A stretch of DNA of 64,000 nucleotides from a virus: positions 62,001 through 126,000 of the IMG/VR virus record IMGVR_UViG_3300043411_001575; one strand, 5' to 3'. Shown in pieces: positions 1 to 64,000 of this stretch. Position 1 is the first letter of the stretch, and every line of letters starts with the position of its first letter. Made by a program: the position numbers and the translations under genes. The notes beneath the pieces were generated by a model, which saw only the letters and a list, made by a program, of their open reading frames with translations, was not told the origin of the DNA and ran no database searches.

Positions 1-109
1 CAGGTCAAGGCTCGAAGCCCCTTTTTCTCACTGACACTCACAGGTAACTCATTCTAATCAATTCAGAAAATTCTGAATGATATTTTAATATTTCAAAGAA
101 CTAAAAACG

Positions 110-183
110 TCCCGACAGCAAGATTTGAACTTGCGACACTTTGGATATGAACCAAATGCTCTACCGAACTGAGCTATGTCGGA
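110..183 (-). tRNA. tRNA-Met (anticodon CAU)
   Basis: Read on the minus strand, the cloverleaf is complete: acceptor TCCGACA pairs with TGTCGGG, the D arm is GCTC/GAGC, the anticodon stem is TTTGG/CCAAA around loop TTCATAT, and the T arm is GCAAG-TTCAAAT-CTTGC. The anticodon is CAU, so elongator Met is the default. A lysidine-modified Ile tRNA cannot be excluded by eye. No CCA is encoded. Confidence 0.93.
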
Positions 184-246
184 ATATAAGATTCCTTGCT
201 GCAAGTCCCCGCACTATATCTGCTTTTATGGGGAGGAATCTTTTTG

Positions 247-318
247 AGCCGTGAGAAGGAATCGAACCCTCGTGCGTAGATTACAAATCTACTGCTTTAC
301 CAACTAAGCTATTACGGC
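247..318 (-). tRNA. tRNA-Thr (anticodon UGU)
   Basis: The minus-strand cloverleaf has acceptor GCCGTAA/TCACGGC with one mismatch, anticodon stem GTAGA/TCTAC with loop TTTGTAA (anticodon UGU), and a T arm with TTCGATT. Its 5' end touches the stop codon of the HNH gene. The 63-nt gap to tRNA-Met contains an inverted repeat (AGATTCCT/AGGAATCT) that may guide processing of a shared precursor. Confidence 0.93.
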
Positions 319-1025
319 TAAAATGACTTACCATCTCTTGCTCTTTGTCTCCTACTATGCCTTCCATTACCTTTATTTAAAGCTTTATAATTCAGTGTTA
401 GTGAATGGCAATTTGGACAAATTAACTCGACATTATCAGAATTATTATTTTTAGAATTTCCATCTTTATGATTTAGTTCAATTGGAACTTTTTTTGTTGT
501 TTCATTTATTTCGTTCCAACCACACTTCATACACTTTTCACCATACATCAATATCAATGTTCTCTTTAATACAAAATCACTTAATCCGTCCGTATCATTA
601 TTATTTATCCTTTCAATTAATTTTTTATTTCTGTAATCAGAGCAGCAAACAATAGAACAATATTTTGTAAAATTAGTTTTACACTCACTCTCACAATTCA
701 CGCATTTTGGCTTCTCTTTTTTTTTCTTTCTAATTCTAAATTTATTAGAAAATGAAGCTGAACATGAATTATTACAAAATTTAGTTCTTACAACACGTTT
801 GCCATTAATAAAATCAATATTACTAATAGAATTTCCACAATTTAGACACTCAATAATTTTCCTTTTCAAGTTTTCAGAGTAGTATCCTTCTCTATTCAAA
901 TGATTTTTTATCAATCCCCATGTAAGATTTAATTCTTCCGATATTTGCATATACGTAAATCCTTCTTTAATCATTTTTTTAGCAAAATTTGATTGCTCAA
1001 TTGTTATTTTTCTATTAACACCCAT
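318..1025 (-). CDS. HNH endonuclease
   Basis: This 235-aa protein begins with a helix-turn-helix-like segment (about residues 8-45). Several Cys pairs follow (CLNCGNSI, CVNCESEC), then a C-terminal HNH domain with CMKCGW, LNHKDGNSKNNNSDN and CPNCHS. That is the zinc-supported His-Asn-His fold of homing-type and phage HNH nucleases. The TAG stop overlaps the first base of the tRNA-Thr gene. A free-standing HNH enzyme beside tRNAs is typical of phage genomes. The target is unknown. Confidence 0.88.
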   Translation of the reverse strand: MGVNRKITIEQSNFAKKMIKEGFTYMQISEELNLTWGLIKNHLNREGYYSENLKRKIIECLNCGNSISNIDFINGKRVVRTKFCNNSCSASFSNKFRIRKKKKEKPKCVNCESECKTNFTKYCSIVCCSDYRNKKLIERINNNDTDGLSDFVLKRTLILMYGEKCMKCGWNEINETTKKVPIELNHKDGNSKNNNSDNVELICPNCHSLTLNYKALNKGNGRHSRRQRARDGKSF

Positions 1026-1131
1026 TTGTTTTTAATAATTAGTTGAAATACAAATTTAACAAAAAAAATAAACAAAGTCAATAATTCAAATAAAACTATT
1101 GGCTCAATACATATTTTCAAAGAACGTAAAA

Positions 1132-1161
1132 CAAAAAGCCCCAACTTTTTAGGTTGAGGCT
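1132..1161 (-). terminator. Rho-independent terminator
   Basis: Minus-strand stem AGCCTCAAC/GTTGGGGCT (9 bp with one G-T) is followed by a T run. It ends the leftward transcript that carries the 36-aa gene. Confidence 0.8.
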
Positions 1162-1186
1162 TCTGTGTTTGTATTTTTATGTTTTA

Positions 1187-1297
1187 TTACACTCCCATTG
1201 TCGTAATTAAACAATACACAGATGCCCCTTGAGTACACGCCTTATCGCCCGTATTCTCTGACCACATATTTTCCACTATAATATTTCTGCGTTTCAT
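1187..1297 (-). CDS. Small 36-aa protein
   Basis: This short minus-strand ORF starts MKRRNIIVENMWSEN and ends LITTMGV, with two Cys residues. It sits alone between its own TATATTTG box and a strong terminator just after the stop codon. That isolated promoter-ORF-terminator unit supports a real small gene, or else a small RNA that happens to contain an ORF. No family is recognised. Confidence 0.5.
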   Translation of the reverse strand: MKRRNIIVENMWSENTGDKACTQGASVYCLITTMGV

Positions 1298-1338
1298 TAT
1301 TTTTATTATTTATTACCACACCATGTAGTAATGAGCTG

Positions 1339-1346
1339 CAAATATA
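1339..1346 (-). promoter_or_regulatory. Bacteroidota-type -7 box for the 36-aa gene
   Basis: TATATTTG on the minus strand, about 40 nt before the start codon, matches the TAnnTTTG consensus. Confidence 0.55.
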
Positions 1347-1401
1347 CAACTATTGTTTTTTTAAATGCAAATTTATTTTCAATTATTTTTTCATTTTACA
1401 T

Positions 1402-1716
1402 TTAAAACATTGTAAATCTGATGATTAAAATTACATAGACCATCAAACTTATTATCCATCTATTAATTATTTTTCGATTAAAGCTTCTCCAATTAGCTAC
1501 AAATTTATCATCATACGACTGATAAAAAATAAAACGTGCAACACTCATTTTATCTTGATTTAATTTTAATTCAATGAGTACTTTTTCCTTGTATTTCAAT
1601 GCACTCAAGATACCTATAGTATATCGAATAACAAAAGAAAGTATTTTATATGGAAGCAGTATTACGAAGAAAATTAATCTGAAAATGGCTTCAATGAACA
1701 TTAAGTAGAGATACAT
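1402..1716 (-). CDS. Small membrane protein
   Basis: This 104-aa protein has a long hydrophobic N-terminal region (about residues 5-40), a basic middle segment with several Lys and Arg, and a hydrophobic C-terminal helix (about 86-103). Two or three membrane passes are likely. It is downstream of the DUF6527 gene on the same strand. No family is recognised. Confidence 0.7.
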   Translation of the reverse strand: MYLYLMFIEAIFRLIFFVILLPYKILSFVIRYTIGILSALKYKEKVLIELKLNQDKMSVARFIFYQSYDDKFVANWRSFNRKIINRWIISLMVYVILIIRFTMF

Positions 1717-1759
1717 AGTTTTTATTTTTTGCTGTTATTAATTATTTTATTTTAAATTA

Positions 1760-2044
1760 TTAAACGAAATTAGCGATTCCATTGGTAATAATGTAGTGAC
1801 TCCTACATTCAAATAACTGTTGTAATGATGGCTTCACTGTTAATTTACCATTTTCATTATCAATAGACCACTCGCCTTGTTTAATTGGTATTGGAGCTTT
1901 TACACCACATCCACATAGGCATAAATGATTTGCAACTCCGTATTCTTTTGAATAGTATAGTTTTCCAAATTCTAATTCATCAGGCATAAACTCATCATCA
2001 TTCAATTCTATAAGTTCTATTGGAACTCTTTTTAGCGTTTTCAT
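1760..2044 (-). CDS. DUF6527-like metal-binding protein
   Basis: This 94-aa protein has the pattern LCLCGCGVKAPIPI ... W ... GKLTVKPSL ... CRSHYIITNG, which fits DUF6527. The four Cys/His positions look like a small zinc site. DUF6527 proteins occur in mobile elements and near bacterial ubiquitin-like operons, but no such partner genes are here. The start codon directly abuts the stop of the upstream hydrolase gene, so the two are translated from one mRNA. Confidence 0.75.
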   Translation of the reverse strand: MKTLKRVPIELIELNDDEFMPDELEFGKLYYSKEYGVANHLCLCGCGVKAPIPIKQGEWSIDNENGKLTVKPSLQQLFECRSHYIITNGIANFV

Positions 2045-2713
2045 TTACACGATTTCGTTTTTAAATTTATCGAAGAAATATTTTGGAATTTCAGAATGTC
2101 TTAACTTAACTTTTTCAGCTACTCCTCCTGATGATTCAATCTTCGAATCAAGTTTCGGTAATGCTGATTTTATTGCAGGGTATCCTCCCCAATTCGAATC
2201 ATTATAAACCATTTTTGTTTTTGAATTAAATGGTAAAGACAAGTACCTTTCGTTTGTAGAAGGGTCTATTAAACCAACGAATTTAAAATTATTGTTATAA
2301 GCCTTTTGTACGTTTGTTCCTCCTGCTGAATATCCTATAAGAGATGACGAACTTGTTTTATAATTATTATCAGAAAGATATTTTAAAGCTTCTGATTTTA
2401 CTGATTCAAAAGATGATGTGTATGGAGCGAAAACAACAATTGCTTTAGATAATACTTCAATAGGAACTTGTTGCAACATCCAATCAGGAGTAGCAAAATC
2501 AATACCTCCAAAAACATATATAAGTGGATAAGATTCTTTTTTTGATTTAGGAATTGAGATTAAAAGTTTACCGATTTTTTTTGTAGTATTACCTAATTCC
2601 TGATTTTCTAAGTTGGAGTCATCTGATTTTTTTCTGAAAAATATTTTGTAAATACCATAGATACTAGCAAATGCAAAAGAACCAATTAATATATTTTTAC
2701 CTGTCTTATTCAT
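2045..2713 (-). CDS. Membrane-anchored alpha/beta-hydrolase-like serine hydrolase
   Basis: An N-terminal hydrophobic helix (about residues 8-24) followed by Arg/Lys suggests a signal anchor. The rest looks like an alpha/beta hydrolase. It has a beta-strand LIYVFGG, a nucleophile elbow GYSAGG (G-x-S-x-G), a possible acid in LIDPS, and a late His in LRHSEIP that could complete the triad. Substrate is unknown. A role in envelope processing or lysis is possible but speculative. Confidence 0.7.
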   Translation of the reverse strand: MNKTGKNILIGSFAFASIYGIYKIFFRKKSDDSNLENQELGNTTKKIGKLLISIPKSKKESYPLIYVFGGIDFATPDWMLQQVPIEVLSKAIVVFAPYTSSFESVKSEALKYLSDNNYKTSSSSLIGYSAGGTNVQKAYNNNFKFVGLIDPSTNERYLSLPFNSKTKMVYNDSNWGGYPAIKSALPKLDSKIESSGGVAEKVKLRHSEIPKYFFDKFKNEIV

Positions 2714-2717
2714 GCAT

Positions 2718-2725
2718 CAAATATA
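2718..2725 (-). promoter_or_regulatory. -7 box very close to the hydrolase start
   Basis: Minus-strand TATATTTG ends only 4 nt before the ATG of the hydrolase gene. If it is used, the mRNA would be almost leaderless. Confidence 0.4.
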
Positions 2726-2733
2726 AACAAAAA

Positions 2734-2766
2734 ACCTGAAACAATTAAGCTTCAGGTTTCTTTTGA
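2734..2766 (-). terminator. Terminator after tmRNA
   Basis: Minus-strand AACCTGAAGC ... GTTTCAGGTT followed by TTTTTTG forms a stem of about 8-10 bp with a T tail. It lies just after the tmRNA body. Confidence 0.75.
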
Positions 2767-2986
2767 ACCTCTTTCGAGGGCTGAGAATGTTCCCCACTAG
2801 GGAAGATTAAGCAGCTAATTTTACTTCGCCATTTAAGACTTGTGAGTTTCTAATTTAGTTTTCCTTACGCTGTCAAAACCGTGCGCACCCATGTGTAATA
2901 CTCATCATTGGTGGAAGCGGAGAGATTCGAACTCTCGTCCAAACATAACTATTAAAAAATTTCATGTATAAATACAAACGAAACTC
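2767..2986 (-). ncRNA. ssrA: tmRNA, circularly permuted (two-piece type)
   Basis: Transfer-messenger RNA rescues stalled ribosomes. Along the minus strand, the acceptor half comes first: P2 strand GAGTTTC, then GGAC and a T arm (GAGAG-TTCGAAT-CTCTC), acceptor CGCTTCC, A and encoded CCA (2909-2911). An 18-nt spacer follows. Next comes the 5' half (GGGTGCG from 2890, GGTTTTGACAG), P2 strand GAAACTC complementary to GAGTTTC, AGUC, and the tag ORF at 2836-2807. The tag reads LNGEVKLAA and ends TAA. GGGTGCG pairs with CGCTTCC at six of seven positions. This order is the permuted arrangement, which normally matures to two RNA pieces. Confidence 0.88.
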
Positions 2987-2990
2987 GATG

Positions 2991-2998
2991 CAAATATA
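2991..2998 (-). promoter_or_regulatory. tmRNA promoter -7 box
   Basis: Minus-strand TATATTTG lies 4 nt before the first P2 strand of the tmRNA. The precursor would therefore begin with the acceptor half, which supports the permuted reading. Confidence 0.65.
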
Positions 2999-3021
2999 CA
3001 AAATTATTTGATTAGTAAAAA

Positions 3022-3050
3022 AAGAAAACCCCGCAATGGAGTGAGCGGGG
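3022..3050 (-). terminator. Terminator of candidate small RNA
   Basis: Minus-strand GC-rich stem (plus-strand CCCCGC at 3029-3034 and GCGGGG at 3045-3050) followed by TTTTCTTTTTTT. Confidence 0.8.
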
Positions 3051-3110
3051 CTTTCAAAGGCAAACCATCTAATTTTATACGGTCAAATACTAGAGAAGAT
3101 GATGTGGTTG
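3022..3110 (-). ncRNA. Candidate small RNA, about 90 nt
   Basis: A minus-strand unit has a TACATTTG box at 3123-3116 and a terminator hairpin GCCCCGC/GCGGGGT with a T-rich tail at 3050-3022. No ORF lies between. The RNA would contain AUUUGACCG, the exact complement of the CGGTCAAAT element near several start codons in this window. Promoter and function are inferred. Confidence 0.5.
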
Positions 3111-3258
3111 CGGTACAAATGTAGTAACATGATTCTAATCATTAAAAAATAAAATCAGTGCTTTATCAACATGGTTTTTAACATTCGTATTTATTGAATG
3201 CTTTTGTAAATGTTAATAATTATTTTTAAGTTCTATTTGAATATTAAAACTAACAACT

Positions 3259-3276
3259 TATTTTTGTTTTTCGGTC
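3259..3276 (+). promoter_or_regulatory. Promoter with CGGTCA element
   Basis: TATTTTTG fits TAnnTTTG. CGGTCA follows after 5 nt, a shorter spacing than the 11-12 nt seen at three other promoters. It would drive the rightward block that begins at 3298. Confidence 0.5.
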
Positions 3277-3297
3277 ATATACAATTACAAAAAAAAC

Positions 3298-3780
3298 ATG
3301 GTGAAGAACAAAAATATTTATATGAATAAGCTGACCGCTATTGACAAGTCATTATTATACGGAAAGCCCGCTACAGTAAGAGAACTACTTGAAGGATTAC
3401 AAAGTAAAGTTTTTTCTAAATCTAGTAAAGAAGCTCCTATTACTATTTCAACAACAGGAGAAGTTACAGAATTATTAACAGTAGTATACAAGTGTACAGA
3501 CTGCGAATGCCTTCACTTAGATAGTGGATACAACATAAGTAATCATTATAGTGCGGGAGATGTTGTTTACATTGATAAATCAGATGAAGAAGATTGTGTA
3601 TCGATTGGAGAAATGATTTCTCTTATTGAAGAAGGAGATATTGATTTAGATAGCCCAATTATCATTTCATGCTCTATTGATAATAACAGCTTTCCAATGA
3701 CTATGCTTATTAAGTGTAGTGAATCGTGTCCATCTGCACATATAACATTTCATGTTAGTAACGAAATCATAATGAATTAA
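3298..3780 (+). CDS. Unknown 160-aa protein
   Basis: First gene of the rightward left-arm block. It has an N-terminal helical part and a CTDCECLHLDSG motif (three Cys and one His, possibly metal binding). A second Cys pair (KCSESC) lies near the C-terminus. Its lower-case start could also be the second Met, nine codons in. It resembles no family I can name. The stop is one base before the next start. Confidence 0.72.
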   Translation: MVKNKNIYMNKLTAIDKSLLYGKPATVRELLEGLQSKVFSKSSKEAPITISTTGEVTELLTVVYKCTDCECLHLDSGYNISNHYSAGDVVYIDKSDEEDCVSIGEMISLIEEGDIDLDSPIIISCSIDNNSFPMTMLIKCSESCPSAHITFHVSNEIIMN

Positions 3781-3781
3781 A

Positions 3782-3973
3782 ATGAAAGAAATTAAAGAAG
3801 TCCTTCAACTCGAATCAATAGAAGAGTTGGAAAGTCAAATTAAAGAAAGACGAGAGCTTGGCACTAAGACACCAAGCTTTATACACACCTGTATTTTAAT
3901 GAATGAAATAATTAAAATAGAGCAAAGAGTTTTAGAAGTTAAAAGCAAATTAAACATCAAAAAAACAACATAA
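3782..3973 (+). CDS. Small coiled-coil protein, 63 aa
   Basis: Almost entirely helical and charged, with heptad-like Leu/Ile/Glu spacing (LQLESIEELESQIKERREL). Its TAA overlaps the next ATG by one base (TAATG), so the pair is translationally coupled. Function unknown. Confidence 0.68.
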   Translation: MKEIKEVLQLESIEELESQIKERRELGTKTPSFIHTCILMNEIIKIEQRVLEVKSKLNIKKTT

Positions 3974-4386
3974 TGGAGAGTAGAGAAATTTTACCTGCAC
4001 AAAGAAGATTAAGTATTGAGAAAGCAGTTGAGCTTTACGGCACATTTGGAGATGGAGACCAATTTGAATCATTGGTAAATATTATTACAAATTATGAAAG
4101 AGCATTAAAGTCAGTTGAGGACAACTTCTACAAATGGAGGCTAGATAATACTAAATACTTTACAACTTACTTTAAATGGAATAGAGTAAAAGATGGAGAA
4201 TATGTTTCATTTGGTAAGTTTACTCATTTCAGTTTTTATGATAGACTGAAAAAGTATATCGATATACTACCAAAGGCAGAAGCGTTCTATGAAGAAAACA
4301 GAATAAGTAAGATTGAAGACATGAAAAAGCGAAACGAAAGAAGTGCTGACAATGGACAAAAAAATGAATTAGAAAAAAAAGATTAG
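3973..4386 (+). CDS. Unknown 137-aa protein
   Basis: The protein is rich in aromatic residues in the middle (FYKWRLDNTKYFTTYFKWNR) and ends in a charged Lys/Glu tail. It overlaps the preceding gene by one base. No family is recognised. Confidence 0.68.
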   Translation: MESREILPAQRRLSIEKAVELYGTFGDGDQFESLVNIITNYERALKSVEDNFYKWRLDNTKYFTTYFKWNRVKDGEYVSFGKFTHFSFYDRLKKYIDILPKAEAFYEENRISKIEDMKKRNERSADNGQKNELEKKD

Positions 4387-4406
4387 TTTTACCAAAAATT
4401 AAAAAC

Positions 4407-4691
4407 ATGTTTATAGTAGAAGAAAAAGTTTATTTTAAGGGTACTGAAGATTACATAGTACCATTCGTTCAGGAAGAAAACTCAGAAGAACTAAAAAAAG
4501 TTCATTTCAAACCACAAACAACAAACATCCTTGCATTAGTTCAAGAAGATATAAAAATGGCTTTGATAAAGCATGAAGGAGGTTACGATATAAATACTTT
4601 CGTAGATTTAGAAATAGTTCCTGAGAGCTATCGTGATAGCGGATTAACTGCCATTTTAGTTGAAGAAGCTTTTTTAGAGAAAATAATGTAG
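4407..4691 (+). CDS. Unknown 94-aa protein
   Basis: Small acidic protein in the packed rightward block, with a beta-rich start (FIVEEKVYFKG). The ATG follows an A-rich leader without a Shine-Dalgarno. No family is recognised. Confidence 0.65.
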   Translation: MFIVEEKVYFKGTEDYIVPFVQEENSEELKKVHFKPQTTNILALVQEDIKMALIKHEGGYDINTFVDLEIVPESYRDSGLTAILVEEAFLEKIM

Positions 4692-4709
4692 AAAAAAATA
4701 ATGGAGTAA

Positions 4710-5180
4710 ATGAAAAAAGAACAACAAGAAAAATTTGAACTGATTGCTAAAGAAGCTTTCAAAACATTTGGAGTTAAGTTTCAAAGAAACATGCTCGTAG
4801 AAGAATGTAGTGAACTTATAATGGCTATTCAAAAACTAAAAAGAGCTGAATATACAAATTGCAGTCCTATTGCATCTCAAAGAAAAAACAATCAAGCTAA
4901 TCTTATATCAAGAAAAGATAATCTAGTTGAAGAAATGGTAGATGTTTCAATCATCATTATGCAGTTTCATCTCTGTTCTTCTGACGCAGTAAAAAAGCGA
5001 TTCGATGATATTTTCGCTAGTAAAATGGAGCGATTAGATAAACGAACTAAAGAACATAAAAAGACTTTAACTTCAACAGTTAAATCAAAGAAAAAGAAGT
5101 CTCCCGCTAAAAAAGTCGCTTTAAAACCAAAGGACAAATTACCTAGAACTAAATTCAAAAAGGTAGCAATCAAAAAATAA
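4710..5180 (+). CDS. MazG-like nucleotide pyrophosphohydrolase
   Basis: The core has both halves of the all-alpha NTP pyrophosphatase metal site, VEECSELIMAIQKL (E-E-x-x-E) and LVEEMVDVSIIIMQF (E-E-x-x-D). MazG-like enzymes hydrolyse NTPs or dNTPs to monophosphates and are frequent in phages. An unusual Lys-rich tail of about 45 residues follows the domain (from about residue 112) and may bind nucleic acid. A second Lys-rich extension occurs in two proteins at 13.5-15 kb. Confidence 0.85.
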   Translation: MKKEQQEKFELIAKEAFKTFGVKFQRNMLVEECSELIMAIQKLKRAEYTNCSPIASQRKNNQANLISRKDNLVEEMVDVSIIIMQFHLCSSDAVKKRFDDIFASKMERLDKRTKEHKKTLTSTVKSKKKKSPAKKVALKPKDKLPRTKFKKVAIKK

Positions 5181-5200
5181 TAAAAACTGTTAATAACTTA

Positions 5201-5253
5201 TTTTTGTTATTAGTTGCATTATAACTATATTTGCATTTCATTAGCGGTCAAAT
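5201..5253 (+). promoter_or_regulatory. Promoter with CGGTCAAAT element over the start codon
   Basis: A TTTTTG at -33, 19 nt spacing, and TATATTTG at 5226-5233 form a full Bacteroidota promoter. CGGTCAAAT at 5245-5253 follows after 11 nt and runs into the ATG at 5252. Confidence 0.7.
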
Positions 5254-6307
5254 GAATCAAACTTTTAATAGTATTACATCAGAGGAACTTTGTAAAAAGC
5301 TTAGTATTAAAGATACTAGGTCTCTATTAACTACAGAAGGATTTCCTAAACCTTTATTCAATGAAGGCGAAATGCTATTTAGTAAAGAAGAAGTTTCGAA
5401 ATATTTTAACATTGAAAATATTGATGAGGCTTTTATAACTACTAAAGAAGCTGCTAAATATGTTAACTTAGGGACAGAACACCTTAAAAATTTAGCTTCT
5501 CAAAATAAAGTTCCTAGTTATAGGATGAAATCTGTAAAAGGGAGCGGTTATTTATTTAGAAAATCAGAACTAGACATTTTTTTGAAAACTGATGTTAAAG
5601 GTAATACCGAGTTCGTAAATTATTTTGTTGGCAATGAAATAATGAAAAACATTTTTTTAAATTACATTGAACTATACAGAAACGTAGTGACAATAAGGGA
5701 ACACGAGGTCGTTTATGAATATTTTTTTAACAGAAAAACATTTGTTGAAATAGGGAAACATTTTGATTTAACTCCAATTAGAGTACGTTCAATTTTTTAT
5801 AAAGCCATGAATAGGTTTAATAGAAAATTAACTACTCAAAACATGCTCGATATAGGTGAATTAGAAAGAAAAATAATTCAAAAGGACATTGAAATAAAAT
5901 ATTTGAGAGAATTGATATACGAAAAAAAATTGGCAAGTTCAGATGCCAAGCAGACTGAATTTAACGAGTATCAAAAAACGAAAACATGTGTTGATTTCCT
6001 ATCTAGGAATATTTTAGATGAAGACATAAGTGTTAGAGCATTAAACATATTAAGAGGTATTGACAAAATTAATATTTATGATATATTGGTCAACTTCAAT
6101 ACATTTAATAAAACAGCTAGACACCTTATTAAATTAAGAAATATGGGTAAAAGAACATGTAACGAATTAACTGAATTTATTATAGATAAAGAAAAAGAGT
6201 TTGAAATAGTAACAGGAGTGAGTTCTGAAGAGTTTTTTTCAGATAGACCAAAAACTCCTGAAAATCTATCTTTATTTTCAAAAATACACGCAAATTTTAA
6301 AAATTAA
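5252..6307 (+). CDS. Transcription-factor-like protein (HTH, sigma region 4-like, alpha-CTD-like)
   Basis: The 351-aa protein has three recognisable parts. Residues about 60-110 form an excisionase/MerR-type HTH (ITTKEAAKYVNLGTEHLKNL ... YLFRKSELDIFL). A sigma region 4-like HTH follows (FVEIGKHFDLTPIRVRSIF, about 165-185). Near the C-terminus is a helix-hairpin-helix LRNMGKRTCNELTEFI like the RNA polymerase alpha C-terminal domain. The combination suggests a phage transcription regulator or divergent sigma-like factor. An upstream TTG at 5231 is part of the -7 box, so ATG 5252 is chosen. Confidence 0.72.
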   Translation: MNQTFNSITSEELCKKLSIKDTRSLLTTEGFPKPLFNEGEMLFSKEEVSKYFNIENIDEAFITTKEAAKYVNLGTEHLKNLASQNKVPSYRMKSVKGSGYLFRKSELDIFLKTDVKGNTEFVNYFVGNEIMKNIFLNYIELYRNVVTIREHEVVYEYFFNRKTFVEIGKHFDLTPIRVRSIFYKAMNRFNRKLTTQNMLDIGELERKIIQKDIEIKYLRELIYEKKLASSDAKQTEFNEYQKTKTCVDFLSRNILDEDISVRALNILRGIDKINIYDILVNFNTFNKTARHLIKLRNMGKRTCNELTEFIIDKEKEFEIVTGVSSEEFFSDRPKTPENLSLFSKIHANFKN

Positions 6308-6310
6308 TTT

Positions 6311-6589
6311 ATGACTGAAGAAGAAAAAACAATTTTATTTAATTTATTAGGGATAATTATTGTATTCGTAATATTAGGCTATTTTGCATTATGGATGGCA
6401 CGGAAGTCTTGGGACATATACGAGAATTTAGATAAATTAGAAAAAAGAGTATCTGTAGCGAAAAGCATTATAGAACTTGAAGAGTGTATTTCAGATATAG
6501 AAAAACTTAACTTGTTTCATCCTTCACATCACCAAGAGGTTCAAAAAATAAAGGATATGATAAAAGTTAAAATGCAATACTTAAATTAG
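6311..6589 (+). CDS. Single-pass membrane protein with coiled coil
   Basis: 92 aa with one transmembrane helix at about residues 9-29 (LLGIIIVFVILGYFALWMA), then a charged helical coil. It lies 3 nt after the regulator gene and 3 nt before another membrane-protein gene, so the two membrane proteins probably act together. No family is recognised. Confidence 0.75.
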   Translation: MTEEEKTILFNLLGIIIVFVILGYFALWMARKSWDIYENLDKLEKRVSVAKSIIELEECISDIEKLNLFHPSHHQEVQKIKDMIKVKMQYLN

Positions 6590-6592
6590 AAT

Positions 6593-7225
6593 ATGAAAGA
6601 AATCATTTACTACATCGTGATATTTGGAGTGTTCGCAGTAAATATTGCTGAACTTTATTTATCAAGAAAAGAAGATAATAATTGCTACAAATTAGTTTAT
6701 TTAAGAAGACCATTAGATTGGCTTTTAGCATTACTAGTTATCATTTGCCTTATTACATCTGTTGGATTATTATACCCATACATCCCTGAATTTCTTAAAT
6801 TCAGTTTATTTTCACTATTAGATAAAGATGGTACAAATGCAAATATTGAAATCATTAATAAATCAAATGATATATCGGTATATTTGACTATAATTATTTT
6901 CTTATTTTTCGCTTTACTATTACCTAAAGCAGCTTATTGGGAAGAACAAAAATTCAGGCAAGGTGATGAGAAATTCAGTCAATCTATTTTATCAAATATT
7001 AAATTTGGAATGATTCATTGCTTAATAGGTATTCCTGTTTACATTGGAATATTTTTGATAATCATTGGGTTTGTTTTAACTCTAAAATATTTAAGTACAT
7101 ACAGAAAAACAAATTCACACAAACTAGCTGTTGAATCAAGCACTAGTCTTCATGGAAAGTATAATATAATTCTAGTTTCAATATTAGCACTATCACTTAT
7201 ACTCAAAGAAGTTTATTCAAAATAA
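6593..7225 (+). CDS. Multi-pass membrane protein
   Basis: 210 aa with about five hydrophobic helices (near residues 3-20, 40-65, 92-112, 138-165 and 190-205). The loop between the second and third is polar and may be extracytoplasmic. No catalytic motif is visible. It is placed directly behind the single-pass protein at 6311. Confidence 0.75.
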   Translation: MKEIIYYIVIFGVFAVNIAELYLSRKEDNNCYKLVYLRRPLDWLLALLVIICLITSVGLLYPYIPEFLKFSLFSLLDKDGTNANIEIINKSNDISVYLTIIIFLFFALLLPKAAYWEEQKFRQGDEKFSQSILSNIKFGMIHCLIGIPVYIGIFLIIIGFVLTLKYLSTYRKTNSHKLAVESSTSLHGKYNIILVSILALSLILKEVYSK

Positions 7226-7231
7226 AAAAAT

Positions 7232-7435
7232 ATGGAATACGAGAAAGTTAAATTTAAAGAGTTAAAAATTGGAGATAAATTTGAGTGCTATGGTGATTCA
7301 TTAATAAATTATGATTACCCTAAGATTTGTAAATGTATAAAAACAGGATTAGATACAGCAGAAGAAATAAATGGCGTTTCATTTTATGTAGATGATTCAT
7401 CAGAAGTTTTTACACCGTCAAAAGACAAAAAATAA
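7232..7435 (+). CDS. Unknown 67-aa protein
   Basis: Small protein with the pattern FKELKIGDKFECYGD ... YPKICKCIKTG, resembling short beta-barrel-like phage proteins that open with KLKxGDxF. No function can be assigned. Confidence 0.65.
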   Translation: MEYEKVKFKELKIGDKFECYGDSLINYDYPKICKCIKTGLDTAEEINGVSFYVDDSSEVFTPSKDKK

Positions 7436-7449
7436 TTAAAAAAAATATA

Positions 7450-8202
7450 ATGGAGCAGTTTAAATTAAAATTAGAAAGACCAATTTGCTTTTATGATTTG
7501 GAAACCACAGGAATTAAACCGAGTGATAGAATAGTTTCTATAACGGTACTTAAAGTTTTTCCAAGCGGTGAAAAAGAAGTAAAATCTGCATTAGTTAATC
7601 CTGAGATGCCAATTCCGAAAGAAGCTAGTGATGTACATGGGATTCATGATGCAGACGTGGCAGATAAACCTACGTTTTCGAAAATATCAAAAAACTTAAA
7701 TAAGTTTATTGAAGGATGTGATATTGGAGGTTTCAATAACCGACAATTTGATGATATTATTCTTTGTGAAGAATTTGGTAGAGCTAATATTGTTTTTCCT
7801 GCTGTAGATGTGAGAAGTGTTGATGCTTGTACCATATTTAAAAAAATGGAACAAAGAACTCTTACCGCTGCTTACAAATTTTACTGTGATAAAACACTTG
7901 AAGATGCTCATAGTAGTGAAGCAGATACATTAGCTACATACGAAGTGTTCTTAGCTCAATTACAAAAGTATGAAGAGCTACAAGGTAAAACTATTGATGA
8001 AATTTCTAACTTCTGCAAACTTGATAATAGAGTTGATTTAGCAGGTAAAATAATCAAAAATGAAAATGGAGATTACCTGTATAACTTTGGGAAACACCAA
8101 AACCAAAAAGTTTTAGAAAATACTAGTTATGCAAATTGGATGCTAGACAACGACTTTTCAGGGAACACAAAAGCAGTTTTAAGAATGATTTTAAATAAAT
8201 AA
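7450..8202 (+). CDS. DnaQ-like 3'-5' exonuclease (ExoX-type)
   Basis: The DEDDh exonuclease motifs are present: FYDLETTG near residue 15 (ExoI, D and E), GFNNRQFDD (ExoII), and HSSEADTLATYEVF (ExoIII, H-x(4)-D). A C-terminal module FGKHQNQKVLENTSYANWML matches the extension found in exonuclease X-like proteins. The enzyme would remove 3' nucleotides during replication or degrade DNA. At 250 aa it is of usual length. Confidence 0.88.
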   Translation: MEQFKLKLERPICFYDLETTGIKPSDRIVSITVLKVFPSGEKEVKSALVNPEMPIPKEASDVHGIHDADVADKPTFSKISKNLNKFIEGCDIGGFNNRQFDDIILCEEFGRANIVFPAVDVRSVDACTIFKKMEQRTLTAAYKFYCDKTLEDAHSSEADTLATYEVFLAQLQKYEELQGKTIDEISNFCKLDNRVDLAGKIIKNENGDYLYNFGKHQNQKVLENTSYANWMLDNDFSGNTKAVLRMILNK

Positions 8203-8205
8203 AAA

Positions 8206-8547
8206 ATGACAAAAACAAAAATTATAGCACTCCTTGACGAAAGAGATGCTTTATACAAAAAAGATAGTAATAGTAAACGAGTAGATGAAATACAAAAAGA
8301 AATTTCAAATGCTATTAAAAAGAATTTCGATAAATATGAAGTTGATTTCATTTTGGAAACGTGGACACGATTTGGTTCAGCCCCTTGTTTGATTTACGAT
8401 GACAATGGGATGTTTGCTGTTACAGGAGAGGGATACCAACCAATAGTGACAGGTAAAGAAAGAATTGAAGGTAATTTTACTGTTTTTGTAGAAAAAAAGC
8501 AATGGAAGAAAACAATAAGACAAGCACTTAAACACTTTATAAATTAA
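8206..8547 (+). CDS. Unknown 113-aa protein
   Basis: Starts 3 nt after the exonuclease stop, so it is probably co-translated with it. It has an N-terminal helical half and a beta-rich half (FILETWTRFGSAPCLIYDD, GNFTVFVEKKQW). No family is recognised. Confidence 0.68.
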   Translation: MTKTKIIALLDERDALYKKDSNSKRVDEIQKEISNAIKKNFDKYEVDFILETWTRFGSAPCLIYDDNGMFAVTGEGYQPIVTGKERIEGNFTVFVEKKQWKKTIRQALKHFIN

Positions 8548-8557
8548 AAACAGAAAA

Positions 8558-9526
8558 ATGGAGAAAATAGATTTTACAAAAGAAGAGAGAACGATTATTG
8601 CTGATTTCATTCATGCAGTTAGTTCTGACACGTTAATTAAAACAGAAGCAATTGACTTAATCAATATTTTACATGCTCATGATTTAATTGAAGATAAATC
8701 AGATTTAGTTAAAAAAGTTGAAGCTCAAGATGATGGTATTGTTTCTGAATTAAAAACAATATTAACTACAAAGGTATCTAGCGAACAGGGTGGAGCTATT
8801 ATGGATGAATACTATGGTAGAGAGCCAAGACCTAATCAGGAAGAGTCTAAAGAAAAAGAACCTAAAAAACCACAACACTATAATTGGGGAGTGGGAAAAG
8901 AAGCGAACTCAAAAGCATGGAGAGACGTTAAAGTTCGTGGCGAAGATTACGAGTTGATTCATGGTGAGTTTCCGCACTCAAGACAGGATAATAATACTTA
9001 CGCAAGGAGCAAGGAAAATCCTGAAGAAATTTATGAATTTGATGGGCATAGACTTCCTTTTAAAATTGAAATAGAAGAAAGTAATTATATCAAACGCTCT
9101 GACCTAAGTGGAAATGAAATCAGAAAAGCTTGTAAAGGAAAATTATTTTTAAATGGAGTTCAAATTTATGAGTGTGGCGGACGTACATATGAATATACAT
9201 TCAAAAATATCGATAGATTCATTAATAGTATGGAAGAACAATGGTCTTGGTTTCCAAATAATTTGAATGAATACTTGGGTAAGTTAATTAAATATGAAGG
9301 TCAAATTTTTAAGATAGAAAGTTTCGTTGTCTCTCAAGCCTGTATGATTCTAGTTACTCCTGATGGAAAAGAAAGACAACCATTCGCTTCAGAAGTAGAA
9401 GATTTAGAAAATGGTAATTTTGACGGAGTAGATACATTGAAAGTGGAGATTAATAGCCCACATATTTGGTGGTTTTTAACCGAAAAAGAACTTGCGCAGT
9501 TTGAAGTTGGAGAGAAAGCGAATTAA
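8558..9526 (+). CDS. Unknown 322-aa protein
   Basis: Two-part protein. An acidic helical N-terminus of about 100 residues ends in a Lys/Glu/Pro linker (REPRPNQEESKEKEPKKPQ). It is followed by a mixed globular part with several Trp residues (EEQWSWFPNNL, IWWFLTEKEL). No catalytic motif is recognised. A structural or DNA-metabolism accessory role is possible, but the sequence does not decide. Confidence 0.65.
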   Translation: MEKIDFTKEERTIIADFIHAVSSDTLIKTEAIDLINILHAHDLIEDKSDLVKKVEAQDDGIVSELKTILTTKVSSEQGGAIMDEYYGREPRPNQEESKEKEPKKPQHYNWGVGKEANSKAWRDVKVRGEDYELIHGEFPHSRQDNNTYARSKENPEEIYEFDGHRLPFKIEIEESNYIKRSDLSGNEIRKACKGKLFLNGVQIYECGGRTYEYTFKNIDRFINSMEEQWSWFPNNLNEYLGKLIKYEGQIFKIESFVVSQACMILVTPDGKERQPFASEVEDLENGNFDGVDTLKVEINSPHIWWFLTEKELAQFEVGEKAN

Positions 9527-9598
9527 TTATGTTTTGTAAAAAATAATCACTAAATTTAATGATGTTTTTTTCATTTTTATAATCTTAAAAAAATAAAC

Positions 9599-10045
9599 AT
9601 GTTATCTAAAATATTTAAGTCAGAAAAGTCCAAAGAAGATATAGTTCAAGAACATTATATCAACAAGATAAAGACTATCACAGAGCATTACAATGGGGTT
9701 AGAATAAATGAGACTCTAGTTGGTAAAATAAGTGTCATGAAAAAGATGAGTGATATATTTGAAAGTAACAAAGATTACTTAATGATTTCAAAATCTCTTC
9801 CAAGACCTAAAATATACACAACAGATGAGAATGGTGTTAAAAAGGAATTCTTTTTTAATAACCCATCTGAATGGCTAATTTATATCCATAAGGAGTACAA
9901 AGATGTTATTGAAAAGTTAAAAAAATATGAAGACGAAGAAAAAGAAAGGTATGAATATCTAAAAAACAAAATGAACGAAGATGCACTAGGAAAAAAACGT
10001 GAGTTTTTAATGGAATATGGTCTTTTACCTAAAAATACAAATTAG
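9599..10045 (+). CDS. Unknown 148-aa protein
   Basis: Highly charged, mostly helical protein with a Lys/Glu-rich C-terminal half (KLKKYEDEEKERYEYLKNK). It is separated from the preceding gene by 72 nt of A/T-rich sequence in which no clear promoter is seen. No family is recognised. Confidence 0.65.
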   Translation: MLSKIFKSEKSKEDIVQEHYINKIKTITEHYNGVRINETLVGKISVMKKMSDIFESNKDYLMISKSLPRPKIYTTDENGVKKEFFFNNPSEWLIYIHKEYKDVIEKLKKYEDEEKERYEYLKNKMNEDALGKKREFLMEYGLLPKNTN

Positions 10046-10078
10046 AAATTATTATTAAAAAGCAATAAAAAAATAATT

Positions 10079-11056
10079 ATGAATAACGCTACAAAGATTG
10101 AAATAATCATGGATAAGCTTTCGAAAGAAAGACAAAACCACATTAACGCCTTAATAGAGGGAGCTATTAACAAAATTAAAAATAATTCTAATCAAAATAC
10201 GACTTATAATTTAGAAATAACAGAACGATTTGATAAAGAAGAACCTTTTCAATTTGTTTGGTTATCACTAAGTTTTTCAATTCAAAATTTGGGGTTTGCA
10301 ATACCTACTCCTAATGGAATGGCTAATGCAATAGGTACTAATTTAGTAATAACAGATATTGAAATATATCCTCAATCAGATATTGATGGATGGCTAGACC
10401 ACGTTAAAAGAATTAAAGAACAAGAAGCAACTAATCTACTGAAAGAAGCTGAAGTTAAAAATAACGCTTCTAATAATAAAAACATAGATAACAAAGTAGA
10501 AGTTGACACGGATGACGAAGATGATAGAATGGATGAACAAAAAGCTGTTGAAGAATTAGAATGGCTATTCACTCCTCTTTTTTCTTCTCCATTCCCTAAA
10601 GAATATTCTACTGACGAATACATTAAAATATTCCAAAGATATTCCTCTATTTTTGCTAATAGAATTATAAGTGGATTCATAAATATTCAAGACGAACCAA
10701 TTCAATCGATAAAAAATAAAATTGATGAAGCCTTAATTATGCTCACTTCTGAATTCGACAAATGCGACTTTACTAAATTCAGTAAAGAACAATTAGAGCA
10801 ATTAGGTTTTGTTAATTGGAGAAATAAAACTTTAATGATTCCTATTTGGGCTTATCCAATAATTCTAAAAAACAATAATGGTTTAATTGTAATAGATGTG
10901 CAAGGAGAAGAATGGGTAATTGGTAAGGAATATATTTTCACTGAAGACAAGAATGGAGCTATGATGGTGGGAATTCCTTTCAAAAAAGTTAAATCAGAAG
11001 TTTTTGATTCTACAATTGATACTTACGAAATTATCGCTGAATATAAAAGGAATTAA
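10079..11056 (+). CDS. Unknown 325-aa protein with acidic linker
   Basis: An N-terminal beta-rich domain (YNLEITERFDKEEPFQFVWL) and a C-terminal domain (VNWRNKTLMIPIWAYPIIL) are joined by an Asn/Asp/Glu-rich linker (VDTDDEDDRMDEQ) at about residues 125-158. No family is recognised. Confidence 0.65.
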   Translation: MNNATKIEIIMDKLSKERQNHINALIEGAINKIKNNSNQNTTYNLEITERFDKEEPFQFVWLSLSFSIQNLGFAIPTPNGMANAIGTNLVITDIEIYPQSDIDGWLDHVKRIKEQEATNLLKEAEVKNNASNNKNIDNKVEVDTDDEDDRMDEQKAVEELEWLFTPLFSSPFPKEYSTDEYIKIFQRYSSIFANRIISGFINIQDEPIQSIKNKIDEALIMLTSEFDKCDFTKFSKEQLEQLGFVNWRNKTLMIPIWAYPIILKNNNGLIVIDVQGEEWVIGKEYIFTEDKNGAMMVGIPFKKVKSEVFDSTIDTYEIIAEYKRN

Positions 11057-11093
11057 TTTAATTGTTAAAATTATACTTATTATTGATATTAAT

Positions 11094-11136
11094 CTCAATT
11101 TTATTGTTATATTTGTAGTTCAAAATACGGTCAAAT
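11094..11136 (+). promoter_or_regulatory. Promoter with CGGTCAAAT element
   Basis: TATATTTG at 11108-11115, then 12 nt, then CGGTCAAAT at 11128-11136 directly before ATG 11138. The 12-mer ATACGGTCAAAT also occurs on the strand opposite the candidate small RNA at 3077-3088. Confidence 0.68.
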
Positions 11137-11137
11137 T

Positions 11138-11599
11138 ATGCAGGGTGAAATAGAAGATTCTGAAAAAGAAAGAGGAATTACGATTACAACTAAGGAAAAG
11201 CAGTACGCATTAGAGAAAGCCGCTAAAAATTACGCTAAGGAATTGATTCAAAGTGGTGCAATTAAAAGCTTTGATTCATCTTGGATGGAGTCCGTTTTCA
11301 TGTATGTTGTAAAATCAGATGCCTCCAAAGAATACCATTCTAAACCTAAAATTGAAAATCCATCAGGAACAGAAAGACTGAAGGTAGCATACAGATATTT
11401 AAACAAGTTTATTATTGAAAATGATTTAGATGGAGCTATTGAGTTTTTAAAAGTATTTATGTTTCCTGAGTATGATTTTGGTGTATTAAGAATGCTTTTA
11501 GATTGTATAGGTAAGGTTGCTGATGAAGAAAAAATAATTCCGATTAGAAAAGAATTAATAAAATTGTGTGAACAAAAATTAGGTGAAAAATTATACTAA
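11138..11599 (+). CDS. Unknown 153-aa protein, upstream of ParB-like gene
   Basis: Helical protein that begins a new transcription unit leading into the ParB-like gene. The C-terminal half is repeat-like (LLDCIGKVADEEKIIPIRKELIKLCE). No family is recognised. Shared promoter and 9-nt spacing suggest a link to the ParB-like protein. Confidence 0.68.
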   Translation: MQGEIEDSEKERGITITTKEKQYALEKAAKNYAKELIQSGAIKSFDSSWMESVFMYVVKSDASKEYHSKPKIENPSGTERLKVAYRYLNKFIIENDLDGAIEFLKVFMFPEYDFGVLRMLLDCIGKVADEEKIIPIRKELIKLCEQKLGEKLY

Positions 11600-11608
11600 A
11601 AAAACAAT

Positions 11609-12484
11609 ATGAGCCAAGAAGGATTACAAGAACAAAAAATAATTTTAGTACCTGTTACTGAAGTTAGAGAGATTGAAGATACAATCGAAATTGATGGTAA
11701 AGAATTCTCCAAGAACGTTAGAACTGATATGGGGGATATTCCATTGTTAGCAAAACAAATCCAAGAGAATGGAGTTTTAATGCCTTGTAAGGGTTTAAAA
11801 AAGGACGGGATAGTTTATCTTACTGATGGACACAGAAGATTTCAAGCTTGTAGTCTGATATTAGAAGAAACAGGTGATGTTACTTTTATGCCATTCATAT
11901 TAGAAAATGGAATTACAGAAGAAAAAAGAATTATGGAAATGATTCTTTGTAACGAAGGTAAGCCTCTTAATCCTGTTGAACAAGCAGAAGCCGTATTCAG
12001 ATTAGTAGATTGCGGAATGAATGAAGAAGAAATTAGAAATAAGACAGGTTTTAGTCACACATACATGTCTAACCTGAAAATGCTATACAATGCTCCTACC
12101 AAAATAAAAAATATGGTTAGAGACAATGTTATAACAGGAACACTTGCAATGGATGTCATGAGAAAAGAAAAAAACTATGATAAAGCCATCGAAACAATAG
12201 AGCAAACAATAGCTTTCAAAAAAGCAAATTCATCAGGGACATCAGAAGCACCTAAAATTACACTAAGGGATATTGGAAAGGCAAAAGACAAAGTTAATTC
12301 CTTCTCCGCTGTAAAAAAAGCTTACAGGCACTACGAAAAAGAAGGTCTCGTTATTCGTCAAGATAAACTAGAACTATTCACATTCATATCTAGTTTAATT
12401 GAAGGAGATTATTCTTATGATGAATTAATGGCTATCCTGTATGAACCAAAAATAAAAATTGACGGAAGAAGAAAGACTAACTAA
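11609..12484 (+). CDS. ParB/KorB-like nuclease-domain protein
   Basis: The N-terminal half fits the ParB N domain, with IPLLAKQIQENGVLMPCKGL and the signature TDGHRRFQACS at about residues 72-82. An HTH segment follows (GMNEEEIRNKTGFSHTYMSN, about 145-165), like the DNA-binding part of KorB and RepB. ParB proteins bind centromere-like sites using CTP. Lone phage copies are often regulators. No ParA is in the window. Confidence 0.82.
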   Translation: MSQEGLQEQKIILVPVTEVREIEDTIEIDGKEFSKNVRTDMGDIPLLAKQIQENGVLMPCKGLKKDGIVYLTDGHRRFQACSLILEETGDVTFMPFILENGITEEKRIMEMILCNEGKPLNPVEQAEAVFRLVDCGMNEEEIRNKTGFSHTYMSNLKMLYNAPTKIKNMVRDNVITGTLAMDVMRKEKNYDKAIETIEQTIAFKKANSSGTSEAPKITLRDIGKAKDKVNSFSAVKKAYRHYEKEGLVIRQDKLELFTFISSLIEGDYSYDELMAILYEPKIKIDGRRKTN

Positions 12485-12501
12485 AATTTTAAATAAACGT
12501 A

Positions 12502-12753
12502 ATGGCAGCAGCAGAAACAGAAAAAAAAGAAAATAATATTATTACATTATTTAATGTTGGAACTAAGTTTGGACATTTAACAAATGGAGTAATTAAACCA
12601 TATTATCAAGCAGAAGTTTTTAAACCTTTCACTCCTTCTGATATTCAAAATTTATCAGACAAAGGATTTGAAATCCAAATTAGACCTGCAACTAAACAGG
12701 AAATGAATTGGACTTACATGGAACTAGGAAAATATCACTTTAATAATTCATAA
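12502..12753 (+). CDS. Unknown 83-aa protein
   Basis: Small protein after the ParB-like gene, with VGTKFGHLTNGVIKPYYQAEVF in the centre. It appears single-domain and beta-rich. No family is recognised. Confidence 0.65.
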   Translation: MAAAETEKKENNIITLFNVGTKFGHLTNGVIKPYYQAEVFKPFTPSDIQNLSDKGFEIQIRPATKQEMNWTYMELGKYHFNNS

Positions 12754-12757
12754 AAAA

Positions 12758-12970
12758 ATGAACTCAAAAATAATAACAGCAGTTTTCAAAGGACAAAATG
12801 GTTCTTGTCGTTATAATACAAATAAAAGATACGCTTTAAAAGTATATCGTAATTCAATAAATGGTAACATACGAATAGAACTCGCAGGAAAAGATGATGG
12901 AATTGTAGAATATGGAGACATTACTAATTTTCTTAGCAATTGGGATAGTATTAGAGTAATGAATCAATAA
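12758..12970 (+). CDS. Unknown 70-aa protein
   Basis: Basic, beta-rich small protein (SCRYNTNKRYALKVYRN) starting 4 nt after the preceding stop. No family is recognised. Confidence 0.65.
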   Translation: MNSKIITAVFKGQNGSCRYNTNKRYALKVYRNSINGNIRIELAGKDDGIVEYGDITNFLSNWDSIRVMNQ

Positions 12971-12997
12971 TTAATTGTTTAACTAAAATAACGAAAA

Positions 12998-13369
12998 GTG
13001 GATTGGAGCAGAATATTTTACAACTACAAATTAGCATCTTACGAGATGTACATGTGGATAATTGGAAGCAAATCAGTTAATTACAAGTTTTTTACCGAAG
13101 AATTATTCAAAGAATCCTTGAAAGAAAAGGGATATTTTGAAAATGAAGAAAAAGCTTTGGAGTTTTTTGATGCTGCCTTCATTTGGTGTCATATAATGCC
13201 AATGGGAATCAGTAAGTTTAAATCTGTTGCAGAAAGCGAGTATAGACAGATTTTAAGCTCAGATTGGACATCAAGGAGGGAAACTAGCTTGAAGACGCTA
13301 GAAAGTGCTTTTGAACTCCTAGAAGAGCGAAAAATCAAAGAAACACAGTGGCACAATGTAACAAAGTAA
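12998..13369 (+). CDS. Unknown 123-aa protein, GTG start
   Basis: No ATG fits near the beginning, so the GTG at 12998 is used (VDWSRIFYNYKL). It is helical and aromatic-rich, with IWCHIMPMGISKF in the middle. No family is recognised. Confidence 0.62.
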   Translation: MDWSRIFYNYKLASYEMYMWIIGSKSVNYKFFTEELFKESLKEKGYFENEEKALEFFDAAFIWCHIMPMGISKFKSVAESEYRQILSSDWTSRRETSLKTLESAFELLEERKIKETQWHNVTK

Positions 13370-13424
13370 CATCAAAAACAGGTTAATAAAACAGAACAAT
13401 TTTTTAAACAAAAAACCAAAGTAA

Positions 13425-13442
13425 GGACTATATTTGTAGTCC
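13425..13442 (+). promoter_or_regulatory. Promoter -7 box inside an inverted repeat
   Basis: GGACTA-TATTTG-TAGTCC is a perfect 6-bp inverted repeat that brackets the TATATTTG box (13429-13436). It looks like an operator over the promoter of the following HTH gene. Confidence 0.6.
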
Positions 13443-13460
13443 CTACCTAAATTCAAACAA

Positions 13461-13763
13461 ATGGCAAAAAAAGTAACAGCAAAAAAAGCAAAGAAGACTG
13501 TTTCAGTAGAAACAGAAGTGAAAAAGAAAAAAGAGATTCAGGGGGTAACTAAATTCAAAATTTGGTGCATTAAACAGAATCTTACACAAAGACAAATTAG
13601 AAAAGATACTGAACTTTCAATCGGTACAATTCATTCTACTTGGTACAAAGGAACAGCTAATGCTAGTGTAGTTAAATTGCTATCATTAGTGTACAAAATA
13701 GATGAAAAAAAGGTTGAGAAGATGATTCAAACTTTTGACAACTCTAATCCAATTGAGGATTAA
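13461..13763 (+). CDS. XRE-like HTH protein with Lys-rich N-terminus
   Basis: The first 30 residues are Lys/Ala-rich (KKVTAKKAKKTV). From about residue 32 an XRE-type HTH is visible: FKIWCIKQNLTQRQIRKDTE, then SIGTIHSTWYKGTANASV. A DNA-binding repressor is likely, and the palindrome over its own promoter would fit autoregulation. The start codon lies 18 nt after that operator. Confidence 0.72.
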   Translation: MAKKVTAKKAKKTVSVETEVKKKKEIQGVTKFKIWCIKQNLTQRQIRKDTELSIGTIHSTWYKGTANASVVKLLSLVYKIDEKKVEKMIQTFDNSNPIED

Positions 13764-13786
13764 TATTATTGGATTGAGCATGTTCA

Positions 13787-14956
13787 ATGGCAAAGAAAAA
13801 AGGAAAAATACTACCGAAAAATAGTACGGATGATAATTCAAAAAAGTCAGCCAAAAAAAGTCCTATTTCTAAAAACGCCAAAGAGAAAACTAAATCTACT
13901 TCTTCAAGTAAAGTAAAAAAAAAACCGACAACTAAATCGGTAGGAAAATCCTCTAAAAAAAGTAAGGAAAAACCTAAAGTTGGCGGGTTTTCAAAAAACA
14001 ATTTCAATTTCATAAGGTCACTTCTTTGGAAAAACAATAGAAGTGACTTTATTTCTTATTTCGACCCTTCATTCATAAGGTTAGTACGAGAGATTTTCAA
14101 TGACTGCAAGGCAGCAGGTGTAAATTGTACTGAAGAAATAATACAAAAAAAGTATGAGCAGCTAAAGTCTGATGACAAAAGACCCAAACCATACATACTT
14201 CCTAAGTTCCAAAACCCAAATGTTTATTACGAAATAAAGGATGTTCCATTTGAAACATTATCACCATACCTATACGTAATAAGCCCAATGATAATTCCTT
14301 ATCCTCATGAATTTAGGATAACTGAGTATTTCAAAAAAACCATCCGTGATACCCCAACGGGGATAGTAGAATCAATCGAATCAAAAGGATACGACAAGTT
14401 CTTTGCTAAATGGGTTAATTGGTGTAATGCCTCTATGAGAAGCGAATACGGTAGCACTATAGGCTCTGAAGACTTAGACATCTATTTTAAAATGACAGAT
14501 GCAGAGTACAATGAATCCAAAAAAAGATGGGAAACATATATTTACACCTGTACTTCTATGGGGAAAGTATATGACTTTGGATTCAAACCTGAAGGAGAAT
14601 TAGAACGAGATGAAGAACCCGAATATAGACTTCCAACTGAATCTCAGGCATCAGAAAAACCAATTTCTGAAAAAGAAAAAAGCAAAATTAAGAGGATTAT
14701 CAAAAAACAAAAAATAAATGACTCCCTAAACTCTTGGAACAACTTCTTCTCATCAGTAAAAAAATCTTCCGAAAAAGAAGAAATGGAGAAATATGCCCAA
14801 GAACTATCCGATTTACAAAGCTTAAGAAAGGAACTAGAAAAGCTTATCCGTAAATATAAAAAAGAAAAAAACACTAAGAAATTAAAGCAAGTTAACAAGG
14901 AATACGACTTATTGACTGATAAATATTTAAAATTAGTTAAGAGGAAATTAAAATAA
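13787..14956 (+). CDS. Large protein with histone-like Lys-rich N-terminus
   Basis: 389 aa. The first about 65 residues are strongly Lys/Ser-rich and disordered-looking (KKSAKKSPISKNAKEK). A globular middle follows (about 70-270, with aromatic-rich IIPYPHEFRITEYFKKTI), and the C-terminal 120 residues form a Lys/Glu coiled coil (LRKELEKLIRKYKKEKN). Structural DNA-binding or virion protein are both possible. No family is recognised. Confidence 0.68.
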   Translation: MAKKKGKILPKNSTDDNSKKSAKKSPISKNAKEKTKSTSSSKVKKKPTTKSVGKSSKKSKEKPKVGGFSKNNFNFIRSLLWKNNRSDFISYFDPSFIRLVREIFNDCKAAGVNCTEEIIQKKYEQLKSDDKRPKPYILPKFQNPNVYYEIKDVPFETLSPYLYVISPMIIPYPHEFRITEYFKKTIRDTPTGIVESIESKGYDKFFAKWVNWCNASMRSEYGSTIGSEDLDIYFKMTDAEYNESKKRWETYIYTCTSMGKVYDFGFKPEGELERDEEPEYRLPTESQASEKPISEKEKSKIKRIIKKQKINDSLNSWNNFFSSVKKSSEKEEMEKYAQELSDLQSLRKELEKLIRKYKKEKNTKKLKQVNKEYDLLTDKYLKLVKRKLK

Positions 14957-15001
14957 TCATCCTGTTAGTAACTTTTATGTAATTAGTATTAAATTTGTTA
15001 T

Positions 15002-15009
15002 TATATTTG
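15002..15009 (+). promoter_or_regulatory. -7 box before the 69-aa gene
   Basis: TATATTTG followed closely by TGGTCAAG. It gives the last gene before the cassette array its own promoter. Confidence 0.55.
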
Positions 15010-15043
15010 CAATGGTCAAGTACTAATAATAAATTTTTTAACA

Positions 15044-15253
15044 ATGGAAAGCAAAATAGTTATTGAAATTACAAATGAATATGAGGCATCAAGACTTTTG
15101 AATCTCATAGAGGATGGTATGAAGATACTTAACAAACAAGGTCGTTCACAAAGAGGTATTGATGGATATACATATTCAGAATTACAAAAATGGCATGATA
15201 AGCTATCTAAATTTACAACTGTGAAATGCAATTTTGCAGATGGGGAAATCTAA
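15044..15253 (+). CDS. Unknown 69-aa protein at the array boundary
   Basis: Small helical protein (IVIEITNEYEASRLLNLIEDG) and the last non-cassette gene on the left. Its stop is about 105 bp before the first R'-type core. No family is recognised. Confidence 0.68.
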   Translation: MESKIVIEITNEYEASRLLNLIEDGMKILNKQGRSQRGIDGYTYSELQKWHDKLSKFTTVKCNFADGEI

Positions 15254-15364
15254 GCGATGGTAGGTAAATCGAAGCCGAAATTTGAATTTATTACAAATGT
15301 TTAATCAAGGCACTAATATTGAATTTTGCACGTCAGCCCCACTATTGCAAAACCGATGTTATAA
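15254..15364 (+). repeat. Left boundary of cassette array: half site ending GTTATAAGC
   Basis: The segment ends TTGCAAAACCGATGTTATAAGC, with the GTT core at 15358. It looks like the right arm of an attC (compare 38404-38419) but has no matching left arm. It could be an attI-type site or a deletion remnant. No ORF is seen in this stretch. Confidence 0.6.
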
Positions 15365-15383
15365 GCCGTTTTTATTTTAAATT

Positions 15384-15758
15384 ATGGAAGTTACATATTA
15401 TCAATTCTGTAAAACAATAGCTGATGATTTAAAAATTGAGTTAAATCAAAAGCATAAAACTAAATTAAGTCAATTTCCAATAAAAAATGGAAAAAGAAAA
15501 ATCAATTCTTTTCACGATGCTATAATTGTAGATTCTAATGGAAATGAATATCCATATATGCTGGGGCAAACAATTAGGAACGAAGAAAAATTAATTGATT
15601 TTGATTACATATACATTACACTACCAAAAGGATTAGAACAAATATTAAAAGAAACTGGAATTAATTTAAAGTCAGAAAAATGCAAAATTTGTGAAGGTGG
15701 TGGATGGTACAGTCAAGGAACAAGGTATTTTTATAAAGATATTTCTTGTGAAGTGTAG
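15384..15758 (+). CDS. Unknown 124-aa cassette protein
   Basis: First cassette gene. The middle is beta-rich (HDAIIVDSNGNEYPYMLGQT), and the C-terminal part carries CKICEGGGW, one half of a possible zinc site. No family is recognised. Confidence 0.68.
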   Translation: MEVTYYQFCKTIADDLKIELNQKHKTKLSQFPIKNGKRKINSFHDAIIVDSNGNEYPYMLGQTIRNEEKLIDFDYIYITLPKGLEQILKETGINLKSEKCKICEGGGWYSQGTRYFYKDISCEV

Positions 15759-15771
15759 TCGTTCTAAAATG

Positions 15772-15897
15772 GCTTATAACGTATGGTGCTATACTTAGTG
15801 CCGATTTATGAAAACGAATGTTAATTATTAAAAACAAAAAGATGTTAAAAAACGAAATAACCGAGAATGAGGCATTGAGTATAGCACGTGTTAGTGG
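15772..15897 (+). repeat. attC-like site 1
   Basis: Left arm TTATAACGTATGGTGCTATAC pairs with right arm GTATAGCACGTGTTA. The core GTT is at 15890. The next methyltransferase ORF starts inside this site. Confidence 0.85.
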
Positions 15898-16882
15898 CAG
15901 TACTTTTGTGAATGCTGATTGCTTCGATGTTTTTCCTTTTATTGAGGATAAATCAATTGATGCTATTATTTGCGATTTACCTTATGGAACTACTGCTTGT
16001 GCTTGGGATATAATAATACCTTTTGAGAAATTATGGAAAGAATATGATAGAGTTTTAAAAGACAAAGGAAGTATTATTTTGACAGCATCACAACCATTTA
16101 CAAGTATTTTACTTATGAGTAATTTAAAATGGTTTTCTCACGAATGGATTTGGGAAAAAGAAATGGGTAGCAATTTTATGTTAGCAAACAAGCAACCACT
16201 AAAAATACACGAAAGTATATTGGTTTTTAATAGACCAATAAATGAAGTGAAAAATGATTTTGGCAAATACTCGGATATTAGGGATTATTTTCAAGAAGAA
16301 AGAAAAAAAACAAATTTATCGTATAAAGAAATAAACGAAAAATGTTTTGGTAGTGCTTCAAATGGTGGTGGTATGGCTTCAAATATTTTAACGAGTTATA
16401 AGAAAGGTTGGAGTTTTCCAAGTAAAGAAAAATATGAAGCATTGCAAAAAATAGGTATTTGTAAAACTCCTTATAATGAATTGAAAAATGAATATTTAAA
16501 AGCATTTGAGATTGATAGAACATACAACCCTATAAAAACCGATGGTAAACCTTATGTAATTAAACAAGGTGGCGTTTCTGATGTTTACGGAAATAAAGAA
16601 AACAATATCACAACTGAAAATAACGGAGATAGATTTCCAACTTCAATTTTAAAAATCAAACGTGATAAAGAAAAAATACACCCAACAGCTAAACCGCTTG
16701 AACTTATGGAATACCTTGTTAAAACATATACCAACGAGGGCGACACGGTTTTAGATAATACAATGGGTTCAGGTACAACAAACTTAGCCTGTATCAAATT
16801 AAATCGCAAATCAATTGGAATAGAAAAGGAAAAACAATATTACGATGTGGCTGTTCGGAGGGCTTCGGAGTATTGCCACTAA
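15818..16882 (+). CDS. DNA methyltransferase, beta class (CDLPYGTT)
   Basis: The order is motif IV (CDLPYGTTAC) near the N-terminus and the AdoMet motif DNTMGSGTTNLA near the C-terminus, so it is a beta-class amino-methyltransferase, probably N6-adenine. At 354 aa it has a target-recognition region about 90 residues longer than its array paralogues. The ATG lies in attC 1, and reading frame crosses the GTT core as Val (ARVSGST). The stop TAA is inside the next R'' box. Its ends are nearly identical to the genes at 24852, 40169, 47072 and 47953. Confidence 0.88.
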   Translation: MLIIKNKKMLKNEITENEALSIARVSGSTFVNADCFDVFPFIEDKSIDAIICDLPYGTTACAWDIIIPFEKLWKEYDRVLKDKGSIILTASQPFTSILLMSNLKWFSHEWIWEKEMGSNFMLANKQPLKIHESILVFNRPINEVKNDFGKYSDIRDYFQEERKKTNLSYKEINEKCFGSASNGGGMASNILTSYKKGWSFPSKEKYEALQKIGICKTPYNELKNEYLKAFEIDRTYNPIKTDGKPYVIKQGGVSDVYGNKENNITTENNGDRFPTSILKIKRDKEKIHPTAKPLELMEYLVKTYTNEGDTVLDNTMGSGTTNLACIKLNRKSIGIEKEKQYYDVAVRRASEYCH

Positions 16883-17009
16883 CGTATGGTGCTATACGAA
16901 GGAGGCGATTATTAGCACTAAAGTTGATGCGGAGTACAAATGTTTGTTTAACCACAAATGTTTCTACGGAGTACCAAACCGCCTCTTTTGTATAGCACGT
17001 GTTACCTGC
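16875..17009 (+). repeat. attC-like site 2
   Basis: Left arm CACTAACGTATGGTGCTATACGAAGGAGGCG, right arm CGCCTCTTTTGTATAGCACGTGTTACC. Almost identical to site 51. Confidence 0.87.
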
Positions 17010-17073
17010 TGGTGTGGTTTATTTAGCAGGATTTTGATTTGAAAACGAATAGAAAATTTAAAAAGTTTTAGAA

Positions 17074-17319
17074 ATGGGAACACAAAAAATGTATGCAGTA
17101 GAATATAAAACGGATAGTAGTTCTACTTATGAAATATTTGAAAATTATGATGATGCCTTAGCGTTTGCTAATAGTAATGAAAATGCTATGTTTTTATTTA
17201 CGGCAGACTTTAATAAGGATAGAATTTATTTAGATGGCGAAACTTGGAATTATGATGATTTTGCCGACACTTTTATTAACCAAGAAACAATTGAAACTTA
17301 TGAAATATATGGGAAGTAA
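17074..17319 (+). CDS. Unknown 81-aa acidic protein coupled to Dam-like gene
   Basis: Small acidic protein (MYAVEYKTDSSSTYEIFENY). Its 3' end overlaps the Dam-like methyltransferase gene by 20 bases in another frame, suggesting translational coupling. It might be an accessory or inhibitor of the enzyme, but no family is recognised. Confidence 0.68.
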   Translation: MGTQKMYAVEYKTDSSSTYEIFENYDDALAFANSNENAMFLFTADFNKDRIYLDGETWNYDDFADTFINQETIETYEIYGK

Positions 17320-18067
17320 GGCAAGATTTAGTAAAGATATTTTGCCGATAATATTAAAAGATAGAACAGTCGAACAATGGTATGTTGAACCATTTGCAGG
17401 AGGAATGAACGCTATTTGCGAAGTAGGTGGTAATAGACTTGCTAACGATAAAAACTATCACTTAATTGAAATGTGGAAAGGATTAGCAAACGGAATTAAA
17501 TATCCAACGGACATACCAAAAGAATTGTATAACCTTGCAAGAGATGTGTATAATGGCAGAGAAACAAGGTTTGAACATAAAATGAATATGGCTGACGATA
17601 TGGTAGGATGGATTGGTTGGATGGGTTCTGCAAATGGAAGATTTTTTGATGGTGGATATAGTGGGAAATCAAACACAAAAATTGGAACTGTCCGTGATTA
17701 CATTAAGGAAGCAATAAGTAATATTGAAAAGCAATTACCAAAGATGGCAGGTGTTAAATTTGAAAATAAAGATTATACCAAATTGGAAATTCCTAATTGC
17801 AGTATTATTTATTGCGACATTCCATATCAAGGAACAAAACAATATTCAACATCAAAAGATTTTAACCATTCTAATTTTTGGAATTGGTGTAGAGAAAAAG
17901 CAAAGCAAGGACATACGATTTTTGTAAGTGAATACAATGCACCTGATGACTTTGAATGTGTTTGGCAAAAAGAGGCAAAATCTTCTTTATCGGCAAACGG
18001 CAAAATCGGTGGCAATAAGTTGAGCGTGGAAAAACTTTTTAAATTTTCTCCCACAAATGTTCAATAG
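17300..18067 (+). CDS. Dam-like (D12 class) DNA adenine methyltransferase
   Basis: The start MKYMGSKARF and the AdoMet motif VEPFAGGMNAI near residue 30 are typical of D12/Dam enzymes. The catalytic motif appears as CDIPYQGTKQY (D-I-P-Y in place of D-P-P-Y) near residue 175. These alpha-class enzymes make N6-methyladenine. ATG 17300 is chosen over an upstream ATG because homology-like sequence begins there. It is the only alpha-class enzyme in the array. Confidence 0.88.
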   Translation: MKYMGSKARFSKDILPIILKDRTVEQWYVEPFAGGMNAICEVGGNRLANDKNYHLIEMWKGLANGIKYPTDIPKELYNLARDVYNGRETRFEHKMNMADDMVGWIGWMGSANGRFFDGGYSGKSNTKIGTVRDYIKEAISNIEKQLPKMAGVKFENKDYTKLEIPNCSIIYCDIPYQGTKQYSTSKDFNHSNFWNWCREKAKQGHTIFVSEYNAPDDFECVWQKEAKSSLSANGKIGGNKLSVEKLFKFSPTNVQ

Positions 18068-18084
18068 TAGCACTATCGTAGCAC

Positions 18085-18155
18085 TTGCAGGTAACAGACA
18101 AGGCTATATTCTCGTGCCGTTTTTCACGGCATGGAATTATAGCCGATGTTATGCA
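18085..18155 (+). repeat. attC-like site 3
   Basis: Compact hairpin: GGCTATATTCTCGTGCCG and CGGCATGGAATTATAGCC, between R'' GCAGGTAAC and R' GTTATGC. It matches site 16. Confidence 0.88.
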
Positions 18156-18243
18156 AGTGGGTTGGGTTGTGGGTGGCTCGTTTCAAAACTCTTTTTCTTA
18201 TTTTTTTAGGGAGGGATTTTTTATTTTCTTTTTTACTTGCCAA

Positions 18244-18266
18244 TTGACAATTTATGTTTATCTTTG
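18244..18266 (+). promoter_or_regulatory. Cassette promoter, leader type A
   Basis: TTGAC at -33 and TATCTTTG at 18259-18266. The ~150-bp leader (GTTATGCAAGTGCG...) recurs in the cassettes that carry the HTH tail gene. Confidence 0.75.
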
Positions 18267-18308
18267 TAGCAGATAATTTAATACTAACAATTTAAAAACA
18301 AAAACAAA

Positions 18309-18524
18309 ATGAGCAAAATCACAGACTTTTGGGTGGTTACTAAACCAACGAAAAATTCAACATTGGCAGATATTCTGTTTAGTGCAGATATGAAACGAAT
18401 GGAATTGCAGTTCAAAGGAGGATTGACTGGAAAGGAAATTGTTGGAACATTTACCACAAAAGACCAAGCTACAAAGGTTGCTAAAATGGCACTTTTAAAA
18501 GCTGGTGCAAATGTAAAATTTTAA
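18309..18524 (+). CDS. Unknown 71-aa protein (HTH-tailed cassette)
   Basis: First of four genes in a type-A cassette. Basic alpha/beta protein with FTTKDQATKVAKMALLKAG at the end. A candidate anti-defence gene by position only (variable small gene ahead of a conserved HTH gene). Confidence 0.68.
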   Translation: MSKITDFWVVTKPTKNSTLADILFSADMKRMELQFKGGLTGKEIVGTFTTKDQATKVAKMALLKAGANVKF

Positions 18525-18542
18525 CATCTAAAACGAAACAAA

Positions 18543-18734
18543 ATGGGAATTTCAAAAACACTTGACCAAAGCAGAACCATTGTTTACGAAAACAAACTCG
18601 TTACTTGGGTTGATTGGGCATCTAAGGATGTTCACAAAGGAACAATTAAAATAAAAATACTCGGCAGGAAAACTTACATAACTGTTGATTACAACGACTT
18701 GAAAAATGTAAGTGTTACTAAAATTAAAAAATAA
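18543..18734 (+). CDS. Unknown 63-aa protein (HTH-tailed cassette)
   Basis: Second gene of the cassette. Basic, beta-rich (VYENKLVTWVDWASKDVHKG), resembling a small SH3-like fold. No family is recognised. Confidence 0.65.
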   Translation: MGISKTLDQSRTIVYENKLVTWVDWASKDVHKGTIKIKILGRKTYITVDYNDLKNVSVTKIKK

Positions 18735-18739
18735 AAACT

Positions 18740-18907
18740 ATGGCAACTAAACCTAAAGCACCGTTTCAGGTAGGCGGTTACAAAGTAAAATGGTCTACAT
18801 CAAATAAAACTTGGCAGATTTGGAAAGGCAGTAAATTGATTGACGATTTTACAACTAAAGAAAGTGCAAGAACAAAAGCCGAAAGACTAACAAGAGGCTC
18901 TTACTAA
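18740..18907 (+). CDS. Unknown 55-aa protein (HTH-tailed cassette)
   Basis: Third gene, basic and aromatic (YKVKWSTSNKTWQIWKGSKL), ending TKESARTKAERLTRG. It looks like a small DUF-type beta-strand plus helix protein. No family is recognised. Confidence 0.62.
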   Translation: MATKPKAPFQVGGYKVKWSTSNKTWQIWKGSKLIDDFTTKESARTKAERLTRGSY

Positions 18908-18917
18908 AAACAAAACA

Positions 18918-19070
18918 ATGAAACTATCTGTAACAGAATATGCAAAACAGCTTGGTGTAACTCGTCAGGCTGTTTTGTTACAGATTAAAGAAAAAAGGCT
19001 ACCAAAAAATGTTATAGTTGAAAAAATTGGTAATACTTATCTCTTATCTGTGCGTGGGCAAAAAAAATAA
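18918..19070 (+). CDS. Small HTH protein, tail gene of type-A cassette
   Basis: 50 aa: MKLSVTEYAKQLGVTRQAV, then LLQIKEKRLPKNV and a short beta segment KIGNTYLLSV. This is a MerR/excisionase-type HTH. Near-identical genes end the type-A cassettes at 22036, 27190, 31899, 32736, 41422 and 49233. By analogy with Aca proteins it may repress its own promoter. An excisionase-like role in cassette recombination is the alternative. Confidence 0.8.
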   Translation: MKLSVTEYAKQLGVTRQAVLLQIKEKRLPKNVIVEKIGNTYLLSVRGQKK

Positions 19071-19090
19071 GAAAAAGAGTTTTGAAATGT

Positions 19091-19214
19091 TGCATAACGT
19101 TATCTCGCTTGGCGAGGTTTGGGGTTGAAACCCTATAATTTCTAATTTAAAACAAAATATAATGAACACCGATATAAACGAAAATCCCAAATCTTGCCAA
19201 ACGAGTGTTATGGT
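19091..19214 (+). repeat. attC-like site 4
   Basis: TGCATAACGTTATCTCGCTTGGCGAGG and TCTTGCCAAACGAGTGTTATGG form the arms. Core GTT at 19207. Confidence 0.83.
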
Positions 19215-19998
19215 TAGTGCGGATTTGATTAACAAAATTCATAATGAAAACTGCCTTGAAACAATGGCGAAAATGCCTGATAATTTTATTGATTTAACTG
19301 TTACCTCACCGCCTTATGATGGATTAAGAACGTACAACGGTTATAGTTTTGATTTTGAAAGTGTCGCAAAAGAATTATACCGAGTTACTAAAGAGGGTGG
19401 TGTTGTAGTGTGGGTTGTGGGCGATGCAACAGTAAAAGGCAGTGAAAGTTTAACATCATTTAAACAAGCTATTTATTTCAAAGATATTGGGTTTTCTGTA
19501 GAAACTATGATTTATGAAAAGGCGCAATCTTGCTTTGGTAGTAACACCTATTATTTGCAGGCGTTTGAATATATGTTTGTTTTAACTAAAGGCACTAAAC
19601 CAAAAGCAATTAATCATTTACGTGACCGCAGAAATGAGCGTAGTGGCGTTGAGAGTATGGGAAAAGGAGGCTTAAATAAAAACGGCACTAAAACAGACAG
19701 GCATAAAAAAGAAATGCTCGAATATGGTAAGCGAAAAAATATATGGAAATACGGAGTGGGTGGAGGCAAGACGGGACATCCTGCGGTATTTCCTGAACAG
19801 CTCGCAAACGACCATATAATTTCGTGGAGCAATGAAAACGATATTGTTTACGATTGCTTTAGCGGAAGCGGAACAACTGCTAAAATGAGTATAATTAATA
19901 GCAGGCGATGGATAGCGTCTGAAATGAGTGCTGAATATTGCGATATTATAAAAGAACGTATTAAAGTAGATAAAGGTCTTTTTGAAAACGTATCGTAG
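19162..19998 (+). CDS. DNA methyltransferase, beta class (TSPPYDGL)
   Basis: Motif IV is TVTSPPYDGLRTYNGYSF and the AdoMet motif is YDCFSGSGTTAKMS near the C-terminus. TSPPY is common in N4-cytosine and some N6-adenine enzymes. The first ATG is in attC 4. A second in-frame ATG lies in the R' core itself (GTTATGGTTAG), so the cassette may also supply its own start. Ends are closely similar to the genes at 37496 and 38490. Confidence 0.87.
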   Translation: MNTDINENPKSCQTSVMVSADLINKIHNENCLETMAKMPDNFIDLTVTSPPYDGLRTYNGYSFDFESVAKELYRVTKEGGVVVWVVGDATVKGSESLTSFKQAIYFKDIGFSVETMIYEKAQSCFGSNTYYLQAFEYMFVLTKGTKPKAINHLRDRRNERSGVESMGKGGLNKNGTKTDRHKKEMLEYGKRKNIWKYGVGGGKTGHPAVFPEQLANDHIISWSNENDIVYDCFSGSGTTAKMSIINSRRWIASEMSAEYCDIIKERIKVDKGLFENVS

Positions 19999-20000
19999 CA

Positions 20001-20100
20001 TTAACCATAACGGATGGTGCTATGAGCAGGTTTGCCTTGTAGAAATGTTCAAGTTACCGAAAATGTTATTGGCAAACTTGCTTATAGCACGTGTTATACG
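20001..20100 (+). repeat. attC-like site 5
   Basis: CCATAACGGATGGTGCTATGAGCAGGTTTGCC pairs with GGCAAACTTGCTTATAGCACGTGTTATACG. Related to site 47. Confidence 0.86.
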
Positions 20101-20156
20101 CTGGCACGGTAAATTCAGCAGAAACTTAATTTGAAAAACTAAAAGAAAAAATAAAA

Positions 20157-20735
20157 ATGAGCAAAGGAGATTTTACAACATTAGGAGCATCAGCACACTC
20201 AAAAGAAGAGCGTGAAGAAAATGACTTTTATGCAACAGACCCAAAAGCATTAGAGATATTCCTTGAACAAACAGGGATTGAATTGCGAAACGTATGGGAA
20301 TGTGCTTGTGGAGAAGGGCATTTGGCAAAAGTATTAGATGCAAGAGGATTGCTTGGAAGAGCAAGTGATTTGATTGATAGAGGTTATGGAATAACGGAGA
20401 GTAATTTCTACTACTTTTCTGAAATATGGGAAGGAGATATATTAACAAATCCACCATACGGAGATGCTATGAAATTTTGCCAACACGCTCTTGATTGTGT
20501 GGATGAAGGAAGTAAAGTAGTGATGCTTATGCGTATTCAATTCTTAGAAGGGCAAAGACGTAAACCTTTTCTTTTGAAAAACCCGCCAAAGTATGTTTAT
20601 GTTAGCAGTAGCCGATTGTTACTCGCTAAAAACGCAGACTTTGTAAAGTACAACACACCTTCCGCTAATTGCTATGCGTGGTATGTTTGGGAAAAAGGAT
20701 TTAAAGGCGAAACTACTTTACGTTGGTTTAATTAA
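20157..20735 (+). CDS. DNA adenine methyltransferase, gamma-like (NPPY)
   Basis: AdoMet motif WECACGEGHLAKVL near residue 48 precedes the catalytic motif LTNPPYGDAMKF near residue 98, the order of gamma-class N6-adenine enzymes. At 192 aa it is short, with no separate recognition domain visible. A preceding DFYATDPKAL motif is typical of phage-type methyltransferases of this kind. Confidence 0.82.
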   Translation: MSKGDFTTLGASAHSKEEREENDFYATDPKALEIFLEQTGIELRNVWECACGEGHLAKVLDARGLLGRASDLIDRGYGITESNFYYFSEIWEGDILTNPPYGDAMKFCQHALDCVDEGSKVVMLMRIQFLEGQRRKPFLLKNPPKYVYVSSSRLLLAKNADFVKYNTPSANCYAWYVWEKGFKGETTLRWFN

Positions 20736-20800
20736 AAAGTGCGTGGGAAGATTTTTATTTTTTCTCTCACAAATGTTGAATCGAAGAACGAATGTAGTGC

Positions 20801-20938
20801 TTGCGTATAACGGCATCGGGCTTTGTGTCCGTTGGCGACTTAACCCACCAATGTTAAATTAAAAAACGAAACTTGATATGAGTACAAATGATGAATTGAA
20901 AAACGAAACCGCCAATGGCACAAAACCCGTGTTATCGG
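20801..20938 (+). repeat. attC-like site 6
   Basis: R'' GCGTATAACGG with CATCGGGCTTTGTGTCCGTTGGCG, right arm CGCCAATGGCACAAAACCCGTGTTATCGG. Confidence 0.83.
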
Positions 20939-21150
20939 CTGGTTGGATTTCTGTAAAAGAGCAATTACCTGAATATTGGAGTCAACACCGAAATGATTAT
21001 GGAAGTGGTTACGTTCTTGGTTATACTAAATATGGTGAATGGGAAATAACTCAACTTTGGAATAATAAAGATTGGGAAGGTGATGATGACAATGAAGGTG
21101 ATTATATTACTCATTGGATGCCGTTGACCGTTCCACCAACTTGCCGATAA
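20878..21150 (+). CDS. DUF551-family protein
   Basis: The pattern WISVKEQLPE ... VLGYTKYGEWEI ... ITHWMPLTVPP fits DUF551, a small phage-associated family of unknown function. The ORF starts in attC 6 and crosses the core (KPVLSAGW). Its TAA stop is within the R'' box, so the cassette is all coding. Confidence 0.82.
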   Translation: MSTNDELKNETANGTKPVLSAGWISVKEQLPEYWSQHRNDYGSGYVLGYTKYGEWEITQLWNNKDWEGDDDNEGDYITHWMPLTVPPTCR

Positions 21151-21281
21151 CGTATCGTGGCTTTGTTGTCGTTGTGGCTATTTAAGACCAAACTTAACAA
21201 ATAATAACTAAAAATTAAATTTATGACTGAACTTTCAAAAAATGCCCAAGTGCCACAATGCGACAAAACCGCTGTTAGTGG
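21141..21281 (+). repeat. attC-like site 7
   Basis: CCGATAACGTATCGTGGCTTTGTTGTCG... and ...GTGCCACAATGCGACAAAACCGCTGTTAGTGG. Confidence 0.78.
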
Positions 21282-21621
21282 CTGTGTTTTAGGATTACCT
21301 GAAATTGGAAAAACATATAATTGCTTTGATGATGGGAAAATAAGTAAAAGTAGAATGTATCAAGTTACAATAAGTGAAATAATCCCATTTGAAAAAGCCG
21401 ATAATGAATTGTTAGAATTATGGGAAGAAGAAGGATTACCGAGTTATTGGTTGTTTGAAAAAACAGATTATTTCATAAAATTTAAAAGTACAGAATTTAA
21501 AGACGAACCAAACGGAGTTTTTGCAAGAACTAAAAACGGTGGTTGGTTTGGTTTAGGGAACTATTGGAATAGTGGTAGATTAGATGTTGACGGCTCTTTA
21601 ACGCAAAGCTTGTCAACATAG
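21223..21621 (+). CDS. Unknown 132-aa cassette protein
   Basis: Starts in attC 7; the core is read in frame as Val (KTAVSGCV). The globular part is beta-rich (MYQVTISEIIPFEKADNELL) and ends with an aromatic segment GGWFGLGNYWNSGR. No family is recognised. Confidence 0.68.
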   Translation: MTELSKNAQVPQCDKTAVSGCVLGLPEIGKTYNCFDDGKISKSRMYQVTISEIIPFEKADNELLELWEEEGLPSYWLFEKTDYFIKFKSTEFKDEPNGVFARTKNGGWFGLGNYWNSGRLDVDGSLTQSLST

Positions 21622-21686
21622 CCACTAACGGCATCCGTATAAGGGAAGTGCGAGGAACGAGCATTTACTTTATACGGTGTTAGCAA
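21621..21686 (+). repeat. attC-like site 8
   Basis: Compact site: CCACTAACGGCATCCGTATAAGGGAAGTGC and GCATTTACTTTATACGGTGTTAGC. It matches site 46. Confidence 0.87.
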
Positions 21687-21795
21687 AGTGCGTTGGGCTG
21701 TGTGTTGGCTCGTTCCAAAACCATTTATTTTCTTTTTTTTGGGGAGGTTTTGAAAACTTTTTTACTAAAATACTTGCTAAATGACAATTTATATT

Positions 21796-21803
21796 TATCT
21801 TTG
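21796..21803 (+). promoter_or_regulatory. Cassette promoter, leader type A variant
   Basis: TATCTTTG with TGACAATTTATA upstream. The leader starting GTTAGCAAAGTGCG is shared with the cassette at 48762. Confidence 0.7.
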
Positions 21804-21850
21804 AACCATATTAACAATTAAAAAATAAAAACAATTAAAAAATAAAAACA

Positions 21851-22036
21851 ATGACAAAATTCGGAACAACAACTTGCCAATTTTACAACGGAACAGATTC
21901 AGTAACCGTAAATTCATCACTATTCAGAACCATTAGAGGTTGGGCTTCTACTGGTATTCCAAAAGATGCTATTAAAGGGGGAAGAAAGGTTTACGTTGCT
22001 AAAACAACTCTTGAACGCATTAAAAAAATTGCTTAA
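21851..22036 (+). CDS. Unknown 61-aa protein (HTH-tailed cassette)
   Basis: Small basic protein (FYNGTDSVTVNSSLFRTIRG, then WASTGIPKDAIKGGRKVYVA) with features of a short winged-HTH. It overlaps the HTH tail gene by one base. Candidate anti-defence gene by position. Confidence 0.66.
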   Translation: MTKFGTTTCQFYNGTDSVTVNSSLFRTIRGWASTGIPKDAIKGGRKVYVAKTTLERIKKIA

Positions 22037-22221
22037 TGAGAATTTCTGTAACTGATTATGCAAAACAGCTTGGTGTAACTCGTCAAGCTGTTTTGTTACA
22101 GATTAAAGAAAAAAGGTTGCCTAATAATGTTAAGTCTGAAAAAATTGGCAACACTTACTCTTTAACTGTGGGTGGGCAAAAAAAGAATAAAAATGCTTCC
22201 AATAAACTACAATCGAAGTAG
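22036..22221 (+). CDS. Small HTH protein, tail gene
   Basis: 61 aa, MRISVTDYAKQLGVTRQAV ..., the same family as 18918 with a longer Lys/Asn tail. Nearly identical to the copy at 41422, including the 3' flank, although the cassette leaders differ. That suggests recombination between cassettes inside this gene. Confidence 0.8.
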   Translation: MRISVTDYAKQLGVTRQAVLLQIKEKRLPNNVKSEKIGNTYSLTVGGQKKNKNASNKLQSK

Positions 22222-22235
22222 TATCGTAGCAATGG

Positions 22236-22363
22236 GGCATAACGGTTTCGGGCTTGGCGAAGTGGCTGAACTCGAAGCTAAATAGGATTACTAAACTTTA
22301 AAATTAAAAACGAATGTTAGATAGAATTACTGAACAGCCATTTTGCCAAACCCGTGTTATGTG
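22236..22363 (+). repeat. attC-like site 9
   Basis: CATAACGGTTTCGGGCTTGGCGAAGTGGCTG and CAGCCATTTTGCCAAACCCGTGTTATG. Family shared with sites 12, 35, 44, 45 and 52. The preceding cassette's start (GTTAGCAAAG) does not match this R''. Confidence 0.88.
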
Positions 22364-23135
22364 CAGGGCGGTTGATAATCTTGAACTCCTTTTGTCGCAG
22401 CCTGATGAAAGTGTAGATTTGATTTATTGCGATATACTTTACGGAACAGGTAGAAATTTCAGTGAATATCAGGACTTGAAACCAATTAGAAGTGAGATTG
22501 AAAGCCACTACCTACCACGTTTTATCGAAATGAAACGAGTCTTAAAACAAAGCGGCACTATATACATTCATACGGGAGTAAACACTTCCCATTGGATTAG
22601 AAGTTTAATGGATGATGTTTTTGGGTATAATAATTTTCAAAATGAAATTATATGGTACTACAAAAATTCCGCATTGAAAGCTAAGTCAAATAAATTTAGG
22701 CAGAATACAGATACTATACTTTACTATGTAAAAGAAAAGGGTAAACATATTTGGAATGATGTTTACGAAAAGTGTAAACCTTATAAAAACTCAAAGCATA
22801 AATTTAATCCAATAACAAAAAAAGCTGAAAGGCAGAGAAATGAAAGTGGTAGAATTGAATACTTTATGGTAGATGAAAGGAAGTGCGATAACCTAATTCA
22901 GATAAATGCTTTAAATAGTAGTGAAAAGGTTGGTTACCCTACTCAAAAACCAAAGGAACTAATAAGCCGTTTTGTTTTAGCTTCTACGAATGAAGGGGAT
23001 GTAGTGGCTGATTATTATTTAGGTAGTGGCACAACCGCAGTAGTTTGTAAAGAACTAAACCGAAATTTTATAGGTTGCGACATTAATCCAAAGGCTATTG
23101 AAATAACAAATGCTCGTTTAGATGCAGTTTCGTAG
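22314..23135 (+). CDS. DNA methyltransferase, beta class (CDILYGTG)
   Basis: Motif IV reads YCDILYGTGRNF, a variant with I-L in place of P-P, and the AdoMet motif is ADYYLGSGTTAVV. The core GTT is followed by ATG (GTTATGTGC), so start may be in attC 9 (LDRITEQPFCQTR) or at the core. Closely paired with the gene at 52849: ends are nearly identical and the middle differs. Confidence 0.86.
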   Translation: MLDRITEQPFCQTRVMCRAVDNLELLLSQPDESVDLIYCDILYGTGRNFSEYQDLKPIRSEIESHYLPRFIEMKRVLKQSGTIYIHTGVNTSHWIRSLMDDVFGYNNFQNEIIWYYKNSALKAKSNKFRQNTDTILYYVKEKGKHIWNDVYEKCKPYKNSKHKFNPITKKAERQRNESGRIEYFMVDERKCDNLIQINALNSSEKVGYPTQKPKELISRFVLASTNEGDVVADYYLGSGTTAVVCKELNRNFIGCDINPKAIEITNARLDAVS

Positions 23136-23138
23136 CCT

Positions 23139-23273
23139 TGCGCATAACGGTCGAGTATTGGCGAAGAAGCGGATTTATACCACCAAAGCCGATACGAAGC
23201 ACTACACTTGATTGACCTACAAATGTTCATACGAAGCACCGAAACCGCTTTTTTGCCAATACTTTGTTAGTGG
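23139..23273 (+). repeat. attC-like site 10
   Basis: GCATAACGGTCGAGTATTGGCGAAGAAGCGG and CCGCTTTTTTGCCAATACTTTGTTAGTGG. Same family as sites 34 and 38. Confidence 0.87.
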
Positions 23274-23364
23274 CTGATGCGGATTTTTAGCACTCATTTT
23301 TAGTCAGTTAGAAAATATTTTGAAAATAGTTGAAAATAAATTTGGTTTGTATTGTTTTTGTATA

Positions 23365-23372
23365 TACATTTG
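23365..23372 (+). promoter_or_regulatory. Cassette promoter, leader type B-like
   Basis: TACATTTG preceded by TTTTGTATA. The leader (AGTTAGAAAATATTTTGAAAAT...) resembles those of the cassettes at 39442 and 42071. Confidence 0.65.
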
Positions 23373-23412
23373 CATTACAATAATTAAGTAAAACAATTTA
23401 AAAACAAACAAA

Positions 23413-23820
23413 ATGGAAAAGCAAGTAAAAACAAACACATTGATAGCTGAATTTATGGGCTATGAAACTATCCCTTATAATGGAAACAAAAATGTTCCAA
23501 TTTATAATGGCAATAAGTATGCTAAAACAGTAGGTGAACAAAAAGCCTTATGGGGTGGATTAGATTTACAATTCACTGGAAGGTTTACGGAAAGAGTAAA
23601 CTACCCATTTGATACAGACTTTAATTATTTAATACCTGTTATTAAAAGAATAGAAGAGCAAGGGTATGTAGTAGCTATTAAAGGTATAAGCTACCAAGTT
23701 TATAAAGTTATGGATGAACAAAACCCTATTATAAGTTTAGTTTGTGGGGATTTATCTAAAAAAACAGAAATGACTTGTGATTTAGTTACATCGTTTATTG
23801 AACAACTTAATAATAACTAA
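23413..23820 (+). CDS. Unknown 135-aa protein (RHH-tailed cassette)
   Basis: The N-terminal segment LIAEFMGYETIPYNGNKNVP and the middle DFNYLIPVIKRIEEQGYVV resemble a family of small Bacteroidota phage proteins seen next to methyltransferases, function unknown. First of three genes in the cassette. Candidate anti-defence gene by position. Confidence 0.7.
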   Translation: MEKQVKTNTLIAEFMGYETIPYNGNKNVPIYNGNKYAKTVGEQKALWGGLDLQFTGRFTERVNYPFDTDFNYLIPVIKRIEEQGYVVAIKGISYQVYKVMDEQNPIISLVCGDLSKKTEMTCDLVTSFIEQLNNN

Positions 23821-23822
23821 TT

Positions 23823-24038
23823 ATGACTATCAAAAAATTTGACTACTCGAAAAGCACGGAGGATATATTTTACAAAATAATTTATCCTATTTATGCAAAG
23901 GAATTTTTATATGGCAATAGCTATGAAAACTTTGCTTTTACTGTATCAGCCAACTTTATATTAAACGCTCCGCAATGGGAATACATTTTGGAACATTGGG
24001 AACAAAAGGAAAGCATTTTAACATACGAAACCAAGTAA
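23823..24038 (+). CDS. Unknown 71-aa protein (RHH-tailed cassette)
   Basis: Begins 2 nt after the previous stop. Aromatic-rich helical protein (IFYKIIYPIYAKEFLYGNSY). No family is recognised. Confidence 0.66.
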   Translation: MTIKKFDYSKSTEDIFYKIIYPIYAKEFLYGNSYENFAFTVSANFILNAPQWEYILEHWEQKESILTYETK

Positions 24039-24039
24039 T

Positions 24040-24207
24040 ATGGAAAAGAAAAAACGAGATATAAGCCTACCTAAAAGGTTTAATTCAGAAGATGTAAAGA
24101 AGTGGCAAGAACAAGCCAATTTAACAACTGGTGGTAATCTTACCCTATGGATGGAAAACGCTTTAAATAACGCTGTAAAGAAGCAGAATGTCAAATCGAA
24201 GCAGTAA
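24040..24207 (+). CDS. Ribbon-helix-helix-like tail protein
   Basis: 55 aa: KRDISLPKRFNSEDVKKWQE, then an amphipathic second helix (LTLWMENALNNAVKK). The layout fits an RHH DNA-binding protein. It closes a type-B cassette as the RHH genes at 35259, 36989, 39930 and 42460 do, though its sequence is more distant. Autorepression is the likely role. Confidence 0.65.
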   Translation: MEKKKRDISLPKRFNSEDVKKWQEQANLTTGGNLTLWMENALNNAVKKQNVKSKQ

Positions 24208-24217
24208 TGTAGCATTT

Positions 24218-24314
24218 GCCACTAACGGTTTGGTGTATGAGAAGGTTTGCTTAACTGAACTTTCAAATTACCACTAAACTTTATAACAAACTTTCTTATA
24301 CACCTTGTTATACA
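24218..24314 (+). repeat. attC-like site 11
   Basis: CCACTAACGGTTTGGTGTATGAGAAGGTTTGC and GCAAACTTTCTTATACACCTTGTTATACAC. Nearly the same as site 42. Confidence 0.87.
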
Positions 24315-24422
24315 CAGTACGGTTTATTAAGGTAAAATGTTAATACGAAGAACAGATAAAAACTTTTTAAAAATGTGCGATGGAAAAATTAATTTCAAAT
24401 ATTTATATATAAAGATAAAACT

Positions 24423-24728
24423 ATGAGCAAAGAAATGAGAAAATACATAGACACATTCAAAGGTAGAATGTTAAAAGAAAATGTTGAAGTTAATCAACAG
24501 AAATCAATTCAACATATCATCAATAATGAAATAGTTGATAGATTTGATACTGGCAATGTTTCAATTACAACTGCTATTGAAGCAGTTAAAATAGCATATC
24601 AAGAAATTATTGATATGATTGAATTGAACTTTGAAACTGCTGGTGAATTAGGTGGTGGAATAACAGAAGCACAATCTATAATTAACAGAATTGAAGAATT
24701 TAAAAAAAGAGCGAAGGAGAATTTTTAA
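24423..24728 (+). CDS. Unknown 101-aa helical cassette protein
   Basis: Almost fully helical (AIEAVKIAYQEIIDMIELNF), with a Gly-rich turn GELGGGITEAQ. The start follows ATATATAAAGATAAAACT. No family is recognised. Confidence 0.68.
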   Translation: MSKEMRKYIDTFKGRMLKENVEVNQQKSIQHIINNEIVDRFDTGNVSITTAIEAVKIAYQEIIDMIELNFETAGELGGGITEAQSIINRIEEFKKRAKENF

Positions 24729-24770
24729 AAGGTTTTTACACAGAACTATGATTGAAACATGAATGTAGTA

Positions 24771-24901
24771 TTGTGTATAACGGTTTTGGGCTTGGCGAAG
24801 TGGCTGAACCCGATGCTAAATAGAATTACTAAACTTTAAAATTAAAAACGAATGATTGATAGAATTACCGAACAGCCATTTTGCCAAACCCGTGTTAGTG
24901 G
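24771..24901 (+). repeat. attC-like site 12
   Basis: GTGTATAACGGTTTTGGGCTTGGCGAAGTGGCTG and CAGCCATTTTGCCAAACCCGTGTTAG. Encodes the first 15 residues of the next methyltransferase ORF. Confidence 0.88.
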
Positions 24902-25619
24902 CAGTACTTTTGTGAACGCTGATTGCTTTGATGTTTTTCCTTTTATTGAGGATAAATCAATAGATGCTATTATTTGCGACCTGCCTTATGGAACGACTAT
25001 TTTGAATTGGGATAAAATTTTACCTATTACAGAATTATGGAAACATTATAATCGTATTTTAAAAGATAATGGAGTGGTAGTTTTGTTTGGTGCTGAACCA
25101 TTTTCGACTATGTTAAGAAGTAGTAATATTTTGAATTATAAATATGATTGGATTTGGCAAAAAACAAGACCTTCATTATTCCAACACGCAAACAAAAGAC
25201 CAATGAAAGACCACGAAAATATTATGGTATTTTATAAAAAGCAGCCGACTTACAACCAAGAACTAAAAGAACTTGAAAAGCCAAATAAAAGATGGCGAAA
25301 AAATAAAATGGGTGCTTTTTTAGAAAATGGTTGCAATGATATTGAAAGCAAACAAACCAAGACAGGATTTAATAGGCAAATTTTAACCTATGCAATGCAC
25401 AATGTAGGAATGGAACATAAAACACAAAAGCCGATTGAACTTTTGGAATACCTTGTAAAAACATACACCAACGAAAACGATATGGTTTTAGACAATACAA
25501 TGGGTTCTGGAACAACAAATTTGGCTTGTATCAAATTAAATCGCAAGTCAATAGGAATAGAAAAGGAAAAACAATATTACGATGTCGCTGTTCGGCGTGC
25601 TTTGGAGTATTGCCACTAA
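24852..25619 (+). CDS. DNA methyltransferase, beta class (CDLPYGTT)
   Basis: Motif IV CDLPYGTTILNW near residue 43 and AdoMet motif LDNTMGSGTTNLACI near the C-terminus. 255 aa. The ATG and the leader IDRITEQPFCQTR are in attC 12; Val at the core joins SGSTFVNADC. A GTG (Val in TFVNAD) is a possible internal start. The central target-recognition part differs completely from its paralogues, while both ends match at nucleotide level. TAA is in R''. Confidence 0.88.
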   Translation: MIDRITEQPFCQTRVSGSTFVNADCFDVFPFIEDKSIDAIICDLPYGTTILNWDKILPITELWKHYNRILKDNGVVVLFGAEPFSTMLRSSNILNYKYDWIWQKTRPSLFQHANKRPMKDHENIMVFYKKQPTYNQELKELEKPNKRWRKNKMGAFLENGCNDIESKQTKTGFNRQILTYAMHNVGMEHKTQKPIELLEYLVKTYTNENDMVLDNTMGSGTTNLACIKLNRKSIGIEKEKQYYDVAVRRALEYCH

Positions 25620-26006
25620 CGGTGTGGGCTATGAGAAGTAAAACCCCTTTTTGTGCGGTGGATTTTGTAAATTTGTAATTATTAACTAAAACCTTTCGGA
25701 GTATAGGCAACCGAGTAAATGTTATGGCAAAAAAATATCTTATCAAATCGTGGAAAACAAATTCTGCATTTACAAAAACAGGAAAGTTTTATCAAAAACC
25801 ATTGGAAACAGATAGTAAATCAGAAGCTAATGAAATAGCCAAAGATTTGATTAAAAAACACAAAGTATATGCTGTTGAAATAGCAGTTTTTGATGAAAAA
25901 GCTAATGGATATACAAGAGCCGAATTGATTGGCAACTTTCCAAACAAAAAGTAGTTTTTACAGGTGCTGTGGCAGGGGTTTTATTTCTTATAGCCCCTGT
26001 TATGGC
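25614..26006 (+). repeat. attC-like site 13, with a gene in the loop
   Basis: Left arm GGGCTATGAGAAGTAAAACCCC and right arm GGGGTTTTATTTCTTATAGCCC pair at 20 of 22 positions. About 325 nt lie between them, including a promoter-like TAAATTTG and the 76-aa ORF. Core GTT at 25999. Confidence 0.8.
25724..25954 (+). CDS. Unknown 76-aa protein encoded in attC loop
   Basis: Basic protein (KYLIKSWKTNSAFTKTGKFY, then SEANEIAKDLIKKHKVYAVE). It lies between the two arms of site 13 and not between a core and R'' as ordinary cassette genes do. A TAAATTTG box at about 25668 would drive it. No family is recognised. Confidence 0.7.
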   Translation: MAKKYLIKSWKTNSAFTKTGKFYQKPLETDSKSEANEIAKDLIKKHKVYAVEIAVFDEKANGYTRAELIGNFPNKK

Positions 26007-26028
26007 ATCGTTTTAATGTGCCATAACG
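25999..26028 (+). other. Empty mini-cassette
   Basis: GTTATGGCATCGTTTTAATGTGCCATAACGG: only about 29 bp between a core and the next R'', with complementary ends and no ORF. A near copy is at 33902. Confidence 0.72.
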
Positions 26029-26117
26029 GCTCTAATAAACACAGTGCAGCGACCTACTGCACTTTAATAGCAGACGAAACGCCAACTCGCTGCATTGGGT
26101 TTATTTATTGTTGGCAA
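26019..26117 (+). repeat. attC-like site 14
   Basis: AATAAACACAGTGCAGCG pairs with CGCTGCATTGGGTTTATT. Core GTTGGC at 26110. Confidence 0.8.
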
Positions 26118-26129
26118 ATTCGTTCATAA

Positions 26130-26312
26130 ATGGAATTAACAGTAAAACAGATTCAAGAAAAGCAAAAGCAGCTTAAACGAGAGCTGCGTGACAAACTCAA
26201 CCAATTTGAGCAAGAAACAGGATTGAAAGTAACGGGCGAAATTCATTATGGATATACAGAAGAAAAAGACCAACATTGGTTGAGTTTAAAGTACTCGAAC
26301 CCATTTATGTAA
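26130..26312 (+). CDS. Unknown 60-aa cassette protein
   Basis: Charged coiled-coil start (VKQIQEKQKQLKRELRDKL) then a beta hairpin (GLKVTGEIHYGYTEEKDQHW). Helical start plus C-terminal strands recall small anti-repressor or inhibitor proteins, but no family is recognised. Confidence 0.66.
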   Translation: MELTVKQIQEKQKQLKRELRDKLNQFEQETGLKVTGEIHYGYTEEKDQHWLSLKYSNPFM

Positions 26313-26314
26313 TG

Positions 26315-26450
26315 TTTGCCAACGGTTGAGGCTAACCGCACGTAGCGGAATTTGAAACACTTAATTATCAAAATATGACAGACTTAAATACAAGCACCGA
26401 AGTAACGCAACCCACTGAACCCGCTATTGCGGTTGAGCCTGTGTTAGCAC
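26315..26450 (+). repeat. attC-like site 15
   Basis: TTGCCAACGGTTGAGGCTAACCGCACGTAGCGG and CCGCTATTGCGGTTGAGCCTGTGTTAGC. The next ORF starts inside it. Confidence 0.82.
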
Positions 26451-26677
26451 CAGTATTTGTTTATGAATTTCTTTATAATTCTGATTGTTGCGAAGGTGCA
26501 GCATCAACTGTAAGCATTCACAAAACAAAGAAAGGTGCTGAAATGGCAATGGAGTTTCATAAAAACGAAAAACTAAAAGAGTGGGAAAAAGAATGCAAAG
26601 AATATCCACCTACAAAAGAATATCCGTTTGATTTTGACCAATGGTGGGGAGTTCGTGAATGCGAGTTGCTTCCTTAA
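26375..26677 (+). CDS. Unknown 100-aa cassette protein
   Basis: The first 24 residues (Thr/Pro/Glu-rich) come from attC 15; the core is crossed as GTG-TTA (EPVLAP). The globular part has LYNSDCCEGAASTV and ends FDQWWGVRECELLP. No family is recognised. Confidence 0.68.
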   Translation: MTDLNTSTEVTQPTEPAIAVEPVLAPVFVYEFLYNSDCCEGAASTVSIHKTKKGAEMAMEFHKNEKLKEWEKECKEYPPTKEYPFDFDQWWGVRECELLP

Positions 26678-26680
26678 TAT

Positions 26681-26750
26681 TGGTGCTAACGTTTACGGCT
26701 ATATTCTCGTGCCGTTTTTCACGGCATGGAATTATAGCCGATGTTATGCA
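26681..26750 (+). repeat. attC-like site 16
   Basis: GTGCTAACGTTTACGGCTATATTCTCGTGCCG and CGGCATGGAATTATAGCCGATGTTATGC. Hairpin identical to site 3. Confidence 0.88.
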
Positions 26751-26855
26751 AGTGCGTTGGCTTGTGGGTGGCACGTTTCAAAACTCTTTTTCTTATTTTT
26801 TTTAGAGAGGGATTTTTTTATTTTCTTTATTACTTGCTAATTGACAATTTATGTT

Positions 26856-26863
26856 TATCTTTG
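26856..26863 (+). promoter_or_regulatory. Cassette promoter, leader type A
   Basis: TATCTTTG with TTGAC upstream. The leader is nearly identical to that of the cassette at 18148. Confidence 0.75.
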
Positions 26864-26903
26864 TAGCAGATAATTAATACTAACAATTTAAAATCAAAAC
26901 AAA

Positions 26904-27188
26904 ATGAGCAAAGCAGGATTAACAAAATTTTTAGCAAAGTTCCCAGATGACACTAAAAGCTGGGCTAAAGCAACAGATGAAGTTCGTGATATTGCACGAA
27001 CAGCAAAAGAATATTACAATGAAATAGAAGGCAAAGATATTCAACCTTGCGATTTCCGTTCAATGAAAACGCCTTCCGAATGGAACACAAAAGGTAAAAG
27101 CTACATTTTTAAAGTGTATGATAAAATGAGTGCAAAAACAAAAACAGAGTTTAACGGCTATTTGAAAAGCCACTTTAATATTAAATAA
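26904..27188 (+). CDS. Unknown 94-aa protein (HTH-tailed cassette)
   Basis: Helical protein (WAKATDEVRDIARTAKEYYN, then KSYIFKVYDKMSAKTKTEF). It starts 1 nt before the HTH tail gene's ATG. Candidate anti-defence gene by position only. Confidence 0.68.
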   Translation: MSKAGLTKFLAKFPDDTKSWAKATDEVRDIARTAKEYYNEIEGKDIQPCDFRSMKTPSEWNTKGKSYIFKVYDKMSAKTKTEFNGYLKSHFNIK

Positions 27189-27189
27189 A

Positions 27190-27348
27190 ATGGAGCAACT
27201 ATCTGTAACCGATTATGCAAAATTGCTTGGCGTAACTCGTCAGGCGATTTTGTTACAGATTAAAGAAAAAAGGTTGCCGAAAAATGTTACAGCAAAAAAA
27301 ATCGGGAACACTTATCTACTATCTGTGCGTAGGCAAAAAAGAAAATAA
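27190..27348 (+). CDS. Small HTH protein, tail gene
   Basis: 52 aa, MEQLSVTDYAKLLGVTRQAIL ..., same family as 18918. The recognition-helix region VTRQA is unchanged. The cassette start (GTTATGCAAG) and end (TTTGCTAACGG) do not match, so its tail was probably exchanged with another cassette. Confidence 0.8.
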   Translation: MEQLSVTDYAKLLGVTRQAILLQIKEKRLPKNVTAKKIGNTYLLSVRRQKRK

Positions 27349-27360
27349 ATGGTTTTGGAA

Positions 27361-27392
27361 TGTTTGCTAACGGTGTGGGCTATGAGAAGTAA
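27361..27392 (+). repeat. attC-like site 17, left half only
   Basis: TTTGCTAACGGTGTGGGCTATGAGAAGTAAAACCCC copies the left arm of site 13, but no right arm follows. Confidence 0.65.
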
Positions 27393-27474
27393 AACCCCTT
27401 TTTGTGCGGTGGATTTTGTAAATTTGTAATTATTAACTAAAACCTTTCGGAGTATAGGAAACCGAAATAAAGTT

Positions 27475-27720
27475 ATGGCAAAATCAGTAGCAATTTTTCA
27501 AGAAAAATCATCTAAAACAGGAAGTTTTATTGGTGATAAAATTTATTATTACAAAACAAAAAATCCTAATTGGTGGTTTGTTTCAGTTGGCAAAGCATAT
27601 TTAGGGACTGTGCCTGAATACGGAAGCGGAACAGGGCAATTTAAAAACAAGAAACAATACCCGACTATTGCTTCATTGGAAAAATACCACAAAGAAGATA
27701 ATATTCACAGAGTAGATTAA
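27475..27720 (+). CDS. Unknown 81-aa protein after half site
   Basis: Same 5' leader as the loop gene at 25724 (TAAATTTG, AAAACCTTTCGGAGTATAGG), but a different protein: VAIFQEKSSKTGSFIGDKIY ... WWFVSVGKAYLGTV. It was probably once a loop gene whose right arm has been lost. No family is recognised. Confidence 0.7.
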   Translation: MAKSVAIFQEKSSKTGSFIGDKIYYYKTKNPNWWFVSVGKAYLGTVPEYGSGTGQFKNKKQYPTIASLEKYHKEDNIHRVD

Positions 27721-27730
27721 TGTTATTTAT

Positions 27731-27765
27731 GTAGTGGCTATGCCTTATTGTAGCCACTACTTTTT
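27731..27765 (+). terminator. Rho-independent terminator
   Basis: Perfect 10-bp stem GTAGTGGCTA/TAGCCACTAC with a 10-nt loop, followed by TTTTTAAT. It ends the 81-aa gene. Confidence 0.82.
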
Positions 27766-27769
27766 AATC

Positions 27770-27841
27770 TTTTCACAGTTTTGAAAAAACTGAAAGAGTG
27801 CGTGGGCTTTTTCTTTTTTAATAATTTAATTGCCACTAACG
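27770..27841 (+). repeat. Repeated cassette-end module
   Basis: CTTTTCACAGTTTTGAAAAAACTGAAAGAGTGCGTGGGC... recurs almost unchanged at 50957-51031, and a variant is at 29898. It contains a 7-bp hairpin (CAGTTTT/AAAACTG) and ends in R''. Confidence 0.65.
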
Positions 27842-27927
27842 TTGAAGGGCTTGGCGAAGGTGGGCTTGTAGGATGCTCAATTTTAGCAGAATGTTTCTGC
27901 CCACTTTTGCCAAACCCGTGTTATATG
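27830..27927 (+). repeat. attC-like site 18
   Basis: CACTAACGTTGAAGGGCTTGGCGAAGGTGGGC and GCCCACTTTTGCCAAACCCGTGTTATATG. Same family as site 43. Confidence 0.87.
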
Positions 27928-27996
27928 AAGTGCCGACTTATTTACGTTGAAGCCAAATTGGAACACTAAACAGAAAAACAAAAAGAAAAAAAAGGG

Positions 27997-28809
27997 ATGG
28001 AATTAAATAAAATACATTTAGGAGATTGTTTAGAAGTAATGAAAACTTTGCCAAATGAAAGCATTGATTGTATTGTTACTTCACCGCCATATTGGTTACA
28101 AAGAGATTACGGATGGGATGGACAATGGGGTATGGAAGAAACGTTTTATGAGTATTTGGATAAATTGTTTTTAATGATGGATGAAGCAAAACGAATATTG
28201 AAAAACGATGGAACTATTTTTGTAAATATTGGCGATGGCTATGCAAGAACAGGTGGAAAATCATTAGGTAAAAAACAACCAAACGCTTTATTGTATGCAA
28301 CACAAGAAGGGATAAGGGGCGGAAATAACAAGGGAGTTGCAGGAATACAAGATAAAACATTACTACAAATACCATATCGTTTTTCTATTGGCTGTATTGA
28401 TAGAGGATGGATTTTGCGAAACAATATAATTTGGTTTAAAAGAAACGCAATGCCCGAAAGTGTAAAGGACAGATTTACAAAATCACACGAAGTAATATTT
28501 ATGTTTTCTAAAAACAAAGAATACTTTTTTGACGAAAAATTTGTAACACAAGATGTTTGGGATATTCCTTTAACTCCTAACGGCACAAAACATATAGCAT
28601 CTTACAATACTGATTTAATTGGCAGACCTATTGTTTGCGGTTGCAGAAAGGGTGGAATAGTATTAGATATGTTTTGCGGAGCAGGAACAACAGGAATAAG
28701 AGCATTAGAACTTGGGAGAAACTTTATAGGGATAGATGGTAAAAAGGAATACGTTGATATGGCACAACAAAGAATTAATGATATTGTATCACAACCACAA
28801 TTATTTTAA
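27997..28809 (+). CDS. DNA methyltransferase, beta class (TSPPYW)
   Basis: The start INKIHLGDCLEVMKTLP-like and IVTSPPYWLQRDYGW are classic for SPPY N4-cytosine or N6-adenine enzymes. The AdoMet motif LDMFCGAGTTGIRA is near the C-terminus. A recognition region lies between (IIWFKRNAMPESVKDRFTKS). It has its own ATG about 75 nt after the core. 270 aa, full length. Confidence 0.9.
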   Translation: MELNKIHLGDCLEVMKTLPNESIDCIVTSPPYWLQRDYGWDGQWGMEETFYEYLDKLFLMMDEAKRILKNDGTIFVNIGDGYARTGGKSLGKKQPNALLYATQEGIRGGNNKGVAGIQDKTLLQIPYRFSIGCIDRGWILRNNIIWFKRNAMPESVKDRFTKSHEVIFMFSKNKEYFFDEKFVTQDVWDIPLTPNGTKHIASYNTDLIGRPIVCGCRKGGIVLDMFCGAGTTGIRALELGRNFIGIDGKKEYVDMAQQRINDIVSQPQLF

Positions 28810-28878
28810 AAGTGCGGTGGCTTTTTTCTTTTTGTTTTTCCTTCACGGAACTTCAATTGGAAACGGTCAGCAAGGCAT

Positions 28879-28950
28879 TTCATATAACGACCGTGTGTTT
28901 ATGTCAGGTTTTGCTTTTCGCAAAACTTGCATTAAACACAATGTTAGCAA
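28879..28950 (+). repeat. attC-like site 19
   Basis: CATATAACGACCGTGTGTTTATGTCAGGTTTTGC and GCAAAACTTGCATTAAACACAATGTTAGC. Confidence 0.82.
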
Positions 28951-29059
28951 AGTGCGTTGGCTTGTGGGTGGCTCGTTGTATTTAATAAAAAAGAAAAAAA
29001 GGAAGGCGTGTGTTGGCTATTTTAATTTGTAAATTTGTATAAACATAAATCATATAAAA

Positions 29060-29896
29060 ATGAGTAGATATAATAATAGTGGAGATATTGAAGAAGTTTT
29101 ACCGAAAGAGGTATTACAGAAAATAAAAGACAAATTCAAAGCAAAGAGTTTTAAAAAACTTGGTTCAGGTAGATATGGAAGTGCTTTTAAAATAAGTCCA
29201 AAAAAGGTTTTGAAAATCACAAAAGATTTGAAAGAGTATGAATATGCTAAAAAAATTGAAGGACTGAAAAATAAACATATTGCTGATGTTTATGAAACAT
29301 ATCACTTTGAATATGGCGACACAAAGTATGCTGTAATAATTAAAGAATATTGCAATATTGGAGAAGCATATTTTGATAAACTAATAGATAGTTTTGCTGA
29401 ATACACGGGAAACGAAATGTCATTATCATTTGTTTCATCTGAATTTTTGCACGGAGATTTATCAAAGGCGGTTTTTGATAACTACTTTAAAAAGTATAAG
29501 CAAAATCAAGGTTACGCAACAGGATTTGCAGATGATTGGCAAGAAATGATAATGGAATTAAAGAACAAAAAAATCTATGTTAAAGATTTTAACGGTGCTA
29601 ATATTGGAACGAAGCCGAGTAATAATAACATCTGCATCATTGAACTTGGATTAGGTTATTGGGAAACCATAAAATTACCTGATGCAGACAAAATAATATT
29701 AAAGGAAGGTGGAACTATAATTGGAAATTTTGAACCGCTTGGCTCTGCAAAAGAATTAGGAATTAAACCGAAGATTGAGGGACACGATATGATTGCCATT
29801 TGTGATTGTGGAGAAAAATTTAGTTACCAAAACTCAAAGAAGAATATTGTTTGGGAATGTCCTGAATGTAAAAGAAGAAATAAGATTGTAGAATGA
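29060..29896 (+). CDS. Protein-kinase-like protein with C-terminal zinc ribbon
   Basis: Residues 30-60 look like a kinase N-lobe: LGSGRYGSAFKI (glycine-rich loop) and KVLKITKD (Lys). The catalytic-loop equivalent is YVKDFNGANIG (D-x4-N), followed by IIELGLG where DFG would be. The C-terminus has ICDCGEKF ... CPECKRR, a four-Cys zinc ribbon. It may phosphorylate or bind host proteins. Promoter box TAAATTTG at about 29030. Confidence 0.72.
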   Translation: MSRYNNSGDIEEVLPKEVLQKIKDKFKAKSFKKLGSGRYGSAFKISPKKVLKITKDLKEYEYAKKIEGLKNKHIADVYETYHFEYGDTKYAVIIKEYCNIGEAYFDKLIDSFAEYTGNEMSLSFVSSEFLHGDLSKAVFDNYFKKYKQNQGYATGFADDWQEMIMELKNKKIYVKDFNGANIGTKPSNNNICIIELGLGYWETIKLPDADKIILKEGGTIIGNFEPLGSAKELGIKPKIEGHDMIAICDCGEKFSYQNSKKNIVWECPECKRRNKIVE

Positions 29897-29967
29897 TTTT
29901 AAACCTTTTCACAATTTTGAAAAAATTGAAGGGAGCGTGGGCTTTTTCTTTTTTATTAAATACAATG

Positions 29968-30300
29968 TTTGCTAACGCATATCGGCTAAACGCAGTATTT
30001 AAAAACTTTTGCGAGGGAAATTCGTAAATTTGACAATTATAAACAATTAAAAAACAAAACAAAATGGCAACAGAAAAAAAGTATGCGGTTTTCGCTACAT
30101 TCAAAACAACAGGTAGAGAAAGTGAAATGACACTACCTATGACAAAAAAAGAAGCTGAAAAGGCTTTATCTGCTTTAAAGGAAAAATCAGCCGAGTTCAA
30201 AAAATTGAACTTTAAAGGATTTAAGATAAAGGCAGTTTAATTATCTCATTAGTGCGGTGGGAAAGTTTTTAAATATTGTCGTTTTAGCCGTTGTTATGCG
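29968..30300 (+). repeat. attC-like site 20, with a gene in the loop
   Basis: CGGCTAAACGCAGTATTTAAAAACTTT and AAAGTTTTTAAATATTGTCGTTTTAGCCG pair over about 27 bp. The 58-aa ORF lies between them. Core GTT at 30293. Confidence 0.82.
30064..30240 (+). CDS. Unknown 58-aa protein encoded in attC loop
   Basis: Basic alpha/beta protein (YAVFATFKTTGRESEMTLPM, then KEAEKALSALKEKSAEF). Leader TTCGTAAATTTGACAATTATAAAC is shared with the loop gene at 31058. No family is recognised. Confidence 0.68.
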   Translation: MATEKKYAVFATFKTTGRESEMTLPMTKKEAEKALSALKEKSAEFKKLNFKGFKIKAV

Positions 30301-30364
30301 AAGGTGTGGCAATTCCAAAATTTCAAATTATAGACAAAACTTTCTTGCCACACTTTTGCATAAC
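30293..30364 (+). other. Non-coding hairpin cassette
   Basis: Between core 30293 and the next R'' there is only AAGGTGTGGCAA ... TTGCCACACTTTTGC, an 11-bp inverted repeat, and no ORF. It recurs at 31300-31372. Confidence 0.7.
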
Positions 30365-30489
30365 GTTCCGAGTATTGGAGCAGTGCGGATTTAAACCACA
30401 AATGTTGATATAAAAAATGAAACTTAAATAAACCGATAACCTTTATTAGAAGCACTAAACCCGCATTGCTTACAATACTGTGTTATAGG
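30353..30489 (+). repeat. attC-like site 21
   Basis: GCATAACGTTCCGAGTATTGGAGCAGTGCGG and CCCGCATTGCTTACAATACTGTGTTATAG. Confidence 0.82.
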
Positions 30490-30540
30490 GAGTGTTTTTA
30501 AAATTTTAGCGGGGATAATTACTAAATTTACAATAAAAAA

Positions 30541-30930
30541 ATGTCAGCAAAATCATATCAAGCACCTGCCAATAAAAAAGTTTATAGAGCAGAAAAAAAA
30601 GGAGTAAAAGGAAACTGGTTTGCATTAAGTAAAGATGATGCAATAGGTTACGGAAATTTTGGTTACAAAATTGTTTCAAAATCAATAGGAGGCAAGAAGT
30701 TTTTATATGCTTCTGAATTAGAAGATGGCGGAACTTATTTTGATACCATAATCAAAAAATTCCCTAAACTTTTCAAAATAAATAAAGGTATTTTATGGAA
30801 TGACTATGAATTGAAAGTATCTCCAAGTGAACTATGGAGAGAGTGTGAAGCATTTTTAAAAAAAGAAGGTTATTCTGGAATATTTACAGGGAAGAAACTT
30901 TCTATTGATTATGAACTTTTTTTGTTTTAG
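30541..30930 (+). CDS. Unknown 129-aa cassette protein, possibly ADP-ribosyltransferase-like
   Basis: The start YQAPANKKVYRAEKKGVKGN and ALSKDDAIGYGNFGYKIVSK recall small toxin-type ADP-ribosyltransferases, which open with a Tyr/Arg-His-like strand and have an ALS motif. The ending EGYSGIFTGKKL would then hold the third strand. This is a fold guess from motifs only. Ordinary cassette position between sites 21 and 22. Confidence 0.68.
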   Translation: MSAKSYQAPANKKVYRAEKKGVKGNWFALSKDDAIGYGNFGYKIVSKSIGGKKFLYASELEDGGTYFDTIIKKFPKLFKINKGILWNDYELKVSPSELWRECEAFLKKEGYSGIFTGKKLSIDYELFLF

Positions 30931-30953
30931 GTGCGTGGGAAAAATTTTAAAAA

Positions 30954-31307
30954 CATTTGCTATAACGTATATCGGCTAAATGCAGTATTTAAAAACTTTT
31001 GCGTGGGAATTTAATTCGTAAATTTGATAATTATAAACCAATAAAAAACAAAATAAAATGGCACAAACAAAAAAAGAGAAACGAGTAATTGCAAGAGCAA
31101 GATACATCGTTGAAGTATTCGCAAAAAGTCATTATGATTCAAGAGATTTGTTTAAGAAAATGACTAAAGAAGAAAAGAAAATAACCATTGATTACATCGA
31201 GAGAATTGGCGAAAGTGCCGTTAGTAGGTATTTATATCAATGGTATTAATTCTCTCATTAGTGCGGTGGGAAAGTTTTTAAATATTGAGTTTAGCCGTTG
31301 TTATGCG
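30954..31307 (+). repeat. attC-like site 22, with a gene in the loop
   Basis: CGGCTAAATGCAGTATTTAAAAACTTT and AAAGTTTTTAAATATTGAGTTTAGCCG are the arms. Sibling of site 20 with a different loop gene. Core GTT at 31300. Confidence 0.82.
31058..31249 (+). CDS. Unknown 63-aa protein encoded in attC loop
   Basis: Helical basic protein (RVIARARYIVEVFAKSHYDS, then MTKEEKKITIDYIERIGE). It has the leader of the 30064 gene, but the protein is unrelated. So sites 20 and 22 carry exchanged loop genes. No family is recognised. Confidence 0.68.
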   Translation: MAQTKKEKRVIARARYIVEVFAKSHYDSRDLFKKMTKEEKKITIDYIERIGESAVSRYLYQWY

Positions 31308-31372
31308 AAGGTGTGGCAACTGCAAAATTTCAAATTATAGACAAAACTTTCTTGCCACACTTTTGCATAACG
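31300..31372 (+). other. Non-coding hairpin cassette, second copy
   Basis: Almost the same 72 bp as 30293-30364 (AAGGTGTGGCAA ... TTGCCACACTTTTGCATAACG). The 31250-31602 stretch otherwise holds the end of site 22, site 23 and a type-A leader, with no protein gene. Confidence 0.7.
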
Positions 31373-31433
31373 TTTTGCAGCTAAACGCTGATTTTGTTCT
31401 TCACAAAATTTGCGATTTAGGTGCTGTTACCTG
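31361..31433 (+). repeat. attC-like site 23
   Basis: CATAACGTTTTGCAGCTAAACGCTGATTTTG... and ...CAAAATTTGCGATTTAGGTGCTGTTACC. Near copy of site 31. Confidence 0.82.
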
Positions 31434-31553
31434 CTGATGCGGTTTCATAGTACAAATGCTGATTTGGAACATAAAACTAAGGGTTTAATTTTTTTCTTTT
31501 TTTTAGTGGAGGAAAACTTTTTCTTTTTTACTTGCTAATTGACAATTTATGTT

Positions 31554-31561
31554 TATCTTTG
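31554..31561 (+). promoter_or_regulatory. Cassette promoter, leader type A (shortened)
   Basis: TATCTTTG with TTGACAATTTATG upstream. The upstream half of the leader is replaced by other sequence. Confidence 0.72.
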
Positions 31562-31602
31562 TAGCATATAATTTAACAATAACAATTTAAAACAAAAACA
31601 AA

Positions 31603-31896
31603 ATGGCTGACATCGCATTACCAAAATCAAACCTTTACCTTGAAGGTAGCGGACTTGACACAAACGGAAACAAAGTTGTAAAACTTGGAATTTCAAGTTT
31701 ACCGAAAAACTTTAGTATTCAAACTAATGGCAATTTGCCGAAAACTGGAAGTATCCTTCGTGGCTTGAAAACCAAAAAGGATATGGAAAGCGTGAGTAAA
31801 TCCGATTTGCAAATAATTTCAAAAGAAGTTGTTGCATACATTAAGGAGTTTGGCTCAAAACTGCAAAGAGAAAAATTAAGAACTTACAACTCTTAA
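31603..31896 (+). CDS. Unknown 97-aa protein (HTH-tailed cassette)
   Basis: Beta-rich N-terminal half (LYLEGSGLDTNGNKVVKLGI) and a helical C-terminus. The pattern recalls small phage proteins, but no family is named. Followed 2 nt later by the HTH tail gene. Candidate anti-defence gene by position. Confidence 0.68.
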   Translation: MADIALPKSNLYLEGSGLDTNGNKVVKLGISSLPKNFSIQTNGNLPKTGSILRGLKTKKDMESVSKSDLQIISKEVVAYIKEFGSKLQREKLRTYNS

Positions 31897-31898
31897 TT

Positions 31899-32063
31899 AT
31901 GGAGCAACTATCTGTAACCGATTATGCAAAATTGCTTGGTGTAACTCGCCAAGCAATTTTGTTACAGATAAAAGAAAAAAGGTTGCCGAAAAATGTTACA
32001 GTTAAAAAAATTGGTAATACTTACTCCTTATCTGTGCGTGGGCAAAAAAAAGAAAAAAAATAA
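31899..32063 (+). CDS. Small HTH protein, tail gene
   Basis: 54 aa, MEQLSVTDYAKLLGVTRQAIL ..., nearly the same as 27190, with a longer Lys-rich end (GQKKEKK). Same family as 18918. Confidence 0.8.
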   Translation: MEQLSVTDYAKLLGVTRQAILLQIKEKRLPKNVTVKKIGNTYSLSVRGQKKEKK

Positions 32064-32109
32064 ACCCGACTTCTACCACAAATGTTCATTCGGAGCAACA
32101 AAGTAGCAT

Positions 32110-32189
32110 TTGCAGGTAACGGACGAGGCTATGAGCAGTTGAGCGTAGCCTGTGCGATGGAAAGAATTGCTTATAGCCTGTGTTATGCA
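32110..32189 (+). repeat. attC-like site 24
   Basis: GCAGGTAACGGACGAGGCTATGAGCAGTTGAGCG and ...GAATTGCTTATAGCCTGTGTTATGC. Confidence 0.8.
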
Positions 32190-32277
32190 AGTGCGTTGGC
32201 TTGTGGGTGGCTCGTTTCAAAACTCTTTTTCTTATTTTTTAGGGAGGGATTTTTATTTTCTTTTTTAACAACAAAAA

Positions 32278-32484
32278 ATGGCTGATTCAATCGGTGGCTT
32301 AGAAGGCACAAAAACTAAATTTTTCATAGATGTAAAAGTTCCTATCAGAGCAGGGATGGAGTTTGGCACAAAGAATTATAAAATAAGAACAATCGGATAT
32401 GAGGTTTTTCGACAATACTTTGATACTAAAGAAAAGGATATGCAAGTAGGTAGGCAAAGAATTGAAAGAAAAATAAATAACTAA
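32278..32484 (+). CDS. Unknown 68-aa protein inserted in a type-A leader
   Basis: Basic protein (TKTKFFIDVKVPIRAGMEFG, then FDTKEKDMQVGRQRIERK). It sits inside the leader: the sequence before it and the ACTTGCTAATTGACA promoter after it are contiguous in other type-A cassettes. No family is recognised. Confidence 0.64.
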   Translation: MADSIGGLEGTKTKFFIDVKVPIRAGMEFGTKNYKIRTIGYEVFRQYFDTKEKDMQVGRQRIERKINN

Positions 32485-32513
32485 CTTTTACTTGCTAATT
32501 GACAAATTATGTT

Positions 32514-32521
32514 TATCTTTG
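32514..32521 (+). promoter_or_regulatory. Cassette promoter, leader type A
   Basis: TATCTTTG with TTGACAAATTATG upstream, now downstream of the inserted 68-aa gene. Confidence 0.74.
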
Positions 32522-32562
32522 TAGCAGATAATTTAATATTAACAATTTAAAAACAAAACAAA

Positions 32563-32733
32563 ATGGCAAAAAGTAGTTATTACAAGTACGCAGTTGTAGC
32601 GGTAAACACAAAAACAGGTGAAGAAAGTTTAGTATGCAAAGTTCGTGCTGCTGGGGACTTAAACAACATTTTACACGGATTAGAAAAAGCAGTAGGAAGC
32701 TCTCCTATTAAATACAAATCTAAAAAACTGTAA
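32563..32733 (+). CDS. Unknown 56-aa protein (HTH-tailed cassette)
   Basis: Beta-strand start (YYKYAVVAVNTKTGEESLVC) followed by a helix (AAGDLNNILHGLEKAVG). Ends 2 nt before the HTH tail gene. Candidate anti-defence gene by position. Confidence 0.66.
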   Translation: MAKSSYYKYAVVAVNTKTGEESLVCKVRAAGDLNNILHGLEKAVGSSPIKYKSKKL

Positions 32734-32735
32734 AA

Positions 32736-32957
32736 ATGGAACTATCTGTAACAGAATATGCAAAATCGCTTGGCGTAACTCGTCAGGCGATTTTGTTACA
32801 GATTAAGGAAAAAAGGTTGCCTAAAAATGTTACGGTTAAAAAAATTGGTAATACTTATTCTTTATCTGTGCGAGGGCAAAAAAAAAATAAGAAAAAGAGT
32901 TTTGAAATGTTGCATAACGTTATCAGGCTTGGCGAAGTGCCGCTACTCGAAACTTAA
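32736..32957 (+). CDS. Small HTH protein, tail gene, reading into attC
   Basis: MELSVTEYAKSLGVTRQAIL ... family member whose frame continues into attC 25, giving 73 aa. The last 20 residues are attC-encoded and probably unimportant, because sister copies stop near residue 50. Confidence 0.78.
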   Translation: MELSVTEYAKSLGVTRQAILLQIKEKRLPKNVTVKKIGNTYSLSVRGQKKNKKKSFEMLHNVIRLGEVPLLET

Positions 32958-33007
32958 ATTTTAGCACTAAACTATCCTGCGGCATTTTGCCAAACCCGTG
33001 TTATGGG
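32910..33007 (+). repeat. attC-like site 25
   Basis: GCATAACGTTATCAGGCTTGGCGAAGTGCCG and CGGCATTTTGCCAAACCCGTGTTATGG. Confidence 0.86.
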
Positions 33008-33051
33008 ATAGTTTTAAAAACCTTTTAGGGTGGGCATTAAAAAACGAAATA

Positions 33052-33510
33052 ATGATAATAGCAATTGATTTTGACGGAACTTGCGTAACACACGAATTTC
33101 CCAAAGTGGGCAAAGACATTGGTGCTGTGCCTGTATTGAAAGAGTTGGTTAAAAATAACCACCAATTAGTTTTGTTTACAATGAGAAGTGATATAGTTAA
33201 TCCAACTGGCGAGGATAACGAATTGCACCTTGAAAGTGGGAACTATTTAACTGATGCAATTGAATGGTTTAAACAAAACGAAATACCGCTTTATGGAATA
33301 CAAACCAACCCGACACAGCACACTTGGACTACAAGCCCAAAAGCATACGCACAACTTTACATTGATGATGCTGCTTTAGGTTGCCCACTTTTGGTTGACA
33401 TTGTAAAAGATGGTGACGAAAGCATTAAGCAAGTTGGACGACCTTATGTTAATTGGGAGAAGGTAAAAGAAATGCTAATTGATAAAGGAATTATTGATGA
33501 TGAGGACTAA
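33052..33510 (+). CDS. HAD-like hydrolase
   Basis: N-terminal motif I IAIDFDGTCVTHEFP carries the nucleophile and acid Asp pair. FTMRS is motif II and YIDDAALG fits motif IV. 152 aa fits a small phage-type HAD phosphatase. ATG 33052 is used; an upstream GTG overlaps the attC core. Its substrate is unknown. A nucleotide or modified-base role is only a guess. Confidence 0.82.
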   Translation: MIIAIDFDGTCVTHEFPKVGKDIGAVPVLKELVKNNHQLVLFTMRSDIVNPTGEDNELHLESGNYLTDAIEWFKQNEIPLYGIQTNPTQHTWTTSPKAYAQLYIDDAALGCPLLVDIVKDGDESIKQVGRPYVNWEKVKEMLIDKGIIDDED

Positions 33511-33538
33511 CCCGTGCGGTGGGAAAAGGTTTTTAAAA

Positions 33539-33909
33539 TTTCCCATAACGGTTCGTGGCTATAAGAAGTAAAACCCATTTTTGAGCGGTGGAAAATTTCG
33601 TATCTTTGTAACGCAATATTGCAAATAAATATAATACTTTAAAAAATGGGAAAAAAAATTGCTTACGTTATTATGGGTGGCGATGATTATGTAACAGAAT
33701 CTTCATCATCAAGGAACAATGGATATGCTTTTACGCATAATCTACAAGGTGCAACTTTTTTTGATTCCAAAGAAAAAGCAGATAATTGTATTAAAAACAA
33801 AAATCTCGAATTTCATCTTGGAAGAAAAGTAAAAGCAAAAAAAGTTTCATTGGTTTAATCTAAGCGGTGCGTTGGCAGGGGTTTTATTTCTTATAGCCCC
33901 TGTTATAGC
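33539..33909 (+). repeat. attC-like site 26, with a gene in the loop
   Basis: GGCTATAAGAAGTAAAACCC and GGGGTTTTATTTCTTATAGCCCC are the arms, as in site 13. The loop holds the 70-aa ORF. Core GTT at 33902. Confidence 0.82.
33646..33858 (+). CDS. Unknown 70-aa protein encoded in attC loop
   Basis: Small protein (KKIAYVIMGGDDYVTESSSS, then FFDSKEKADNCIKNKNLEF). It has its own TATCTTTG box at about 33601. No family is recognised. Confidence 0.7.
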   Translation: MGKKIAYVIMGGDDYVTESSSSRNNGYAFTHNLQGATFFDSKEKADNCIKNKNLEFHLGRKVKAKKVSLV

Positions 33910-33930
33910 ATCGTTTTAATGTGCTATAAC
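33902..33930 (+). other. Empty mini-cassette, second copy
   Basis: GTTATAGCATCGTTTTAATGTGCTATAACGG. Only the complementary ends and a short AT spacer. It differs from the copy at 25999 by a compensatory change in both ends (GG/CC to AG/CT). Confidence 0.74.
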
Positions 33931-34018
33931 GGTTTGCGTATATGAGAAGTGGCACTTGCACGAACTTAAAATTTAGCACAAATGTTTCTGTGCCATTTCT
34001 TATATACGCTGTTATAGC
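33921..34018 (+). repeat. attC-like site 27
   Basis: CTATAACGGTTTGCGTATATGAGAAGTGGCAC and GTGCCATTTCTTATATACGCTGTTATAGC. Family of sites 32, 36 and 39. Confidence 0.88.
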
Positions 34019-34084
34019 CAGTAGGGATTTTTAGCACAAACGTTTAATCGAAGCACTAAAAGAAAAATTAAAAAAAGAGAAGGG

Positions 34085-34840
34085 ATGGAAATAAATAAAA
34101 TATACACAGGAGATAATTTGGAATTGCTTAAAACATTCCCTGATAACACTATTGATTTGATTGTTACCTCACCAAATTATAATAATTGGAGAAACAGAAG
34201 AACACAAGCAAGTAGGAAAGATTTTTGGGAACGAACCAATATAACTTATGATAATTGCACAGACAAAGAAGATGATGAAACATATGAAGCAAGGCAAATA
34301 GAAATAATAAATGAGATGGTAAGAGTTCTAAAACCAACTGGAACAATTTGCTACAACCACAAAGATAGAATATTTGAATTTGAAGTAAAATCACCTTTGG
34401 AATGGATTTTAAAGACAAATGCAAAATACAGACAGAGAATTACATGGGATAGATGTGGTATGCAAGCGTATAATCCTGTTAGATTTTATAGGGTTGATGA
34501 AGATATTTATATACTTGGAAAAGAAGCAAAGGGATTTACTTGGAATAAAGAAGCTGCAAAGTATTTAAGTATTTGGCGAATTGTTCCAAACAAAAATATT
34601 TACGGACATAATGCTACATTTCCAGAAGAACTTGTAAAAAGATGTGTTGAAGCATTTACCAATGAAGGAGATTTGGTTTTAGACCCATACAACGGAACTG
34701 GAACAACAACCAAAGTAGCTTATGAGATGAAAAGAAATTTTATCGGAATTGATAATTCTGAAAAATATAATGAAATAGCTGAAACTCGTATTAAAGAGTG
34801 CGGTGGGTCTTTTTTTAATTTTTCTAACGAAAATGATTAA
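34085..34840 (+). CDS. DNA methyltransferase, beta class (TSPNY)
   Basis: IYTGDNLELLKTFPDNTIDL leads to motif IV IVTSPNYNNW, with Asn in place of the second Pro. The AdoMet motif is LDPYNGTGTTTKVA. The recognition region is short (IYGHNATFPEELVKR). 251 aa. The S-P-N-Y variant also occurs in active enzymes, so activity is plausible. Confidence 0.86.
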   Translation: MEINKIYTGDNLELLKTFPDNTIDLIVTSPNYNNWRNRRTQASRKDFWERTNITYDNCTDKEDDETYEARQIEIINEMVRVLKPTGTICYNHKDRIFEFEVKSPLEWILKTNAKYRQRITWDRCGMQAYNPVRFYRVDEDIYILGKEAKGFTWNKEAAKYLSIWRIVPNKNIYGHNATFPEELVKRCVEAFTNEGDLVLDPYNGTGTTTKVAYEMKRNFIGIDNSEKYNEIAETRIKECGGSFFNFSNEND

Positions 34841-34858
34841 TCGAAGCACTTCACCCCT

Positions 34859-34961
34859 ATTGGCTATAACGGTGGCGATTGGCGAAGTAAAAGCATTTCA
34901 CTGCTGCTGATGGTTATCACTATGCTCAATGGCTTTTATTTTGCCAATTGCGTGTTAGCTG
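34859..34961 (+). repeat. attC-like site 28
   Basis: GCTATAACGGTGGCGATTGGCGAAGTAAAAGC and GCTTTTATTTTGCCAATTGCGTGTTAGC. Confidence 0.86.
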
Positions 34962-35047
34962 CTGTTTTTTTTCTCTTTGATTGTCAGTACTTTAGAAAAT
35001 AATTTAAAAATATCTTTGAAAATGTTTGCAGATTCAAAATAATGTTG

Positions 35048-35055
35048 TATCTTTG
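35048..35055 (+). promoter_or_regulatory. Cassette promoter, leader type B
   Basis: TATCTTTG following TTTGCAGATTCAAAATAATGTTG. Type B leaders contain TTTGCAG ... CAAAATA before the box. Confidence 0.74.
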
Positions 35056-35079
35056 TTCTACAATTAAAAACAAAATAAA

Positions 35080-35277
35080 ATGACAAATTTGAATGAAATA
35101 GAAGTAACAGTAAAGGGTAACGATAGTATCACAGGTAGCGAAAGTTGGGTATCTAATTTAGAAAACTTAAAAAGTTGGGAACTCACAAATGATGAGATAA
35201 ACGAAATAATAGAGGGCAAAACAGTTAAATGTATATCTCCAAATGGTAGAAGAATTATATGGATAACAAAAAAGTAA
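35080..35277 (+). CDS. Unknown 65-aa protein (RHH-tailed cassette)
   Basis: Acidic small protein (GNDSITGSESWVSNLENLKS, then NEIIEGKTVKCISPNGRR). It overlaps the RHH gene by 19 bases. Candidate anti-defence gene by position. Confidence 0.67.
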   Translation: MTNLNEIEVTVKGNDSITGSESWVSNLENLKSWELTNDEINEIIEGKTVKCISPNGRRIIWITKK

Positions 35278-35423
35278 AAAGAGGTGGTAAACGCAAAAAT
35301 GCTGGTGCTAAACCTAAATACTCGGAGCTAACTAAAACGGTTGCCTTTCGCTGTCCATTGTCAAAGGTTGATGAACTGAAAATAGTTGTCAAGTCTAAAC
35401 TTTCGGAGTGGTCGGTAAAATAG
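35259..35423 (+). CDS. Ribbon-helix-helix-like tail protein
   Basis: 54 aa: KRGGKRKNAGAKPKYSELTK followed by TVAFRCPLSKVDELK. The RGG..AGxK start and one beta strand then helix are common to the RHH-like tail genes at 36989, 39930 and 42460. Likely dimeric DNA-binding autoregulator. Confidence 0.74.
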   Translation: MDNKKVKRGGKRKNAGAKPKYSELTKTVAFRCPLSKVDELKIVVKSKLSEWSVK

Positions 35424-35521
35424 CAGCTAACGGTTTGCAGCTAACAGAAGTGGCTGCTTGTAAGAACTTCTGAATTAAAAACAAATGCTTTGCAGCCATT
35501 TTTGTTAGGTGCTGTTATAAG
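35423..35521 (+). repeat. attC-like site 29
   Basis: CAGCTAACGGTTTGCAGCTAACAGAAGTGGCTGC and GCAGCCATTTTTGTTAGGTGCTGTTATAAG. Confidence 0.83.
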
Positions 35522-35542
35522 CTGTAAAATAAAATTTGAGCG

Positions 35543-35716
35543 ATGGACACATACTTAAAATATTTAGATACAGATGAAATGAGGCTCATTATGGATGTGC
35601 AAAAAACACTTCCACAAAAAGGCTTTACTTACATAAGAGATGAAAAGAAAATAGGCAGAAATGAGCCTTGTAAATGCGGAAGCAATAGGAAGTACAAAAA
35701 ATGCTGTGGTGCGTAG
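35543..35716 (+). CDS. SEC-C motif protein
   Basis: 57 aa. The C-terminal [19 protein letters not shown] is the SEC-C zinc motif first described at the SecA C-terminus, where it mediates protein contacts. The remaining 35 residues are a short helix. It could be a small adaptor. It is too short to be an enzyme. Confidence 0.85.
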
Positions 35717-35730
35717 GCAATTTTATTTTA

Positions 35731-35831
35731 TTGCTTATAACGTAGCGGGGCTTTGCGTAGTAGCCCTTAGTAGAAACTTAAAATTAACCACGACACTTGA
35801 TAGGGCTATTACGCAAAACCCTTGTTATGTG
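35731..35831 (+). repeat. attC-like site 30
   Basis: CTTATAACGTAGCGGGGCTTTGCGTAGTAGCCC and GGGCTATTACGCAAAACCCTTGTTATGTG. Confidence 0.86.
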
Positions 35832-35848
35832 CCGTTTTTATTCGGATT

Positions 35849-36403
35849 ATGAAAAAGTATCAAATAATATATTCAGACCCAGCGTGGCGATTTGGTAATT
35901 CTGTTTATCAAGACAACAATAGAGATAACAGACATTTGCAAGACCAATATCAAACAATGACCATAGAACAATTAAAAGAATTACCACTTGCAAATATTTC
36001 TGCTGATGATTGTGCTTTGTTTTTATGGACAACAGACTTTCATTTACCTTTTTGTTTTGAATTATTTAAAGCGTGGGGTTTCAAATATAGAACTATTGCT
36101 TTTGTATGGAAAAAAGTAACTAAAAACGGTAAAACTTGTGCAAACTTGGGAGCGTGGACTATGAAAAATACAGAAATATGTTTATTGGCTACAAAAGGAA
36201 ATATGTTTAATAAAAGGAAAGTGAAGAATATATTTCAATTAGTTGAAGCAGAAAGAACTAAGCATAGTAAAAAACCACAAGAGGTAAGGGATAGGATAGA
36301 AAAACTATTTGGAGAATGTGAAAGACTTGAAATGTTTGCTCGTGAAAAGCACGAAGGCTGGGATGTTTGGGGAAATGAAGTTGAGAGTAGTGTCACTCTT
36401 TAA
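35849..36403 (+). CDS. MT-A70-family DNA N6-adenine methyltransferase
   Basis: IIYSDPAWRFGN at the start is the DPPW-like motif IV of MT-A70 (METTL3-type) enzymes. ALFLWTTDFHL and KAWGFKYRTIAFVWKK follow in the usual order. KPQEVRDRIEKLFG and CERLEMFAREKHEGWDVWGNE complete the family signature. 184 aa is a typical phage MT-A70 size. ATG 35849 is favoured over an upstream ATG in attC 30. Confidence 0.92.
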   Translation: MKKYQIIYSDPAWRFGNSVYQDNNRDNRHLQDQYQTMTIEQLKELPLANISADDCALFLWTTDFHLPFCFELFKAWGFKYRTIAFVWKKVTKNGKTCANLGAWTMKNTEICLLATKGNMFNKRKVKNIFQLVEAERTKHSKKPQEVRDRIEKLFGECERLEMFAREKHEGWDVWGNEVESSVTL

Positions 36404-36406
36404 AAT

Positions 36407-36478
36407 GGCACATAACGGTTTGCAGCTAAACGCTGATTTTGTTCTTCACAAAATTTGCGATTTAGGTGCTGTTATGTA
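36407..36478 (+). repeat. attC-like site 31
   Basis: CACATAACGGTTTGCAGCTAAACGCTGATTTTG and CAAAATTTGCGATTTAGGTGCTGTTATG. Confidence 0.83.
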
Positions 36479-36574
36479 TCAGTTTATTTTTTACTTTTTT
36501 GCGTTGGCTTTCAATTAGTTACACAATTTAACAAAAATAATCTTGAAATTGTTTGCAGATTCAAAATATAGCCG

Positions 36575-36582
36575 TATATTTG
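36575..36582 (+). promoter_or_regulatory. Cassette promoter, leader type B
   Basis: TATATTTG following TTTGCAGATTCAAAATATAGCCG. Confidence 0.74.
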
Positions 36583-36602
36583 TATCAACAAAACGAAACA
36601 AC

Positions 36603-37004
36603 ATGGAAACAATTGAAAAAAAAATATTAGGATTCACAGAAGAAATAACAGTTTGTGATTGCTGTGGTAAGGCTGATTTAAAAGGAACTTACGCTATTGA
36701 TTGGGAAGGTACAATTGCATATTACGGAAGCGTTTGTGCTTTTAAAGTGCATGGTGCTACTATTGAAGAGCAAAAGGAAGTGAAGAAAGCATACACTAAA
36801 AGAATGAAAGCGACTGAAAAATTAGCACAAATGGAAGCTGAATACAATGGAACACAATATGCTTTAGTAAAAATGTTTCGTTTTGTTGAAGAGAAGAAAT
36901 TGGATGTAATGGCTTTCATTAATAAATACGGAAAAAAATGTGATGAGAACGATTATTACATTGCTTACGAAATTGGACACGTTGTAAAATGTATAGACAA
37001 ATGA
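36603..37004 (+). CDS. Unknown 133-aa protein (RHH-tailed cassette)
   Basis: Has VCDCCGKADLKGTYAI and GSVCAFKVHG near the N-terminus, a Cys4 site like that of proteins of unknown function in Bacteroidota phages. A charged helix (EEQKEVKKAYTKRMKATEKL) follows. It overlaps the next gene by 16 bases. Candidate anti-defence gene by position. Confidence 0.7.
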   Translation: METIEKKILGFTEEITVCDCCGKADLKGTYAIDWEGTIAYYGSVCAFKVHGATIEEQKEVKKAYTKRMKATEKLAQMEAEYNGTQYALVKMFRFVEEKKLDVMAFINKYGKKCDENDYYIAYEIGHVVKCIDK

Positions 37005-37297
37005 AAGAATGTACAATGTGCGCTTTAAAAGAGCCTGAATTTAAAAAGTGCATTTTTAGCGATTGCCCTAATGGTGTAAATTTTGTAACCTGCGATTGTG
37101 GAGAGAAAATTTACAACACGGATGGCAAAAAAGCGAAGTGCAAAAAATGCAAACCACATGGAGGTAAAAGGCTAAATGCAGGACGAAAAAGCCAATACAA
37201 AGAAGAAACGCAAACAATTTCTTTCCGTGTACCAAAATCACTAATTGAACCGATTACAAAATACGTCAAACGTGCGCTGGCAAAAAGTAAAAAATAA
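36989..37297 (+). CDS. Zinc-ribbon plus ribbon-helix-helix tail protein
   Basis: 102 aa. Cys pairs ECTMC, CIFSDC, CDCGEK and CKKC suggest one or two zinc sites in the first 55 residues. GGKRLNAGRKSQYKEETQTI then SFRVPKSLIEPITKYVKRAL matches the RHH-like tail of 39930 and 42460. It is a fusion of the tail module to a zinc domain. Confidence 0.76.
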   Translation: MYRQMKECTMCALKEPEFKKCIFSDCPNGVNFVTCDCGEKIYNTDGKKAKCKKCKPHGGKRLNAGRKSQYKEETQTISFRVPKSLIEPITKYVKRALAKSKK

Positions 37298-37299
37298 AT

Positions 37300-37397
37300 T
37301 GTACATAACGTTTTGCGTATATGAGAAGTGGCACTTGCACAAACTTGAAATTTAGCACAAATGTTTCTGTGCCATTTCTTATATACGCTGTTATGTG
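37300..37397 (+). repeat. attC-like site 32
   Basis: TACATAACGTTTTGCGTATATGAGAAGTGGCAC and GTGCCATTTCTTATATACGCTGTTATGTG. Confidence 0.88.
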
Positions 37398-37495
37398 TAG
37401 TTGCGGTTTAATAGCAGGGAGTTCAATTTGAAATGAGATACTTTTTCTTTTCTTTTTTGAGCGATGGCAAAAATAAATTTGAAAAATTTAAAAAT

Positions 37496-38308
37496 ATGAT
37501 TGATATAAACAAGAATTACAATGAAAGTAATTTAGAAACAATGGCAAAGATGCCTGATTGCTTTGTAGATTTAACAGTAACATCTCCACCTTATGATGGA
37601 TTGCGAACTTATAATGGATATTCATTTCCATTTGAAGATATTGCAAAGGAGTTGTTTAGAATTACAAAAGATGGTGGCGTATTAGTTTGGGTTATTTCAG
37701 ATGCTACCGTTCAAGGAAATGAAAGCGGAACATCATTTAAACAAGCCTTATATTTCAAAGAGATTGGTTTTAATTTGCACGACACAATGATTTGGATTAA
37801 AGACGGTGGTGGTGCAGTAGGAAGCAATAAGTGTTACACACAAAACTTTGAATATATGTTTGTGTTTTCAAAAGGAAAAATAAATACTACAAATCTAATT
37901 TATGATAAACCAAACGCTTCTTTTGGTAAAGATAAAAGCGGAGTAGGTAGAAGATTGGTAACTGGTGAACACAAAATAGAAAAGCGTAAACCAAGTGCCG
38001 AATTTAGTAGAAGAAACAACTATTGGTATATCGCACCACAAAAAGGCGAACACCCTGCGGTATTCCCAGAAGCACTTGCAAATGACCATATTTTAAGTTG
38101 GAGTAATGAGAATGACTTAATTTATGACCCATTTATGGGAAGTGGTACAACCGCTAAAATGAGTATTCTAAATAACAGAAATTGGATAGGCAGTGAATTA
38201 TCCTCTGAATACTGTGATATGATTGTGCAACGAATTAAAAAAGCGTTGGAAGAAAAAAGAAAAGAAAAAGATTTAATAGCAAACTCTTTATTTGGAAACG
38301 ACTTTTAG
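37496..38308 (+). CDS. DNA methyltransferase, beta class (TSPPYDGL)
   Basis: DLTVTSPPYDGLRTYNGYSF is motif IV and YDPFMGSGTTAKMS the AdoMet motif. The closest relatives here are 19162 and 38490; N- and C-terminal parts match while the middle (GDKAKVGSNK-to-YIAPQKGEHP region) differs. ATG 37496 is chosen; earlier in-frame codons read leader DNA. 270 aa. Confidence 0.88.
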   Translation: MIDINKNYNESNLETMAKMPDCFVDLTVTSPPYDGLRTYNGYSFPFEDIAKELFRITKDGGVLVWVISDATVQGNESGTSFKQALYFKEIGFNLHDTMIWIKDGGGAVGSNKCYTQNFEYMFVFSKGKINTTNLIYDKPNASFGKDKSGVGRRLVTGEHKIEKRKPSAEFSRRNNYWYIAPQKGEHPAVFPEALANDHILSWSNENDLIYDPFMGSGTTAKMSILNNRNWIGSELSSEYCDMIVQRIKKALEEKRKEKDLIANSLFGNDF

Positions 38309-38311
38309 CAA

Positions 38312-38419
38312 TTACACATAACGTTTTGCGGCTTTGCGTTCGGTTTTTTGCCTTATCCGAATGTCCAAATTTAGCACAATGTTTAAAGGCAAAAACTGAC
38401 GCAAAACCGATGTTATAAG
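38312..38419 (+). repeat. attC-like site 33
   Basis: ACATAACGTTTTGCGGCTTTGCGTTCGGTTTTTTGCC and GGCAAAAACTGACGCAAAACCGATGTTATAAGC. The right end resembles the left array boundary. Confidence 0.84.
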
Positions 38420-38489
38420 CTGGCTGCGGTTTATTAAACGAAAAGCTAAATACGAAGCACTAAAGAAAAGAATTTAAAAAAAGGAAGGG

Positions 38490-39308
38490 ATGGAAATAAA
38501 TAAAATATACAACGAAAATTGCCTTGAAACGATGGCTAAAATGCCTGACAATTTCATTGACTTAACGGTTACTTCTCCGCCTTATGACGATTTAAGAACA
38601 TACAATGGATATTGTTTTGACTTTGAAAATGTAGCAAAAGAATTGTTTAGAGTAACAAAACAAGGTGGTGTAGTTGTTTGGATTGTAAACGATAGCACAA
38701 AAAACGGTAGTGAAAGTTTAACATCATTTAAACAGGCTATTTATTTTGTTGGTTGTGGGTTTAATTTGCACGATACTATGATTTACAAAAAGAAAAATCC
38801 GATACCACTAAACCATAATAGATATGAGCAAAGTTTTGAATATATGTTTGTTTTTAGCAAGGGGAAACCGAAAACATTTAACCCTATTATGGAAGATTGT
38901 GTATTTGCTGGGAAAGACATAGTTAAGAACAGAACATTTTACCAAACAGATGAAAGTAAAACAAGTAAAGGACATAAGAATAAACCTATAAAAGAGCAAA
39001 AAATAAAACAGAACATTTTTGAATATTCACTATACGGAGGCAAAAAGGATTTTATACAAGGTGCTGTTTTTCCTGAACAACTTGCAACCGACCAAATAAT
39101 AAGTTGGAGCAATGAAAATGATTTGGTTTATGACCCTTTTATGGGAAGTGGTACAACGGCTAAAATGGCAATTTTGAATAATAGAAAATATATTGGCAGT
39201 GAAATTTCAGAAGATTACTGTAAGATTATCGAAACTCGTATTAAAGAGTGCGGTGGGCTTTTTTTTAATTCTTTTCAAACGGAATTGTCAAACGAAGCAG
39301 GAACGTAG
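38490..39308 (+). CDS. DNA methyltransferase, beta class (TSPPYDDL)
   Basis: IYNENCLETMAKMPDNFIDL leads to motif IV TVTSPPYDDLRTYNGY; AdoMet motif YDPFMGSGTTAKMA. Same subfamily as 19162 and 37496. The tail is CIIETRIKECGG-like and shared with the gene at 34085. It starts at its own ATG about 75 nt after the core. 272 aa. Confidence 0.88.
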   Translation: MEINKIYNENCLETMAKMPDNFIDLTVTSPPYDDLRTYNGYCFDFENVAKELFRVTKQGGVVVWIVNDSTKNGSESLTSFKQAIYFVGCGFNLHDTMIYKKKNPIPLNHNRYEQSFEYMFVFSKGKPKTFNPIMEDCVFAGKDIVKNRTFYQTDESKTSKGHKNKPIKEQKIKQNIFEYSLYGGKKDFIQGAVFPEQLATDQIISWSNENDLVYDPFMGSGTTAKMAILNNRKYIGSEISEDYCKIIETRIKECGGLFFNSFQTELSNEAGT

Positions 39309-39311
39309 CAG

Positions 39312-39449
39312 CTTGCTTATAACGGTTTCGGGCTTGGCGAAGAAGCGGACTTATACCACTAAAGTTGATACGAAGAACCAATGTTGATGCTACTACAAAT
39401 GTTCATACGAAGCACTAAACCCGCTTTTTTGCCAATACTTTGTTATGCG
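39312..39449 (+). repeat. attC-like site 34
   Basis: CTTATAACGGTTTCGGGCTTGGCGAAGAAGCGG and CCGCTTTTTTGCCAATACTTTGTTATGCG. The left arm mixes two site families. Confidence 0.83.
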
Positions 39450-39550
39450 TTCGCCTTATTTTTTCGTGTTGATTTTCAGCAAGTTAGAAACTATTTTAAA
39501 AATAAATCAAAAATACTTTGAAAAAAGTTTGCAGTTATCAAAATAGGTTG

Positions 39551-39558
39551 TATATTTG
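39551..39558 (+). promoter_or_regulatory. Cassette promoter, leader type B
   Basis: TATATTTG after TTTGCAGTTATCAAAATAGGTTG. The leader is nearly identical to that at 42071-42217. 39309-39587 holds only site 34 and this leader. Confidence 0.78.
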
Positions 39559-39587
39559 TACCAGATAACAATTAAAAAATAAACAAA

Positions 39588-39737
39588 ATGACAACAGCAA
39601 CAGTAAAATCAGAAGCAAAATGGAAAACACAATTTCAAATAATGTGGAATAACACACCAAAGAAATTAAGAAGAACCATCTCACAAGTAAACAACATTAA
39701 ATCACAAGCAAAATTATACGCAGCATTATGGATGTAA
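39588..39737 (+). CDS. Unknown 49-aa protein (RHH-tailed cassette)
   Basis: Basic helical peptide (KWKTQFQIMWNNTPKKLRRT). Its end overlaps the next gene by 10 bases. Candidate anti-defence gene by position. Confidence 0.62.
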   Translation: MTTATVKSEAKWKTQFQIMWNNTPKKLRRTISQVNNIKSQAKLYAALWM

Positions 39738-39949
39738 CAGCAAAAATGGAGCAGGGCAATATAAAAGCCCTGTTCCCCAACTTAGGAATGGAAGTAATTA
39801 CAAATGGCTGTGTTTGCCAAATTATTCAAATCTCATCTCAACAAATCAAAGTCGAAATAACCGAAGCAATAAACCCGATGTATAAAGTTGGAAATCAAAT
39901 TTGGGTTGATAGCTTTTTAATACCATCCGATGAAAAAGAAAAAAACTAA
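39728..39949 (+). CDS. Unknown 73-aa protein (RHH-tailed cassette)
   Basis: Beta-rich small protein (LGMEVITNGCVCQIIQISSQ) resembling an SH3-like barrel. Overlaps the RHH gene by 20 bases. No family is recognised. Confidence 0.66.
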   Translation: MDVTAKMEQGNIKALFPNLGMEVITNGCVCQIIQISSQQIKVEITEAINPMYKVGNQIWVDSFLIPSDEKEKN

Positions 39950-40097
39950 TAGAGGTGGAGTTCGGGATGGGGCTGGTAGAAAAAAAGCAGACTACGAAAC
40001 AAAAACTATTTCCTTTCGTGTTCGTCTTGAATTTGTAGAACCGATTAAAAAGATGGTCAAGGATTATGTTTCGGAGCGTCTTAAAGGTGACGCATAA
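39930..40097 (+). CDS. Ribbon-helix-helix-like tail protein
   Basis: 55 aa: TNRGGVRDGAGRKKADYETK then TISFRVRLEFVEPIKKMVKD. The last half is nearly identical to the 42460 copy. The TAA stop lies in the R'' box (GACGCATAACG). DNA-binding autoregulator likely. Confidence 0.78.
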   Translation: MKKKKTNRGGVRDGAGRKKADYETKTISFRVRLEFVEPIKKMVKDYVSERLKGDA

Positions 40098-40218
40098 CGT
40101 TCGAGGGCTTGGCGAAGTGGCTGAACCTGAAGCTAAATAGAATTACTAAACTTAAAAATTAAGAACGAATGATTGATAGAATTACTGAACAGCCATTTTG
40201 CCAAACCCGTGTTAGTGG
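40089..40218 (+). repeat. attC-like site 35
   Basis: GCATAACGTTCGAGGGCTTGGCGAAGTGGCTG and CAGCCATTTTGCCAAACCCGTGTTAG. It encodes the start of the next ORF. Near copy of site 44. Confidence 0.88.
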
Positions 40219-40939
40219 CAGTACTTTTGTGAATGCTGATTGCTTTGATGTTTTTCCTTTTATCGAGGATAAATCAATTGATGCTATTATTGCCGATTTG
40301 CCTTATGGAACTACTCAAAATAAATGGGATAGTATTTTGCCACTTAATAAACTTTGGAAAGAATACAAGCGGATTTTAAAAGATAGTGGTTGTGTTGTTC
40401 TTTTTGCTCAAACTCCATTTGACAAAGTACTTGGTTGTTCAAATTTAGATTGGTTAAAATACGAATGGATTTGGGATAAAAAACTTGGAAGTGGTTCTTT
40501 GAATGTAAAAAAAATGCCTTTAAAAAGACACGAAAATATATTAGTATTTAGCAAAGGGAAAACCACATATAATCCACAAATGACAAAAGGTAAATTTAGA
40601 AATAAAAGTACAAGTAAGCCATCATCTAATAAAGGTAATTACGGAGAAATAACACACCAAAAAGATAATTTTAATGATGATTATTATCCAACCACTATTT
40701 TAGAATTTACTAATGCAAATGTAAGAGCAAGGGTTCATCCAACTGAAAAACAATTATCTCTTATGGAATACCTTGTAAAAACATACACAAACGAAGGCGA
40801 TACAGTTTTAGATAATACAATGGGTTCAGGAACAACAAACTTGGCTTGTATCAAATTAAATCGCAAATCAATTGGAATTGAAAAGGAAAAACAATATTAC
40901 GATGTCGCTGTTCGGAGGGCTTCGGAGTATTGCCACTAA
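40169..40939 (+). CDS. DNA methyltransferase, beta class (ADLPYGTT)
   Basis: Motif IV is IIADLPYGTTQNKW, with Ala where the paralogues have Cys. AdoMet motif LDNTMGSGTTNLACI. ATG and first 14 residues are from attC 35; stop TAA is in R''. The middle (NVKKMPLKRHENILV to NARARVHPTE) is unlike the paralogues, so target sequence should differ. 256 aa. Confidence 0.88.
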   Translation: MIDRITEQPFCQTRVSGSTFVNADCFDVFPFIEDKSIDAIIADLPYGTTQNKWDSILPLNKLWKEYKRILKDSGCVVLFAQTPFDKVLGCSNLDWLKYEWIWDKKLGSGSLNVKKMPLKRHENILVFSKGKTTYNPQMTKGKFRNKSTSKPSSNKGNYGEITHQKDNFNDDYYPTTILEFTNANVRARVHPTEKQLSLMEYLVKTYTNEGDTVLDNTMGSGTTNLACIKLNRKSIGIEKEKQYYDVAVRRASEYCH

Positions 40940-41028
40940 CGTTTTGCGTATATGAGAAGTGGCACTTGCACAAACTTGAAATTTAGCACAAATGTTTCTG
41001 TGCCATTTCTTATATACGCTGTTATGCC
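40930..41028 (+). repeat. attC-like site 36
   Basis: CACTAACGTTTTGCGTATATGAGAAGTGGCAC and GTGCCATTTCTTATATACGCTGTTATGCC. Nearly identical to site 32. Confidence 0.88.
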
Positions 41029-41144
41029 CTCGTTGCGGTAATTTTAGAACTAACTTCAATCGAAGCACTAAGGCATTTTTATTCTTTTTGTGGGAGGGTT
41101 GAAAACTTTTTTAAAATAACACTTGCTAATTAGCAAAATATAGT

Positions 41145-41152
41145 TACTTTTG
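41145..41152 (+). promoter_or_regulatory. Cassette promoter, leader type A-like
   Basis: TACTTTTG with ACTTGCTAATTAGCAAAATATAG upstream, a diverged type-A leader. Confidence 0.62.
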
Positions 41153-41188
41153 TAACGCAATAATGCAGAAAACTAAAATTTAAAAACA

Positions 41189-41419
41189 ATGTCAAAAGCA
41201 GTTTATCAATTATTATTTGCTAATCAATCTGCCGATTCAAAGGTGCGATATGAATTAGTTAGAGAAACAAAAATGTATGTTTTTTTAAGAGAAATCACAA
41301 AAGAACCTCAATACATTTTTAGAGTTCACAAAAAAACATTAAGCGTTAAGGGTATCAAGGAAGGTAAAAATGGTTATCAATTTGACGTGGCTGACGCAAG
41401 AATTTTAAAAAAAGTATAA
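41189..41419 (+). CDS. Unknown 76-aa protein (HTH-tailed cassette)
   Basis: Basic beta-rich protein (KVRYELVRETKMYVFLREIT, then KNGYQFDVADARILKKV). 2 nt from the HTH tail gene. Candidate anti-defence gene by position. Confidence 0.68.
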   Translation: MSKAVYQLLFANQSADSKVRYELVRETKMYVFLREITKEPQYIFRVHKKTLSVKGIKEGKNGYQFDVADARILKKV

Positions 41420-41421
41420 CT

Positions 41422-41607
41422 ATGCGACTATCTGTAACAGAATACGCAAAACAGCTTGGTGTAACTCGTCAAGCTGTTTTGTTACAGATTAAAGAAAAAA
41501 GGTTGCCTAATAATGTTAAGTCTGAAAAAATTGGCAACACTTACTCTTTAACTGTGGGTGGGCAAAAAAAGAATAAAAATGCTTCCAATAAACTACAATC
41601 GAAGTAG
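41422..41607 (+). CDS. Small HTH protein, tail gene
   Basis: 61 aa, MRLSVTEYAKQLGVTRQAV ..., nearly identical to 22036. Here the cassette ends do match (GTTATGCCC/GGGGCATAAC), so this looks like the original context of that gene. Confidence 0.8.
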   Translation: MRLSVTEYAKQLGVTRQAVLLQIKEKRLPNNVKSEKIGNTYSLTVGGQKKNKNASNKLQSK

Positions 41608-41619
41608 TATCGTAGCAAT

Positions 41620-41719
41620 GGGGCATAACGGTTGAGTGTATGAGTAGTGTGGCTTTGTACATACTCTCGACTTACAGATAAATTTATTTAGCCACATTAC
41701 TTATACACTTTGTTATAGG
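41620..41719 (+). repeat. attC-like site 37
   Basis: GCATAACGGTTGAGTGTATGAGTAGTGTGGC and GCCACATTACTTATACACTTTGTTATAG. Confidence 0.86.
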
Positions 41720-41738
41720 TATGTAAAATTTACGGATT

Positions 41739-41933
41739 ATGAAACAGAAATATGTAAGATGCTTAGATAAGTTTGAAGTAGAATTAAAAGAAGGTGATAT
41801 TGTTGATGTTCAAATGGATGGTGAACATGAAATATATAAGAAAGAAGGTGGACAACTCTACTTCAAACCTTATGGAAAAGAAGATATGGTAAGTGCTTAC
41901 TTCTCAAATGATATGATTAAGGTAGAACGGTAG
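41739..41933 (+). CDS. Unknown 64-aa cassette protein
   Basis: Acidic beta-barrel-like protein (LKEGDIVDVQMDGEHEIYKK). It fills a short cassette by itself. No family is recognised. Confidence 0.67.
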   Translation: MKQKYVRCLDKFEVELKEGDIVDVQMDGEHEIYKKEGGQLYFKPYGKEDMVSAYFSNDMIKVER

Positions 41934-41943
41934 TAAATTTTAT

Positions 41944-42078
41944 TACCTATAACGGACGAGTATTGGCGAAGAAGCGGACTTTTACCACTAAAGTTGATAC
42001 GAAGAACTAATGTTGATGTTACTACAAACGTTCATACGAAGCACTAAAACCGCTTTTTTGCCAATACTTTGTTATGCG
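41944..42078 (+). repeat. attC-like site 38
   Basis: CCTATAACGGACGAGTATTGGCGAAGAAGCGG and CCGCTTTTTTGCCAATACTTTGTTATGCG. Confidence 0.87.
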
Positions 42079-42179
42079 TTCGCCTTATTTTTTCGTGTTG
42101 ATTTTCAGTAAGTTAGAAAATATTTTGAAAATAAATCCAAAATACTTTGAAAAAAGTTTGCAGTTATCAAAATAGGTTG

Positions 42180-42187
42180 TATATTTG
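42180..42187 (+). promoter_or_regulatory. Cassette promoter, leader type B
   Basis: TATATTTG after TTTGCAGTTATCAAAATAGGTTG, a near copy of the leader at 39551. Confidence 0.78.
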
Positions 42188-42217
42188 TACTCAGATAACA
42201 ATTAAAAAATAAACAAA

Positions 42218-42463
42218 ATGAGAACATTGATTTTAGAAGCAAACGTAATTGAAACTAAAAACAGTTACACAATAGACACTACTATTGAAAAAGAATGGGG
42301 AATGAAAAAACCTATAATGAAAAAAATTCTTTACGGGATAGAAATTCAAAAGCCAACTGCATATAGAATTTATAATCATGGAAACGGTTCTTCAAGAACT
42401 TGGGTGTTTGGTGATTTGGAAATAAACCCAGATAGTAGAAGTGTTAAAAAATTGGCAAAGTGA
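42218..42463 (+). CDS. Unknown 81-aa protein (RHH-tailed cassette)
   Basis: Beta-rich protein (LILEANVIETKNSYTIDTTI) with a Gly/Ser loop NHGNGSSRTWVFGD. Overlaps the RHH gene by 4 bases. Candidate anti-defence gene by position. Confidence 0.68.
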   Translation: MRTLILEANVIETKNSYTIDTTIEKEWGMKKPIMKKILYGIEIQKPTAYRIYNHGNGSSRTWVFGDLEINPDSRSVKKLAK

Positions 42464-42627
42464 AAAAGAAAAAAGAAACGAGAGGGGGCAAACGCTCCTT
42501 CTCTGGTCGCAGAAAAGCATCATACGAAACTAAAACTATTTCCTTTAGAGTTCGTATTGAATTTGTCGAACCGATTAAAAAGATGGTTAAGGATTATGTT
42601 TCGGAGCGTCTTAAAGGTGACGCATAA
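42460..42627 (+). CDS. Ribbon-helix-helix-like tail protein, GTG start
   Basis: 55 aa: KKKKETRGGKRSFSGRRKAS then YETKTISFRVRIEFVEPIKK. The C-terminal 35 residues are almost the same as in 39930. GTG 42460 is the only start that gives the Lys-rich N-terminus. Stop is in R''. Confidence 0.76.
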   Translation: MKKKKETRGGKRSFSGRRKASYETKTISFRVRIEFVEPIKKMVKDYVSERLKGDA

Positions 42628-42717
42628 CGTTTTGCGTGTATGAGCAGTGGCACTTATACAACGCTTGAATTTGACCACAAAACTTCCTGTGCCATTGCTT
42701 ATACACGCTGTTAGCAG
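42619..42717 (+). repeat. attC-like site 39
   Basis: GCATAACGTTTTGCGTGTATGAGCAGTGGCAC and GTGCCATTGCTTATACACGCTGTTAGC. Confidence 0.87.
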
Positions 42718-42750
42718 TAGTACGGATTATTAACGAATAAATTAAATAGA

Positions 42751-43545
42751 ATGAGTAATAAAATAGATTTAGATAAATATTATACACCATTGGATAAAGC
42801 TAAATATTGTATTGACAAGGTGTATGAAATTATCGGAGAGAATAATATAAGCGAAGCTATTGAACCAAGCGCAGGTAACGGTAGTTTTAGCTTACAAGTG
42901 CCGACTACTTGTTGGGCTTATGATATTGAACCTGAACACGAAAGTATTATAAAGCAAGATTTCTTGACGTTGGATGTTGATTATCTTTATGGTAGGTTAA
43001 TAATTGGAAACCCACCATTCGGCAGTAGAATGAATTTAGCACAAAAATTTTTCAAAAAAAGTATTGAATTAGGTGACTATGTTGCATTTATATTACCAAT
43101 TAGTCAATTGTGGAATACTAACAGTTTATTTGAATTTGATTTGATTCATAGTGAAGATTTAGGTAAAGTAAAATATAGTGATAGAGATTTACATTGTTGC
43201 TTTAACATTTATAAAAGACCTGAAATTGGATTGAATAACAGACCAAAAAACAAACTAAACTCTGTTAGTATAACAAGACAGGATAGCAAAGGATATGATA
43301 CTATCAATGATTTTGATATAAGAATGTGTTATTGGGGAAATGGGAGTGCTGGAAAAATACTAAAAGAAGGTGAAACTTATAGTGCGGAATACAAGATAAA
43401 AGTAAATGATGAATTTAGAAAAGACGTAATAGATGTTCTTTCTAATATTAATTGGTTTGATGAACTGAATTGTATTGCTATGTTAAAAATTCAACAATTT
43501 CACATAATCAATGTACTGAAAAAGTATGTGCCAAACATTGATTAA
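42751..43545 (+). CDS. DNA adenine methyltransferase, gamma class (NPPF)
   Basis: KYYTPLDKAKYCIDK and IEPSAGNGSFSLQ (AdoMet motif I, near residue 40) precede GNPPFGSRMNLAQKFF (motif IV, near residue 90). This is the order and motif set of gamma-class N6-adenine enzymes related to TaqI-type proteins. 264 aa, with a C-terminal part for target recognition. Confidence 0.88.
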   Translation: MSNKIDLDKYYTPLDKAKYCIDKVYEIIGENNISEAIEPSAGNGSFSLQVPTTCWAYDIEPEHESIIKQDFLTLDVDYLYGRLIIGNPPFGSRMNLAQKFFKKSIELGDYVAFILPISQLWNTNSLFEFDLIHSEDLGKVKYSDRDLHCCFNIYKRPEIGLNNRPKNKLNSVSITRQDSKGYDTINDFDIRMCYWGNGSAGKILKEGETYSAEYKIKVNDEFRKDVIDVLSNINWFDELNCIAMLKIQQFHIINVLKKYVPNID

Positions 43546-43563
43546 TAGCACTAACGTAGTATT

Positions 43564-43697
43564 ACTGCTAACGGTTACGGCTTTGTGCAGTGTGGGAAAT
43601 TGAAAAACAAAATTTGAATTATGCAGAAAAGTTTATTTGAAAACGAAATGTTGAATATAGTACAAAAGCCCACATTGCACAAAGCCGATGTTAGCCG
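43564..43697 (+). repeat. attC-like site 40
   Basis: CTGCTAACGGTTACGGCTTTGTGCAGTGTGGG and CCCACATTGCACAAAGCCGATGTTAGCC. The next ORF begins inside it. Confidence 0.86.
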
Positions 43698-44424
43698 CAG
43701 TACATTCTATCAGGGTGATTGTCTTGTGGAAATGGATAAGATTTCCGATAAAAGTGTGGATATGATTTTATGTGATTTGCCTTATGGAACAACAGCTTGC
43801 AAATGGGATAGTGTCATTCCTTTTGAGCCACTTTGGAAGCAATATGAAAGGATTATAAAAGATAACGGGGCAATAGTTTTGACAGCTTCGCAACCATTTA
43901 CAACAATATTAATAAGCAGCAATATAAAGTTATTCAGGTATGAATTAATTTGGCAAAAGGATAAGGCAAGTGGGTTTTTAAATGCTAATAAAATACCATT
44001 GAAAGCACACGAAAACGTTTTAGTATTTTACAAAAAGTTACCTACATATAATCCGCAAAAAACCATTGGTGGGCTGCAAAGGAAAAGGACAAGGAAAAAA
44101 CCAACGCATGAGGTTTTAGGTAAAACTGGTGTAAATGAAAAACACGTTATTTGGCAAGATAACACAAGATACCCTATAAGTGTTTTAGAATTTGATGTAG
44201 ATACTATTAACCACAGTTTGCACCCTACTCAAAAACCAATAGCATTAATGGAATATTTAATAAAAACCTACACCAACGAAGGAGAAACAGTTTTAGATAA
44301 CTGTATGGGTTCAGGAACAACTGGTGTGGCTTGTAAAAAAACAGGTAGGCACTTTATCGGAATAGAAAAGGATGAAAAGTATTTTGAAATTGCCGTTAGC
44401 AGGGTGTCTGCGTATTGCGGCTAA
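43621..44424 (+). CDS. DNA methyltransferase, beta class (CDLPYGTT)
   Basis: YQGDCLVEMDKISDKSVDMI then motif IV LCDLPYGTTACKW; AdoMet motif LDNCMGSGTTGVAC. The first 22 residues are encoded by attC 40 and Val is at the core (KADVSRST). The stop is in R''. Its sequence is more distant from the 24852 group, closer to 51979. 267 aa. Confidence 0.88.
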   Translation: MQKSLFENEMLNIVQKPTLHKADVSRSTFYQGDCLVEMDKISDKSVDMILCDLPYGTTACKWDSVIPFEPLWKQYERIIKDNGAIVLTASQPFTTILISSNIKLFRYELIWQKDKASGFLNANKIPLKAHENVLVFYKKLPTYNPQKTIGGLQRKRTRKKPTHEVLGKTGVNEKHVIWQDNTRYPISVLEFDVDTINHSLHPTQKPIALMEYLIKTYTNEGETVLDNCMGSGTTGVACKKTGRHFIGIEKDEKYFEIAVSRVSAYCG

Positions 44425-44540
44425 CGTTTTGCAGATAGGCGTTGTTGCCTCACAAATGATTGATTGAAACACTAAATTTAATAATATGGGAAATGATAAT
44501 TTAAAAACGGAAAGCAATAACGCCAATGTGCTGTTAGGTG
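44415..44540 (+). repeat. attC-like site 41
   Basis: GGCTAACGTTTTGCAGATAGGCGTTGTT and AATAACGCCAATGTGCTGTTAGG. Weaker stem than most. Confidence 0.72.
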
Positions 44541-44827
44541 CTGGGTTTGTTTACTTGGTAGAATGTTCATCAGGAAGTTGGGATAGTTACCATTGGTGGG
44601 TTGGAGGAATATTTGAAAAGCAAGAAGATGCTGATAAATATGCACAAAGCTTGAATGATGAAAACAAACGATTAAAAGAGGTTGAATGCTCAATAAAAAC
44701 ACCATTTGAAGATATGACTGATGAAGAAGAAACGGAGTATTACAGGTGGTGGAATGGTAACAATGATGCTATGGAATGGAATGGTGCTAAAGTTAAGCAG
44801 TACCCCATAAACAAACCTTGCACCTAA
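44486..44827 (+). CDS. Unknown 113-aa cassette protein
   Basis: Starts in attC 41 and crosses the core as CTG-TTA (NVLLGAG). Trp-rich (SSGSWDSYHWWVGGIFEK and YYRWWNGNNDAMEW), with acidic centre. The stop is in R''. No family is recognised. Confidence 0.7.
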   Translation: MGNDNLKTESNNANVLLGAGFVYLVECSSGSWDSYHWWVGGIFEKQEDADKYAQSLNDENKRLKEVECSIKTPFEDMTDEEETEYYRWWNGNNDAMEWNGAKVKQYPINKPCT

Positions 44828-44916
44828 CGATTGGGTGTATGAGAAGGTTTGCTTAGATGAACTTTTAAATTTACACAGAATTTTATAGCAAACTTTCTTA
44901 TACACCTTGTTATGTA
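44818..44916 (+). repeat. attC-like site 42
   Basis: CACCTAACGATTGGGTGTATGAGAAGGTTTGC and GCAAACTTTCTTATACACCTTGTTATG. Confidence 0.87.
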
Positions 44917-44975
44917 CAGGCACGGTAAATTACCGATGAACTTAATTAAATGAACGAAACTAATAATTTTTAAAA

Positions 44976-45716
44976 ATGTGGGATGGCAAATATGCTTTTG
45001 AAAAAAGCAAAATAATACAAGGAGATAGTTTGGATAAAATAAAATATATACCTAATGGCAGTATTGACTTAATTGTAACTGACCCACCGTATAAAATGAC
45101 GAAACAAGGTAATTCTTGCAGACCAAATTATATGAAAAGTGGAATGGGTGAAAACTTATTTGATGGTGAATTACCAAATACAAAAGAATGGATGAAACTT
45201 TGTTTTGATAAACTAAAAGACGATGCCCATTTCTATGTATTTACCAATATAAATAGTTTGCACGAATACCTTGATGTTGCAAAAGAATGTGGATTTAAAC
45301 TACATAATATTATAAGTATGATTAAAGATACCAAAATGCCTAATAGATGGTATTTAAAATACACTGAATTTGTATTGTTTTTTAGAAAAGGTAAAGCGTT
45401 TCCAATAAACGATATGACAAGTAGAGATTATGAATTTGTTGAAACACCAACATTAAAAAATGGCAAAATACATATATCACAAAAACCATTGAATTTTATT
45501 GAAAAACTAATAACAAATTCATCAAATGAAGGTGAAATATGTTTGGATTTATTTAGTGGAAGCGGAACACTTGCAGAAGCCTGTATAAATACAAATAGAG
45601 ATTTCATTATTATAGAGAAAAACCCAAATGACTTTGAAAAAGGCAAAGAAAGGGTGGGAAAAATTTTTAAAAATTATGGAATTAACATACAACCTTTAAT
45701 CGAAGCACAAATGTAG
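44976..45716 (+). CDS. DNA methyltransferase, beta class (TDPPY)
   Basis: IIQGDSLDKIKYIPNGSIDL then IVTDPPYKMTKQGN is a standard D-P-P-Y motif IV; AdoMet motif LDLFSGSGTLAEAC. Recognition region includes NRWYLKYTEFVLFFRKGKA. 246 aa. Probably N6-adenine specific. Confidence 0.9.
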   Translation: MWDGKYAFEKSKIIQGDSLDKIKYIPNGSIDLIVTDPPYKMTKQGNSCRPNYMKSGMGENLFDGELPNTKEWMKLCFDKLKDDAHFYVFTNINSLHEYLDVAKECGFKLHNIISMIKDTKMPNRWYLKYTEFVLFFRKGKAFPINDMTSRDYEFVETPTLKNGKIHISQKPLNFIEKLITNSSNEGEICLDLFSGSGTLAEACINTNRDFIIIEKNPNDFEKGKERVGKIFKNYGINIQPLIEAQM

Positions 45717-45718
45717 TG

Positions 45719-45817
45719 CTTGTACATAACGTTTTCGGGCTTGGCGAAGGTGGGCTTGTAGGATGCTCAATTTTAGCACAATGTGTCTGCCCACTTTTGC
45801 CAAACCCGTGTTATATG
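45719..45817 (+). repeat. attC-like site 43
   Basis: TACATAACGTTTTCGGGCTTGGCGAAGGTGGGC and GCCCACTTTTGCCAAACCCGTGTTATATG. Confidence 0.88.
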
Positions 45818-45910
45818 AAGTGCCGACTTATTAAGCAGAATTTTAAATTGAAACTATAAACAGAAAAACAAAAAAGAAAAAAAGCGTAGGGAATTTTAAA
45901 AACAAACAAT

Positions 45911-46177
45911 ATGGAAAAGAATTTTATTGAAAAAGCAGAAAAAGAAATTGGTAGAAAATTTGGTTTTTTCATCAGATGTGATGATAAAAACAAACCAACA
46001 GAAGTATTAACCGATATGTACTTTGAACTATGGGAAACAGAAAAGATGAACGAGATTTTATCTTTATGCGAAACACATAATCTTAAATACGATTTTGGTT
46101 TAGAAAGTTTTGATACCAAAATAGATGCTATTGAACAAGAAATATGTATTGTTTCAACTAATTGCGAAAATTCATAA
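45911..46177 (+). CDS. Unknown 88-aa protein before methyltransferase
   Basis: Acidic helical protein (IEKAEKEIGRKFGFFIRCDD). It precedes the methyltransferase gene by 1 nt in the same cassette. Possible accessory protein. No family is recognised. Confidence 0.68.
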   Translation: MEKNFIEKAEKEIGRKFGFFIRCDDKNKPTEVLTDMYFELWETEKMNEILSLCETHNLKYDFGLESFDTKIDAIEQEICIVSTNCENS

Positions 46178-46178
46178 A

Positions 46179-46922
46179 ATGGAAGCAAATACGATTTACA
46201 AAGGCGATTGCTTTGAACTTATAAAGCAAATAACAAAAGCAGATAACGTCAAACTTATTATTACAGACCCACCATATTTACATAATAAAGGAGGTGGGAA
46301 AACATCGGGAACAGAGGGTAAAAGTTCAATAGCTAATAGCCCTATGTATAAATTCGATTCATTTATGATGGAAGATATGAGTTCTTTTTTAGAGGAAGAT
46401 GTTTATAATCTATTAGATGAATATAAAAGAATAATGACAAAATTAAACTGCTTTATATTTACTAATGACACTTTGATACCGTATTATACAATGTGGGCAG
46501 TTAAAAACAATAAAAAGTTTACAATTTTAACTTGGGAAAAACCATTGTCGATTTTAAACAGAAATAGATTTAGTCAGAATTTAGAATATGTTGTGAGGAT
46601 TTACGACAATGGAACTGCACTTAATTTAATAGATTTAGAAGCATATCCCGAAAAGAAAAACTACTACTCAAAAAACAGAAGGTTAAATTCGCCTACAAAT
46701 AAGATACACCCAACCCAAAAACCATTAGAATATCTACTTGGATTGATTGAGTTAAATACAAATGAAGGCGATTTAGTATTAGATACGTTTTTTGGTAGTG
46801 GACAAACAGGTAAGGCTTGTCAGATTTTAAATAGAAATTATATCGGTTTTGAAAGAGAAGAAAAGTATGTTGAATTATCAAATAAATATTTACAACAAGG
46901 ATTTGAAAAAACACTATTTTAA
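46179..46922 (+). CDS. DNA methyltransferase, beta class (TDPPY)
   Basis: IYKGDCFELIKQITKADNVK then LIITDPPYLHNKGGG; AdoMet motif LDTFFGSGQTGKAC. The middle (WEKPLSILNRNRFSQN) is the likely recognition part. ATG 46179 is chosen because in-frame codons before it overlap the 88-aa gene. 247 aa. Confidence 0.9.
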   Translation: MEANTIYKGDCFELIKQITKADNVKLIITDPPYLHNKGGGKTSGTEGKSSIANSPMYKFDSFMMEDMSSFLEEDVYNLLDEYKRIMTKLNCFIFTNDTLIPYYTMWAVKNNKKFTILTWEKPLSILNRNRFSQNLEYVVRIYDNGTALNLIDLEAYPEKKNYYSKNRRLNSPTNKIHPTQKPLEYLLGLIELNTNEGDLVLDTFFGSGQTGKACQILNRNYIGFEREEKYVELSNKYLQQGFEKTLF

Positions 46923-46990
46923 AAGTGTGGTGGCTTTTTTCTTTTTGTTTTTCATTAACGGAACTTCAATTGGAAACGGTCAGCAAGGCA

Positions 46991-47121
46991 TTTCATATAA
47001 CGTTCGAGGGCTTGGCGAAGTGGCTGAACCTGAAGCTAAATAGAATTACTAAACTTAAAAATTAAGAACGAATGATTGATATAATTACTGAACAGCCATT
47101 TTGCCAAACCCGTGTTAGTGG
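46991..47121 (+). repeat. attC-like site 44
   Basis: CATATAACGTTCGAGGGCTTGGCGAAGTGGCTG and CAGCCATTTTGCCAAACCCGTGTTAG. Confidence 0.88.
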
Positions 47122-47881
47122 CAGTACTTTTGTGAATGCTGATTGCTTTGATGTTTTTCCTTTTATCGAGGATAAATCAATTGATGCTATTATTTGCGAT
47201 TTGCCCTATGGAACAACTCAATGTAAATGGGATAGCATTATTAATTTAGATTTGATGTGGACGCAATACAACAGAATAATAAAAGATAACGGCATTTTTA
47301 TATTATTTGCAGATGAGCCTTTTACAAGCATATTAATAAATAGTAACATTAAAAATTTTAAGCAAAGAATAACTTGGGATAAACAAATAGCAGGAGGTCA
47401 TTTAAACGCTAAAAAAATGCTATTGAAAAGAACTGAGGATATATGCTTATTTTCAAATGTTAAAAATGGAAAATATACATACAATCCTATTTTAAAAGAT
47501 AAGGATTTTAAAAACATAAGAGATAGAAACGGAGAAAACAGAAAAGAGTTTAAAGGCGGTTATGTAGGGAAACACAATAGTACGTTGAGTAAAGAGCATA
47601 ACAATAAAAAAAGTTACCCAGATAATTTAATTTCCTTTTCAGCAAGAAAAGGCGATTGTAACCCTATAAATAGATTACACCCAACACAAAAACCACTTGA
47701 ATTGATGGAATATCTTATAAAAACCTATACTAATGAGGGCGATTTGGTTTTAGATAACACAATGGGTTCTGGAACAACAATTTTAGCTGCTATAAAAAAT
47801 AATAGAATTGGTATAGGAATTGAAAAGGAAAAACAATATTATGATGTCGCTGTTCGTAGGGCTTCGGAGTATTGCCACTAA
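47072..47881 (+). CDS. DNA methyltransferase, beta class (CDLPYGTT)
   Basis: Motif IV CDLPYGTTQCKW and AdoMet motif LDNTMGSGTTILAAI. Start in attC 44 (IDIITEQPFCQTR), stop in R''. N-terminal 35 residues after the core match the 24852, 40169 and 47953 enzymes; the middle (GKYTYNPILKDKDFKNIRD) does not. 269 aa. Confidence 0.88.
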   Translation: MIDIITEQPFCQTRVSGSTFVNADCFDVFPFIEDKSIDAIICDLPYGTTQCKWDSIINLDLMWTQYNRIIKDNGIFILFADEPFTSILINSNIKNFKQRITWDKQIAGGHLNAKKMLLKRTEDICLFSNVKNGKYTYNPILKDKDFKNIRDRNGENRKEFKGGYVGKHNSTLSKEHNNKKSYPDNLISFSARKGDCNPINRLHPTQKPLELMEYLIKTYTNEGDLVLDNTMGSGTTILAAIKNNRIGIGIEKEKQYYDVAVRRASEYCH

Positions 47882-48001
47882 CGTTATCGGGCTTGGCGAA
47901 GTGGCTGAACCCGAAGCTAAATAGAATTACTAAACTTAAAAATTAAAAACGAATGTCAAATAGAATTACAGAACAGCCATTTTGCCAAACCAGTGTTAGT
48001 G
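47873..48001 (+). repeat. attC-like site 45
   Basis: CACTAACGTTATCGGGCTTGGCGAAGTGGCTG and CAGCCATTTTGCCAAACCAGTGTTAG. Confidence 0.88.
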
Positions 48002-48711
48002 GCAGTACTTTTGTAAATGCTGATTGCTTTGATGTTTTTCCTTTTATTGAGGACAAATCAATTGATGCTATTATTTGCGATTTGCCTTATGGAACTACTG
48101 CTTGTAAGTGGGATACAATTATACCATTTGAGCCGCTATGGGAGCAGTACAAGCGAGTGATTAAACCTAATGGTGCGATAGTGCTGTTTAGCAAAGAGCC
48201 ATTTACGTGCATATTGAGAACAAGTGAAATTAAAATTTTTAAGCAACCTCTTATTTGGGATAAGGTTAATTCAGATAACCCTATGCAGGCAAAAAGAAGA
48301 CATCTAAACACTACGGAGGATATTTCTATCTTTTACAAATCTCAATGTACTTATAACCCACAAGGTCTTATAAAGTCAAATATAAAAAAGGGAGGGAAGC
48401 AAGGGATAATGATTGATAGTAGTGGTAAGGAAAAAGAACAATATATTCAAGAGAATACCAATTATCCGAAAAATATATTAGTGTACCCGATAGAAAGAAA
48501 GGCGGTTCATCCAACTCAAAAACCCGAAGCACTCCTGCAATACTTAGTCAAAACCTACACTAACGAAGGCGATATAGTCTTAGATAACTGTATGGGTTCA
48601 GGTACAACAAATCTTGCTTGTTTAAAATTAAATCGCAAATCAATTGGAATAGAAAAGGAAAAACAATATTACGATGTCGCTGTTCGTAGGGCTTCTGAGT
48701 ATTGCCACTAA
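47953..48711 (+). CDS. DNA methyltransferase, beta class (CDLPYGTT)
   Basis: Motif IV CDLPYGTTACKW and AdoMet motif LDNCMGSGTTNLAC. The possible internal GTG start of its paralogues is GTA here, and no other start codon lies between the core and motif IV. So this copy must use the ATG in attC 45 (SNRITEQPFCQTS). Stop in R''. 252 aa. Confidence 0.89.
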   Translation: MSNRITEQPFCQTSVSGSTFVNADCFDVFPFIEDKSIDAIICDLPYGTTACKWDTIIPFEPLWEQYKRVIKPNGAIVLFSKEPFTCILRTSEIKIFKQPLIWDKVNSDNPMQAKRRHLNTTEDISIFYKSQCTYNPQGLIKSNIKKGGKQGIMIDSSGKEKEQYIQENTNYPKNILVYPIERKAVHPTQKPEALLQYLVKTYTNEGDIVLDNCMGSGTTNLACLKLNRKSIGIEKEKQYYDVAVRRASEYCH

Positions 48712-48769
48712 CGGTATCCGTATAAGGGAAGTGCGAGGAACGAGCATTTACTTTATACGGTGTTAGCAA
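48703..48769 (+). repeat. attC-like site 46
   Basis: CACTAACGGTATCCGTATAAGGGAAGTGC and GCATTTACTTTATACGGTGTTAGC. Near copy of site 8. Confidence 0.87.
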
Positions 48770-48879
48770 AGTGCGTTGGGATTGTGTGTCGGCTCGTTCC
48801 AAAACCATTTATTTTCTTTTTTTTGGGGAGGTTTTGAAAACTTTTTTACTAAAATACTTGCTAAATGACAATTTATATT

Positions 48880-48887
48880 TATCTTTG
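48880..48887 (+). promoter_or_regulatory. Cassette promoter, leader type A variant
   Basis: TATCTTTG with TGACAATTTATA upstream. Near copy of the leader at 21681-21850. Confidence 0.74.
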
Positions 48888-48918
48888 AACCATATTAATA
48901 ATCTAAAAACAAAACAAA

Positions 48919-49230
48919 ATGATTTACAAAAAAACACACTATGATAAAAAGGCTTTAAACAGCCACGTTTCAAAAATAAAAGATGCAGGAGGAAATGCAA
49001 TAGTAGATGGATTATCGGTTAGATATTTCTATCCATCCAATACCATTGGTGAAATTAGATTAAAGCATAAGAGTTGGAAGAAAACAGAAAGACAAGAAGT
49101 TTTGTTTATTGTTTTAGTTTCTGAAAAAGATAAAACGCCATACTATTCAGCAATGTATTTCCCGAAATGGGTTGAAATAGGAGGTGTTTATGGAAACAAA
49201 AATGACATAACAATAATCGAAAAGTTTTAA
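48919..49230 (+). CDS. Unknown 103-aa protein (HTH-tailed cassette)
   Basis: Alpha/beta protein (DKKALNSHVSKIKDAGGNAI, then VLFIVLVSEKDKTPYYSAMY). It is 2 nt from the HTH tail gene. Candidate anti-defence gene by position. Confidence 0.7.
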   Translation: MIYKKTHYDKKALNSHVSKIKDAGGNAIVDGLSVRYFYPSNTIGEIRLKHKSWKKTERQEVLFIVLVSEKDKTPYYSAMYFPKWVEIGGVYGNKNDITIIEKF

Positions 49231-49232
49231 CT

Positions 49233-49388
49233 ATGAAACTGTCTGTAACAGAATATGCAAAACAGCTTGGCGTAACTCGTCAAGCCGTTTTGTTACAAAT
49301 TAAAGAAAAAAGGTTGCCTAAAAATGTGAAGGTTGAAAAAATCGGAAATACTTATTCTTTAACTGTGGGTGGGCAAAAAAGAAAATAA
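49233..49388 (+). CDS. Small HTH protein, tail gene
   Basis: 51 aa, MKLSVTEYAKQLGVTRQAV ..., close to 18918 and 41422. Its cassette start (GTTAGCAAAG) matches its end (TTTGCTAACG). Confidence 0.82.
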   Translation: MKLSVTEYAKQLGVTRQAVLLQIKEKRLPKNVKVEKIGNTYSLTVGGQKRK

Positions 49389-49400
49389 ATGGTTTTGGAA

Positions 49401-49501
49401 TGTTTGCTAACGTATGGTGCTATGAGCAGGTTTGCCTTGCAGAAATGTTCAAATTTAGCACTAATGTTATTGGCAAACTTGCTTATAGCACGTGTTAGCG
49501 G
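49401..49501 (+). repeat. attC-like site 47
   Basis: TGCTAACGTATGGTGCTATGAGCAGGTTTGCC and GGCAAACTTGCTTATAGCACGTGTTAGC. Confidence 0.87.
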
Positions 49502-49533
49502 TAGTTTATTTTTCAAAAATTAAAATTAAAAAT

Positions 49534-49992
49534 ATGGGAACACAAGTAGTAGGAGAAAGTAACAGCGTTGAGTATAGCACTCCGTTGAAAATAGTACAGC
49601 CATTGATAAACGAATTTGGCTTAACAAGAGATGTTTGTGCAAGTGAATTAAACCACAAACTACCCGATTATTGGACAAAAGAAGATAATTCACTTGCTAT
49701 GAATTGGAAAGGTAATTGTTGGATGAACCCACCATTTAGCAGAGATTTGAATAAGTGGGTAAAGAAAGCGTGTAATGATGCTGAAAGGTTTGGAGGAACG
49801 AAAGTTTGTTTAATACCTGTAAGAAGCAATACAAAATGGTGGGCGGAAGTTTGTGTAAAAGCAGAAATTCGTTTTATCAATGGCGAAGTAAATTTTAATG
49901 ATGAAGAACGTGGACTTTGGTTGCCGATGTGTATTATCATTTTCGGTGAGAAGGCAAAGGTTGGCACGTTCTCTGTCTTAAATTACCGCTAA
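49534..49992 (+). CDS. Phage-type DNA N6-adenine methyltransferase
   Basis: VEYSTPLKIVQPLINEFGLT, then DVCASELNHKLPDYW and NCWMNPPFSRDLNKWVKKA fit the phage Dam family (DNA N-6-adenine-methyltransferase). NPPF is motif IV. IPVRSNTKWWAE and FINGEVNF follow as usual. 152 aa, normal for the family. Stop is in R''. Confidence 0.9.
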   Translation: MGTQVVGESNSVEYSTPLKIVQPLINEFGLTRDVCASELNHKLPDYWTKEDNSLAMNWKGNCWMNPPFSRDLNKWVKKACNDAERFGGTKVCLIPVRSNTKWWAEVCVKAEIRFINGEVNFNDEERGLWLPMCIIIFGEKAKVGTFSVLNYR

Positions 49993-50066
49993 CGTTTTGC
50001 AGCTAACAGAAGGCGGCTTTTTAGCAAACTTAGTACTTGCCGCTTTTTGTTAGCTGCTGTTAGTGG
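49985..50066 (+). repeat. attC-like site 48
   Basis: CGCTAACGTTTTGCAGCTAACAGAAGGCGGC and GCCGCTTTTTGTTAGCTGCTGTTAGTGG. Confidence 0.86.
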
Positions 50067-50120
50067 ACTGTTAAATTATTAAAAAAGAAAAAAGGAGGGG
50101 TGCGAGGGCATCTAAACATA

Positions 50121-50957
50121 ATGGACAAGAAGAAACTTTTAATTGCTTTTAGTGGTGGAGAAACATCTGCATTTATGGCTCAATGGTTATGGAAACATAA
50201 ACAAGGTGAATACGAAATGTTATTTGCTTTTGCTAATACTGGGGTTGAGAATGAAGAAACTTTAAACTTTGTGCATAAATGCGAAGTTGAATTTGGTATA
50301 AATGTTAATTGGTTGGAAGCAGTAATAGACCAAGAGAAAGGGAAAGGCACAAGGCATAAGATTGTTGATTACAAAACAGCAAGTAGAAACGGACAACCAT
50401 TTGAGGAACTGATAAAGAAATACGGTTTACCAAACCAACAGCGATTTCACTGCACAAGGGAGTTAAAAAATAATACATTGATTTCATTTGCAAAAAGTAT
50501 TTGGGGAAAGGAAAAGTATTATTTAGCAATAGGAATTAGAGTAGATGAATTTGATAGGATGAATGATAAATTTAAAGAGTTGAGAATTGTTTATCCGTTA
50601 ATTTCAGAAATTCCAATGACAAAGCCAAAGATTAATTTTTGGTGGAAACAACAACCGTTTAGATTAGAATTAAAAGGTTATCAAGGGAATTGTGTTACTT
50701 GCTACAAAAAAAGTGATAAAAAATTGTTTCAGATAGCTAAAGAAAATCCAAGTGCATTTGATTTCTTTGATAGAATGGAAGAACAATATGGAGAAGGTAA
50801 GTATCAATTTTTTAGGCAGAACCGAACAGCTAAACAAATTATGGAACAAGCTAAAGAATGGAATGGCAATGTAACCGATGACGCACAAAATGTTACAATA
50901 CAAACAGATTTATTTAGCGAAAGTTGTGAAGCATTTACAAGCGATTGCGGTGTTTAA
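50121..50957 (+). CDS. PAPS-reductase / PP-loop ATPase-like protein
   Basis: LLIAFSGGETSAFMAQWL carries the PP-loop SGGxTS near residue 10; FANTGVENEETLNFV, then RFHCTREL and IGIRVDEFDRM fit the PAPS reductase/sulfotransferase fold. A C-terminal GNCVTCYKKSDKK adds a Cys pair. Such proteins adenylate or reduce sulfur compounds. Phage copies and DndC share the fold, so a DNA modification role is possible. 278 aa; ATG 50121 chosen. Confidence 0.85.
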   Translation: MDKKKLLIAFSGGETSAFMAQWLWKHKQGEYEMLFAFANTGVENEETLNFVHKCEVEFGINVNWLEAVIDQEKGKGTRHKIVDYKTASRNGQPFEELIKKYGLPNQQRFHCTRELKNNTLISFAKSIWGKEKYYLAIGIRVDEFDRMNDKFKELRIVYPLISEIPMTKPKINFWWKQQPFRLELKGYQGNCVTCYKKSDKKLFQIAKENPSAFDFFDRMEEQYGEGKYQFFRQNRTAKQIMEQAKEWNGNVTDDAQNVTIQTDLFSESCEAFTSDCGV

Positions 50958-51031
50958 CCTTTTCACAGTTTTGAAAAAACTGAAAGAGTGCGTGGGCTTT
51001 TTCTTTTTTAATAATTTAATTGCCACTAACG
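50957..51031 (+). repeat. Repeated cassette-end module, second copy
   Basis: Same sequence as 27770-27841, with the CAGTTTT/AAAACTG hairpin and GTGCGTGGGCTTTTTC before R''. The two cassettes carry different genes. Confidence 0.65.
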
Positions 51032-51156
51032 GTTCGCAGGTATATTTAGTTGCGGACTTAGTAACACAAAACTTTAAATTTAGAAGAAATGAAGAAAGAA
51101 GAACAAAACTCGAATGAACCACAAAAACCGCAATTGAATATACCTGCTGTTAGTTG
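51020..51156 (+). repeat. attC-like site 49
   Basis: CACTAACGGTTCGCAGGTATATTTAGTTGCGG and CCGCAATTGAATATACCTGCTGTTAGTTG. Confidence 0.85.
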
Positions 51157-51445
51157 CAGTGTTGTTCATTGCAAGAAAGCACCTTATGATGTTTATATTG
51201 GAAGACCAAGCAAATGGGGTAATCCATTCACACACATAAAAGACGGTAAAACACTTGCAAAACATATTGTAGGTAGTAGAGATGAAGCAGTCGAAGCATA
51301 TCTTGAATGGATTACCAACGGAGAAGGTAAACATTTGATGAGTGATTTACACGAATTGAAAGATAAGGTGCTTGGTTGTTGGTGTCATCCACAATCTTGT
51401 CACGGAGATGTACTTTCGGAGTTGGTTGCTAAACATTGCAACTAA
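51089..51445 (+). CDS. DUF4326-family protein
   Basis: VVHCKKAPYDVYIGRPSKWG, then GNPFTH, RDEAVEAYLEWI and LGCWCHPQSCHGDVLSEL fit DUF4326, a small Cys/His-containing family of unknown function common in phages. It starts in attC 49 and crosses the core as Val (IPAVSCS). The stop is in R''. Confidence 0.87.
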   Translation: MKKEEQNSNEPQKPQLNIPAVSCSVVHCKKAPYDVYIGRPSKWGNPFTHIKDGKTLAKHIVGSRDEAVEAYLEWITNGEGKHLMSDLHELKDKVLGCWCHPQSCHGDVLSELVAKHCN

Positions 51446-51571
51446 CGTTTTGCAGGTATATTTAGTGCCGAATTTAAAAACGAAAAATATGAATTTTATA
51501 CAAAAGTTATTTAAAAGCAGAAAGGTTAATGAACCGATGAACTCGGCATTGAATATACCTGTTGTTATACC
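51436..51571 (+). repeat. attC-like site 50
   Basis: AACTAACGTTTTGCAGGTATATTTAGTGCCG and CGGCATTGAATATACCTGTTGTTATACC. Confidence 0.86.
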
Positions 51572-51791
51572 TCGTTTATCTTCTGATTGGATAAAATTTG
51601 AGGATGAAAAACCACCACACGAAGTAGTATTAGCTGCTTGCGATACTTATGATTGTGGATGGACTATGGATACTGTTTGGTGGTATGAAGATAAGCAATG
51701 TTGGATGGTTACTGGTGCAGTTAAAAGTACAGAAGCACATTTACCATACACACATTGGCGTAAATTACCACCATTTCCAAATGAGGTATAA
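51489..51791 (+). CDS. DUF551-like protein
   Basis: DWIKFEDEKPPHEVVLAACD ... and PYTHWRKLPPFP resemble the DUF551 layout of 20878, but with Y-T-H-W-R. Starts in attC 50 and crosses the core as Val (PVVIPR). Stop is in R''. Function unknown. Confidence 0.74.
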   Translation: MNFIQKLFKSRKVNEPMNSALNIPVVIPRLSSDWIKFEDEKPPHEVVLAACDTYDCGWTMDTVWWYEDKQCWMVTGAVKSTEAHLPYTHWRKLPPFPNEV

Positions 51792-51918
51792 CGTATTGGT
51801 GCTATACGAAGGAGGCGATTATTAGCACTAAATTTGATGCGGAGTACAAATGTTTGTTTAACCACAAATGTTTCTGCGGAGTACCAAACCGCCTCTTTTG
51901 TATAGCACGTGTTATACG
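51784..51918 (+). repeat. attC-like site 51
   Basis: GTATAACGTATTGGTGCTATACGAAGGAGGCG and CGCCTCTTTTGTATAGCACGTGTTATACG. Confidence 0.88.
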
Positions 51919-51978
51919 CTGGCACGGTTGATTAAACGAGAAACTTAAATTGAAACACAAAACAAAATTTTTATTAAA

Positions 51979-52764
51979 ATGAGCGAGGGCAAAAAAGAAA
52001 TATTATTAGGAGATTGTTTGGAACTTATGAAGGATATACCAAACGGAAGTATTGATATGATACTTTGTGATTTACCATACGGAACAACTGCTTGTAAATG
52101 GGATAGTGTAATACCTTTTGAACCACTTTGGAAAGAATATGAAAGGATTATAAAGACCAATGGTGCTATTTTATTGTTTGGAACACAACCATTCACAACA
52201 GAACTAATATTGAGCAATAGAAAATTGTTTAAGTATGATATGGTTTGGTGCAAAGACAAACCTGCTGACTTCGGAAATGGCAATATAAAACCATTAAGAT
52301 ACCACGAAACAATTTGTGTATTTTATACCAAAACGCCAACATACAATAAGCAATTTGAAAGCAGAAAAGGAACTGGCTATTCAAGGGCTAAATATCCTGT
52401 AAATTACATAAACAATTCAGAGCATAAATTTGGAATGAAAGATGGTTCTTTTGATTATGCAAATAAAGACAGAATGATTGGAACTGTAATAGATATTACA
52501 ACTGGTGCAAGAGGTAGCATAAAACACCCAACAGTAAAGCCCGTTCCTTTATTTGAACATTTAATCAAAACATATACCAACGAAGGTGAATTGGTTTTAG
52601 ATAATACAGCAGGAAGCGGAACAACTGCAATTGCTTGTTTGAATACTAAAAGGCAATTTATAGTAATGGAAAAAGAACAAAAGTATTACGATATGATTTT
52701 AAAAAGGGTGGGAGATTTTAATAAAAATTTTGAACCGCAAACTCTCTTTGGAAACGAAATGTAG
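51979..52764 (+). CDS. DNA methyltransferase, beta class (CDLPYGTT)
   Basis: ILLGDCLELMKDIPNGSIDM then LCDLPYGTTACKWD; AdoMet motif LDNTAGSGTTAIAC. It has its own ATG about 65 nt after the core, unlike most CDLPY relatives. The recognition region spans about 120-200 (TGYSRAKYPVNYINNSEH). 261 aa. Confidence 0.89.
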   Translation: MSEGKKEILLGDCLELMKDIPNGSIDMILCDLPYGTTACKWDSVIPFEPLWKEYERIIKTNGAILLFGTQPFTTELILSNRKLFKYDMVWCKDKPADFGNGNIKPLRYHETICVFYTKTPTYNKQFESRKGTGYSRAKYPVNYINNSEHKFGMKDGSFDYANKDRMIGTVIDITTGARGSIKHPTVKPVPLFEHLIKTYTNEGELVLDNTAGSGTTAIACLNTKRQFIVMEKEQKYYDMILKRVGDFNKNFEPQTLFGNEM

Positions 52765-52768
52765 TGCT

Positions 52769-52898
52769 TGCGTATAACGGTATCGGGCTTGGCGAAGTGG
52801 CTGAACCGAATGTTTGATAGAAGCACAAAACTTAATAATTAAAAACGAATGATTGATAGAATTACTGAACAGCCATTTTGCCAAACCCGTGTTATGTG
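52769..52898 (+). repeat. attC-like site 52
   Basis: GTATAACGGTATCGGGCTTGGCGAAGTGGCTG and CAGCCATTTTGCCAAACCCGTGTTATG. Confidence 0.88.
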
Positions 52899-53643
52899 CA
52901 GGGCGGTTGATAACCTTGAACTCCTTTTGTCGCAACCTGATGAAAGTGTAGATTTGATTTACTGTGATATTCTTTATGGAACGGGTAGGAATTTCGGTGA
53001 TTACCAAGACTTAAAACCAATTAGAAGCGAAATAGAAAGCCACTACCTACCAAGACTTATTGAAATGAAACGAGTTTTAAAAAGTACAGGTAGTATTTAT
53101 TTGCAAATGGATACACGAATAAACCATTGGATGCGCATTTTGATGGATGATGTTTTTGGGTATGAAAATTTCCGCAATGAAATAGTATTTGGATATAATG
53201 GGGGTGGTGTTTCAAAGAATTGTTATCCTAAAAAACACGACATAATCTTGTTTTATTCTGTTAGTGATAAATACTATTTTAATAACGAAAAGAAACCATA
53301 CTCCGCTTTAAGTTCACAAAACTTATTGTGGAAACATAGGAATAAAAAAAGACTTGATGAACTTAATGATGGCACACCTGTAACCGATGTATGGACTGAT
53401 TTGAAGTTTAAAATAAATTACCAAGAGGAAGAATATACAGGATATGCTACCCAAAAAACAAAAGAATTATTGAGCCGTATTGTTTTAGCTTCCACAAATG
53501 AAGGCGATACAGTTGCAGATTATTATTTAGGTAGTGGCACAACGGCAGTAGTTTGTAAGGAACTGAACCGAAATTTTATAGGTTGCGATATTAATCCAAA
53601 AGCTATTGAAATAACAAATGCTCGTTTAGATGCACTTTCGTAG
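52849..53643 (+). CDS. DNA methyltransferase, beta class (CDILYGTG)
   Basis: Same subfamily as 22314: YCDILYGTGRNFGDYQDLK and ADYYLGSGTTAVV. The first 60 and last 75 residues nearly match, while the middle (GYNGGGVSKNCYPKKHDIIL) differs. Last cassette gene before the recombinase. Start in attC 52 or at the core ATG. 264 aa. Confidence 0.87.
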   Translation: MIDRITEQPFCQTRVMCRAVDNLELLLSQPDESVDLIYCDILYGTGRNFGDYQDLKPIRSEIESHYLPRLIEMKRVLKSTGSIYLQMDTRINHWMRILMDDVFGYENFRNEIVFGYNGGGVSKNCYPKKHDIILFYSVSDKYYFNNEKKPYSALSSQNLLWKHRNKKRLDELNDGTPVTDVWTDLKFKINYQEEEYTGYATQKTKELLSRIVLASTNEGDTVADYYLGSGTTAVVCKELNRNFIGCDINPKAIEITNARLDALS

Positions 53644-53646
53644 CTT

Positions 53647-53661
53647 TGCACATAACGTGTA
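53647..53661 (+). repeat. attC-like site 53, left half only (right end of array)
   Basis: TGCACATAACG complements the cassette start GTTATGTGCA at 52891, but no right arm or core follows. Confidence 0.75.
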
Positions 53662-53702
53662 TTTAATGGAATGGAGTGTCAAAATCAATTAGTTACATAA
53701 TA

Positions 53703-54572
53703 ATGGAAGATAAAATTAACAAATTAAGGAGGGAGTTATCCATAAGGAAATATGCTCCTAATACAGTTGAAACATATTGTTCATGTCTTAAAGTTATTTT
53801 TAGTAAATGTGGAATTAATCCAAGTATTGATTCTTTAAAGTCATATTTATTAACTATTGAAAATAGAAACTACCATAAACAAATAGTCGCTACATTCAGA
53901 AACTACTCTGAATTTGTATTAGGTATTAAATTATCTTTAAACGATGTTCCTTATCCTAGAAAACAAGAAAGTTTGCCTGAAATATATTCAGTTGAAGAGG
54001 TTTCTAAATTAATTAATATTCCTAAAAATTTAAAACATCAATCTATAATTTTTTTATTGTATGGATGTGGACTTAGAGTTAGTGAATTAATTAATTTAAA
54101 ATTAACTGATATAGATAGTGATAGAATGGTTGTTAACATCCGAAAAGCAAAAGGAAATAAGGACAGGCAAATAATGTTGGATGAATCTTTACTTAAATTA
54201 CTTCGTGATTATTACACTGAATATAAACCAATAAATTATTTATTCAATGGTCAAAAAAAAGACCAATATAGTGACAGGTCTGTAAATGAACTTCTTAAAT
54301 ATTGGTCTAAAAAAGCAGGTATAAAAAAACATATTCATGCTCATTTATTAAGGCATTCATTCGCTACCCATCTTTTAGATGCAGGAATAGACATGGCTAT
54401 AATTCAAAAGTTATTAGGTCATTCAAACATAAAAACAACGCAAATTTATGCAAAAATTTCAACCAAATTAATATCTCAAATTAAATCTCCATTATCAAAC
54501 ATTAAAATCAATTCAAATGAAAAATCTAGTAATATTATTCCTTTGTGGAATTCTGATAGGTTTCCAAACTAA
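53703..54572 (+). CDS. Tyrosine recombinase (Xer/integrase type)
   Basis: 289 aa. The N-terminal SAM-like core-binding domain is followed by the catalytic domain. Residues visible: R125 (GCGLRVSEL), K150 (AKGNKDR), H214 and R217 (HAHLLRHSF), H240 (LGHSN) and nucleophile Y249 (TTQIY). It ends ISQIKSPLSNI, like IntI and Bacteroidota integrases. The extra helix segment that marks IntI before the HxxR motif is missing. ATG 53703 is chosen over GTG 53676. It is the obvious candidate to act on the array. Confidence 0.92.
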   Translation: MEDKINKLRRELSIRKYAPNTVETYCSCLKVIFSKCGINPSIDSLKSYLLTIENRNYHKQIVATFRNYSEFVLGIKLSLNDVPYPRKQESLPEIYSVEEVSKLINIPKNLKHQSIIFLLYGCGLRVSELINLKLTDIDSDRMVVNIRKAKGNKDRQIMLDESLLKLLRDYYTEYKPINYLFNGQKKDQYSDRSVNELLKYWSKKAGIKKHIHAHLLRHSFATHLLDAGIDMAIIQKLLGHSNIKTTQIYAKISTKLISQIKSPLSNIKINSNEKSSNIIPLWNSDRFPN

Positions 54573-54633
54573 GACCAAAAAGCAATTTAACTTTAAATCT
54601 CATTCAAAATTAACTAAAGCTGATTCCTAAAAC

Positions 54634-55395
54634 GTGCTAAAATTAGAAGATAAAGATTTCAATGACTATGTTACCCATCTTAGTGAATCAGGGTCAAGAT
54701 TTATTGTAGACGAAAAAAGGAACACTAAAAGTATAATTATTAGTGGAAAATATTTTGCATTTACAAAAAACAAAAACCATTTAGCTAAAGGTGAAGAAAA
54801 AAAAGAAATGTTATCTCTATTTAGTCAGGTAGGAAAATCTGTTTCAAACTACATAAAACTAAATGAGTTTGATGTAGAAAAAATAAAGCAGATTCATCCG
54901 CAAACTCAAGTTGACAGAAAAAAATATGAGAAGATGAAAGTAGGAGCTGAGTTCTTCTATGTTGATATTTCCCATTGTTTTTGGAGAATTGGTTTTTTAA
55001 AAGGATACATTAATCCAAAGCTATACAACAAAGTATTAAAGAACCCAAGTTTAAAGCAATTCAGGAACATGTCCCTTGCCATAATTAAAGCAGCTCGCTC
55101 TAGGTACTATTTTGATAATGGCAAACTAATAAATAAAGTTACTGAAGAAAGAACCCTGTGGGAGAATGTATATGATAACATCAGGTTCACCTGCTATAAC
55201 TTTTTAGGAGAAACAAAGAGTGTTGCAGGAAATAAATTCGTCGCTTACAAAACAGATGGTATAATGGTCACTAGACCCGCTTTAAAGAAGATTAAAGATG
55301 CTTTCACTGCGGCAGGATTCGAATACAAGGTTATCACCTGCTTTAAAGTTGATGATAAAAACTACTCTTATGGAGGTCTAATTAAGAAGATTTAG
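54634..55395 (+). CDS. DNA-polymerase-palm-like protein
   Basis: 253 aa, GTG start. FFYVDISHCFWRIGFLKGYI resembles family-B polymerase motif A (Asp then aromatic), and VAYKTDGIMVTRPAL resembles motif C (Tyr-x-x-Asp-Gly). KQFRNMSLAIIKAARSRYY between them recalls a fingers helix. No exonuclease domain is visible. It may be a minimal polymerase/primase-like enzyme or a degenerate relative. The assignment rests on motifs only. Confidence 0.6.
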   Translation: MLKLEDKDFNDYVTHLSESGSRFIVDEKRNTKSIIISGKYFAFTKNKNHLAKGEEKKEMLSLFSQVGKSVSNYIKLNEFDVEKIKQIHPQTQVDRKKYEKMKVGAEFFYVDISHCFWRIGFLKGYINPKLYNKVLKNPSLKQFRNMSLAIIKAARSRYYFDNGKLINKVTEERTLWENVYDNIRFTCYNFLGETKSVAGNKFVAYKTDGIMVTRPALKKIKDAFTAAGFEYKVITCFKVDDKNYSYGGLIKKI

Positions 55396-55427
55396 AATCA
55401 ATATCATTGTGCAAAAACTCCAAACAA

Positions 55428-55566
55428 GGGTATTTTTACCCCTGAAAACAAATTATTTTTACAAGTTATTAACAAATTATGTTAAAATGGTATTTTTACC
55501 ATATTTATCAATAGTTTCATCACCAAATGAAATACTAAAAACACATTAAAAACAGGTAACTTTACC
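55428..55566 (+). promoter_or_regulatory. Three GGTA-TACC palindromes
   Basis: GGGTATTTTTACCC (55428-55441), TGGTATTTTTACCA (55488-55501) and GGTAACTTTACC (55555-55566), centres about 60 and 66 bp apart. They look like operators or iterons upstream of a right-arm promoter. The 55396-55664 gap holds no ORF above 30 codons. Confidence 0.6.
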
Positions 55567-55594
55567 CCTAATTGTTAATATCTTTTAACTCACA

Positions 55595-55647
55595 ATTTTG
55601 GCACTTATCACAAAATACCTACATTTGTATTGTAATTAACGGTCAAA
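55595..55647 (+). promoter_or_regulatory. Promoter with CGGTCAAA element
   Basis: TTTTG at -33, 19 nt spacing, TACATTTG at 55620-55627, then 12 nt and CGGTCAAA at 55640-55647. Drives the right-arm block. Confidence 0.68.
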
Positions 55648-55664
55648 ATAAAACATAAGCCACC

Positions 55665-55766
55665 ATGAAAATAACTATTCAACTCTCAGATATGGTAACT
55701 ACCATAGAAAAGATACTAAACTTTGAAGATGTTATGGCAATGGCTCTAATGTACAATCCTAATTAA
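55665..55766 (+). CDS. Small 33-aa protein
   Basis: MKITIQLSDMVTTIEKILNF then EDVMAMALMYNPN. First ORF of the right-arm transcript, 18 nt before the next gene. A short leader peptide or real small protein. No family is recognised. Confidence 0.5.
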   Translation: MKITIQLSDMVTTIEKILNFEDVMAMALMYNPN

Positions 55767-55784
55767 ACAAATAAAAACAATAAT

Positions 55785-56180
55785 ATGGAAATCAAATTAA
55801 CACCCCAAGAGAGCGAAAGCTATTTTTATAACGCTTTATGCAACGGAATTGATTATGTATCGGGATATGGACTAGAGTTCAATTATAAATCAGAAGACTA
55901 CCAAAAAGCTAAAAAAGTTTGGGCTAAGGCTAATCCTGATAGTTCACCATGTAGAGAAGATATATGGCTGCAAATATTAAGAAATGGTGGCGAATTAACG
56001 CTTATTGACCATGAGTGTGAAGGTGAGTACACTAAGTCAATAAACATTAAACATGTACACGAAAGAGTTCAATTAACGGAGGTTCAACATTTATTAGATA
56101 TGCGAAATGAAAATGATGATGCTACTACGGCTGATTGCATACTTCAAACTTGCTTTTACGAAGAGATAATTTTCGGATAA
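55785..56180 (+). CDS. Unknown 131-aa protein
   Basis: Has YFYNALCNGIDYVSGYGLEF, LQILRNGGELTLIDHECEGE and an Asp-rich C-terminus. This layout matches a Bacteroidota phage/plasmid protein family of unknown function, but I cannot name it. Confidence 0.72.
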   Translation: MEIKLTPQESESYFYNALCNGIDYVSGYGLEFNYKSEDYQKAKKVWAKANPDSSPCREDIWLQILRNGGELTLIDHECEGEYTKSINIKHVHERVQLTEVQHLLDMRNENDDATTADCILQTCFYEEIIFG

Positions 56181-56199
56181 AATAATCAAATACAAAAAC

Positions 56200-56484
56200 A
56201 TGGAAACCATAATAAATAAATTCGGGGAACAACAGACGAGTTGGACAAGTCACAAGCACCCAAATAATCCTGATTTCATGCAGGTTGTTAAGTACACTCA
56301 TATTGTTAAATCAGATGGCAAAACTTCTTTACATTGGAGCTTATTTAACGCTTCATCTAATGATAATCATGTTATACCAAATATAACATTAGAAGAAGCA
56401 AAAAGTAGATTTACAGATGTAAATGAAAAAGAAATTACTGAGGAGAATTTTCAAAAATGGTTAAATGAAAAAAAACACCAATAA
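56200..56484 (+). CDS. Unknown 94-aa protein
   Basis: Small protein with WTSHKHPNNPDFMQVVKYTH and a helix EEAKSRFTDVNEKEI. Second small gene of the right-arm block. No family is recognised. Confidence 0.66.
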   Translation: METIINKFGEQQTSWTSHKHPNNPDFMQVVKYTHIVKSDGKTSLHWSLFNASSNDNHVIPNITLEEAKSRFTDVNEKEITEENFQKWLNEKKHQ

Positions 56485-56495
56485 AACAAGAAATC

Positions 56496-56807
56496 ATGGA
56501 TACAGAAAACGAAATACAAGAAGACATAAAGCATATTTTAATCTTCGATAGCAAAGGTGATTATTATTGTGAAACGAATGGAGTAACAAATGCAGGTAAA
56601 ATAACAGGTGCTAATCCATCAAATATTTTTAGAGTAGCTAATAATGGAGACATAATCAGCACAAGTGATTATTACTTCATTAGCAGGTCAACTACTAGAC
56701 AAACAATTGCAGACTTAGAACTCGCTATAAAACTAATCATTATCTGTAAAGATACAAGGGGGCTTTCAAATAGAATTAGAGAAATTTTAAAAACAATTAA
56801 AAAGTAA
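56496..56807 (+). CDS. Unknown 103-aa protein
   Basis: N-terminal strands (ILIFDSKGDYYCETNGVTNA) and a helical C-terminus (TIADLELAIKLIIICKDTRG). No family is recognised. Confidence 0.66.
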   Translation: MDTENEIQEDIKHILIFDSKGDYYCETNGVTNAGKITGANPSNIFRVANNGDIISTSDYYFISRSTTRQTIADLELAIKLIIICKDTRGLSNRIREILKTIKK

Positions 56808-56814
56808 AACAGCC

Positions 56815-57300
56815 ATGAAAAAAGAATTAAGCTTAGGTAAAGTAGCCTACGACGGAAAAACAAAGTCAAACGAGGTAAGTCTTGAATTGAGAATAGAAAC
56901 TAAAAAAGAGTGCATCGATTGGGATACATTGAAGCCAATTAAGAATGTAACCGAATTAGCAATCAGTGGGAATATTTGGAACAGCAAAAAAACTGATGTT
57001 TATTGTGGCGGTCAGTGCTTAGATACTATCTCTGAATTCATTAAAACAAAAGAGTTTAATCGTATTAAAGCTATTTGGGAAGAATACCACCTAAACGATA
57101 TGAATGCAGGAACTAAAGCTCAAACTGAGGCTATCAGAAAATGGGAAGCTAAGGGTAACAAATATGATTACACTAATGCTTGTAACCACCTTAAAAAAAT
57201 TGGACTTCTTCACGATAGAGGATACCAATATGGAACAGGATGGTTGTGTCAACAAATACCATCTGAAGTAATTAAGGAAATAGAAACTCTTTTTAGTTAA
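56815..57300 (+). CDS. Conserved phage/plasmid protein, 161 aa
   Basis: IWEEYHLNDMNAGTKAQTEA, then a Trp-containing linker and YQYGTGWLCQQIPSEV. The W-H-LND-AGT-Q and YGT-WL patterns define a protein family often seen in phages and mobile elements, whose function is unknown. It starts 7 nt after the preceding gene. Confidence 0.78.
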   Translation: MKKELSLGKVAYDGKTKSNEVSLELRIETKKECIDWDTLKPIKNVTELAISGNIWNSKKTDVYCGGQCLDTISEFIKTKEFNRIKAIWEEYHLNDMNAGTKAQTEAIRKWEAKGNKYDYTNACNHLKKIGLLHDRGYQYGTGWLCQQIPSEVIKEIETLFS

Positions 57301-57325
57301 TTTTAATCATAAAAAAAATAAAGTT

Positions 57326-57778
57326 ATGAAAGAATTAATAACTAACTCGCTAAATGATGCTTTTATTCTTTTAGAAAAGCAAGTACCGCAAACAAAAAGG
57401 AAAACTGAGAGCATAAGCATTCAAGGTGTAAAGCCATTAGAACTTTCATCATTCATGAAAGATAATAGTGTACCAAATGATGCTTATTTTAGTGGAAGAG
57501 ATAACGGATATGATGCTTGGGACGATATTATTTTAGCTTGGGAAGTAGACGTACCTACAACAGATAAAGATAAATTATTATTCAAAAGAAAAAGATTCTC
57601 AGATATTGCTTTCAGACTCGTATATGATTTGTTAACAAAATGTGGGTACAAAAGAGTTGGATATAACACAGGTTTATTAAAAGAATTTAAAGATACAACA
57701 GTGTACGACATGTATGTTAATAAAGAATTTGATAGACTAGTTAAATACTACTCATTACCATTTATTAAAGAATCATAA
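57326..57778 (+). CDS. Unknown 150-aa protein
   Basis: Contains PNDAYFSGRDNGYDAWDDII and ILAWEVDVPTTDKD. Probably alpha/beta. Recognisable as a repeated phage type but without known function. Confidence 0.7.
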   Translation: MKELITNSLNDAFILLEKQVPQTKRKTESISIQGVKPLELSSFMKDNSVPNDAYFSGRDNGYDAWDDIILAWEVDVPTTDKDKLLFKRKRFSDIAFRLVYDLLTKCGYKRVGYNTGLLKEFKDTTVYDMYVNKEFDRLVKYYSLPFIKES

Positions 57779-57827
57779 GTAAACCTATACGTATAATTAA
57801 AAGTTAAACAACTAAAAAACAATAACT

Positions 57828-58154
57828 ATGCAACATTTATTTGTAACATACGAAATAGCTAAGAAGCTAAAAGAATTAGGATTTGATAGACTTTGTTTCA
57901 CATATTTTTTTGCAGGTACTAATGATTTATATAATGGTACTGTAAGAATGTACAACTTTAATAAAGGATTAGAAACTTCTGCTCCACTATGGCAACAAGC
58001 TATTGATTGGTTTTACGATAACCACGAGATTTTAATAGTTCAGATTCCATCTTACAGTATGAAAGTTTGGGAAGTAAGTAAAAAAGGGAATAAAGATGTA
58101 ATTTCAGGGCTATCAATTAACAAGGCAATCGAGGAAGCAATTAAATTAATTTAA
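57828..58154 (+). CDS. Unknown 108-aa protein
   Basis: LFVTYEIAKKLKELGFDRLC then WQQAIDWFYDNHEILIVQIP fits a small phage family that begins with a helix-turn and has a WLREKH-like central helix. Function unknown. Confidence 0.74.
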   Translation: MQHLFVTYEIAKKLKELGFDRLCFTYFFAGTNDLYNGTVRMYNFNKGLETSAPLWQQAIDWFYDNHEILIVQIPSYSMKVWEVSKKGNKDVISGLSINKAIEEAIKLI

Positions 58155-58166
58155 AAAAAACAAATC

Positions 58167-58394
58167 GTGGAAAATTCAAACATAAATTCAGGTTCAGAAG
58201 TATTTCGCCCAAAGACAAGAGGTGAGCTATATGATAAAATTAAAGAAGGTGTTAAATGTGAAGTAGTAGCTTCAAACAAAGCGTTTACATCACTTGCACT
58301 ACAATCACTAGCAATCATTAAAAAAGAAGGGCTTAAATTCAAAACTAGTCCTTCAAAAAACATAGGGTGGGTAATTTTCGAAAAGTCAGTTTAA
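58167..58394 (+). CDS. Unknown 75-aa protein, GTG start
   Basis: VFRPKTRGELYDKIKEGVKC and SLALQSLAIIKKEGLKFKTS. It starts at GTG 58167 (first codon of a run that matches the following ORF spacing). No family is recognised. Confidence 0.62.
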   Translation: MENSNINSGSEVFRPKTRGELYDKIKEGVKCEVVASNKAFTSLALQSLAIIKKEGLKFKTSPSKNIGWVIFEKSV

Positions 58395-58415
58395 CTAATT
58401 TTAAAAAAAACGATT

Positions 58416-58631
58416 ATGGACGACATAAAAATCGGGGACTTTGTAAAAGGTTCTTATAAGTTCGGGTGTATCTGTGGAGTTGTTGTTGATGTTAAAAAAT
58501 CAATTGTAATAATTAAAAAATGTAATCAACATTACAATGAATATACTCTCACAGAAAAATTAGTAAATGTAACAAAAAGCAGAATTAGAGAAGTAGGTTT
58601 AAATGAAAACGAAACATTAAAATTAAGTTAA
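58416..58631 (+). CDS. Unknown 71-aa protein
   Basis: Basic SH3-like small protein (IKIGDFVKGSYKFGCICGVV, then VVDVKKSIVIIKKCN). The KIGDFV start also occurs in the 67-aa gene at 7232. No function known. Confidence 0.66.
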   Translation: MDDIKIGDFVKGSYKFGCICGVVVDVKKSIVIIKKCNQHYNEYTLTEKLVNVTKSRIREVGLNENETLKLS

Positions 58632-58632
58632 A

Positions 58633-59064
58633 ATGAAAACTAAAGAAGTTGAAACTAAAAACAGATTAATTCTAAGAATAAACCTGTACGTTGATTATAC
58701 AAACGATACTCAACCATTAACTGAAAACCATAAGTTGTTTGAAGTAATAAAAGAAACAGAACACCGATTATACTTCAAGGGTGGCGGCTATACAAACAAA
58801 GAAAATATTGGTGATGTAAAAGGAACAATGAGTGTTATTGAAACAGCAGATAACAACTACAAAACAATATTCAATTCTTCAATCTATTGTAATCCTGAAG
58901 ACGAACAAGAGTACCAAGCATTACTAAGAGCTGACTTCATTAATCAAGTTACAAAGATGAAAAACCAAGTATCTAAGTTCCACAGCCTTTACGCTCATGA
59001 TGATATTCTCCCATCAGATTCAGATTATGTTGTCGTAACTAAAAAATCGGAAGTAGTAATTTAA
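58633..59064 (+). CDS. Unknown 143-aa protein
   Basis: Beta-rich first half (RLILRINLYVDYTNDTQPLT), helix in the second (FINQVTKMKNQVSKFHSLYA). 1 nt after the preceding stop. No family is recognised. Confidence 0.68.
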   Translation: MKTKEVETKNRLILRINLYVDYTNDTQPLTENHKLFEVIKETEHRLYFKGGGYTNKENIGDVKGTMSVIETADNNYKTIFNSSIYCNPEDEQEYQALLRADFINQVTKMKNQVSKFHSLYAHDDILPSDSDYVVVTKKSEVVI

Positions 59065-59078
59065 AAAAAACAAAAGCC

Positions 59079-59210
59079 ATGATTTACCTTACAATTTTTA
59101 ATACAATAGCAATCATCGTAATTTTCTTTTTACTAGGTATACACAAAAAGTTTAGCATCGAGGTAAAAACAACTTTTTTTGATAAAACAAAAGTTGGCAT
59201 TCAATTTTAA
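59079..59210 (+). CDS. Small membrane protein, 43 aa
   Basis: MIYLTIFNTIAIIVIFFLLG forms one transmembrane helix, then a short Lys-rich tail. It fits the spacing of the block. Confidence 0.6.
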   Translation: MIYLTIFNTIAIIVIFFLLGIHKKFSIEVKTTFFDKTKVGIQF

Positions 59211-59223
59211 CAATAGAGGGTTC

Positions 59224-59451
59224 ATGTATATTCCTTTAAGAAATAGAAGAAAGATTGAACTACACGAAGAAGTTTGTAGATTAATAGCAGGAAGTGAGCA
59301 GAATAGAATATATACTCTAAACGCTAAATTTTCTTGGGTAAAAACAGATAGGGAATTATATGAATTCGAGAAAGAATATTCTACTGTAGATAGAAAGATT
59401 GTTGAAACGCTAGTATCTAATTTCAAAAACAAAAATCATGGAACTCAATAA
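59224..59451 (+). CDS. Unknown 75-aa protein
   Basis: MYIPLRNRRKIELHEEVCRL and a helical C-terminus. ATG 59224 is chosen; in-frame codons before it overlap the membrane peptide. Overlaps the next gene by 14 bases. Confidence 0.64.
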   Translation: MYIPLRNRRKIELHEEVCRLIAGSEQNRIYTLNAKFSWVKTDRELYEFEKEYSTVDRKIVETLVSNFKNKNHGTQ

Positions 59452-59698
59452 AATTTTAGAAAACCTTTGTTACTATGACAAGCGCAATCCTAACTGCACA
59501 ATGGATGATAAGGAATTAAAAGAGCATCGTGAAAGCAGAAAACGTAATAATTTAATCGCTTTGAAAAATCTACGAGCAAAAGGTGTGAAAATAACTGAAT
59601 ACGAATCAGGTTGCTCATGTGACAACTGCTTCTACGGGAGAACAGAATTAGCAGAGGAAATTTTAAAACTTAAAAATATTCAAAATGAAACAGTATAA
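59438..59698 (+). CDS. Unknown 86-aa protein
   Basis: ENLCYYDKRNPNCTMDDKEL then YESGCSCDNCFYGRTELAEE; the Cys cluster (C-S-C-D-N-C) suggests a metal site. Overlaps the neighbours on both sides by about 14 bases. Confidence 0.68.
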   Translation: MELNKILENLCYYDKRNPNCTMDDKELKEHRESRKRNNLIALKNLRAKGVKITEYESGCSCDNCFYGRTELAEEILKLKNIQNETV

Positions 59699-59885
59699 AT
59701 ACAAGGTAATATACCTTAACGGAAACGAAGAAACATTCACCTGTAATGGTTTCAATTCTGCAATTATTTTAGGCATGGCTCATGCTATCCATAAAGCTTG
59801 GGATATGAGAATAAAATACATCACCGATGAAAAAGGTGTACAAATTAAGGATATTGAATCACCTACTTACAATTATTCACATTAA
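59685..59885 (+). CDS. Unknown 66-aa protein
   Basis: KYKVIYLNGNEETFTCNGFN then a helix (AIILGMAHAIHKAWDMRIKY). Small phage-type alpha/beta protein of unknown function. Confidence 0.66.
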   Translation: MKQYKYKVIYLNGNEETFTCNGFNSAIILGMAHAIHKAWDMRIKYITDEKGVQIKDIESPTYNYSH

Positions 59886-59897
59886 AAGCCAAGCTCA

Positions 59898-60293
59898 ATG
59901 AAAAATAAACCTATAAAAATATCAATCCCATTTGGCTTATCTGCAAAAGATGAAGTTAATGCAATATCAGAAATGCTTATTCAAAAAAAATTAAGCGGAA
60001 AAGGGGTAAATGAAAATAAAAAGCAGATTGGCGATAGAGTTGATGTTCATTACTTAGAACAAACAATTATTGTAAAACGTGTTCCAAAAGAAAAAATTAT
60101 CGAACACGTTAAATGTTCTGCGTGTAATTGTGATTATCAGAGTGACTTATTTTTTCCTGTATTTGTTAACTATGGTGGCAAAAACAAAAAATTAAAATTT
60201 TGTTCTGTTATCTGCCAAGAAAATGTAATTGATTTATGTGGAGAAGGCAGAGCGTCAAAGAAAAATAATTTAAAACCACTTTTTAAACACTAA
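59898..60293 (+). CDS. Unknown 131-aa protein with Cys cluster
   Basis: VKCSACNCDYQSDLFFPVFV followed by KLKFCSVICQENVIDLCGEG; Cys spacing (CSAC ... CSVIC) suggests a zinc finger in the C-terminal half. A helical N-terminus precedes it. Confidence 0.68.
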   Translation: MKNKPIKISIPFGLSAKDEVNAISEMLIQKKLSGKGVNENKKQIGDRVDVHYLEQTIIVKRVPKEKIIEHVKCSACNCDYQSDLFFPVFVNYGGKNKKLKFCSVICQENVIDLCGEGRASKKNNLKPLFKH

Positions 60294-60300
60294 AAACAAA

Positions 60301-60471
60301 ATGAAAACAACAGCAACAGGTTATCGAATTTCTAAAAATGGTAGCATTATACCATCAATAGAAAAAGAAGCAATTAAGAAAACTTCATACGAAGGTAATT
60401 GCATTAAAGAAGAAGGTATTTATTACTTCTTTGACAGAAAACAAGGAAATATTTTCATTTATTTACCCTAA
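60301..60471 (+). CDS. Unknown 56-aa protein
   Basis: KTTATGYRISKNGSIIPSIE, then a beta-rich end (YYFFDRKQGNIFIYLP). 7 nt after the preceding stop. No family is recognised. Confidence 0.6.
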   Translation: MKTTATGYRISKNGSIIPSIEKEAIKKTSYEGNCIKEEGIYYFFDRKQGNIFIYLP

Positions 60472-60481
60472 CAAAAAAATC

Positions 60482-60832
60482 ATGGAACTAAGTAAAGAAC
60501 AAATCATTGATGATTATAAAAGAAGATTAGAAAATATTTCTGAATTAATCAAAAGTCAAACACATAATGGAAGTGTTTACGACATACAAAAAAGAGAAAG
60601 ACTTGTCACTAAGCAATCTGAATATAGAACTTTTATATCAGATTTATCAAAATTAGCTCCTGCTAAAAATAATACTCAATCTAAAATTGACGAGTATACT
60701 GAAATGTTGAATAACATGAAGGAAAATCAATCTAAAGAAATTGACCATCTAAATGATGAGCAAATTCATTCTTACGAAGAATGTATCAGATTAACAGCAG
60801 GTTTCATTAAAACACTAAAAGAATTACTTTAA
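60482..60832 (+). CDS. Coiled-coil protein, 116 aa
   Basis: Two long charged helices (DYKRRLENISELIKSQ and EYTEMLNNMKENQSKEIDHL). ATG 60482 is chosen, because earlier in-frame codons overlap the 56-aa gene. Function unknown. Confidence 0.68.
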   Translation: MELSKEQIIDDYKRRLENISELIKSQTHNGSVYDIQKRERLVTKQSEYRTFISDLSKLAPAKNNTQSKIDEYTEMLNNMKENQSKEIDHLNDEQIHSYEECIRLTAGFIKTLKELL

Positions 60833-60893
60833 AAAAATAATCGTTCTTTATAAAAAATCAACCCAATTTAAAAACAAAAAAACAAAAACAGTT

Positions 60894-61589
60894 ATGCAAA
60901 CACAAGCAAACGAAGTTACTTCAAAAAAACAAAACACAGGTAACACAGAAAAAAAAGTAAACAATGGAGAAGGAGTTAAATTAGCATTTGAAAATGCTAT
61001 GAATAAACTACCTGAAAAATTAGATGGTCTTTGGGAAAAAGAAGGCGGAAAAAAATTCCTCAGCCATTTAATGTTCTCCTTCTTGCCAATCAACAGAAAA
61101 GAAGTATTTCAAATCGGAAATTTTGATTTACACAAAAAGTACAATGATGTACCTAAGATTTGTGCGCTTACAGGATTCGCTGTTGCTGATGTTACTTTTT
61201 CAATGGATGAAGTTACAAAAAATCATTTCCAAGAAAAAGGATTGAAAGTTAATAAATTGGTTTTCAACATCCCTTGTGTTGGTAGTACTGAATCAACAAA
61301 AATGGTTTCTACTTTTGCACTAAACATATTTAATGATTGGGTTCTTAAGGCTCTTGGAGAAGGAGAAACTAAAAAGTCCAATGAGATTAATAAAATCATA
61401 ACTGCTGCACGAAGAAAAGCAGACGGAACATTCAAGGTTAAAACAGAAGAAGCTCCTAAGAAGAAAAAAGTAGTATCTGAAAACACTAAGAATTTAGTAG
61501 TAGATAATCAAATTGTTGGTGAGCAAAAACCTCAAACCTATACTATGGGTGACAAATTTGATTTCAGTAAACTAAAATTTAACGATTAA
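60894..61589 (+). CDS. Unknown 231-aa protein
   Basis: Disordered Asn/Lys-rich start, then a globular domain (FENAMNKLPEKLDGLWEKEG, VNKLVFNIPCVGSTESTKMV) and a Lys-rich linker EEAPKKKKV before a short C-terminal motif FDFSKLKFN. Possibly an abundant structural or DNA-binding protein. The strong terminator after it supports high expression. Confidence 0.68.
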   Translation: MQTQANEVTSKKQNTGNTEKKVNNGEGVKLAFENAMNKLPEKLDGLWEKEGGKKFLSHLMFSFLPINRKEVFQIGNFDLHKKYNDVPKICALTGFAVADVTFSMDEVTKNHFQEKGLKVNKLVFNIPCVGSTESTKMVSTFALNIFNDWVLKALGEGETKKSNEINKIITAARRKADGTFKVKTEEAPKKKKVVSENTKNLVVDNQIVGEQKPQTYTMGDKFDFSKLKFND

Positions 61590-61599
61590 AAAAAACAAT

Positions 61600-61630
61600 A
61601 ATCCCCATTTACAAAAGTAGATGGGGATTT
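61600..61630 (+). terminator. Rho-independent terminator
   Basis: AATCCCCAT/ATGGGGATT, 9-bp stem with 12-nt loop, followed by a short T run. Confidence 0.82.
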
Positions 61631-61668
61631 AATTAAAAAAAGTTGGTAAATAATTTAATATAAATACC

Positions 61669-62325
61669 ATGAAAGAATTTACATTGTTTTGGTTGAATGG
61701 AAAATCCGAATTGATTTCCGCAACTACAATTGAAGAAGCTGTAACATCAATTACTAAAAAAGGAAGAGTTGTTTATTATCATGAAGGTAATTGCCTAGAT
61801 GATTATGAGTTTGATAGAAATGATAAATTTTGGTCTCCAAAAGCTAATGTAGAATTTAATTTAGAATTTTTTCCATTAGAAATGCAGGAAGGAGCAACCG
61901 ATAAAAAAGGAAATACAATCCGCTCATTCTTCATTGATGATACAGGAAAGAATAAGCTTATTGTTAAGCAAAACAATAAACTAATAACACTTACTCTTAA
62001 ATTAGGAGAAACTAAACCACGCCATATAGGTACTGCTACAAAAAGTACAAGAACTATTGCTATGGTAAGAACAAGGGATAAACATTTGTTTCGTAAAGGG
62101 AATGCTTATGGATTCGGATACTACGTACTAAAAAATCAATCTCTTATTGATTGGGTTAGATTATCCGACGACTTAGGTAATCATTGGAAAATACCTGTTA
62201 GATACATAGTTGAAAAAGGTAAGTTTCTATACTTTAAAAATCAAGGTTTCGAGTTGCAACGTTTTGTTTCACTTGAAGCACTTGAACAATTCAGAATTAC
62301 AGAACGAGAAAATAGAAGATTTTAA
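61669..62325 (+). CDS. Unknown 218-aa protein
   Basis: N-terminal FTLFWLNGKSELISATTIEE, a middle region with RTIAMVRTRDKHLFRKGNAY and a C-terminal part. May combine two small domains. No family is recognised. Confidence 0.68.
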   Translation: MKEFTLFWLNGKSELISATTIEEAVTSITKKGRVVYYHEGNCLDDYEFDRNDKFWSPKANVEFNLEFFPLEMQEGATDKKGNTIRSFFIDDTGKNKLIVKQNNKLITLTLKLGETKPRHIGTATKSTRTIAMVRTRDKHLFRKGNAYGFGYYVLKNQSLIDWVRLSDDLGNHWKIPVRYIVEKGKFLYFKNQGFELQRFVSLEALEQFRITERENRRF

Positions 62326-62337
62326 AATCATAATAAA

Positions 62338-62544
62338 ATGGAAAAGACAAACTACGAAGTACTTTGGAGAAACGGAATTGAAAATGATATTTTCGAAACT
62401 GATGAACCTGTAGATAACGAAACTGTTTTCAAAACGTTTGCTCAAGCTAAGAAAAAATTACTCGCTCTACTAAAAAATGAAATCACTGAAGTGAAATTCA
62501 GGATTGAAGAGGTAAAGAAAAAAACTAAGGAAAATAACTTTTAA
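62338..62544 (+). CDS. Unknown 68-aa protein
   Basis: YEVLWRNGIENDIFETDEPV and a Lys/Glu helix. The first 20 residues recall the start of the 61669 protein (both W-x-N-G), a possible small duplication. Confidence 0.64.
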   Translation: MEKTNYEVLWRNGIENDIFETDEPVDNETVFKTFAQAKKKLLALLKNEITEVKFRIEEVKKKTKENNF

Positions 62545-62556
62545 AAAACGGAAATA

Positions 62557-62784
62557 ATGGAAGTAGAATTCACAAAAGAAGAAAACAAAATCATGGCTCT
62601 CATGTGTAAAGAGCTTTCTGATAGAGAAATTGGAATTAAGTTAAAATTAAAAACAAAGCTAGTAAACAAAAGAACTGCTGCTTTGATTATTAAGACTAAT
62701 TCAAAAACACGAGTAGGAGTAGCGTTATATTACTTCAAATCAAAACTTAAAAAAGAAAATCCAAAACCAATTATTAATTTATGA
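62557..62784 (+). CDS. LuxR/GerE-type HTH protein
   Basis: 75 aa: FTKEENKIMALMCKELSDRE, then IGIKLKLKTKLVNKRTAALI and KTNSKTRVGVALYYF. The order fits a GerE HTH: T-x-x-E, LSDREIG, then K-T/R ... V-x-x-Y. It would bind DNA. It overlaps the next gene by 4 bases. Confidence 0.75.
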   Translation: MEVEFTKEENKIMALMCKELSDREIGIKLKLKTKLVNKRTAALIIKTNSKTRVGVALYYFKSKLKKENPKPIINL

Positions 62785-63572
62785 TAATCAAAAATAAAAA
62801 TCAGGCAGGATTAAACTTCACTGAGTTTCAAAAACAAAGGTTAATAAAAGAAAGATTTGGTTCTATTGATTCTTTAAATATTGATGAGAATTTAAAAAGA
62901 ACCTCTAAGGATAGACTAATGAAAACAATAGAAGCAGATGGAAGTAAATTCTACCTGCTAACTAAAACTGTTTTAGATTTAGCCTCAAGAGTTAAGATTG
63001 ATTTGAATAATTTTGATTATAAATTTTTGGACACAATCACTGAGAACAAAATAACTTTCCTTTTGGGAGATAGATTCTATCGTTGGACAAAAACGGAAGG
63101 TAAAATAAATGTTCTTTGTGTTGAGCAACAAGAAATACCTGATTACATGAAGGGTGCATATCCAATAGGTACGACTCATGATATTTCTTACGTGTTTTTT
63201 TCTTTTGATACACATTATGGAGCATTATCTTTTCCTAATAATGCAGTAAAACCATTCAGTGAAGAAACAGCACTTGAATTCCTTCAGCTTTTAGTTTTCA
63301 CTGAACTTTCTCCGATTGAAACAAAGTCTATTTTTCCTAATCAAAGTACAGGAACTAGAAGAGCAGGAAAATACACAAATGATAGCAACTCAAAAGTTAT
63401 TATTGTTGATTCCACTTGGAATTTAAACATTGTGATAACAGGAGCATTTATTGTAAGTGGTTTTTTCCGCATGCAGCCATTTGGTGAAAATAATTCAAAA
63501 AGAAAATTAATTTGGATTTCTTCATTTAAAAAGAATGGATACACAAGAGGAGCAAAGAAAATTAATCATTAA
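62781..63572 (+). CDS. Unknown 263-aa protein
   Basis: Ends VSGFFRMQPFGENNSKRKLI, then WISSFKKNGYTRGAKKI, a C-terminal signature (G-x-F-R-x-Q-P ... KLIWI) shared by many phage proteins of unknown function. The middle is beta-rich and aromatic. Last gene before the TnpB unit. Confidence 0.72.
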   Translation: MIIKNKNQAGLNFTEFQKQRLIKERFGSIDSLNIDENLKRTSKDRLMKTIEADGSKFYLLTKTVLDLASRVKIDLNNFDYKFLDTITENKITFLLGDRFYRWTKTEGKINVLCVEQQEIPDYMKGAYPIGTTHDISYVFFSFDTHYGALSFPNNAVKPFSEETALEFLQLLVFTELSPIETKSIFPNQSTGTRRAGKYTNDSNSKVIIVDSTWNLNIVITGAFIVSGFFRMQPFGENNSKRKLIWISSFKKNGYTRGAKKINH

Positions 63573-63614
63573 AAAAAATGTTCATGGATGTTTTTTTTTA
63601 TTAAAAAAAAATTG

Positions 63615-63747
63615 TATATTTGCAATGCGCAATTAATTTTAGTCCATGAAAACCACAAAAAAATAAATATTTAAAATAAACCTTCAAGCAAGTAGGAATC
63701 TTCTCTATCATGGAGTTTTGATTGCGCAAACCTACTTGTAAGAAGGC
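63615..63747 (+). promoter_or_regulatory. Promoter and structured leader before tnpB
   Basis: TATATTTG at 63615-63622. Inverted repeats TGCGCAAT (63625)/ATTGCGCA (63721) and CCTTCAAGCAAGTAGG (63681)/CCTACTTGTAAGAAGG (63731) interleave, a pseudoknot-like layout. It may be the transposon left end or a regulatory RNA. Confidence 0.5.
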
Positions 63748-63756
63748 TCTTTTGCA

Positions 63757-64000
63757 ATGTTAACCTATAAAAGAAAACTAAAAATAACTAAGGCTCAGGA
63801 GGAAAGAATTTCTTCATGGATTGGTGCGTGTCGTTTGGTTTACAATATGGGCTTAGAAATTAAAAAAGAAACGTGGAAAAATAAACAGCAAAATGTTTCT
63901 GCTTATGATTTATCGAAACAACTTCCCTCAATAAAAGACGTAGAATGGGTAGCTGATGTTCCTGCTCAATGCCTTCAGAATTCATTGGAACGACTTGATA
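63757..64000 (+). CDS. tnpB: TnpB (IS200/IS605-family), N-terminal part
   Basis: MLTYKRKLKITKAQEERISS, then WIGACRLVYNMGLEIKKETW and SAYDLSKQLPSIKDVEW are the usual start of TnpB, the RNA-guided nuclease of IS605-type elements and ancestor of Cas12. The reading frame runs to the window edge, so the RuvC motifs are not visible. No tnpA is seen upstream. Confidence 0.85.
   Translation, partial: MLTYKRKLKITKAQEERISSWIGACRLVYNMGLEIKKETWKNKQQNVSAYDLSKQLPSIKDVEWVADVPAQCLQNSLERLD

Follow-up and report, generated by a model that had tools for sequence, protein, structure and literature searches.

A circularly permuted tmRNA gene of Bacteroidota type in a phage, read as a fourth lineage of two-piece tmRNA

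Two-piece tmRNAs are known from alpha-, beta- and cyanobacterial lineages and from mitochondria (PMC3985003, PMC11915505), and that they arose more than once remains a puzzle (PMC3978253, PMC3985003). In phages, they have been tied mainly to marine phages, with 53 among 133 phage tmRNA structures (PMC9004378). The two-piece tmRNA of Melnitz and other marine phages is phage-borne and permuted like the gene described here, but it is of the alphaproteobacterial type and was reported to be under glutamine riboswitch control (PMC9004378). More generally, the known permuted tmRNAs of Alphaproteobacteria, Betaproteobacteria, Cyanobacteria and their phages (RF04321, RF01849-51) have the same order of parts as our gene, an intervening sequence, a tRNA-like domain and a tag in the coding piece. 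They carry GGUUUCGAC and a 4-nt spacer, however, whereas our gene has GGUUUUGAC, a spacer that is mostly 3 nt in its type, GUUUGGAC, a Gly resume codon, and a beta_tmRNA score below the cut-off. Standard Bacteroidota ssrA (RF00023; tag GENNYALAA), on the other hand, shares GGUUUUGACAGCG, the 3-nt spacer, GUUUGGACGAGAGUUCGA and a tag of the form GGC GAA...LAA with our gene, which differs in being permuted and much shorter, in encoding its CCA and in its tag, GEVKLAA.

A tmRNA is also present in Cellulophaga phage Calle (MT732432), a phage of flavobacteria that likewise has many tRNAs and an RtcB. It has GGUUUUGAC as in our gene, but is in standard order and scores 86.6 bits with RF00023. This standard tmRNA (Calle_1; L051 19951-20310) lies about 50 nt off the deposited annotation (43002-43361), and the tag that ARAGORN gives for it looks implausible. 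We found no report of a Bacteroidota-type permuted tmRNA in the literature; some of the 79 phage entries in PMC11915505 may already be of this type. Based on its sequence, we read the gene as a member of a fourth, phage-carried lineage of two-piece tmRNA that was previously unreported.

The permuted gene and its parts

The gene was found in a stretch of 64,000 nucleotides (hereafter the window), positions 62001-126000 of a virus record of 169,658 bases. ARAGORN called a permuted tmRNA (tmRNA*) at window 2716-3002 on the minus strand, and the Rfam model RF04321 (tmRNA_permuted) matched window 2807-2961 on the same strand with 51.9 bits against a gathering score of 47 (E = 2.8e-7, whole window versus 4227 families). 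The locus is a circularly permuted tmRNA gene, at the place where the original prediction had put one. On the minus strand, the parts follow each other as P2 strand, T-arm, acceptor 3' strand, A, CCA, intervening sequence, acceptor 5' strand, GGUUUUGACAG, P2 strand and tag, so that the acceptor/T-arm half is upstream of the coding half, and an 18-nt spacer (2908-2891) joins the two, as had been predicted. The features are as follows:

2991-2998, minus strand: TATATTTG, directly upstream of the P2 strand, similar to TAnnTTTG, the -7 element of Bacteroidota promoters; a putative promoter element, from sequence
2980-2986, minus strand: GAGUUUC, acceptor-piece strand of P2, whose complement is GAAACUC (sequence; the homologous helix covaries in relatives)
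2920-2940, minus strand: GGAC and T-arm (GAGAG UUCGAAU CUCUC), from the cmscan alignment to RF04321, with 5/5 T-stem pairs
2909-2919, minus strand: acceptor 3' strand CGCUUCC (2919-2913), discriminator A and encoded CCA (2911-2909), from the RF04321 match and sequence; G3:U70
2891-2908, minus strand: 18-nt intervening sequence AUGAUGAGUAUUACACAU, predicted to be removed
2870-2890, minus strand: acceptor 5' strand GGGUGCG (2890-2884), 3-nt spacer CAC and GGUUUUGACAG, D-loop-like and of Bacteroidota type
2844-2869, minus strand: P2 strand of the coding piece, including GAAACUC at 2850-2844 (sequence; homology with relatives)
2807-2830, minus strand: tag frame GGC GAA GUA AAA UUA GCU GCU UAA = GEVKLAA* (ARAGORN; Bacteroidota tags begin alike)
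2765-2806, minus strand: structured 3' part with hairpins UUCCC-UAGU-GGGGAA and CCUC-GAAA-GAGG, read from sequence
2729-2759, minus strand: intrinsic terminator AAACCUGAA...UUUCAGGUUUUUU, from sequence and fold

The pairing of GGGTGCG with CGCTTCC, which the original prediction took as the acceptor stem, holds for six of the seven pairs and fails at 4:69, where there is a U-U mismatch. The stem carries G3:U70, the identity element for Ala, and the T-stem is fully paired (5/5). The complementary P2 strands GAGTTTC and GAAACTC are likewise present as had been noted. Taken by itself, the P2 duplex of the window gene has an unremarkable energy, with 220 of 1000 shuffles as low, and for this reason it rests on homology and on the two complementary strands of 7 nt. 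As for the tag, the reading LNGEVKLAA can be kept in its GEVKLAA part, which ends in a hydrophobic AA, but not in its start, since LNG lies upstream of GGC, the resume codon according to ARAGORN, which is also where most Bacteroidota genes start their tags.

A standard tmRNA over the cut-off was absent from the 169.7-kb virus record, in which the best RF00023 match reached 23.8 bits (cut-off 47); a better-fitting one-piece gene elsewhere, the alternative against which the permuted reading had been set, therefore did not turn up. For the clade-specific models RF01849-51, the best match to the window gene was beta_tmRNA with 35.9 bits against a cut-off of 84, this being the only one listed, with none for alpha or cyano, from a tool that suppresses weaker overlaps of the same clan. 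With 51.9 bits for RF04321 as against 65-82 in seven viral relatives, a U-U mismatch and a P2 energy within the range of shuffles, the window gene ranks with the most divergent ones.

Relatives in phages and in Bacteroidota genomes

Searching IMG/VR for the permuted order together with Bacteroidota signatures yielded 7 contigs, and then 15 and 34 more, of up to 303 kb. In total 58 loci were parsed, the window gene and that of the crAss-like phage cr114_1 included, and almost all of them have 7/7 acceptor and 5/5 T-stem pairs. One locus (L298) was left out of the count because it is probably of alpha type, with the tag ANDELYALAA and a 4-nt spacer, and 51 distinct sequences remain, including that of the window. 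All 51 have G3:U70, 42 have the 3-nt spacer, and an encoded CCA is missing in most of the permuted relatives. A tag of the form xKVIxLFxxPxRLAA / IAPLRAVA, unlike the host tag GENNYALAA, recurs in many unrelated-looking phage tmRNAs (L275-L307).

The tmRNA of cr114_1 (NC_055897.1; L002 2943-3385) is, like the window gene, both permuted and of Bacteroidota type, and is annotated merely as SsrA. It differs in its tag, GNFYVTDYTRIAA, and in its intervening sequence of about 156 nt, which holds an intact tRNA-His gene. We considered whether this call might be a false positive caused by the overlapping tRNA-His, and this was ruled out, as covariance model and sequence place the tRNA inside the intervening sequence. 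A RAGATH-9 RNA is found near this gene. Gut and environmental phages carry ribosome-rescue RNAs that go unnoticed, or whose annotation omits the permutation.

Structural constraint was assessed in five of the related genes from phages (L174, L176, L177, L187 and L190), with a 29-pair model comprising three P2 helices, the T-stem and the acceptor stem. In the alignment 99.3% of cells were paired and 12 pairs had changed on both sides; none of 500 shuffles reached that pairing, and slid versions were about half paired. This covariation lends strong support to a P2 helix in the five relatives. Could the window gene still be a chance match, or a misread tRNA-like sequence? It is true that permuted calls by ARAGORN can be false. 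Yet the independent covariance model score over the cut-off, the covariation, and about 57 homologous loci with the same order, whose acceptor and T stems are fully paired in nearly every case, effectively refute such a reading.

None of 395 sampled Bacteroidia genomes passed with RF04321 or with two DNA patterns. A standard tmRNA that exceeds the cut-off occurs in 55 of 60 Bacteroidia genomes. Of the weak RF04321 matches in Bacteroidia genomes, three were read and proved to be standard tmRNAs, or else a tRNA next to such a gene. A permuted pattern with encoded TCCACCA gave nothing in GTDB, a pattern that is too strict, because most relatives lack an encoded CCA. One of 396 genomes of the order passed, namely the Flavobacteriales genome G550, whose permuted gene is near a phage-type DNA polymerase, a helicase, a primase and an integrase, in a prophage-like region. 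Elsewhere the genome carries a standard ssrA as well, which scores 160.3 bits. The permuted gene is not among the parsed loci, since the parser did not cover GGTTTTGACTG and an intervening sequence of that greater length. The tag of this gene (L206 13945-14342) is GKVIQMNNAPVRLAA, similar to the tag GKVINLSQAPVRLAA of L189, as read by eye.

Bacteroidota characters and the origin of the permutation

The characters that the window gene has in common with the Bacteroidota type are GGUUUUGACAGCG, a spacer of 3 nt that follows the acceptor strand, GUUUGGAC ahead of the T-arm, and Gly-Glu as the start of the tag. A search for the string GGGG-N4-6-TGGTTTTGACAGCG in 84,980 species genomes gave at least 119 loci, with Bacteroidota in the title of nearly every one. 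ARAGORN found 71 tmRNAs in 80 of these loci, all in standard order, with tags mostly of the form GE..LAA (e.g. GENNYALAA), and the standard Bacteroidota genes share with the phage gene, besides GGUUUUGACAGCG, a spacer mostly of 3 nt, GUUUGGACGAGAGUUCGA and a tag start of GGC GAA. In a sample independent of the search string, 18 of 21 parsed Bacteroidia genes have GGTTTTGAC, and the spacer is mostly 3 nt, sometimes 4. In these sequences, GGUUUUGAC and the 3-nt spacer are typical of Bacteroidota, but not absolute.

Permuted genes of the other lineages look different. All 38 parsed viral examples have GGTTTCGAC, although the main search did not fix that base. GGUUUCGAC with a 4-nt spacer occurs in all the viral alpha-, beta- and cyano-type examples that were read, but not in the window gene. 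Furthermore, GTTT before GGAC is present in 60 of 62 standard Bacteroidota genes and in 35 of the 51 phage Bacteroidota-type sequences, as opposed to none of 24 other permuted ones. It should be noted that GTTT and the 3-nt spacer are characters outside the selection of the search patterns. By its sequence characters, the window gene is of Bacteroidota type and differs from the three known permuted lineages.

The tree of the tRNA-like domain (71 columns) places the window sequence among standard genes of Flavobacteriaceae, with starred support. On the same 71 columns, AU tests did not reject a single origin of all permuted tmRNAs, nor a grouping of the window gene with the known permuted lineages, which had the best, though not significantly better, likelihood in the last comparison. 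The gene may then have been gained from an alpha, beta or cyano lineage, which are common in marine phages, and have drifted towards Bacteroidota sequence later on. Besides this likelihood, the identical order of parts and the recognition of the window gene by RF04321, a model built from those three lineages, would fit such a history. It would, however, require dozens of phages to converge on the U in GGUUUUGAC, the 3-nt spacer, GUUUGGAC and the Gly resume codon, the first three of which are all missing from the 38 viral genes of known lineages, and it leaves the best clade-specific model, beta_tmRNA, far under its cut-off. We therefore regard a known-lineage origin as unlikely.

Because the AU tests leave both alternatives standing, it is the discrete characters, and a distribution limited to phages, that make the case for an independent permutation. 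On these grounds, we consider it quite probable that the window holds a phage-borne tmRNA gene which derives from a one-piece Bacteroidota ssrA, was permuted independently of the three known lineages and in effect represents a fourth lineage, spread among phages. With somewhat less confidence, we favor the broader view that Bacteroidota phages harbor an independently arisen fourth lineage which the chromosomes of Bacteroidota essentially lack, and that the permutation therefore arose, or was fixed, inside phages. The phage set may include more than one such event, and the permuted form may be selected there, e.g. as a way past factors of the host or of defence that target the one-piece ssrA. 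Such a lineage suggests a viral route for the movement of permuted tmRNA. Moreover, its occurrence beside the one-piece genes of the hosts and of a related flavobacterial phage makes it possible to ask directly at what point, and for what reason, a tmRNA splits.

The phage and the proposed function

The record has 24 tRNA genes that cover all 20 amino acids and adjoin the tmRNA (record 44.9-64.3 kb; window 109-318), and CCA is encoded in about one of these 24, as against its presence in the tmRNA of the same record. Its RtcB is closest to that of Tenacibaculum phage PTm5 (67.6%) and of the Cellulophaga phages phi38:1 and Calle. The host is most likely a member of the Bacteroidota, in line with the original prediction, an assignment that rests on this RtcB similarity to flavobacterial phages. 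SmpB was looked for in the phage record and not found, so that the SmpB of the host would be needed.

If it behaves like the two-piece tmRNAs already known (PMC3985003, PMC3978253), the permuted gene would be transcribed into one precursor, after which RNase P would cut before G2890 and tRNA 3'-processing would trim after CCA, so that the 18-nt spacer is lost. The two pieces, acceptor and coding, would be held together by the acceptor stem and P2, charged by the AlaRS of the host, and delivered to stalled ribosomes by host SmpB and EF-Tu. Translation would then resume at GGC and add A-GEVKLAA, marking the product for degradation by host proteases such as ClpXP. For the phage, this could keep ribosomes free during infection, alongside its 24 tRNAs and RtcB.

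A degenerate tmRNA that is transcribed but does not work in rescue, or an SmpB-titrating decoy, a role proposed for the DS6A fragment, might also account for the U-U mismatch in the acceptor stem, the short 3' domain and a phage without SmpB; the tRNA-like fragment of phage DS6A does inhibit host tmRNA (PMC11915505, PMC4131195). Such a role is hard to reconcile with the intact tag frame ending in LAA, the encoded CCA, G3:U70 and the terminator of the window gene, and with the structural constraint and compensatory changes in its relatives, and we deem it very unlikely.

The ORF downstream of the tmRNA (2045-2713) has no relatives in viral_contigs. Elsewhere in the same phage, about 18 DNA-methyltransferase-like ORFs are encoded on the plus strand at window 15818-53643, many of which have a near-identical N-terminus (ITEQPFCQTRVSGSTFVNADCFDVFPFIEDKSIDAII) and divergent C-terminal halves, and a tyrosine recombinase-like ORF is located at window 53676-54572.
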